In this document: one piece after another, positions 1 through 22,212 of the stretch
Layout: every line of letters begins with the position of its first letter
How positions within the stretch are numbered: the stretch's first letter is position 1
From: a virus
Direction: 5' to 3' (one strand)
Length of the DNA stretch: 22,212 nucleotides
Virus record (IMG/VR): IMGVR_UViG_3300042484_000522
Coordinates: 1 to 22,212 of that record
Position numbers and translations under genes: made by a program
Notes under the pieces: model-generated
Seen by the model: only the letters and a program-made list of their open reading frames with translations
Told to the model about the DNA's origin: nothing
The model's database searches: none

Positions 1-917
1 TTGAACATTCTACGTTCAGGAGCGCGTTGAACACGATAGATAAGAACCGCATCTTCAAGCAATTCTTTTTGCTTGTAGACTTTAAAAATGTTTTCTAAAA
101 TTGATTGACCAAAAGGCCAAAATCTGTCTAATCCCTCAGTTAAGCTAAGATGTACAATATGTTTAGCATCAATAGCACTTTCACTTTGTCCTAAAGTAAA
201 TCTTGAACCAGTAGTATTGTAAGGCATTGCAGGAACCGTATATCCTCCTCCAGCACCACCGCCACCTGTTCCTCCCGATCCAGTAGCAGGATTAGCAGCA
301 AAGTCTGTATTAGTCTTTTGGGCTACGGTTAAGTTTTGTAAATTGATATTAATATCTTTGATTACATATTGTTCTGGTTGTTTACCTTCACTTTCGTTTA
401 CAATAACTTTGACTACTTTAGTCATGTCTATCCAATAAAGCTTAAAGTTTTCTGGATCTCTTACAAATACTTGATCACCGTATTTTAGCGTGTTTCTAAA
501 AATCTTAAATATTCTAGTATCAAATTGATTAAGTTTACACCATTGTTGTAACTGAGTTTTAATCATTTCTATTTCGTGCGGTGTGGGTTCTTCAGTAAAT
601 TCTACATCAAAAGGAGTTTTATTGTGTTCATTACGTTGAGTAGAAAACTCTGAAATGATATCTAAACATGCGTTAACTTCAGCATCAACATCCATCATTT
701 CATATTGATTGTAACGTTCTATTCTATTTGGATGTCCAGTATATACTTCAGGTAATCTTGACATGTAGTTTTTATAGCCCATGTCATGATTATTCCACCC
801 GCCGGTAGATGATCCGTTTTGTCCAGGTGAACCATTCCAGGCGCCTAGATTGCTATTCACACCAGAAATCGGACTAGATATACCGCTTTTGTTTAAAAAT
901 TTCTTTTTATATGACAT
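1..917 (-). CDS. 20: Portal vertex protein, T4 gp20 family (partial, C-terminus outside window)
   Basis: This gene runs off the left edge; 305 codons are visible from an ATG at 915-917. The product forms the dodecameric portal ring at one head vertex, through which DNA is packaged and ejected and onto which the neck assembles. The visible part matches the gp20 family: an N-terminal region with GYKNYMSRLPEVYTGH and NRIERYNQYEMMDVDAEV, a middle stretch with LKYGDQVFVRDPENFKLYWID, and VHLSLTEGLDRFWPFGQS followed by LLEDAVLIYRVQRAPERR, a strongly conserved portal segment. A glycine-rich linker (residues about 210-226) interrupts the middle of the protein. T4 gp20 is 524 residues, so roughly 60 percent should be present here. 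The gene lies 35 nt downstream of the tape-measure stop on the same strand, with an ACTAAATA late-promoter-like box in the gap and no strong Shine-Dalgarno. The identification is from recognised sequence; the ring function is family knowledge. Confidence 0.93.
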   Translation of the reverse strand, partial: MSYKKKFLNKSGISSPISGVNSNLGAWNGSPGQNGSSTGGWNNHDMGYKNYMSRLPEVYTGHPNRIERYNQYEMMDVDAEVNACLDIISEFSTQRNEHNKTPFDVEFTEEPTPHEIEMIKTQLQQWCKLNQFDTRIFKIFRNTLKYGDQVFVRDPENFKLYWIDMTKVVKVIVNESEGKQPEQYVIKDININLQNLTVAQKTNTDFAANPATGSGGTGGGGAGGGYTVPAMPYNTTGSRFTLGQSESAIDAKHIVHLSLTEGLDRFWPFGQSILENIFKVYKQKELLEDAVLIYRVQRAPERRMF

Positions 918-941
918 AATTAATCTACTTAGTTAATAGTG

Positions 942-949
942 TATTTAGT
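942..949 (-). promoter_or_regulatory. Late-promoter-like box (ACTAAATA) upstream of portal gene
   Basis: On the minus strand the 35-nt gap between the tape-measure stop and the portal ATG holds ACTAAATA. It differs from the T4 late box TATAAATA at two positions and from the NATAAATA form at one. The same variant occurs upstream of the tape-measure gene at 4239-4246. It sits 25 nt upstream of the portal start. Function is inferred from position and similarity; in AT-rich DNA such an octamer can occur by chance. Confidence 0.4.
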
Positions 950-952
950 TTA

Positions 953-3900
953 TTATACAGTATTACTTAATATTCTTTCTTGAATATAATTACTTTCACC
1001 CAATTTAGAAATCATGTTGTCTAATTTAGAATTTAATGTTTCTACTAATAACATGTTTGATCTGTACAAGTCGGCTAATCTTGATTGTGAGTCATTGTTA
1101 ATTTCAGTTGGTTGATTGTCCGGAGTAGTAGCTAATCTAGAAAGTATTGAGTCCGAATTAATAGGTTGTATTAACTCAGTTCCATGTAACTTTCCTAAGT
1201 ATCCGGTTTCAGGGCCTGATGCTATACCGCCGGTAGCTGCTGATATCGTTGCTGAGTCTAACATGTTTGTAACTCTTGGCCCTCTTCCGCCTACCTGATC
1301 ATACCATCTACTATTTCGTAAATTATCAGCAGCAGAACCTATATCTCCTTCATTAAGTTGGTTAGATAAGTTAGGCCACCCACTTAGCCAATTTGGACCC
1401 ATATTAAATGTTAAGTCTGTTAATGCTGTTTGCCCTAATCCATCTAACTGATTAAATCTAGGTATGCTCTGTGCCGCCGTTTTATGATGCATGTAATCTT
1501 GATCAAACATATCCATTACTTCATCATGACTAAATCTTCTGTTCATTTCAGGCGGCAAATTACTACCGATTAAATGCCCCACTCCAACAGTCCAATTACC
1601 TAAAGTATCTTGATATGGTTCATATCTTATACCTTCATTGTTTATTATAAAATCTTTTGCTTGTTGGTCAGATACATTAGTTCCTGTATTTCTTGCTATA
1701 CTAACCTGAGGAGCAGATGTAGAAGAAGTTATTCCTGTATCTGTTGTTGTACTAACTTGCGGAGCAGGTGTAGTAGAAGTTATTCCTGTATCTGTTGCTG
1801 TACTAACTTGCGGAGCAGGTGTAGTTTGAGAATTTGTATTTTCAGAGTCAGGTGATCTAACTGCTATACTTAATGATCCAAATGCTTCTATTAGTAAATC
1901 AGTAGTAGATACTAAATCATCAAACGAGTTTGTTAGTGTAGGTATTTTACCTACAGTTGTATCATCACCGGTTAATTGAGATAATGATTGAGCTAAATCC
2001 TGTGTCGCGGTACCAAAAGCAGAAGATATGTTTCCGGTAACTGCTTCTTCTTCTTGAGTTTCAGTATCACTACTTCCGCTAAATTCTTTCCAAATTTGGT
2101 ATACAGCCCAGGCTGTAGATGCATTAAGACCTAAGTTAATTAACGCCATAATCCAACCAGGGCCCGGCACAACTAGTAAACCTGCTGACAAAGCCAATTT
2201 TCCAGCTACTCTAGGTCCTAATTTAGTGCTTACCTTTTGAAGGAATTGACTGAATCTTGAGGATCCTGCCTGTGTCGGACTTGGTGTTGATGGCGGAGTA
2301 TAATTTGAATTAGACACAGTTTGCCATGTAGGTCTTATTTGTCCCGATCTCATTACTTGTTGACGAATTGTAGAACTGGTTGAAGTACCGGCAGCAGCAG
2401 CAGTACCGGCAGCAGCAGCAGTACCGGCGGCAGCAGTACCGGCGGGTGTTCCCCCTAACACTCGTCTCGCAAGACTAGTTACTATTTTTGGTGCTAAGAT
2501 TACACCTAAGGCTCCAATTACTGCTGCTCCTAATCCAGAAATACCCGCACCTGATACTTCATTATTGCGTTCTTCTTTAGATACACCTGTTATTATCTCA
2601 TAAAGAGCATTACCTGTTTCAAGTGTTTTTGATGCAAAGTTAGTCAGACTTGGAAGTACATTTGCACTAATAGTAGATACTACTTCTCTAAAGTTTCTAC
2701 CCAATTCTTCCAATTCTGATTGCAAATTCATTACTGGATCTGTTGTGCCATCTGCTGATTCTGTTATCTTTGCGAATGCTGCCGTAATCAAAGCTAATCT
2801 TTCTTCTTCAGTTTGTCTTCTAGTTACAGCAGATGCTCCCAATCTTTCAACTGAACTTCCATATACTTCTAAATATTCTGGTCCTAAAAGTGCTGCAAGA
2901 CCGTTACTATTGTCTACTATTGCATCGGATGAAACTTGTAAATCTTTTGTGAAATTTGCAACAAGTACCGCAGCTTCTTCTAACGATCCCTCAAAGTTAA
3001 ATAACTCACGAACATTTCCCACAAATGACAATCCAGCTTGATTAAAACCCATTTCTATAGAAGCTATACCTTCAGTAAAAGCCATGCCTTGTGTTGCTAA
3101 GGATGTCATCGCATCAGCAGCTTGTTTGACACCCATTTTTTCAGGACTAATACTAGTTGCTGTTATCATTAATACTTGATTCACAAGTTTCATACGATTG
3201 ATGTCAGCTTCTCTTGTTGCTATTTCTTCCTGACTTAATGTAGATTTTTTTGCTGATAACTCCTCCTCCATTCTTATTAGTTCTATATCTCTATCTGTCA
3301 TTAACGCTTGAAAGTTAGCATGTTGTTGTTGAAATTCCATAGCTTTTTGTTGCTGCTCTAACGTATCTCCTGATAAAGTACTTAAAGCATACAAAACATC
3401 TCTATATTGAAGTGAGGCTTCTTGTAATTTTTTTTGTCCGCTCTCACTTCTATCCAAAGATATACCACTTCGTAACAAACTACTAGCATAATGACCTTGA
3501 TATTCAGCTAGTTGTGTTTGAGATATACCCAACATTCTATACTTTTTAAGTTGATCTTCTCCTACATGAACAAAACTAGCAAAAGCTTCTACACCTCCCG
3601 CAACTCCTCCACCAAGTGCTACTAAGGTGCTACCTTGCTTTTTTACTATATCACCAAAAACTTGTAAATCATCACCTGAAAATCTTGATTCTCTTCCTAA
3701 ACGCTCTAGCTCAGTGGCTGTTAATCCTGCTGCTCCCCCTATAGTAGCAACAGAATCAAATGTTTTTATGATAGTTCCAGTGTACTTTACTAAGCTATCT
3801 GCAAATATTTCTGCTGCTTTGGTAGCAAATTCAATGGACTTAACAAATATAGGCGACGCATTTGACGCACTGGCTAAACCTGACGCTAATGTGCCGGCGC

Positions 3901-4195
3901 CACTTACTACACCCTTAACTACAGGAGAAAATTTAGTTATATCGTTTGACACGTTTAATAACGTGGATCCAAGACTCATGAAGCTAGTAGTAAGAGTTTT
4001 TGTTAGCTCATCCAGCTTTTTTTGAGTATCAGTAAGATTTTTTAATTTAACAGTTAAATCTTTAATTTGGTCATCAAGCTGGGTGGATACTTGGCCAGTT
4101 GTACGGATCTCTTGAACTCTTTTTATATTAGCATCGGCTAATTGTTGAGTAAATTCATTAATTTGATCTTGTAATTCATCTAAATTTAAAGCCAT
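953..4195 (-). CDS. Putative tail tape-measure protein with C-terminal T4-type (GH24) lysozyme domain
   Basis: A 1080-residue protein. The N-terminus (about 1-70) looks coiled-coil, followed by a long helical, alanine- and serine-rich region. Two hydrophobic stretches (about 545-575 and 662-703) flank an Ala/Gly-rich low-complexity linker. Three 17-residue Thr/Ser/Pro repeats then lead into a lysozyme domain (about 845-980), and the tail contains GGIASGPETGYLGKLHGTEL, a type of segment common near the C-terminus of tape-measure proteins. The lysozyme keeps the T4 catalytic triad with identical spacing: E854, D863 and T869, matching E11, D20 and T26, and ends in SRWYDQ like T4's SRWYNQ. Tape measures set tail length and fill the tube; a lytic domain would help cross the cell wall. 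T4 gp29, the tape measure there, is 590 residues and has no lysozyme. The lysozyme call is strong. The tape-measure call rests on size, composition, hydrophobic segments and the C-terminal motif, and a different virion internal protein is possible. Confidence 0.75.
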   Translation of the reverse strand: MALNLDELQDQINEFTQQLADANIKRVQEIRTTGQVSTQLDDQIKDLTVKLKNLTDTQKKLDELTKTLTTSFMSLGSTLLNVSNDITKFSPVVKGVVSGAGTLASGLASASNASPIFVKSIEFATKAAEIFADSLVKYTGTIIKTFDSVATIGGAAGLTATELERLGRESRFSGDDLQVFGDIVKKQGSTLVALGGGVAGGVEAFASFVHVGEDQLKKYRMLGISQTQLAEYQGHYASSLLRSGISLDRSESGQKKLQEASLQYRDVLYALSTLSGDTLEQQQKAMEFQQQHANFQALMTDRDIELIRMEEELSAKKSTLSQEEIATREADINRMKLVNQVLMITATSISPEKMGVKQAADAMTSLATQGMAFTEGIASIEMGFNQAGLSFVGNVRELFNFEGSLEEAAVLVANFTKDLQVSSDAIVDNSNGLAALLGPEYLEVYGSSVERLGASAVTRRQTEEERLALITAAFAKITESADGTTDPVMNLQSELEELGRNFREVVSTISANVLPSLTNFASKTLETGNALYEIITGVSKEERNNEVSGAGISGLGAAVIGALGVILAPKIVTSLARRVLGGTPAGTAAAGTAAAAGTAAAAGTSTSSTIRQQVMRSGQIRPTWQTVSNSNYTPPSTPSPTQAGSSRFSQFLQKVSTKLGPRVAGKLALSAGLLVVPGPGWIMALINLGLNASTAWAVYQIWKEFSGSSDTETQEEEAVTGNISSAFGTATQDLAQSLSQLTGDDTTVGKIPTLTNSFDDLVSTTDLLIEAFGSLSIAVRSPDSENTNSQTTPAPQVSTATDTGITSTTPAPQVSTTTDTGITSSTSAPQVSIARNTGTNVSDQQAKDFIINNEGIRYEPYQDTLGNWTVGVGHLIGSNLPPEMNRRFSHDEVMDMFDQDYMHHKTAAQSIPRFNQLDGLGQTALTDLTFNMGPNWLSGWPNLSNQLNEGDIGSAADNLRNSRWYDQVGGRGPRVTNMLDSATISAATGGIASGPETGYLGKLHGTELIQPINSDSILSRLATTPDNQPTEINNDSQSRLADLYRSNMLLVETLNSKLDNMISKLGESNYIQERILSNTV
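1256..1663 (-). other. GH24 lysozyme domain inside the tape-measure gene
   Basis: This segment encodes residues about 845-980 of the 1080-residue protein. It aligns along its length with T4 lysozyme: NNEGIRYEPYQDTLGNWTVG at the start, GVGHL as in T4's GIGHL, LTFNMG matching INMVFQMG, and LRNSRWYDQ near the end. The catalytic Glu, Asp and Thr are all present (E854, D863, T869). The activity, cleavage of the MurNAc-GlcNAc bond of peptidoglycan, is family knowledge. Confidence 0.9.
1680..1829 (-). repeat. Three tandem 51-bp units in tape-measure linker
   Basis: Copies begin at about 1680, 1731 and 1782, each 51 bp, the outermost ones diverged. They encode three copies of a 17-residue unit resembling TPAPQVSTATDTGITST, just before the lysozyme domain in the protein. 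Composition suggests a flexible linker that gives the lysozyme reach. The repeat is in frame, so copy-number change would not break the gene. Confidence 0.85.
2386..2447 (-). repeat. Ala/Gly-coding microsatellite-like tract
   Basis: A short-period repeat built from GCAGCAGCAG and TACCGGC units on the plus strand codes for runs of Gly-Thr-Ala-Ala-Ala on the minus strand. It joins a hydrophobic stretch to a Pro/Ser/Thr-rich part of the tape measure. It looks like a slippage-prone linker and keeps frame. Confidence 0.8.
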
Positions 4196-4221
4196 TTTTT
4201 TTATTCCGGTTATTTTTGGTA

Positions 4222-4229
4222 CATAAATA
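4222..4229 (+). promoter_or_regulatory. Late-promoter-like box (CATAAATA) for the gp26 operon
   Basis: CATAAATA lies in the 85-nt divergent gap between the tape-measure start and the gp26-like start, 51 nt before the latter. It fits the NATAAATA pattern of T4-type late promoters recognised by gp55. If initiation follows T4 spacing, the transcript would start near 4236, inside the neighbouring hairpin. Assignment is by similarity and placement. Confidence 0.5.
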
Positions 4230-4232
4230 TAC

Positions 4233-4250
4233 TAACACTATTTAGTGTTA
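4233..4250. other. Stem-loop in the divergent gp26 / tape-measure promoter region
   Basis: TAACACT and AGTGTTA form a perfect 7-bp inverted repeat around an ATTT loop. It overlaps the ACTAAATA box on the minus strand and lies between the CATAAATA box and the ribosome-binding site of the gp26 gene on the plus strand. It may be an operator-like palindrome or an mRNA leader hairpin; the sequence alone does not decide. Confidence 0.6.
4239..4246 (-). promoter_or_regulatory. Late-promoter-like box (ACTAAATA) for the tape-measure gene
   Basis: Read on the minus strand, this is ACTAAATA, the same variant found upstream of the portal gene. It is 43 nt from the tape-measure ATG and faces the plus-strand CATAAATA box with 9 bp between the two. 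No strong Shine-Dalgarno precedes the tape-measure start. The role is inferred. Confidence 0.4.
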
Positions 4251-4280
4251 ATGAATAACTCCAAAATATGAGGATATCAA

Positions 4281-5114
4281 ATGAGTACATCTAATAACCC
4301 ACTAAAGCAATACTTTAGAAGACCAGCTATCTATATCAAGCTACCATCCAAGGGTAAATATTATACTCCTGATGTTTTAAATTATCCAGAAACAGAAGAA
4401 ATACCTGTTTATCCTATGACAGCGATTGATGAAATTACTACAAAAACACCCGATGCATTGTTTAACGGTAATGTAATAGTTGATCTTATAAAAAGTTGTA
4501 TACCTGATATCAAAGATCCATGGAAAATAAACAATATTGATTTAGACACTATATTGATTGGAATCAAAGTAGCTTCTACTGGAAATAGTTTAGAACTAGA
4601 TTCACAGTGCCCTGCTTGCCAGAATAAAGCAACTTATGCAATTGATCTAAATTTTGTACTAAGTGGGCTAACGTCACCTGACTATGAAGAAAAATTAGAA
4701 GTTCTTGAACTAAAGTTAAAGTTTAATCCTTTGGATTATAATGACATCAATCAAGCTAATTTAGCACAATTTGATTTACAAAGGTTGCTATTGTCCGTTG
4801 AACAAGAAAAAGATGCTTCAATAAAAGAACAAAAATCTCAAGAAGGGTTAAAAACTATTACAGAGTTATCAATTAAACTTATAGCTAAAACTATAGAATA
4901 TGTTGAAACTCCTGATGGGCATAGAGTAGATAATAAAGAGTTTATTGAAGACTTTTTAAGAAACTGTTCTAGAGATACTTTTAATGCAATCAAAGAGCAT
5001 AACGCTAACTTAAAAGAAAAAACTAACTTAAAACCTTTGGCATTACAATGCGGTGAATGTAATCACCAATATCAACAACCATTTACGTTGAATGTATCCG
5101 ATTTTTTCGGATGA
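4281..5114 (+). CDS. 26: Baseplate hub subunit, T4 gp26 family
   Basis: A 277-residue protein resembling the T4 gp26 family of baseplate proteins, which take part in building the central hub of the baseplate. Visible hallmarks are an N-terminal FRRPAIYIKLPSKGKYYTP, a central EEIPVYPMTAIDEITTKTPDAL with LFNGNVIVDLIKSCIPDIK, and two cysteine pairs, C110-x-x-C113 and C257-x-x-C260, that could bind one zinc ion. T4 gp26 is 208 residues, so this one is longer. The start is supported by GAGGA at 4270-4274, six nt before the ATG. The stop overlaps the next start as ATGA, so the two genes are probably translated as a coupled pair. A late-promoter-like box and a hairpin lie upstream. The family call rests on recognised sequence patterns; zinc binding is inferred from the cysteines. 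Confidence 0.78.
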   Translation: MSTSNNPLKQYFRRPAIYIKLPSKGKYYTPDVLNYPETEEIPVYPMTAIDEITTKTPDALFNGNVIVDLIKSCIPDIKDPWKINNIDLDTILIGIKVASTGNSLELDSQCPACQNKATYAIDLNFVLSGLTSPDYEEKLEVLELKLKFNPLDYNDINQANLAQFDLQRLLLSVEQEKDASIKEQKSQEGLKTITELSIKLIAKTIEYVETPDGHRVDNKEFIEDFLRNCSRDTFNAIKEHNANLKEKTNLKPLALQCGECNHQYQQPFTLNVSDFFG

Positions 5115-5338
5115 GGCTCCTTAGTTTAGCCCCTGAGGATATAAAGAGCCTGATTGACCAGCTAGAAAAAGAATGTATTGAGATAAAAAGACAAGCACTT
5201 TCTTTTTCATGGTATTCTAGGGGCGGACTGTCATATACAGACGCCCTTAATTTATCTGCACCGGAAAGAAAATTAGTAAGTGAACTAATTGAATCCAACT
5301 TAGAAACAACAAAGAAATCTAAACTTCCATTCTTTTAA
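5111..5338 (+). CDS. Small conserved phage protein coupled to gp26 (function unknown)
   Basis: A 75-residue acidic/helical protein whose ATG overlaps the gp26 stop codon (ATGA), so translation is very likely coupled. The first 30 residues look helical and charged; the second half contains SWYSRGGLSYTDALNLS and ends LETTKKSKLPFF, a pattern I associate with small proteins at this position in marine T4-like phages. In T4, the gene after 26 is 51, a hub-assembly factor of about 250 residues. This protein sits in the equivalent place but is far too short for me to call it gp51. A role as a baseplate or tail assembly chaperone is possible and is inference from position only. It is the last plus-strand gene before the structured non-coding region. 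Confidence 0.85.
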   Translation: MRLLSLAPEDIKSLIDQLEKECIEIKRQALSFSWYSRGGLSYTDALNLSAPERKLVSELIESNLETTKKSKLPFF

Positions 5339-5340
5339 TC

Positions 5341-5369
5341 TATATTAAAAGTTGTCCTTACGGACAACT
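5341..5369 (-). terminator. Rho-independent terminator-like hairpin, minus strand
   Basis: On the minus strand AGTTGTCC pairs perfectly with GGACAACT (8 bp) around GTAA, a GNRA-type tetraloop, followed by TTTAATATA. The plus-strand reading has the A tract before the hairpin and no T tract after it, so the terminator works only for minus-strand transcripts. It would end the transcript leaving the gp55-gp47-gp46-nuclease operon and would form the 3' end of the structured RNA. The U tract is short, so strength may be moderate. Confidence 0.65.
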
Positions 5370-5818
5370 GATACACTCATTCGTATTCGCTTTGCTCATA
5401 CTCATTTCGGTATCATATTGATTAAATTATATCTGGGGTTTAAATCATTGCAGTCTTGAAGCCATGGTAGTGCTAAACAGCACTACCACTGGTTAAGATT
5501 CCTTGCGGCCTCTCGCCTTTGCCATCTGTTCCCCGTTAGAGTTAGCCGTTTAGCTACCTAACGCCACCGGTTGCTCTGTAAGGTTTGCTGGGACTGTAGT
5601 TGAAGACTAATAGTGAACAAATCACTATCGCTTCAGCAACGCATGTTCTATATCCGCAAGATAGAATAAAATATAGACTCATTCAGGGTTCGCACACATA
5701 ACGAGAGCCCTGTCGGTGTTCCGTACAATCAATTACTACTAGATTGTACGCTTACTCCAGAATCCAACGGCAATAGCACTATGCTAGCAGTCTCAAGGAG
5801 AGTCGGGCTATCCCGACT
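5350..5818 (-). ncRNA. Candidate large structured RNA in the 497-bp non-coding gap
   Basis: No gene of useful length lies between 5339 and 5835. Perfect or near-perfect stems occur throughout: 5350-5369 (8 bp), 5465-5488 (10 bp, 4-nt loop), 5534-5563 (6 bp plus an inner 4 bp at 5543-5556), 5610-5628 (7 bp, extended by 5601-5605 with 5631-5635), 5646-5666 (6 bp), 5684-5712 (5 plus 4 bp with a bulge), 5722-5750 (9 bp, 11-nt loop), 5774-5786 (5 bp) and 5801-5818 (7 bp). G/C content is 53 of 100 at 5481-5580, well above neighbouring coding DNA. The minus strand is favoured because its last hairpin has a GNRA loop and U tract, and because a hairpin at 5383-5401 has tandem G-A mismatches in that reading. 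I looked for tmRNA, RNase P RNA and group I intron core motifs and did not find convincing ones. GOLLD- or ROOL-like phage RNAs are possible but untested. Confidence 0.55.
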
Positions 5819-5835
5819 AAACGAATTGTTAATAA

Positions 5836-6369
5836 TTATGACTTGGTGTCGGGTTGAGAATTAGAGTTTGAATATACTTTAAGAAGGTCTTTATTATGAT
5901 TAAAAAAATGATCAAAGTCAACGAGAATCCAATCACCCTGATTTTTAGATGTATAGTACATAAACTGGTCAGTAACCCATGTGTACTTAGTTTGAACAGC
6001 GATAAACTTACCTTTGCGATTGATCTTAACAAACAAAATGTTTAGATCGTCTTTATCTGCTACTGCCATTAACTGTTCTAACCATCCATCAAGTTGTTTA
6101 CAGCTACCTGCTAGAACTTGATGAAACGGGAAGTCTCCATAAGATTTACATTCACAATTGAAGTTAACCCATGAATCTGGAGCAGCTATATCACCTTTAA
6201 AAGACTTTACTTGGTTCGTGTCAAGAGATTCTTTTCTTACAGAATTCTTTCCACCAACATAAGCTCCTGAATTAGGGATTCTATGAAAGCTGGATTGATA
6301 TAAGTCGCTAAGATATATAGCGACTGTTCTTTCCCAAGAATTACCTTTTGCTTTTTGTGGTGATGTCAT
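5836..6369 (-). CDS. PD-(D/E)XK-type nuclease, possible Holliday-junction resolvase
   Basis: A 177-residue protein with the layout of a compact PD-(D/E)XK nuclease: an N-terminal helix with E13 (GNSWERTVA), then FHRIPNSGAY, then G59-D60 and, 13 residues on, E73-C-K75 in the strand CECKSY. E13, D60, E73 and K75 are the expected metal-binding and catalytic residues. A Gln in FHQ (about residue 83) also fits families that carry a QxxxY-like helix. It follows gp46 by 38 nt on the same strand, so it is probably part of the recombination operon and could process branched DNA, the job T4 assigns to endonuclease VII. The fold call is fairly safe; the substrate is inference from context. The C-terminus is polar and tail-like. 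The structured RNA region begins just after its stop. Confidence 0.75.
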   Translation of the reverse strand: MTSPQKAKGNSWERTVAIYLSDLYQSSFHRIPNSGAYVGGKNSVRKESLDTNQVKSFKGDIAAPDSWVNFNCECKSYGDFPFHQVLAGSCKQLDGWLEQLMAVADKDDLNILFVKINRKGKFIAVQTKYTWVTDQFMYYTSKNQGDWILVDFDHFFNHNKDLLKVYSNSNSQPDTKS

Positions 6370-6407
6370 ATCATTAATTATCGTGTTTCAAACTGTCCAA
6401 TTTATTT

Positions 6408-8483
6408 TCATACATCTTCACTGCTAGTAGCAAAGGTTGTAAATCCGTTTTCTTTAACTACTCGCAGTACGCTAGTTACACGATTGACTAGATCATCTTT
6501 ATGACTAATCAACCAAATAGATTTATTTCTAGTTCTGTTCATATCTTTTAATACTGACAATGAGTTTTCAACACCAACACTATCAGTACCGTTGTCTAAC
6601 AATTCGTCAATAAACAATACATTGATTGGAGAGTACAAGTTTTCCCATACATCGCGGAACGCCCAAGACAATGCTAATATCAGTCTGTTCATTTCTCCGC
6701 GGCTAAGATTATGAAAATCTAACTCTCTACCAAGTTCAGTAATCTCTACACTCAAGTCATTTTTGAACACAACTTGATGAGGCAATCCAATCTTGTCAAG
6801 ATAATGTGTCAATCTGCTGTTAAGATACGACAAGTTCTGATCAATAATCTTTTTACGAACAAATGAGTCTTTACTGGTTAACAATTCAACCAAGAACTTC
6901 AAATGATCAGCTTTTTTACTAAGTTCATTGATCGTATCAAATTTGATTTCTTGTAGTGCATCTTTTTTCATGTCTGCAATTTGATCAATATAAGGGTCAA
7001 TTTCGTTAGCTTTCTTTTCTAATTGTTCTAGCAAATTGCTAACTTTACTTTTATGCTCAATAGCTTCTTGTTCAGTATCGTAATGAGTTTTGGGCATAGT
7101 ACCTAAAGTTTCAACAACATGTTCACTAACTTGTTCTTGATATGGATCAGTTTCATTTTGCTTAGCTTGAATCATGTTTAAGATACTTTCTAGTTCAGAG
7201 TTATGCTTAAACGCTTCTGCTTCAGTATCGTAATAAGTGTTAGGTTCCAAACCCAATTCAAAAATAGAATTTTTATTTTTTTCTAATTCATTTTGGGTTT
7301 GGGCAACATCTCCTTGTGCTGATGCTAACAAAGCTTCTTTCTGACCTAAAACTTCATCATGCTTTGTATCATGTAAATCTTGTCCACAAGCATAGCATTT
7401 ATGATCTTTAAGAGTTTCAACTTCTTTTAATAGTTTGTCTACTAGCTTTTCTTCTTTGGCTAGTGTAGTTTGTAATGAAACAATTGTTTTGTTTAAAAGA
7501 GCTAGTTCTGCTTTTTTCTTTTGATGGCTAGTTAAATCTTTGTGTGCTTGTAGTTCAGCACTAATATCAATATGACTTAGTTGGTCGTAGGATTTTAAAA
7601 GAACAGCAATTTCACTTTCGTTCTTTTCTTTCCAAGCAGTTTGTCTAGCAAGTAATGCTTCATAAGCATCTTGTTTTTTCTTACGCTCAAAATACAAAGC
7701 CAATTCTTTATGGGTTAGTAATTCTTGCTCAATATTGATTTTACTAAGATCATCATATGTAACAGCCAAATTAGTTACATCTTCATCATGCTTAGCTGTC
7801 CAAAGTTTTTGTCTGCGTATCAAACTGTCTATTTGTTCTTGTACACGCTTATTGGCTTCTTCAATAGCTTTTACTTTAAATTCTTCTAACTGTACTTGAT
7901 CTTTTGTTTCTTTAGCCAAGATTTTTAGCTTTTCAGCTTTTTCGGATAGCAGTGTGATACCCATTAACTGTTCAATAATGTCACGCTGATCTGCTGCTTT
8001 CATAGACAAAAACGGTTCAGTATAAGTATTCAAAGCAATAATATGTTTAAACATATCATTGCTCATACCTATAATTTTTTCTATTTGTACCTGAGTTTCT
8101 TTATTTTCACCCTGTGCAGAGTCTTCACTGTCTTTTACTGCTTCTCCGCCTATGTAAAATTTCAAAAGATTGGGCTTTCTACCGCGCTCTATTTTATACT
8201 CAGTACCATTAACATTAAAGTCAAGAGTAACTAACATACCCTTTCCATTTGTACGGTTAATTAAATTATCTTTTCTGATGTTATTAATTGGAGAACCAAA
8301 CATTGCGTAAGATACTGCTTGAATCATTGTTGTTTTACCAACACCATTTCTGGCACCATCGCCCCCTAAGTCTAAGTTTTCGCCCAGAATAAGTGTTAAG
8401 TCTTTGTTATCAAAGTTTACTGCTTGGGTAACATTTCCAACAGAAAGAAAATTTCTAATTGTTAAATTCTTTAGTACGATCAT
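6408..8483 (-). CDS. 46: Recombination nuclease ATPase subunit gp46 (SbcC/Rad50 type)
   Basis: A 691-residue SMC-like ATPase that works with gp47 to resect double-strand ends for recombination-dependent replication. It shows the N-terminal lobe MIVLKNLTIRNFLSVG, a Walker A loop ending GVGKTT at 47-52, a long coiled coil, a zinc-hook C363-Y-A-C366, the signature LSRGEMNRL from 593, Walker B VLFIDELLD around 622-630 with D626/E627, and the switch His661 in SHKDD. The hook is close to the middle, as expected for an antiparallel coiled coil. T4 gp46 is 560 residues; the extra length is explained by internal duplications on both arms (repeats spaced 56 residues at W228/W284, and 50 residues at the two YDTE motifs ending at 421 and 471). 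The start overlaps the gp47 stop as ATGA, consistent with one-to-one coupled synthesis of the complex. Identification is very firm. Confidence 0.96.
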   Translation of the reverse strand: MIVLKNLTIRNFLSVGNVTQAVNFDNKDLTLILGENLDLGGDGARNGVGKTTMIQAVSYAMFGSPINNIRKDNLINRTNGKGMLVTLDFNVNGTEYKIERGRKPNLLKFYIGGEAVKDSEDSAQGENKETQVQIEKIIGMSNDMFKHIIALNTYTEPFLSMKAADQRDIIEQLMGITLLSEKAEKLKILAKETKDQVQLEEFKVKAIEEANKRVQEQIDSLIRRQKLWTAKHDEDVTNLAVTYDDLSKINIEQELLTHKELALYFERKKKQDAYEALLARQTAWKEKNESEIAVLLKSYDQLSHIDISAELQAHKDLTSHQKKKAELALLNKTIVSLQTTLAKEEKLVDKLLKEVETLKDHKCYACGQDLHDTKHDEVLGQKEALLASAQGDVAQTQNELEKNKNSIFELGLEPNTYYDTEAEAFKHNSELESILNMIQAKQNETDPYQEQVSEHVVETLGTMPKTHYDTEQEAIEHKSKVSNLLEQLEKKANEIDPYIDQIADMKKDALQEIKFDTINELSKKADHLKFLVELLTSKDSFVRKKIIDQNLSYLNSRLTHYLDKIGLPHQVVFKNDLSVEITELGRELDFHNLSRGEMNRLILALSWAFRDVWENLYSPINVLFIDELLDNGTDSVGVENSLSVLKDMNRTRNKSIWLISHKDDLVNRVTSVLRVVKENGFTTFATSSEDV
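7023..7252 (-). repeat. Tandem duplication in descending coiled-coil arm of gp46
   Basis: Two 150-bp units encode parallel segments: PNTYYDTEAEAFKHNSELES with QNETDPYQEQ, and PKTHYDTEQEAIEHKSKVSN with ANEIDPYIDQ. The DNA is also alike around the shared TTCAGTATCGTAAT at 7071 and 7221, which points to a fairly recent duplication. Confidence 0.8.
7490..7805 (-). repeat. Tandem duplication in ascending coiled-coil arm of gp46
   Basis: Two units spaced 168 bp encode LWTAKHDEDVTNLAVTYDDL with INIEQELLTHKEL, and AWKEKNESEIAVLLKSYDQL with IDISAELQAHKDL. They lie before the zinc hook and mirror the separate duplication after it. Confidence 0.8.
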
Positions 8484-9499
8484 AGATTTTTGTATAACTC
8501 TAATAGGGTCTTTGTATCATAAAAATCACTTTCAATGTTAGTGATTTCTTGTAAAATAATTTGATCCACTGACTCAAATTTTAGTTCAGTTTGCGCATTG
8601 TCTTGTGAAACACTGTCACCCTTCATTGGGATCAAAGTCATTTCTCTTAAATTATATTGAGGAATCAATGTTTCTCTGATAAAGTTAGCTTCTTCATATG
8701 AAATATCAATATCAAGATGTACTCTAACATGTGAGCGAGATAATAGCAAACCATCAGGGTTATCTAAGATTTCACTTAGCTTATACACTCTAAATGTAGG
8801 TTGTTTAGGCCAAGCATGAAACTCAGGTTCTTGATCCCATTCTAGAATCATCATTCCCCTAGCATCATCACCAGCATCTGCATAGTTGTGAGGGAATGCA
8901 TTTCCAATATACCAAATGTTTTTTCTAGCTTGTCGCTTGTGAAAATGCCCTGAGAATACTTTTTCAAACCCACTTACATGAGTATCACTAACTTCTCCGT
9001 GATCTGGCATCAGCACGGCCGCATTCATAAAAAAGTTGGGTAGTTCAAAATGTCCAAACAAATACTTGCCCTTCATTTTAGAAAGCTTTTTAAAGTCATC
9101 TCCGATCAACCAAGGAGCAATAACAACATCTTCATGCTTGAACCAATCGTTAACAATTATAATATTGGGTAGATGTTTAGCCCATTCTACTGAGCTAATA
9201 TCTCTACGATCTCTGTAGTATAAATCGTGGTTGCCTGGAATAAAGTAGACTTTTTCAAACGCATCGTTCATTTTCTCTAATGCTTTTAAGCCAAACTGTA
9301 GCGTTTGAATGTTGATACTTGCTCTATGATGATTCCAATCACCCAAGAAAAAACAAGTTTCACAACCCTCTTGCTTAGCTTTTTGAATGAACCATTCAAC
9401 AAAGTCTAAACAATCTTGATTGTGAATTGTGCTGTTGCTCTTATTTCCAAAGTGAATATCGGTAAAAACTGCTGCTTTTTTAAATAAATTATTAGTCAT
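8480..9499 (-). CDS. 47: Recombination nuclease subunit gp47 (SbcD/Mre11 type)
   Basis: A 339-residue calcineurin-like metallophosphoesterase, the nuclease partner of gp46. All signature motifs are present in order: D14-I-H16, G53-D54 followed by N56-H57-H58, G89-N90-H91-D92, G149-H150-F-E and G184-H185-F-H187. The last 100 or so residues form a C-terminal part expected to contact gp46. Length matches T4 gp47 (339 residues). The stop overlaps the gp46 start by the ATGA arrangement. The gene begins 50 nt after gp55 on the same strand; no good Shine-Dalgarno is seen before its ATG, so translation may depend on readthrough from gp55. Identification is very firm. Confidence 0.96.
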   Translation of the reverse strand: MTNNLFKKAAVFTDIHFGNKSNSTIHNQDCLDFVEWFIQKAKQEGCETCFFLGDWNHHRASINIQTLQFGLKALEKMNDAFEKVYFIPGNHDLYYRDRRDISSVEWAKHLPNIIIVNDWFKHEDVVIAPWLIGDDFKKLSKMKGKYLFGHFELPNFFMNAAVLMPDHGEVSDTHVSGFEKVFSGHFHKRQARKNIWYIGNAFPHNYADAGDDARGMMILEWDQEPEFHAWPKQPTFRVYKLSEILDNPDGLLLSRSHVRVHLDIDISYEEANFIRETLIPQYNLREMTLIPMKGDSVSQDNAQTELKFESVDQIILQEITNIESDFYDTKTLLELYKNL

Positions 9500-9542
9500 A
9501 AACCGTAGTATAGTATGTTAATAGAAAGAGATCAACTAGAAA

Positions 9543-9554
9543 GGTAATATTACC
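9543..9554. other. 12-bp perfect palindrome at the gp55 stop
   Basis: GGTAATATTACC reads the same on both strands and overlaps the gp55 stop codon, 50 nt before gp47. As RNA it would be only a weak hairpin, with TTTC after it on the minus strand. It could be a processing or binding site or simply chance. Confidence 0.5.
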
Positions 9555-10455
9555 CTTGATAATCTTTATCAGAGTTTTCACCCTGTCTAGTCCAACTTGG
9601 GGCTAACCCATTAGCTTCTAATATATCATCTCTAATGTGTTGTACTCGTTTTTCGGTATTTAAAACTCTACAAAAAGAATTGGTAATAGCAGCAGTGTAA
9701 TAAGCAAATGGATTAGCTGATTTCGCTTCATTGAATCTTAAGCCAACATAAGTTAGTTGTAAAATGGCTGCACCACGCATTTCATCATTATAAGTATATC
9801 CGCGCCAGTTAAACTTCATAGCATACTTTTCGCAAAGCATAATATACATTCTAGCTAACTTGTCAGTAATCTTTCCGTGCTCTTTGGAAAACTCTCCGGT
9901 TTGTAAGTCACCTTTCCAATGCGACTTGCCCACGCATATAAAGCTGTTGTTTTCATCTAATTTAAAATGCTGAAATGGGGGAAAGTTTACCTTTACATGT
10001 ACCATATCGTCTACTTCAACTTTTGTTACCGGATCTTCTAAGTCAGCAAAAGCGTCTAAACCTTCATGATCGTCAAACAAAATTAAGTCTTTGGCTGATT
10101 TTTTTACTACTGTTTTTCTAGGTTGTTTAACTGCAACAGGAATATGATCCCAAGTCATAACTCTAAATACGAGATCAGTTTGTTGTATACTTTCAGGAAG
10201 AATCTTTTCACCTAGCTCATGTGATAGTCTTGCTGCTCTAACTTCTTTTGCTTGTTGAATTTGTTCAGGTAAATAAGCATGATCTAAACTTTGTTCTATG
10301 CTTTCTGTGGGTTTGTCAATAATCAAATCATATCTATGATAGTCTTTGTTTGTAAATGCGCAATATGATGTTTTGCTTTCGTGTATTTGTTTTAAAATAT
10401 CTTTGTTATTTAAATAATTAACTTTCTTTGGTGTAGCTGTTATAGTTGTAATCAT
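9550..10455 (-). CDS. 55: Late-transcription sigma factor, T4 gp55 family
   Basis: A 301-residue divergent sigma factor that should direct host RNA polymerase to late promoters. The N-terminal YLNNKDILKQI resembles T4 gp55's YVNNKELLQAI. The region from about 205 to 275 (FNWRGYTYNDEMRGAA with W217, then KSANPFAYYTAAITNSFCRV and NTEKR) matches the sigma region 2 core that binds the beta-prime clamp helices and the -10-like box. T4 gp55 is 185 residues. The extra length is mainly about 150 residues between the N-terminal motif and the core, containing VGKSHWKGDL and FSKEHGKITDKLARMYIM before the core. The C-terminus ends DKDYQG and shows no SLDFLYE-like sliding-clamp-binding tail as in T4. The start has a good ribosome-binding site, AAGAGGT at 10459-10465, and a near-consensus sigma70 promoter lies upstream. 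Family call is firm from the core motif. Confidence 0.9.
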   Translation of the reverse strand: MITTITATPKKVNYLNNKDILKQIHESKTSYCAFTNKDYHRYDLIIDKPTESIEQSLDHAYLPEQIQQAKEVRAARLSHELGEKILPESIQQTDLVFRVMTWDHIPVAVKQPRKTVVKKSAKDLILFDDHEGLDAFADLEDPVTKVEVDDMVHVKVNFPPFQHFKLDENNSFICVGKSHWKGDLQTGEFSKEHGKITDKLARMYIMLCEKYAMKFNWRGYTYNDEMRGAAILQLTYVGLRFNEAKSANPFAYYTAAITNSFCRVLNTEKRVQHIRDDILEANGLAPSWTRQGENSDKDYQG

Positions 10456-10483
10456 AATACCTCTTAGTAATTGTAGAAGTTAA

Positions 10484-10512
10484 ACTATATACAAATCATG
10501 CACTTATATCAA
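10484..10512 (-). promoter_or_regulatory. Sigma70-type promoter for the gp55-gp47-gp46 operon
   Basis: On the minus strand TTGATA (10507-10512) is followed after exactly 17 bp by TATAGT (10484-10489), close to the bacterial consensus TTGACA-17-TATAAT. The predicted start lies around 10476-10478, about 20 nt before the gp55 ATG, leaving room for the AAGAGGT ribosome-binding site. This suits early or middle expression of the sigma factor and recombination genes by unmodified host polymerase. Confidence 0.7.
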
Positions 10513-10544
10513 GTACAAAGGGAAAATTTGGCGATTTTTTGAAT

Positions 10545-10552
10545 GATAAATA
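10545..10552 (+). promoter_or_regulatory. Late-promoter box (GATAAATA) for the baseplate block
   Basis: GATAAATA, fitting NATAAATA, sits 33 nt before the gp48 ATG. With T4-like spacing, transcription would begin around 10559. It forms the left arm of a 10-bp inverted repeat whose right arm is the same box on the other strand. Confidence 0.6.
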
Positions 10553-10563
10553 CAATGAGATAC

Positions 10564-10571
10564 TATTTATC
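10564..10571 (-). promoter_or_regulatory. Opposing late-promoter box (GATAAATA) toward gp55
   Basis: TATTTATC on the plus strand is GATAAATA on the minus strand. It faces the plus-strand box with 11 bp between them; the full inverted repeat is ATGATAAATA / TATTTATCAT at 10543-10552 and 10564-10573. It could make a late transcript into gp55, allowing self-reinforcement. Function is inferred. Confidence 0.5.
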
Positions 10572-10585
10572 ATAGGAATTAATCA

Positions 10586-11479
10586 ATGGCAATAAGTCCG
10601 TTTACACAAAGTCTAATAAGAAAAGGTCTTGGCAAGCTTGCCGGCTTGCCTGGGGATATAACTCGCACACAAGAATCTGCAACTAACAATCAATTTGAAC
10701 AGGCGCAGAATGACTGGAGAGTGCGACTAAGCCTAGCGCCGGATGCAACATATTTATATAAAGCATCAAAGCCAGGTATACTTAAACCCCTTAACGGCAC
10801 TAAAGGTGTGATATTCCCTTACACACCACAAATTCAGGTAAGTTATGCTGCAAACTATGAACCTACAGAACCTGTTCATTCTAATTATAAAATTTATCAG
10901 TACAGAAACAGTAGTGTAGATCAAATTTCAATAACTGCTACCTTTACAGCGCAAGATACTGAAGAAGCCAACTATATGTTAGCAGTTATACACTTTTTTA
11001 AATCAGTTACTAAAATGTTTTATGGTCGAGATCAAATGCCAGTGAACGGTACTCCTCCCCCGTTGTGTTTTCTATCAGGGTTAGGCACTTATCAGTTCAA
11101 TAATCATCCTATAGTAATTACTAGTTTTAACTATAGTCTACCTGATAAAGTAGATTATATAAGGGCGCAACTTGAGTCTCCGTCCCCGGTTCCAAATAAC
11201 GAGCCACCAACCGGTGCTCAAGAAGGAACACAAGCAAAAGAGCCCACAATAATACAGCGAATAGCCAGACTAGGGTTAACTTTATTGCCCGGCGGAGAAG
11301 CACCACCTACAGTATTCTCTCCGCCGAGACCGGGTAAATTTACTGACGCAACATATGTTCCTACACAGATACAAATACAGTTAACAGCATATCCAGTTGT
11401 TTCTAGAAATGACATCAGAGACAAATTTAGTTTAGAACAATATGCTAACGGTAGTTTAACTACAAAAGGTATATGGTAA
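10586..11479 (+). CDS. 48: Baseplate tail-tube cap/initiator, T4 gp48-like
   Basis: A 297-residue protein, first gene of the plus-strand baseplate block. The core VIFPYTPQIQVSYAANYEPT, YKIYQYRNSSVDQISITATF, AVIHFFKSVTKMFYGRD and GTPPPLCFLSGLGTYQFNN resembles the gp48-type proteins of marine T4-like phages, a tube-like fold that caps the hub and starts tail-tube polymerisation. T4 gp48 is 364 residues. It does not resemble T4 gp54, the other tube initiator. A proline-rich insert (about residues 203-258, with PSPVPNNEPP and FSPPRPGKF) precedes the C-terminal strand TQIQIQLTAYPVV. The start is supported by AGGA at 10574-10577, eight nt before the ATG, and a late-promoter box lies 33 nt upstream. 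The stop overlaps the gp53 start as TAATG. The fold-family call is fairly safe; the exact gp48 label is less so. Confidence 0.7.
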   Translation: MAISPFTQSLIRKGLGKLAGLPGDITRTQESATNNQFEQAQNDWRVRLSLAPDATYLYKASKPGILKPLNGTKGVIFPYTPQIQVSYAANYEPTEPVHSNYKIYQYRNSSVDQISITATFTAQDTEEANYMLAVIHFFKSVTKMFYGRDQMPVNGTPPPLCFLSGLGTYQFNNHPIVITSFNYSLPDKVDYIRAQLESPSPVPNNEPPTGAQEGTQAKEPTIIQRIARLGLTLLPGGEAPPTVFSPPRPGKFTDATYVPTQIQIQLTAYPVVSRNDIRDKFSLEQYANGSLTTKGIW

Positions 11480-11790
11480 TGTCAAATAGTATATATCCTG
11501 CAACAAGTCCTTATTATCTGACAGATATTAATGATGATAAGTATCTAGATACATTGAGGTACAGACCTATACCTAAGTTAGCTTCTGATGTATTATATAT
11601 TATACCTCAAGTTTATGAATTTAGGCCTGATATGCTAGCCTATGACTTATATAGTGATTCTAGATTATGGTGGGTATTTGCTGAACGCAATCCCAACAAA
11701 CTAGGTTACGATCCATATTTTGACTTTGTTGCAGGTATATCAATTTATATACCTAAAATGAGCACATTAAAACAGGTGTTAGGCATTTAA
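11479..11790 (+). CDS. 53: Baseplate wedge protein, T4 gp53 family
   Basis: A 103-residue protein from the ATG at 11479; an in-frame ATG two codons earlier (11473) is possible. I chose 11479 because it overlaps the gp48 stop as TAATG and leaves nine nt after AAAGGT at 11464-11469, a normal ribosome-binding distance, while 11473 leaves only three. The sequence has typical gp53 features: YRPIPKLASDVLYIIPQVYE, RPDMLAYDLYSDSRLWWVFA followed by ERNPN, and the end FDFVAGISIYIPKMSTLKQV. gp53 joins neighbouring wedges and holds the inner baseplate together. T4 gp53 is 196 residues, so this is a short form similar to those in other marine T4-like phages. One nt separates its stop from the next start. 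Confidence 0.85.
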   Translation: MSNSIYPATSPYYLTDINDDKYLDTLRYRPIPKLASDVLYIIPQVYEFRPDMLAYDLYSDSRLWWVFAERNPNKLGYDPYFDFVAGISIYIPKMSTLKQVLGI

Positions 11791-11791
11791 G

Positions 11792-13912
11792 ATGACAAAT
11801 ACAGTAAATGATGATTCATCTGATGAATTTAGATTTTATAATGTTACACCTCCTAATATTGAAAATAAACCAGGTAGAAGAACTAAAAATCCTTTAGGTT
11901 ATTATTCTAGTTATAATTATCAAATTGGCTTATACTTAGTAACACCAACCGGAATGGATTTGTTTAGGTCAACTAATGCAAAAGACGGTACTATTTTGAA
12001 TGACACTAATACCGCTTACTTAGTAGCACAAAACGGCGGCATAAACAATACTACTTCTAATACAGCACCGGGATTTGAACTAGATTATTATATAGATGAC
12101 TTAGTAATAAAAAATAAAACCGGTGCAACAAATCATACATTTACTAATGTAACTAATATTTCATTTAAGATTATAGAACCATATGGATTTTCTTTTATAA
12201 GCAATTTAAAAAAAGCTAGAGATAGTTTTGCTGTTGCTACTTCATTTCCTAATAATCCCACACGAATGCCTTTTGTGTTAAGTGTTGGGTTTTTAGGGTA
12301 TGATAAGAATGGAAACTTAATGTCGGGTAATCAACAATATGATGATGTATCGCTAGATTTTAATAATGATAGTAACAGACTTTTTAATAGGTATTACTTT
12401 TTAACTATTACAAACATAAAATTTAAAATTGACGGAAAAGCAACTGTTTATGATATTATAGCAAGCCCTATAGATCAAAACACCGGATTCGGCACAAAAA
12501 AAGGATTTATAAATAATGCTGTTTCTATTTCTGCAAGTACAGTAGGGGAATCGTTACAACAACTAATAGACGGTCTTAATAATGAGCAACTTAGATTAGA
12601 ATATAATAATGACATAAAGCCAACTCTTTATAGGCTAGAATACCATGGATTTCCGGATTCACCAAATTCAACAGATAATCCTATAGCAAAAGCATCTATA
12701 GTTAATGATAGTGATATAGAGAAACTTAGAACATCAGGTAGTGGTGCTCTGACTGTCAATCAGGTAAATGAACGCCAGGGAGCAGCATATGATCCTACTA
12801 AAAAAGAGTTTACTTTTGAAAAAATTTCTATAATGCAAGGAATAAGTCAAATAATAAAACAAAGCAGTTATCTGACAGATGCGTTAAGACAAATACAAAC
12901 TACCGATCTTGAACCTGATCCAACTAAACGCGACAGAAGGATTATATCAAATTCTAGTAAAAGCTTTTCTTGGTATACATTAAGCGCCCGTGTTTCTGGT
13001 GGTATATGGGATCCTAAAATAAAAGACTATGCTTATATCATAACATACGTACTACAAAAGTATGATACCCCTGTTATTATTAATCCGTTAGCTAATCCTG
13101 GCATAGGATATTATGGACCTAGTAAACGATACGAATACTGGTATACTGGTCAAAATTCTGAAGTGCTTGAATACGAACAGCGATTGGATAACAATTATTT
13201 TATGATAATATTTAATCCAAATAATCTTCCGGATATAAATGAAAATTCAGGTCCAGGTATAGCACCAGAAACTCCTCGTATTCTTGGTACTCAATCGGTT
13301 AATGGAGATAACACCGGGGCCCCTACAGATACGAACCTTGCTGCTGAAAACAGTGTATTAACTGATTTATCTGATCCTAAAAGTTTTGCTGAGGCAAAGA
13401 TAACAATATTAGGCGACCCGGACTTTTTAATGGAAGACACAATAGATAGCCCTAATCAAGTTTACAATCAATTTTATGGAGCAAACAACTTTACTATTAG
13501 TGCTAACGGCGGACAAGTTTTTATAGAATTAGATTTTAGAGAAGCAAAAGATTATAATTACAATACAGGCACTCTTTCTATTAATGATCAAATTAGATTT
13601 TGGAACTATCCGGAAACAGCTAATATTAAAGGAATAAGTTATCAAGTAGTAAACGTAGACAGTACTTTTTCAGGAGGAGTATTCAAACAAGTGTTAACAT
13701 GTAAAATGACTTACCAGTTTACTGACTCTACTATAGGTCCTAAAACTACCGGAACAGGTCCCACTACAACAAACAGTAATGTAACTACGTCCAATACTGG
13801 ATTTATTAAGAACTTAGTAACTAATATAGTACCACAAATTAATCCAGTTCCTGCTGAATCTACTATACAAATACCGTTTAGACTCGGTACAACATCAACA
13901 ACAGATGATTAA
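11792..13912 (+). CDS. Putative baseplate hub protein (gp27 position)
   Basis: A 706-residue structural protein directly upstream of gp5. It is rich in Asn, Thr and Tyr, with no membrane segment or enzyme motif that I can see. Recognisable stretches include an N-terminal KNPLGYYSSYNYQIGLYLVT, an EPYGFSFISNLKKARDSF segment, a central NQVNERQGAAYDP and a C-terminal NFTISANGGQVFIELDFREA with QVVNVDSTFSGGVFKQVLTC, the last suggesting a late beta-sandwich domain. In T4 the hub partner of gp5 is gp27 (391 residues), and position next to gp5 suggests the same job here, though the length is almost double. I cannot show homology to gp27 from the sequence alone. The start follows the gp53 stop by one nt (TAAGATG). 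The C-terminal 40 residues are Thr/Ser-rich and probably flexible. Confidence 0.55.
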   Translation: MTNTVNDDSSDEFRFYNVTPPNIENKPGRRTKNPLGYYSSYNYQIGLYLVTPTGMDLFRSTNAKDGTILNDTNTAYLVAQNGGINNTTSNTAPGFELDYYIDDLVIKNKTGATNHTFTNVTNISFKIIEPYGFSFISNLKKARDSFAVATSFPNNPTRMPFVLSVGFLGYDKNGNLMSGNQQYDDVSLDFNNDSNRLFNRYYFLTITNIKFKIDGKATVYDIIASPIDQNTGFGTKKGFINNAVSISASTVGESLQQLIDGLNNEQLRLEYNNDIKPTLYRLEYHGFPDSPNSTDNPIAKASIVNDSDIEKLRTSGSGALTVNQVNERQGAAYDPTKKEFTFEKISIMQGISQIIKQSSYLTDALRQIQTTDLEPDPTKRDRRIISNSSKSFSWYTLSARVSGGIWDPKIKDYAYIITYVLQKYDTPVIINPLANPGIGYYGPSKRYEYWYTGQNSEVLEYEQRLDNNYFMIIFNPNNLPDINENSGPGIAPETPRILGTQSVNGDNTGAPTDTNLAAENSVLTDLSDPKSFAEAKITILGDPDFLMEDTIDSPNQVYNQFYGANNFTISANGGQVFIELDFREAKDYNYNTGTLSINDQIRFWNYPETANIKGISYQVVNVDSTFSGGVFKQVLTCKMTYQFTDSTIGPKTTGTGPTTTNSNVTTSNTGFIKNLVTNIVPQINPVPAESTIQIPFRLGTTSTTDD

Positions 13913-13923
13913 AGGTTAAAAAA

Positions 13924-16900
13924 ATGGCTGAAAACGTATTCAAACCTAGAGGAACATTGAACGCATATAAACCTGACTCAGGTGGAGCATTTATCAGGTC
14001 TTCTCCTGTGTTTGGTATAGTAAAAGATAATATTGACCCTGTCAGGGCAGGTAGGCTTAAAGTTTACATATCCGGTTTAAACAGTTTAGATCCAGAGAAT
14101 TCTTCTGGTTGGGTAACTGTGAGATATATGACTAACTTTTTTGGAAGTGTTAGACCAACTTCAAGTAGTGAGGGTTCTGGAGATTTTAAACACAATCCAT
14201 CGTCATATGGTGAGTGGCACGCCCCTCCCGATATAGGAACTACTGTAATTTGTGTTTTTGTTAACGGGGATGTAAACTATGGTTTTTACATAGGGTGCGT
14301 ACCGGACCCAGAAACTTTACATATGGTTCCTGCTATTGGTGCAACTTTTACCGATCAACAAGAAAATGTATCATTCAATAATGATAGCGAGGGTTCTACT
14401 TACGGAGGGGCGCCCAGACTACCTACTACAAATATGAATACAAATAACCAAGCTGAATCTAACAAGCCGGGTTTTATAACTGCAACCAAACCAGTACATA
14501 GTTATACAGCGGCTATCATGGAACAGCAAGGTATAATAAGAGATCCAGTGAGAGGTCCGATATCATCAAGCGCACAACGAGAAACTTCTAGTAGAGTGGG
14601 ATGGGGAGTAAGCACACCCGGTAGACCTATATATGAAGGAGGTTTTGATGATGAAACAATTGCTGAAAATATAAAAAATAACCCAACAAACATTGATCAA
14701 AAATTACGAGTGATATCTAGACGCGGCGGACATTCTATTGTAATGGATGACGGTGATGTTATAGGTAGAGATCAGTTAGTCCGAATAAGAACAGCAAAAG
14801 GTCATCAAATACTTATGAGTGATGACGGACAAACATTAATGGTTCTACACTCCAACGGACAATCGTATATAGAATTAGGTAAAGAAGGTACAGTAGACAT
14901 TTACTCTACAAATTCCATTAACTTAAGAACTCACGGTGATCTAAATTTACACGCTGACAATGACTTGAATATACACGCGGCTAAAAATTTAAATATTCAT
15001 GCAGAAAACATGAATATAGCCACTGATAAATCATTAACACAATCTATAGGTATGAACTTAATAACTTCTGCTTTAGGAATGGTTACAACTAAAGTTTTAG
15101 GAGCAATGAGTCTTCAAGCTACCGGTATAGCTTCATTCTCAAGTACTGCATTAACTTTTATAAACGGAGGACTAATAAATTTAAACACAGGTAAATCTCC
15201 TATTATTCCTTTAGATGCAGCACCTACTCCTTTAATAGCGCACACTGATACTCTTTTTGATAATCAAAAGGGATTTACCGCAGCGCCTGGTAAGTTGATG
15301 AGTGTAACATCTAGGGCACCTGCTCACGCGCCATGGGCTCATGCAGGTCAAGGAGTAGACATAAAGGTTGATCTAAGTTCTTCTTCACAACTACCTCAGG
15401 GTCCTAGTTCAGCTTTATCTAATGTAGTACAAGCAGGACTTAGAACAGGTGCTGTGCCGGCAAGACTAGCAACTGCATTGTCCTCGCCTACTGCCGGAGC
15501 CATTAGCAAATCTTTAAACAGTTCAGCTACTACTGCACTAATAGGTGCTACTGCTCAGCAAGCAGCTTCAGGACCTCTATCTTCGGCTATACAACGAGGA
15601 GCATCCGTAGTAAATGTGGGTTCGTCAAGAATCGCTGCGATAGGAGCATTTGCACAAAGCCCGGCGCAACTAGCAAGTGCTGGTGTCTTGAAACCGGGAT
15701 CAGATAGGCTAATTAATTCATTAGTAAGTTCAGGGGCTAATATTACGCAGGCTATGCCAAGTACATTGTTTACTGGTAACTCTGGTGCAGAGAATTTAAG
15801 TACCTATACTAGACAAATACAATCTCAAACTAACACGGTTGTTACAACACTGCGACAATCACAAACAGCGTTAACTAATACGGGTGTAATTACAGGAAGA
15901 GAAACATCAGGTCAAATAGCAGGAGTGGTTTTTTCAGGTGTTAACTCTGGTTTAAGTAACACAGTAACTACAGTAAGAACTGTAGTTAATAAAAATACTA
16001 CTGATTCTTCTGTACTAAGAGACATAGGTTTAGCTACCGCATCTGTGACAGAAGCAACAAACACAATAGAAGGCTTCGGCGGAATTTCACAAGCAGTAAA
16101 TGCGATGTCTATATCACCAAGTATTAGTGGCCCGATAGCAAGTAATACCGGTATTGTGGGCTCTACATTTTCTGCAATAAACTTGTCATTCCCTTCTTTC
16201 AGAGCTGGAGTAGCTACTAATTTAGGTACTTCGGTTAGTAGTCAGCAAATAGTTTCTGATTCACTTTCTAATGTAGTAGGGCAAGCTAGCGCAGATGTTA
16301 TTAGTAAATTAAATCCCGTTAGTTCGTTAGGTGCTCAAGCATTACAGGGATTCACTGGCACTTCACTCTTGGAATCTACTAATATAGCTAGCGGGATAAT
16401 CAATATGCCCGGTGGATTGAAATCAATTGCATCTTTTACTGATAAAGCATTACCAAATTTAACTAGCATTCCCGGATCTGGTCAAATATCGTCATTAGTC
16501 ACTGGATCTTTTAGCTCTGCAATGAATAATTTACCTCTTCCAAAATTACCAGGTGACTTGAGCAGTTTAACTAGCGGATTATCAGGTGGACTAGGCGGTA
16601 TAACCGGTAGCTTAACAGGCGGATTAGGAGGTATAACTAGTAGCTTAACAGGTGGACTAGGAGGTATAACTAGTAGCTTAACAGGTGGACTAGGAGGTAT
16701 AACTAGTGGATTATCAGGTGGACTAGCAAAATCTCTTTCAGGATTGCCGATAGGATCTATTGCTGGTGCAATGTCTGCTATTTCTGCTGTAAAATCATTG
16801 TTTGGCGGCAAAGGAAAATCTAGAACATTATCAGTTGCAGTAAACACTACTAACAGAGAATCTATCAATCAGAAAACAGTTTCATTGTTAGGAGATCCAG

Positions 16901-17202
16901 GAATACCTAATCCAACTTTTACTGGAGAAGTTTCTAGACAGGCTGTACAAAGCTTAACTGATATAAGACGAGTGGACAGAGAAATAATTGATCTTAGAGA
17001 AAAGATACAGGGTGTAAATATACAAATATTAAGGGTAAAACAAACAGAGGGTATAGCTGTATTAACAGAAGAGCAAAATTCTCCAGCCGGCGATCCCGAA
17101 GTTAAACGTAAAAAAGATGAAGTACAAGCAAAACTTGATGCACTATTTGCTAAGAAAAGAGACTATCAAGCAAGAATAGACGCAATAAGTAACCAACAAT
17201 AA
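13924..17202 (+). CDS. 5: Baseplate spike/hub protein, T4 gp5 (VgrG-like) family, without lysozyme domain
   Basis: A 1092-residue protein. Residues about 25-140 form the gp5-type OB domain (FGIVKDNIDPVRAGRLKVYI, WVTVRYMTNFFGSVRP, PPDIGTTVICVFVNGDVNYG). After a linker, residues about 255-325 carry GGHSIVMDDGD and KGHQILMSDDGQTLMV, which lead into beta-helix octads (about 328-370: INLRTHGDLNLHADNDLNIH and onward) that form the membrane-piercing needle. T4 gp5 is 575 residues and has a lysozyme between OB domain and needle; none is present here. About 700 further residues follow the needle: a Ser/Ala/Gly-rich region, a hydrophobic Gly-Leu repeat zone encoded at 16585-16716, and a C-terminal charged coiled coil (about 1010-1090). 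The start has AAAGGT at 13911-13916, eight nt before ATG. The gp5 call is firm for the first 370 residues; the rest is unassigned. Confidence 0.85.
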   Translation: MAENVFKPRGTLNAYKPDSGGAFIRSSPVFGIVKDNIDPVRAGRLKVYISGLNSLDPENSSGWVTVRYMTNFFGSVRPTSSSEGSGDFKHNPSSYGEWHAPPDIGTTVICVFVNGDVNYGFYIGCVPDPETLHMVPAIGATFTDQQENVSFNNDSEGSTYGGAPRLPTTNMNTNNQAESNKPGFITATKPVHSYTAAIMEQQGIIRDPVRGPISSSAQRETSSRVGWGVSTPGRPIYEGGFDDETIAENIKNNPTNIDQKLRVISRRGGHSIVMDDGDVIGRDQLVRIRTAKGHQILMSDDGQTLMVLHSNGQSYIELGKEGTVDIYSTNSINLRTHGDLNLHADNDLNIHAAKNLNIHAENMNIATDKSLTQSIGMNLITSALGMVTTKVLGAMSLQATGIASFSSTALTFINGGLINLNTGKSPIIPLDAAPTPLIAHTDTLFDNQKGFTAAPGKLMSVTSRAPAHAPWAHAGQGVDIKVDLSSSSQLPQGPSSALSNVVQAGLRTGAVPARLATALSSPTAGAISKSLNSSATTALIGATAQQAASGPLSSAIQRGASVVNVGSSRIAAIGAFAQSPAQLASAGVLKPGSDRLINSLVSSGANITQAMPSTLFTGNSGAENLSTYTRQIQSQTNTVVTTLRQSQTALTNTGVITGRETSGQIAGVVFSGVNSGLSNTVTTVRTVVNKNTTDSSVLRDIGLATASVTEATNTIEGFGGISQAVNAMSISPSISGPIASNTGIVGSTFSAINLSFPSFRAGVATNLGTSVSSQQIVSDSLSNVVGQASADVISKLNPVSSLGAQALQGFTGTSLLESTNIASGIINMPGGLKSIASFTDKALPNLTSIPGSGQISSLVTGSFSSAMNNLPLPKLPGDLSSLTSGLSGGLGGITGSLTGGLGGITSSLTGGLGGITSSLTGGLGGITSGLSGGLAKSLSGLPIGSIAGAMSAISAVKSLFGGKGKSRTLSVAVNTTNRESINQKTVSLLGDPGIPNPTFTGEVSRQAVQSLTDIRRVDREIIDLREKIQGVNIQILRVKQTEGIAVLTEEQNSPAGDPEVKRKKDEVQAKLDALFAKKRDYQARIDAISNQQ
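16585..16716 (+). repeat. Four tandem 33-bp units in gp5
   Basis: Units start at 16585, 16618, 16651 and 16684, with decayed copies on each side (about 16552 and 16717). Each encodes 11 residues like GGLGGITSSLT. The two central copies are nearly identical in DNA, so expansion appears recent. The translated segment is flexible and Gly/Leu-rich, between the needle region and the C-terminal coiled coil. Confidence 0.9.
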
Positions 17203-17205
17203 AAG

Positions 17206-17213
17206 AATAAATA
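17206..17213 (+). promoter_or_regulatory. Possible late-promoter box (AATAAATA) just before gp25
   Basis: AATAAATA fits NATAAATA but ends only four nt before the gp25 ATG, so a transcript started with T4-like spacing would begin at or inside the start codon. It may be a chance match, or mark a leaderless gp25 message. No Shine-Dalgarno is visible in the 15-nt gap after gp5. Confidence 0.3.
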
Positions 17214-17217
17214 CATC

Positions 17218-17667
17218 ATGCCAACATACATCGGATTCAGTACAATAAATGCAGACAAACCAAAAACTACTAACGCTAGGCCCGGTAGTGATGCCGGCAC
17301 CGGCGGTATAACTGATCCTATCGTATTTGGTAAAAAGTTTAGAATGGTGGATAGTCAACTAGTTATTCAAGACTTTATAAATGCACTTAATATACCCTTA
17401 GGACAAAAAGTAGGACAACCAGGATATGGAACTACTCTTTGGAGTTTTGTATTTGAGCCTAATAATTTTGATACGCAGCAGCAGTTAGAAACTGAAGTCA
17501 GAAGAGTTGCTAGTTTAGATCCAAGACTTCAACTTAACTATGTAAATATTTATCCTCGTGACAACGGTATACTAATAGAAGTAGAAATGGCAGTAACTCC
17601 ATTCAATCAAGCATTAGTTTTAAATGTATTTTTTAATCAAGATACTAGTGTAGCCTCTAGAATTTAA
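17218..17667 (+). CDS. 25: Baseplate wedge subunit gp25
   Basis: A 149-residue protein of the GPW/gp25 family, the conserved sheath-initiating wedge component shared with contractile injection systems (TssE in type VI secretion). It begins MPTYIGFSTINADKPKTTNA, as in marine T4-like phages, and has KFRMVDSQLVIQDFINALNI, GQKVGQPGYGTTLWSFVFEP with the conserved E-P, VRRVASLDPRLQLNYVNIYP and GILIEVEMAVTPFNQ. T4 gp25 is 132 residues, so length is normal. The gene follows gp5 by 15 nt. The start is set by the conserved N-terminus rather than by a ribosome-binding site, which is absent. An inverted repeat and late-promoter box follow its stop. Identification is very firm. Confidence 0.95.
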   Translation: MPTYIGFSTINADKPKTTNARPGSDAGTGGITDPIVFGKKFRMVDSQLVIQDFINALNIPLGQKVGQPGYGTTLWSFVFEPNNFDTQQQLETEVRRVASLDPRLQLNYVNIYPRDNGILIEVEMAVTPFNQALVLNVFFNQDTSVASRI

Positions 17668-17680
17668 TAAATCATAAAAC

Positions 17681-17724
17681 TCTCGGTTTTTCAAAATGAT
17701 AAATATAGTATATATTAACCGAGA
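17681..17724 (+). promoter_or_regulatory. Inverted repeat flanking the gp6 late promoter and covering its ribosome-binding sequence
   Basis: TCTCGGTT (17681-17688) and AACCGAGA (17717-17724) are perfect 8-bp complements separated by 28 nt. GATAAATA (17698-17705) lies in the loop, and the only Shine-Dalgarno-like bases before the gp6 ATG (GAGA, 17721-17724) are in the right arm. Transcripts reading through from gp25 would fold and hide the site; transcripts starting at the internal late promoter would lack the left arm. Confidence 0.6.
17698..17705 (+). promoter_or_regulatory. Late-promoter box (GATAAATA) for gp6
   Basis: GATAAATA, the same sequence as upstream of gp48, sits 25 nt before the gp6 start in the 63-nt gap after gp25. 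It lies within the loop of the inverted repeat at 17681-17724. Predicted initiation near 17712. Confidence 0.6.
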
Positions 17725-17730
17725 CTTATT

Positions 17731-20700
17731 ATGGCAACATCATCTAGACAAAGCGGACTTTTTGGAGTCAATGACTGGAAGCAGATTTACCAGACATTCA
17801 GAGAAGCGGATTTTAGAAGCTATGACTATGAAACTCTTAGAAAGAGTTTTATAGACTATTTGCAATTATATTATCCTGAAACTTTTAACGACTATATTGA
17901 AAGTTCAGAGTTTATTGCTCTGCTTGACGTTATGGCTTATATGGGTCAGGGTCTTGCTTTTAGAAACGACTTAAACTCTCGTGAAAACTTTATTGACACT
18001 GCTGAACGCAGAGACTCAGTAATCAAGTTAGCAAACTTAGTAAGCTATACTCCTAAAAGAAACTTAGCCGCTCAAGGTTATTTGAAAGTTACTAGTATCC
18101 AAACTACACAAAATCTTTTAGACATCAATGGTGTTAATTTAAATAATATACCTATACTTTGGAATGACCCAGCAAATCCAAATTGGTTAGAACAATTCAA
18201 CACTATTATCAATGCTACTCTAGTTGATACTCAACGCATAGGTAGACCGGGTAATTCTACTGACATAGTGAATGTAACAACAAACGAATATTCAATAAAA
18301 ATTCCTGATAATAGTTTGCCCATTGCTCCGTTTACTTCTTCAGTAGATGGACAGAACATGAGTTTTGAGTTAGTATCTGTAACTAGTTTAGGTGAAGATT
18401 ATATATACGAAATTCCACCTGACCCTAGTAGTAGATTTAACATTTTATATCGTAATGACAAGTTGGGATACGGTAGTCCTGAAACTGGATTCTTTTTCTA
18501 CTTCAAACAAGGGACACTACAAAACTTTGATTTTAATTTAGAACAACAAATATCAAATCAAACAGTAGATATAGGTAGTATTCAAGGTGTTAATAATACA
18601 GACACGTGGTTATATCAGTTAAACAATAACAATGGTGATAGAACACTTTGGAGAAAAGTTGACAACGTTTATGCAGACGCATACCTACAAACAGAGTTTT
18701 CTGACAAAAAAATATTTTCAGTAAATTCTAGATTTAACGATCAAGTTACTTATATTTTCGGTGATGGCGTATTTTCTGAAGTACCGGTAGGATTATTTAG
18801 AGCATATGTACGTTCTAGTAACGCTCAAACATATGTAATTGACCCGTCAGAAATGCAAGGCATTACGGTAGCGTTTACTTATGTGAATCGTCAAGGAAGA
18901 AATGAAACACTAACATTGGGATTAGAGTTACCACTTGCTGTATCTAACGCGCAAGTTAGAGAGCCTTTATCAGAAATTAAACAACGAGCACCTACTCGTT
19001 ATTACACGCAAAACAGAATGGTAAACGGTGAAGACTACAACAACTTCCCTTATACTCTTTATAGTTCTATTATAAAAAGTAAAGCAATTAATCGTAGTTC
19101 AGTGGGTATTTCTAAAAACTTTGACTTATTAGACCCAACAGGAAAATATTCAAGTACTAATTCGTTTGGTTCAGATGGTGCTCTTTATCAAAACGATACT
19201 GACGGATTTTTAGAACTTACTATAGATAACATAAGTGATATTATTGCATTCTTTAATAATACACTTGCGTCTGTTCTTGCAGAAAATAAAGCTAATCAGT
19301 ATTACATTCAGAATTATCCTAGATATACTATTACAAATACACAAGTAGCTCCTAACAACACTTGGGTATATTGGCAAACTAGTTCAGTAGATGCTTCTAG
19401 TGAATCAGGATATTTTTATAACATATCTGGTAGTAATAATACTCCCGCTTCGTTGGGAACCTTTACTACTACTAATGCAAAGTATGTTACTACTGGATCA
19501 ATTTTAAGATTTCGTGCACCGTCAGGATTTTACTATGATGCCAACAATAGATTGGTAGCAGGGATCCCCGCAAATTCTGAACAATATTTTATTTGGACTA
19601 CTGTATTAAACGTTATAGGAGACGGTAGTAATAACGGCGAAGGTGGTTTCGCTAATGGAACAGGACCCGTAACACTAAACGGATATGTTCCTTCAGGATC
19701 AATATTAGTTAGCGTTATACCTGTTTTTGACAACTCATTATCTGCTACTTTAATTAATGAGTGTGTAGTTCGTATGGAACTTGAACAGAATTTTACATTA
19801 GTATTCAATAACGCCCTTACTATAAATCAAGAAAGATGGACTATTAGACCTATAACCGACGAGAATTATTTTGTTAAATTTCAAAGTATGGGATCAGGTA
19901 GATATACTGTTACACTTAAGTCATTAACTTATTACTTTGGTAGTGTTGCGGATACTAGATTTACGTTTGCACGAGATGAGTTAGTATACGATCCGTTTAC
20001 TGGAAAAATTATTCAAGACTTTATTAATGTTTTACAAGTAAATTCTCAGCCTAATTCTTCACAAAGTTTAGGTAAAGATGTAAAAGTTAATATTTTAGGA
20101 CAAACTGTTCAATCCGACGGTTATGTAGATGATTTCCAAGTTGAAATTGCGGCTACTGATGTTAATAACAGTCAGTTAATCTTAAATCCAGATTTCTTTC
20201 AGCAAATTACTGGTTACGATAATACGGGTTCAAATATAGGAATATATGTTTTCTTTAGATTAATTCAAGATGCTATTAATTTATCAAGAGAAGTTATTGT
20301 TCCTTCTACTGACGTTGTGTATCAATTTGCTACTAAAACTCAAGTAGAAGTTGTAAAATATGATTATCCTCTAGGACAATTATTTTATGCATATACAGAG
20401 AATAAGTTTTACAAATCAGTACAAGATCAAACGGTAACTATACCTTCATATGTATTAGTAGAACAACTTGAATACTCAGTAAAACCGGGTAGACAAGGAT
20501 TGTCTTTTCAATACAGACATAATTCTAATAATACTACTAGAATAGATCCAGCTACTACTAATATTATTGATCTTTATGTAGTTACGCAATCTTATTATAC
20601 TGCGTATCAAAATTGGATTCAAGATTCAACTAACACAATACCTATGCCAGATATGCCAACGATCAATCAACTAAATCAAGAGTACTCACAAGTTCAGAAT

Positions 20701-21117
20701 TTCAAAATGTTGTCGGATTCTGTGGTGTTAAATAGTGTTGTATTCAAACCGTTATTTGGTCCTAAAGCAGAACCTGCGCTAAGAGCCACAATAAAGGTAA
20801 TTAAACAAAGTAAAACTAATGCTAGTGATAGTGAAATCAGAAGTGCAGTATTAACAGCAATGAATGAGTATTTTAATATTAACAATTGGAATTTTGGAGA
20901 TACGTTCTTTTTCTCAGAACTAAGTGCATATCTACATGCTGAATGCGGAGAATTAATAAGTTCTGCTGTATTAGTACCAAATGATCCTAGCAAGCGTTTT
21001 GGTGATTTATACGAAATAAAGTGCATGCCTTATGAGATTTTTGCAAATGGGGCAGTAGCAAATGATGTATTGGTAGTAGCGGCATTAACTCCCGCTGAGT
21101 TACAAATTGGTAGGTAA
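17731..21117 (+). CDS. 6: Baseplate wedge subunit gp6
   Basis: A 1128-residue protein, the main scaffold of the baseplate wedge, whose dimers join wedges into the inner ring. The N-terminus FREADFRSYDYETLRKSFID, LYYPETFNDYIESSEFIALL, DVMAYMGQGLAFRNDLNSRE and FIDTAERRDSVIKLANLVSY is characteristic of gp6, as is APTRYYTQNRMVNGEDYNNF in the middle and the C-terminal INNWNFGDTFFFSELSAYLH with NDPSKRFGDLYEIKCMPYEI. T4 gp6 is 660 residues; this one has long insertions in the central half (about residues 150-350 and 480-900), including beta-rich, Asn/Thr-rich stretches. The start is preceded by GAGA, six nt upstream, in the right arm of an inverted repeat. The next gene begins nine nt after the stop. 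Identification of the conserved ends is firm; the function of the insertions is unknown. Confidence 0.92.
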   Translation: MATSSRQSGLFGVNDWKQIYQTFREADFRSYDYETLRKSFIDYLQLYYPETFNDYIESSEFIALLDVMAYMGQGLAFRNDLNSRENFIDTAERRDSVIKLANLVSYTPKRNLAAQGYLKVTSIQTTQNLLDINGVNLNNIPILWNDPANPNWLEQFNTIINATLVDTQRIGRPGNSTDIVNVTTNEYSIKIPDNSLPIAPFTSSVDGQNMSFELVSVTSLGEDYIYEIPPDPSSRFNILYRNDKLGYGSPETGFFFYFKQGTLQNFDFNLEQQISNQTVDIGSIQGVNNTDTWLYQLNNNNGDRTLWRKVDNVYADAYLQTEFSDKKIFSVNSRFNDQVTYIFGDGVFSEVPVGLFRAYVRSSNAQTYVIDPSEMQGITVAFTYVNRQGRNETLTLGLELPLAVSNAQVREPLSEIKQRAPTRYYTQNRMVNGEDYNNFPYTLYSSIIKSKAINRSSVGISKNFDLLDPTGKYSSTNSFGSDGALYQNDTDGFLELTIDNISDIIAFFNNTLASVLAENKANQYYIQNYPRYTITNTQVAPNNTWVYWQTSSVDASSESGYFYNISGSNNTPASLGTFTTTNAKYVTTGSILRFRAPSGFYYDANNRLVAGIPANSEQYFIWTTVLNVIGDGSNNGEGGFANGTGPVTLNGYVPSGSILVSVIPVFDNSLSATLINECVVRMELEQNFTLVFNNALTINQERWTIRPITDENYFVKFQSMGSGRYTVTLKSLTYYFGSVADTRFTFARDELVYDPFTGKIIQDFINVLQVNSQPNSSQSLGKDVKVNILGQTVQSDGYVDDFQVEIAATDVNNSQLILNPDFFQQITGYDNTGSNIGIYVFFRLIQDAINLSREVIVPSTDVVYQFATKTQVEVVKYDYPLGQLFYAYTENKFYKSVQDQTVTIPSYVLVEQLEYSVKPGRQGLSFQYRHNSNNTTRIDPATTNIIDLYVVTQSYYTAYQNWIQDSTNTIPMPDMPTINQLNQEYSQVQNFKMLSDSVVLNSVVFKPLFGPKAEPALRATIKVIKQSKTNASDSEIRSAVLTAMNEYFNINNWNFGDTFFFSELSAYLHAECGELISSAVLVPNDPSKRFGDLYEIKCMPYEIFANGAVANDVLVVAALTPAELQIGR

Positions 21118-21126
21118 TCATTAAAA

Positions 21127-22212
21127 ATGACAAGAATAAGAACTCTTAATTTTCTTCCCGAAATTTTTCAAACAAAAACCAACACTGAGTTTTTGTCAGC
21201 AACACTAGACCAGCTAGTAAATCCTCCTATCACAAAAAAGATACAAGGATATATTGGTAGTAAAGTAGGTTATGGTGTTAATGCTAATGATTATTATGTA
21301 ACAGAACCAAATAAAACAAGAACAGACTATCAACTAGATCCCGGTGTTGTATTTACAAAAACTAATCAGTCAACTGCTCAAGATTTTATTAGCTATCCCG
21401 GTATTTTAGATGCACTAGAATTGCAGGGAGGAATTACTAATAATAATTCAAGACTGTTTGAAAGTCAGATTTATTCATGGGATTCATTTACTGATTTTGA
21501 CAAAATAGTAAATTACAATCAATATTACTGGATACCTACTGGTCCTCCCGCAGTAACTGTGTCTTCTGCACTAGTCTATTCAACCAATGATTATATAGTT
21601 ACTGATTTAGCTAATGGTTATAATATAAGAGAACTGGGAGCTTCTGCTGGCAGTACCAATCCTACTATCACTTTATTAAGAGGTGGTTCGTATAGATTTA
21701 CAGTAAATCAGCCATCACAGTTTTGGATACAAGGAGAACCCGGTGTATCAGGATTCAGTCCTACTCAACCTAATTTGCCGGTACGAGATGTATATGGTGT
21801 TAGTAATAACGGAGCTACTCAGGGTGTAGTTACTTTTACAGTACCTAGTAAAGATGCACAAGATGAGTTTATATTCCCCGGTAACAACTTAGTTGATGTG
21901 ATAAGCACACTACCATTTGAAGATGTCAACGGTGCTCCGTTGTCAGCATTAGGGTCAATTGATAGTATTACTTCATTGAACAACTTACGTGTTATGTTTT
22001 ATGACACAGGTGTAGTTAATGAGATTGGTTATATTTCTGCATACTACGATGAAACTTCATTTGATACGAATGATAATGCATTAGTAGCTCCTTTAGTAGT
22101 TACAATAGGAAGTTCTAATTCATCAACTGATAGATTTACTTTATCAACTGGAAATACTAGTCAGCTAGTAGTTAACAATACTATTACATTTAACAATCCA
22201 GTATTTGGTGGA
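21127..22212 (+). CDS. 7: Baseplate wedge protein, gp7-like (partial, runs off right edge)
   Basis: An open frame of 362 codons from the ATG at 21127 with no stop before the window ends. It starts MTRIRTLNFLPEIFQTKTNT, then EFLSATLDQLVNPPITKKIQ and GYIGSKVGYGVNANDYYVTE, a beginning I associate with the large protein encoded after gp6 in marine T4-like phages and usually labelled gp7, the wedge initiator that connects gp6, gp8 and gp10. Later it has FESQIYSWDSFTDFDKIVNY and a beta-rich part with LLRGGSYRFTVNQPSQFWIQ. The gene order gp6 then gp7 agrees with T4. Only nine nt separate it from gp6; the purine-rich GGTAGGTAA overlapping the gp6 stop may serve as its ribosome-binding site. The gp7 label is by position and partial recognition. 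Confidence 0.65.
   Translation, partial: MTRIRTLNFLPEIFQTKTNTEFLSATLDQLVNPPITKKIQGYIGSKVGYGVNANDYYVTEPNKTRTDYQLDPGVVFTKTNQSTAQDFISYPGILDALELQGGITNNNSRLFESQIYSWDSFTDFDKIVNYNQYYWIPTGPPAVTVSSALVYSTNDYIVTDLANGYNIRELGASAGSTNPTITLLRGGSYRFTVNQPSQFWIQGEPGVSGFSPTQPNLPVRDVYGVSNNGATQGVVTFTVPSKDAQDEFIFPGNNLVDVISTLPFEDVNGAPLSALGSIDSITSLNNLRVMFYDTGVVNEIGYISAYYDETSFDTNDNALVAPLVVTIGSSNSSTDRFTLSTGNTSQLVVNNTITFNNPVFGG

Follow-up and report, generated by a model that had tools for sequence, protein, structure and literature searches.

The window analyzed here is a 22,212-nt stretch comprising positions 1–22,212 of the IMG/VR virus record IMGVR_UViG_3300042484_000522, and coordinates refer to that stretch. Between two convergent open reading frames, 5111–5338 on the plus strand and 5836–6369 on the minus strand, lies a gap at 5339–5835 that the initial annotation had described as non-coding, richer in G/C than the genes around it and full of perfect stem-loops. 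This description was borne out: GC content is 0.42 in the gap versus 0.33 in 4281–5338 and 5836–9499 combined, the named stems at 5465–5488 (10 bp), 5722–5750 (9 bp) and 5350–5369 (8 bp) are perfect, and the stem at 5534–5563 has two parts. The minimum free energy of the gap is −150.4 kcal/mol, identical on both strands, with folding z-scores of −5.68 on the plus strand and −3.82 on the minus strand, and none of 100 shuffles folded as low on either strand. The gap is bounded by a resolvase (nuclease) gene and by a 75-aa gene (w75) for which a family search gave no family, with a baseplate hub gene beyond w75 (Table 1). Because the window carries hub, gp46, gp47 and gp55-like genes, and the best cultured matches of its gp55-like gene are PA5oct-like phages, Phosso, and 121Q and PBECO4 relatives, we place the virus with the jumbo phages.

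No family of Rfam 15 matched in the window at the gathering threshold, and the sole match up to an E-value of 10 within 5100–6000, a fragment of Dicty_Class_I at 5351–5370, was dismissed as chance. The gap had previously been judged not to fit a tmRNA, RNase P RNA or group I intron, and those doubts were justified: ARAGORN finds no tmRNA or tRNA in the window, and no Rfam model for any of these classes matches. The suggestion that GOLLD or ROOL would be the nearest idea fared less well, with neither Rfam model matching the window RNA. A search of the titles and abstract openings of mostly open-access journal papers returned no published description of such an RNA.

Searching IMG/VR with the resolvase protein gave 24 loci, all of which keep a gap followed by w75 and the hub gene; the gap measures 407–543 nt in 22 of them and 2,655 nt in two. 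Fifteen of the gaps are distinct, of which ten, including the window's own, are alike and five (L020 to L024) look different. Nine of the ten were aligned, leaving out L015, which is nearly identical to L014. A 16-base probe from the 3′ hairpin of these RNAs, which we term type A, matched at least 120 stretches in IMG/VR; excluding L070, L090 and L114, which lack the partner strand and all four neighbors, at least 117 type A copies are present, some identical to each other, in a set that the probe biases towards the invariant arm of the hairpin. The RNA lies between a plus-strand w75 and a convergent minus-strand resolvase gene in all 94 listed loci that show both. At the blastn level there is one type A copy per contig in eight of eight contigs of 191–525 kb, unlike the type C copies described below, and no clear promoter was recognized upstream of type A copies. 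When the gap was compared with cultured phages, blastn returned chance matches only (E-value 0.5 or worse), and all 11 matches of a further search fall in the resolvase gene. Exact type A and type B patterns were also sought in bacterial and archaeal genomes, with zero matches in either scan.

Some loci carry additional genes beside the RNA. A single plus-strand ORF is inserted between w75 and the RNA in L113, L125 and L133 (203, 247 and 248 aa), the latter two starting with a GDSH motif by eye. A 229-aa ORF in the same place in L120 looks hub-like by eye and is perhaps a second, duplicated hub gene, while in L020, one of the two loci with a 2,655-nt gap, four extra minus-strand ORFs of 335, 110, 146 and 167 aa stand at 4896–7172 between the RNA region and w75.

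To describe the structure of type A, 68 representatives were chosen by k-mer clustering from the 115 sequences passing end filters among the matches listed. Column covariation in these representatives recovered the hairpins, the long-range helices and the pseudoknot with no prior model. We then counted 44 named pairs of the core, within 5718–5522 and including the loop pseudoknot, on 45 of the 68 sequences, the window among them. Standard pairs fill 97.8% of 1,979 cells, and 34 of the 44 pairs show changes in both partners. The covariation score reaches 0.534, compared to 0.204 in shuffles (none of 500 as high) and 0.066–0.104 in slid versions, a comparison that favors the structure in part because the structure was derived from the same family. 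The base pairs of homologous intergenic regions therefore covary strongly, at least within the type A set, and comparison of homologues supports the earlier proposal of a long folded RNA, here placed on the minus strand, where it follows the gp55-gp47-gp46-nuclease genes. On this comparative evidence, we show that the predicted window RNA has been kept under selection for RNA structure.

The same alignment bears on strand and on coding potential. Read on the minus strand, the 44 pairs contain 95 G-U cells versus 10 A-C cells, and the plus reading swaps these counts, so the RNA is assigned to the minus strand. RNAalifold energies agree, at −132.8 for the minus and −123.6 for the plus strand. 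An RNA on the plus strand was considered since single-sequence folding favors it, as the z-scores above indicate, and it was dropped on the G-U count and the RNAalifold energies; the z-scores were given less weight because the G-U count draws on 45 sequences. A coding region was likewise rejected: RNA lengths are spread evenly modulo 3 (26, 22 and 20 of the 68 sequences), and the frame of the lone 42-aa ORF is open in only 11 of 68, including the window. No coding frame is thus conserved, and together with the covariation above this turns down two of the conditions under which the initial annotation would have been refuted.

Table 1. Predicted features of the window RNA and of its flanking genes; pairing and two-sided changes refer to the type A alignment.
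Feature	Position	Strand	Basis
Structured non-coding RNA, type A (predicted; ends approximate)	5440–5830	−	Covarying helices and conserved blocks in 68 representatives
5′ hairpin GUCGGG/CCCGAC (putative)	5802–5817	−	Window sequence; variable hairpins in the same place in homologues, by eye
Helix CUCC (5800–5797) / GGAG (5758–5755), probably closing the 5′ domain	5755–5800	−	Inferred
Hairpin, 9 bp	5722–5750	−	342 of 408 cells paired (six pairs counted, 68 sequences); 40 of the remainder are gaps
Long-range helix 5718–5714 / 5569–5565	5565–5718	−	97.8% of cells paired; 3 of 5 pairs changed on both sides
Hairpin 5712–5708 / 5688–5684	5684–5712	−	100% paired; 4 of 5 pairs changed on both sides
Hairpin 5682–5680, 5677–5670 / 5654–5647, 5645–5643	5643–5682	−	98.4% paired; 10 of 11 pairs changed on both sides
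Pseudoknot, hairpin loop 5664–5659 with 5527–5522	5522–5664	−	99.6% paired; 5 of 6 pairs changed on both sides
Helix 5640–5635 / 5575–5570 (GUUGC/GCAAC)	5570–5640	−	95.6% paired; 4 of 6 pairs changed on both sides
Pseudoknot helix 5593–5591 / 5533–5531 (weak)	5531–5593	−	94.8% paired; 1 of 3 pairs changed on both sides, in one sequence
Hairpin 5562–5556 / 5541–5535	5535–5562	−	96.5% paired (45 sequences); 7 of 7 pairs changed on both sides
3′ hairpin UGGUAGUGCU/AGCACUACCA then AUGGCUUC	5465–5488	−	661 of 680 cells paired, 68 sequences
Terminator-like hairpin, GUAA loop and UUUUAAUA	5342–5369	−	Sequence; z −5.2
PDDEXK_15 / RusA-like resolvase (nuclease) gene	5836–6369	−	PF24608 E 4.7e-25, phrog_244 E 3.2e-17
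75-aa gene (w75), small tail gene, syntenic marker	5111–5338	+	Conserved neighbor
T4-type baseplate hub gene, syntenic marker	4281–5114	+	PF12322 E 3.2e-18, phrog_150 E 2.5e-19

The predicted type A RNA is ∼390 nt long and lies downstream of the nuclease gene. Its 5′-domain closing helix does not covary because both strands are near-invariant in type A (the CTCCAG and TCAAGGAG blocks); by eye, the type B sequence L258 has TCCC and TTGGG in its place. Position 5565 covaries with 5582 as well as with 5718, indicating an alternative pairing or a triple, and the alternative pairing of 5583–5580 with 5567–5564 is weak, with two good pairs only. Also weak is a hairpin at 5634–5602 that covaries in the column scan and is poorly aligned. 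The invariance of the 3′ hairpin arises partly by selection, because one of its strands was part of the search probe. The minus-strand GNRA hairpin with a U tract that the initial annotation named (5350–5369) is real, but it falls beyond the conserved part of the RNA and resembles a terminator. Hairpins similar to it stand there in many type A loci by eye. In the window, two consecutive hairpins follow w75 at 5350–5410. Inspection by eye shows this arrangement in many type A loci, where the loops are often UUCG-like, and the pair perhaps forms a two-way terminator.

The gaps that look different led to a second group. With the resolvase of L024 as query, relatives are encoded in 109 stretches, of which the best 80 loci were kept; 14 of these 80 have the type A hairpin, and 55 others remain after removing duplicates. 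Blastn links 43 of the 55, and 42 were aligned as type B, L282 being dropped as an incomplete sequence. Judged by sequence and position, type B comprises putative RNAs that occupy the site of type A in phages with more distant nucleases. In the type B consensus, CCGUUG, a G-rich strand, CAACC and a C-rich strand follow in order, which gives a GUUG/CAAC helix and a helix crossing it. Thirteen of the 42 fail a filter for this motif, eight with a different core and five with substitutions; two of these five, L245 and L247, show matching changes on both sides of the GUUG/CAAC helix. An alignment of 21 of the 29 sequences passing the filter has GUUG/CAAC in every row; its first four pairs never vary, and the crossing helix does. 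Ahead of CCGUUG stands a hairpin with a loop that could pair with sequence further downstream; this complement sits at a loop offset of 22–25 in 18 of the 29 sequences, differs in its letters by lineage, and reaches 10 bp in L242 and 8 bp in L229 and L256. This complement has a shuffle P of 0.01 or lower in three of the 29, several of which are near-duplicates, and the first partner in L221 and L224 lies elsewhere. Type B gave no match in cultured phages. L268, L270, L272, L275, L276, L279, L280 and L283 carry a further variant after the nuclease, with a different core, and the 3′ module of type B (ACUCNNAUGA, hairpin, AAUCUNNAUGA) is retained in L280.

Among the loci scanned, the only Rfam 15 match was a fragment of Polynucleobacter-1 (RF01718), for which the membership threshold is 37 bits. 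With cmscan, two of 11 sources exceed it (L022 at 109.3 bits and L024 at 112 bits), as do two of 12 further sources (L229 at 103.2 bits and L300 at 38.5 bits). The model matches neither L020, L023 nor the other ten of the 12 sources (seven of them from the blastn-linked 43), and it finds no match in the window RNA or in the type C loci L149 and L151. L022 and L024, both from the nuclease search, match in the same gap that the RNA occupies in the window and on the nuclease strand. The 141 positions of the model cover only a 5′ stretch, approximately the first third of the RNA (4526–4661 in L024), before the GUUG/CAAC core. Polynucleobacter-1 is the nearest catalogued RNA to the window RNA, reached solely through an intermediate group.

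Possible relatives in cultured phages came from the equivalent site in jumbo phages. Escherichia phage 121Q has an unannotated 836-nt gap between gp46 and endonuclease VII on one side and a small gene and the hub gene on the other, and Erwinia phage SNUABM_44 has a similar gap at the equivalent site. We call the RNAs predicted there type C, a class defined here that is ∼450–550 nt long and unannotated as RNA in the records; copies at the shared site are also present in Munch, CBB, GAP32 and Hallingskeid. A search of INPHARED with the 121Q stretch gave 41 records at an E-value of 0.01, 28 of which align over at least 80% of that stretch. 121Q itself holds four dispersed copies. Ten of 14 jumbo genomes searched have type C matches, all ten having been already known from matches to the 121Q stretch or from synteny, with 3 to 5 copies per genome (three in RaK2). 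We aligned 47 copies from ten genomes, 45 fetched and two already known, and counted pairs on 29 of them, leaving out 18 with a longer variable hairpin. The count took in 30 named core pairs: standard pairs occupy 97.7% of 863 cells, and 27 of the 30 show changes in both partners. These pairs make up a hairpin, the contact of its loop with a downstream strand, the GUUGC/GCAAC helix and another two helices that cross.

A TATAAT-like box stands upstream of 43 of the 47 type C copies, with TGAAAC-like letters at −35 in many. A passage of PMC5259590 describes a promoter class of CBB and GAP32 with TATA at −10 and TGAAACG at −35, near DNA-synthesis genes and gp55. The type C profile also gives weak matches upstream of gp55 (E-values of 0.004 and 0.018). 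In a tree of the 47 copies, in which some forks are open and the bootstrap is not settled, 25 copies fall in five groups that each hold one copy from SNUABM_44, XbC2, CBB, GAP32 and Kaldavass; Munch and Hallingskeid copies pair five times, and the XaC1 copies cluster together, as do those of RaK2. These several old copies per genome suggest distinct roles.

Four further jumbo phages gave negative results. The 121Q copy has no match in PA5oct, Phosso, SCTP-2 or Vibrio 2.275.O, matches of 22–26 nt between a RaK2 copy and PA5oct and Vibrio (best E-values 7.9e-4 and 0.0018) were taken as chance, and profile searches there found nothing convincing. In Sinorhizobium phage Phosso (L148), ∼1 kb without annotated genes at 1987–3000 folds strongly at the equivalent site without a profile match, and may hold a still larger relative. 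Pseudomonas phage PA5oct (L150) has a ∼660-nt gap without annotated genes near its resolvase (14717–15379), with a TATAAT box by eye and no convincing profile match.

How the three types are related was addressed with profile searches, in which the nhmmer E-values between types refer to small target sets. Of the 55 sequences of the type B set, 7 are matched in their 5′ domains by the type A profile at an E-value below 0.01 (best 6.3e-11, compared with 0.095 in the best of 20 shuffled sets), and the type B profile finds 6 of the 68 type A sequences (best 2.9e-6) and the cores of 5 of the 47 type C copies (best 1.2e-4; best of 20 shuffled sets 0.026) below the same value. The type C profile finds neither type A nor type B, so that a profile match between A and C is absent, and the best E-value of a type A covariance model against ten cultured and five IMG/VR records, and 16 loci, was ∼0.4, read as chance. 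Since the type A model and the type C profile find no other type, kinship between A and C rests on type B as a bridge and on site, strand and the order of helices. The loop pseudoknot, the GUUG/CAAC helix and the downstream hairpin come in one order in types A and C, an order that type B may share in part. Type C is longer than type A and differs from it in the promoter-like box and the copy number, and resembles it in the ACAGRGCAACC block, the site and the constant orientation of the RNA relative to gp46 and hub. The nuclease lies on the RNA strand in type A, and in 121Q, CBB and GAP32 the endonuclease VII gene lies on the opposite one. These data support, with less certainty than the selection on structure, a window RNA that would be one branch of a wider jumbo-phage family (A, B and C) with one ancestral site, changeable 5′ and 3′ domains, and 3 to 5 copies in the enterobacterial lineage. 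Our best reading is that this putative family is largely undescribed; the window RNA falls outside RF01718 by that model's own score test.

We consider it probable that the minus strand from 5830 to 5440 encodes a free-standing, trans-acting structured phage RNA of ∼390 nt that belongs to this family as one of its branches. The core shown by the comparison is built from three elements: a hairpin that pairs through its loop with a strand far downstream, the GUUGC/GCAAC helix and, between this helix and that strand, a second hairpin. The RNA would be made together with replication and recombination genes and would act in trans, most likely as a scaffold binding a host or phage protein, or the ribosome, the partner being a guess, and the variable domains may set which partner is bound. 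An independent RNA gene is favored because type C has promoter-like boxes and occupies several sites, and because the nuclease strand differs while the RNA orientation is kept. These same observations weigh against a cis-acting 3′ UTR element, a fold in the nuclease mRNA that would control its stability or stop read-through between the convergent operons. That alternative fits types A and B, in which the RNA follows closely 3′ of the nuclease stop on the same strand, and in type A, where no promoter stands out, a terminator-like hairpin lies downstream; with one copy per contig as well, a processed 3′ UTR RNA, or part of the nuclease transcript, is therefore possible there. The pseudoknotted core and the near-invariant blocks would, however, exceed the needs of a stabilizer, and an opposite-strand endonuclease VII, a promoter-like box and copies elsewhere in type C are difficult to reconcile with a UTR, an argument that rests on A and C being one family. 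We judge the 3′ UTR alternative unlikely overall.

An ornate self-assembling RNA like GOLLD or ROOL, forming a multimeric cage or ring, would be phage-encoded, large and pseudoknotted, as those classes are described in a passage of PMC12286853, yet the absence of an Rfam match both at gathering and up to an E-value of 10, the smaller size of ∼390 nt and the lack of any tRNA found in the window make this quite improbable. Hairpins that matter as DNA, in an origin, packaging or recombination site, would suit the position beside recombination genes and the several type C copies per genome, but the G-U pairs on one strand point to RNA and type C copies carry promoter-like boxes, such that a DNA-level element is hardly credible. 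Beyond the reading of a trans-acting RNA at this locus, we tentatively propose a wider scenario: an unrecognized RNA superfamily in the core genome of a large jumbo-phage clade, retained at one ancestral site and multiplied in enterobacterial jumbo phages to about five ancient paralogues per genome, each transcribed with replication genes, that would form trans-acting RNA-protein machines with interchangeable domains aiding host takeover.

If the family reading is true, an orphan 141-nt Rfam motif would become the terminal part of a phage RNA that is large, modular and pseudoknotted, and likely members would be found in jumbo phages in culture, whose hosts include Escherichia, Salmonella, Klebsiella, Erwinia, Cronobacter and Pectobacterium among others. 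Cultured members can be probed, deleted and pulled down, so that what big phage RNAs do could be tested in laboratory hosts.

Compared with known systems, the window RNA is shorter than GOLLD and ROOL and is matched by no Rfam family, and it is like them in being a large structured phage RNA, a kind whose function the same passage (PMC12286853) gives as unknown. Polynucleobacter-1 stands closer. Its table entry in Weinberg et al. 2010 (PMC2864571) gives Burkholderiales and fresh water or estuary, in a passage that names no phage. It differs from the window RNA in that its orphan model covers a 5′ stretch only and the window scores no match, whereas the loci that carry it are like the window RNA in gap and strand, and the type B core follows the Rfam match.
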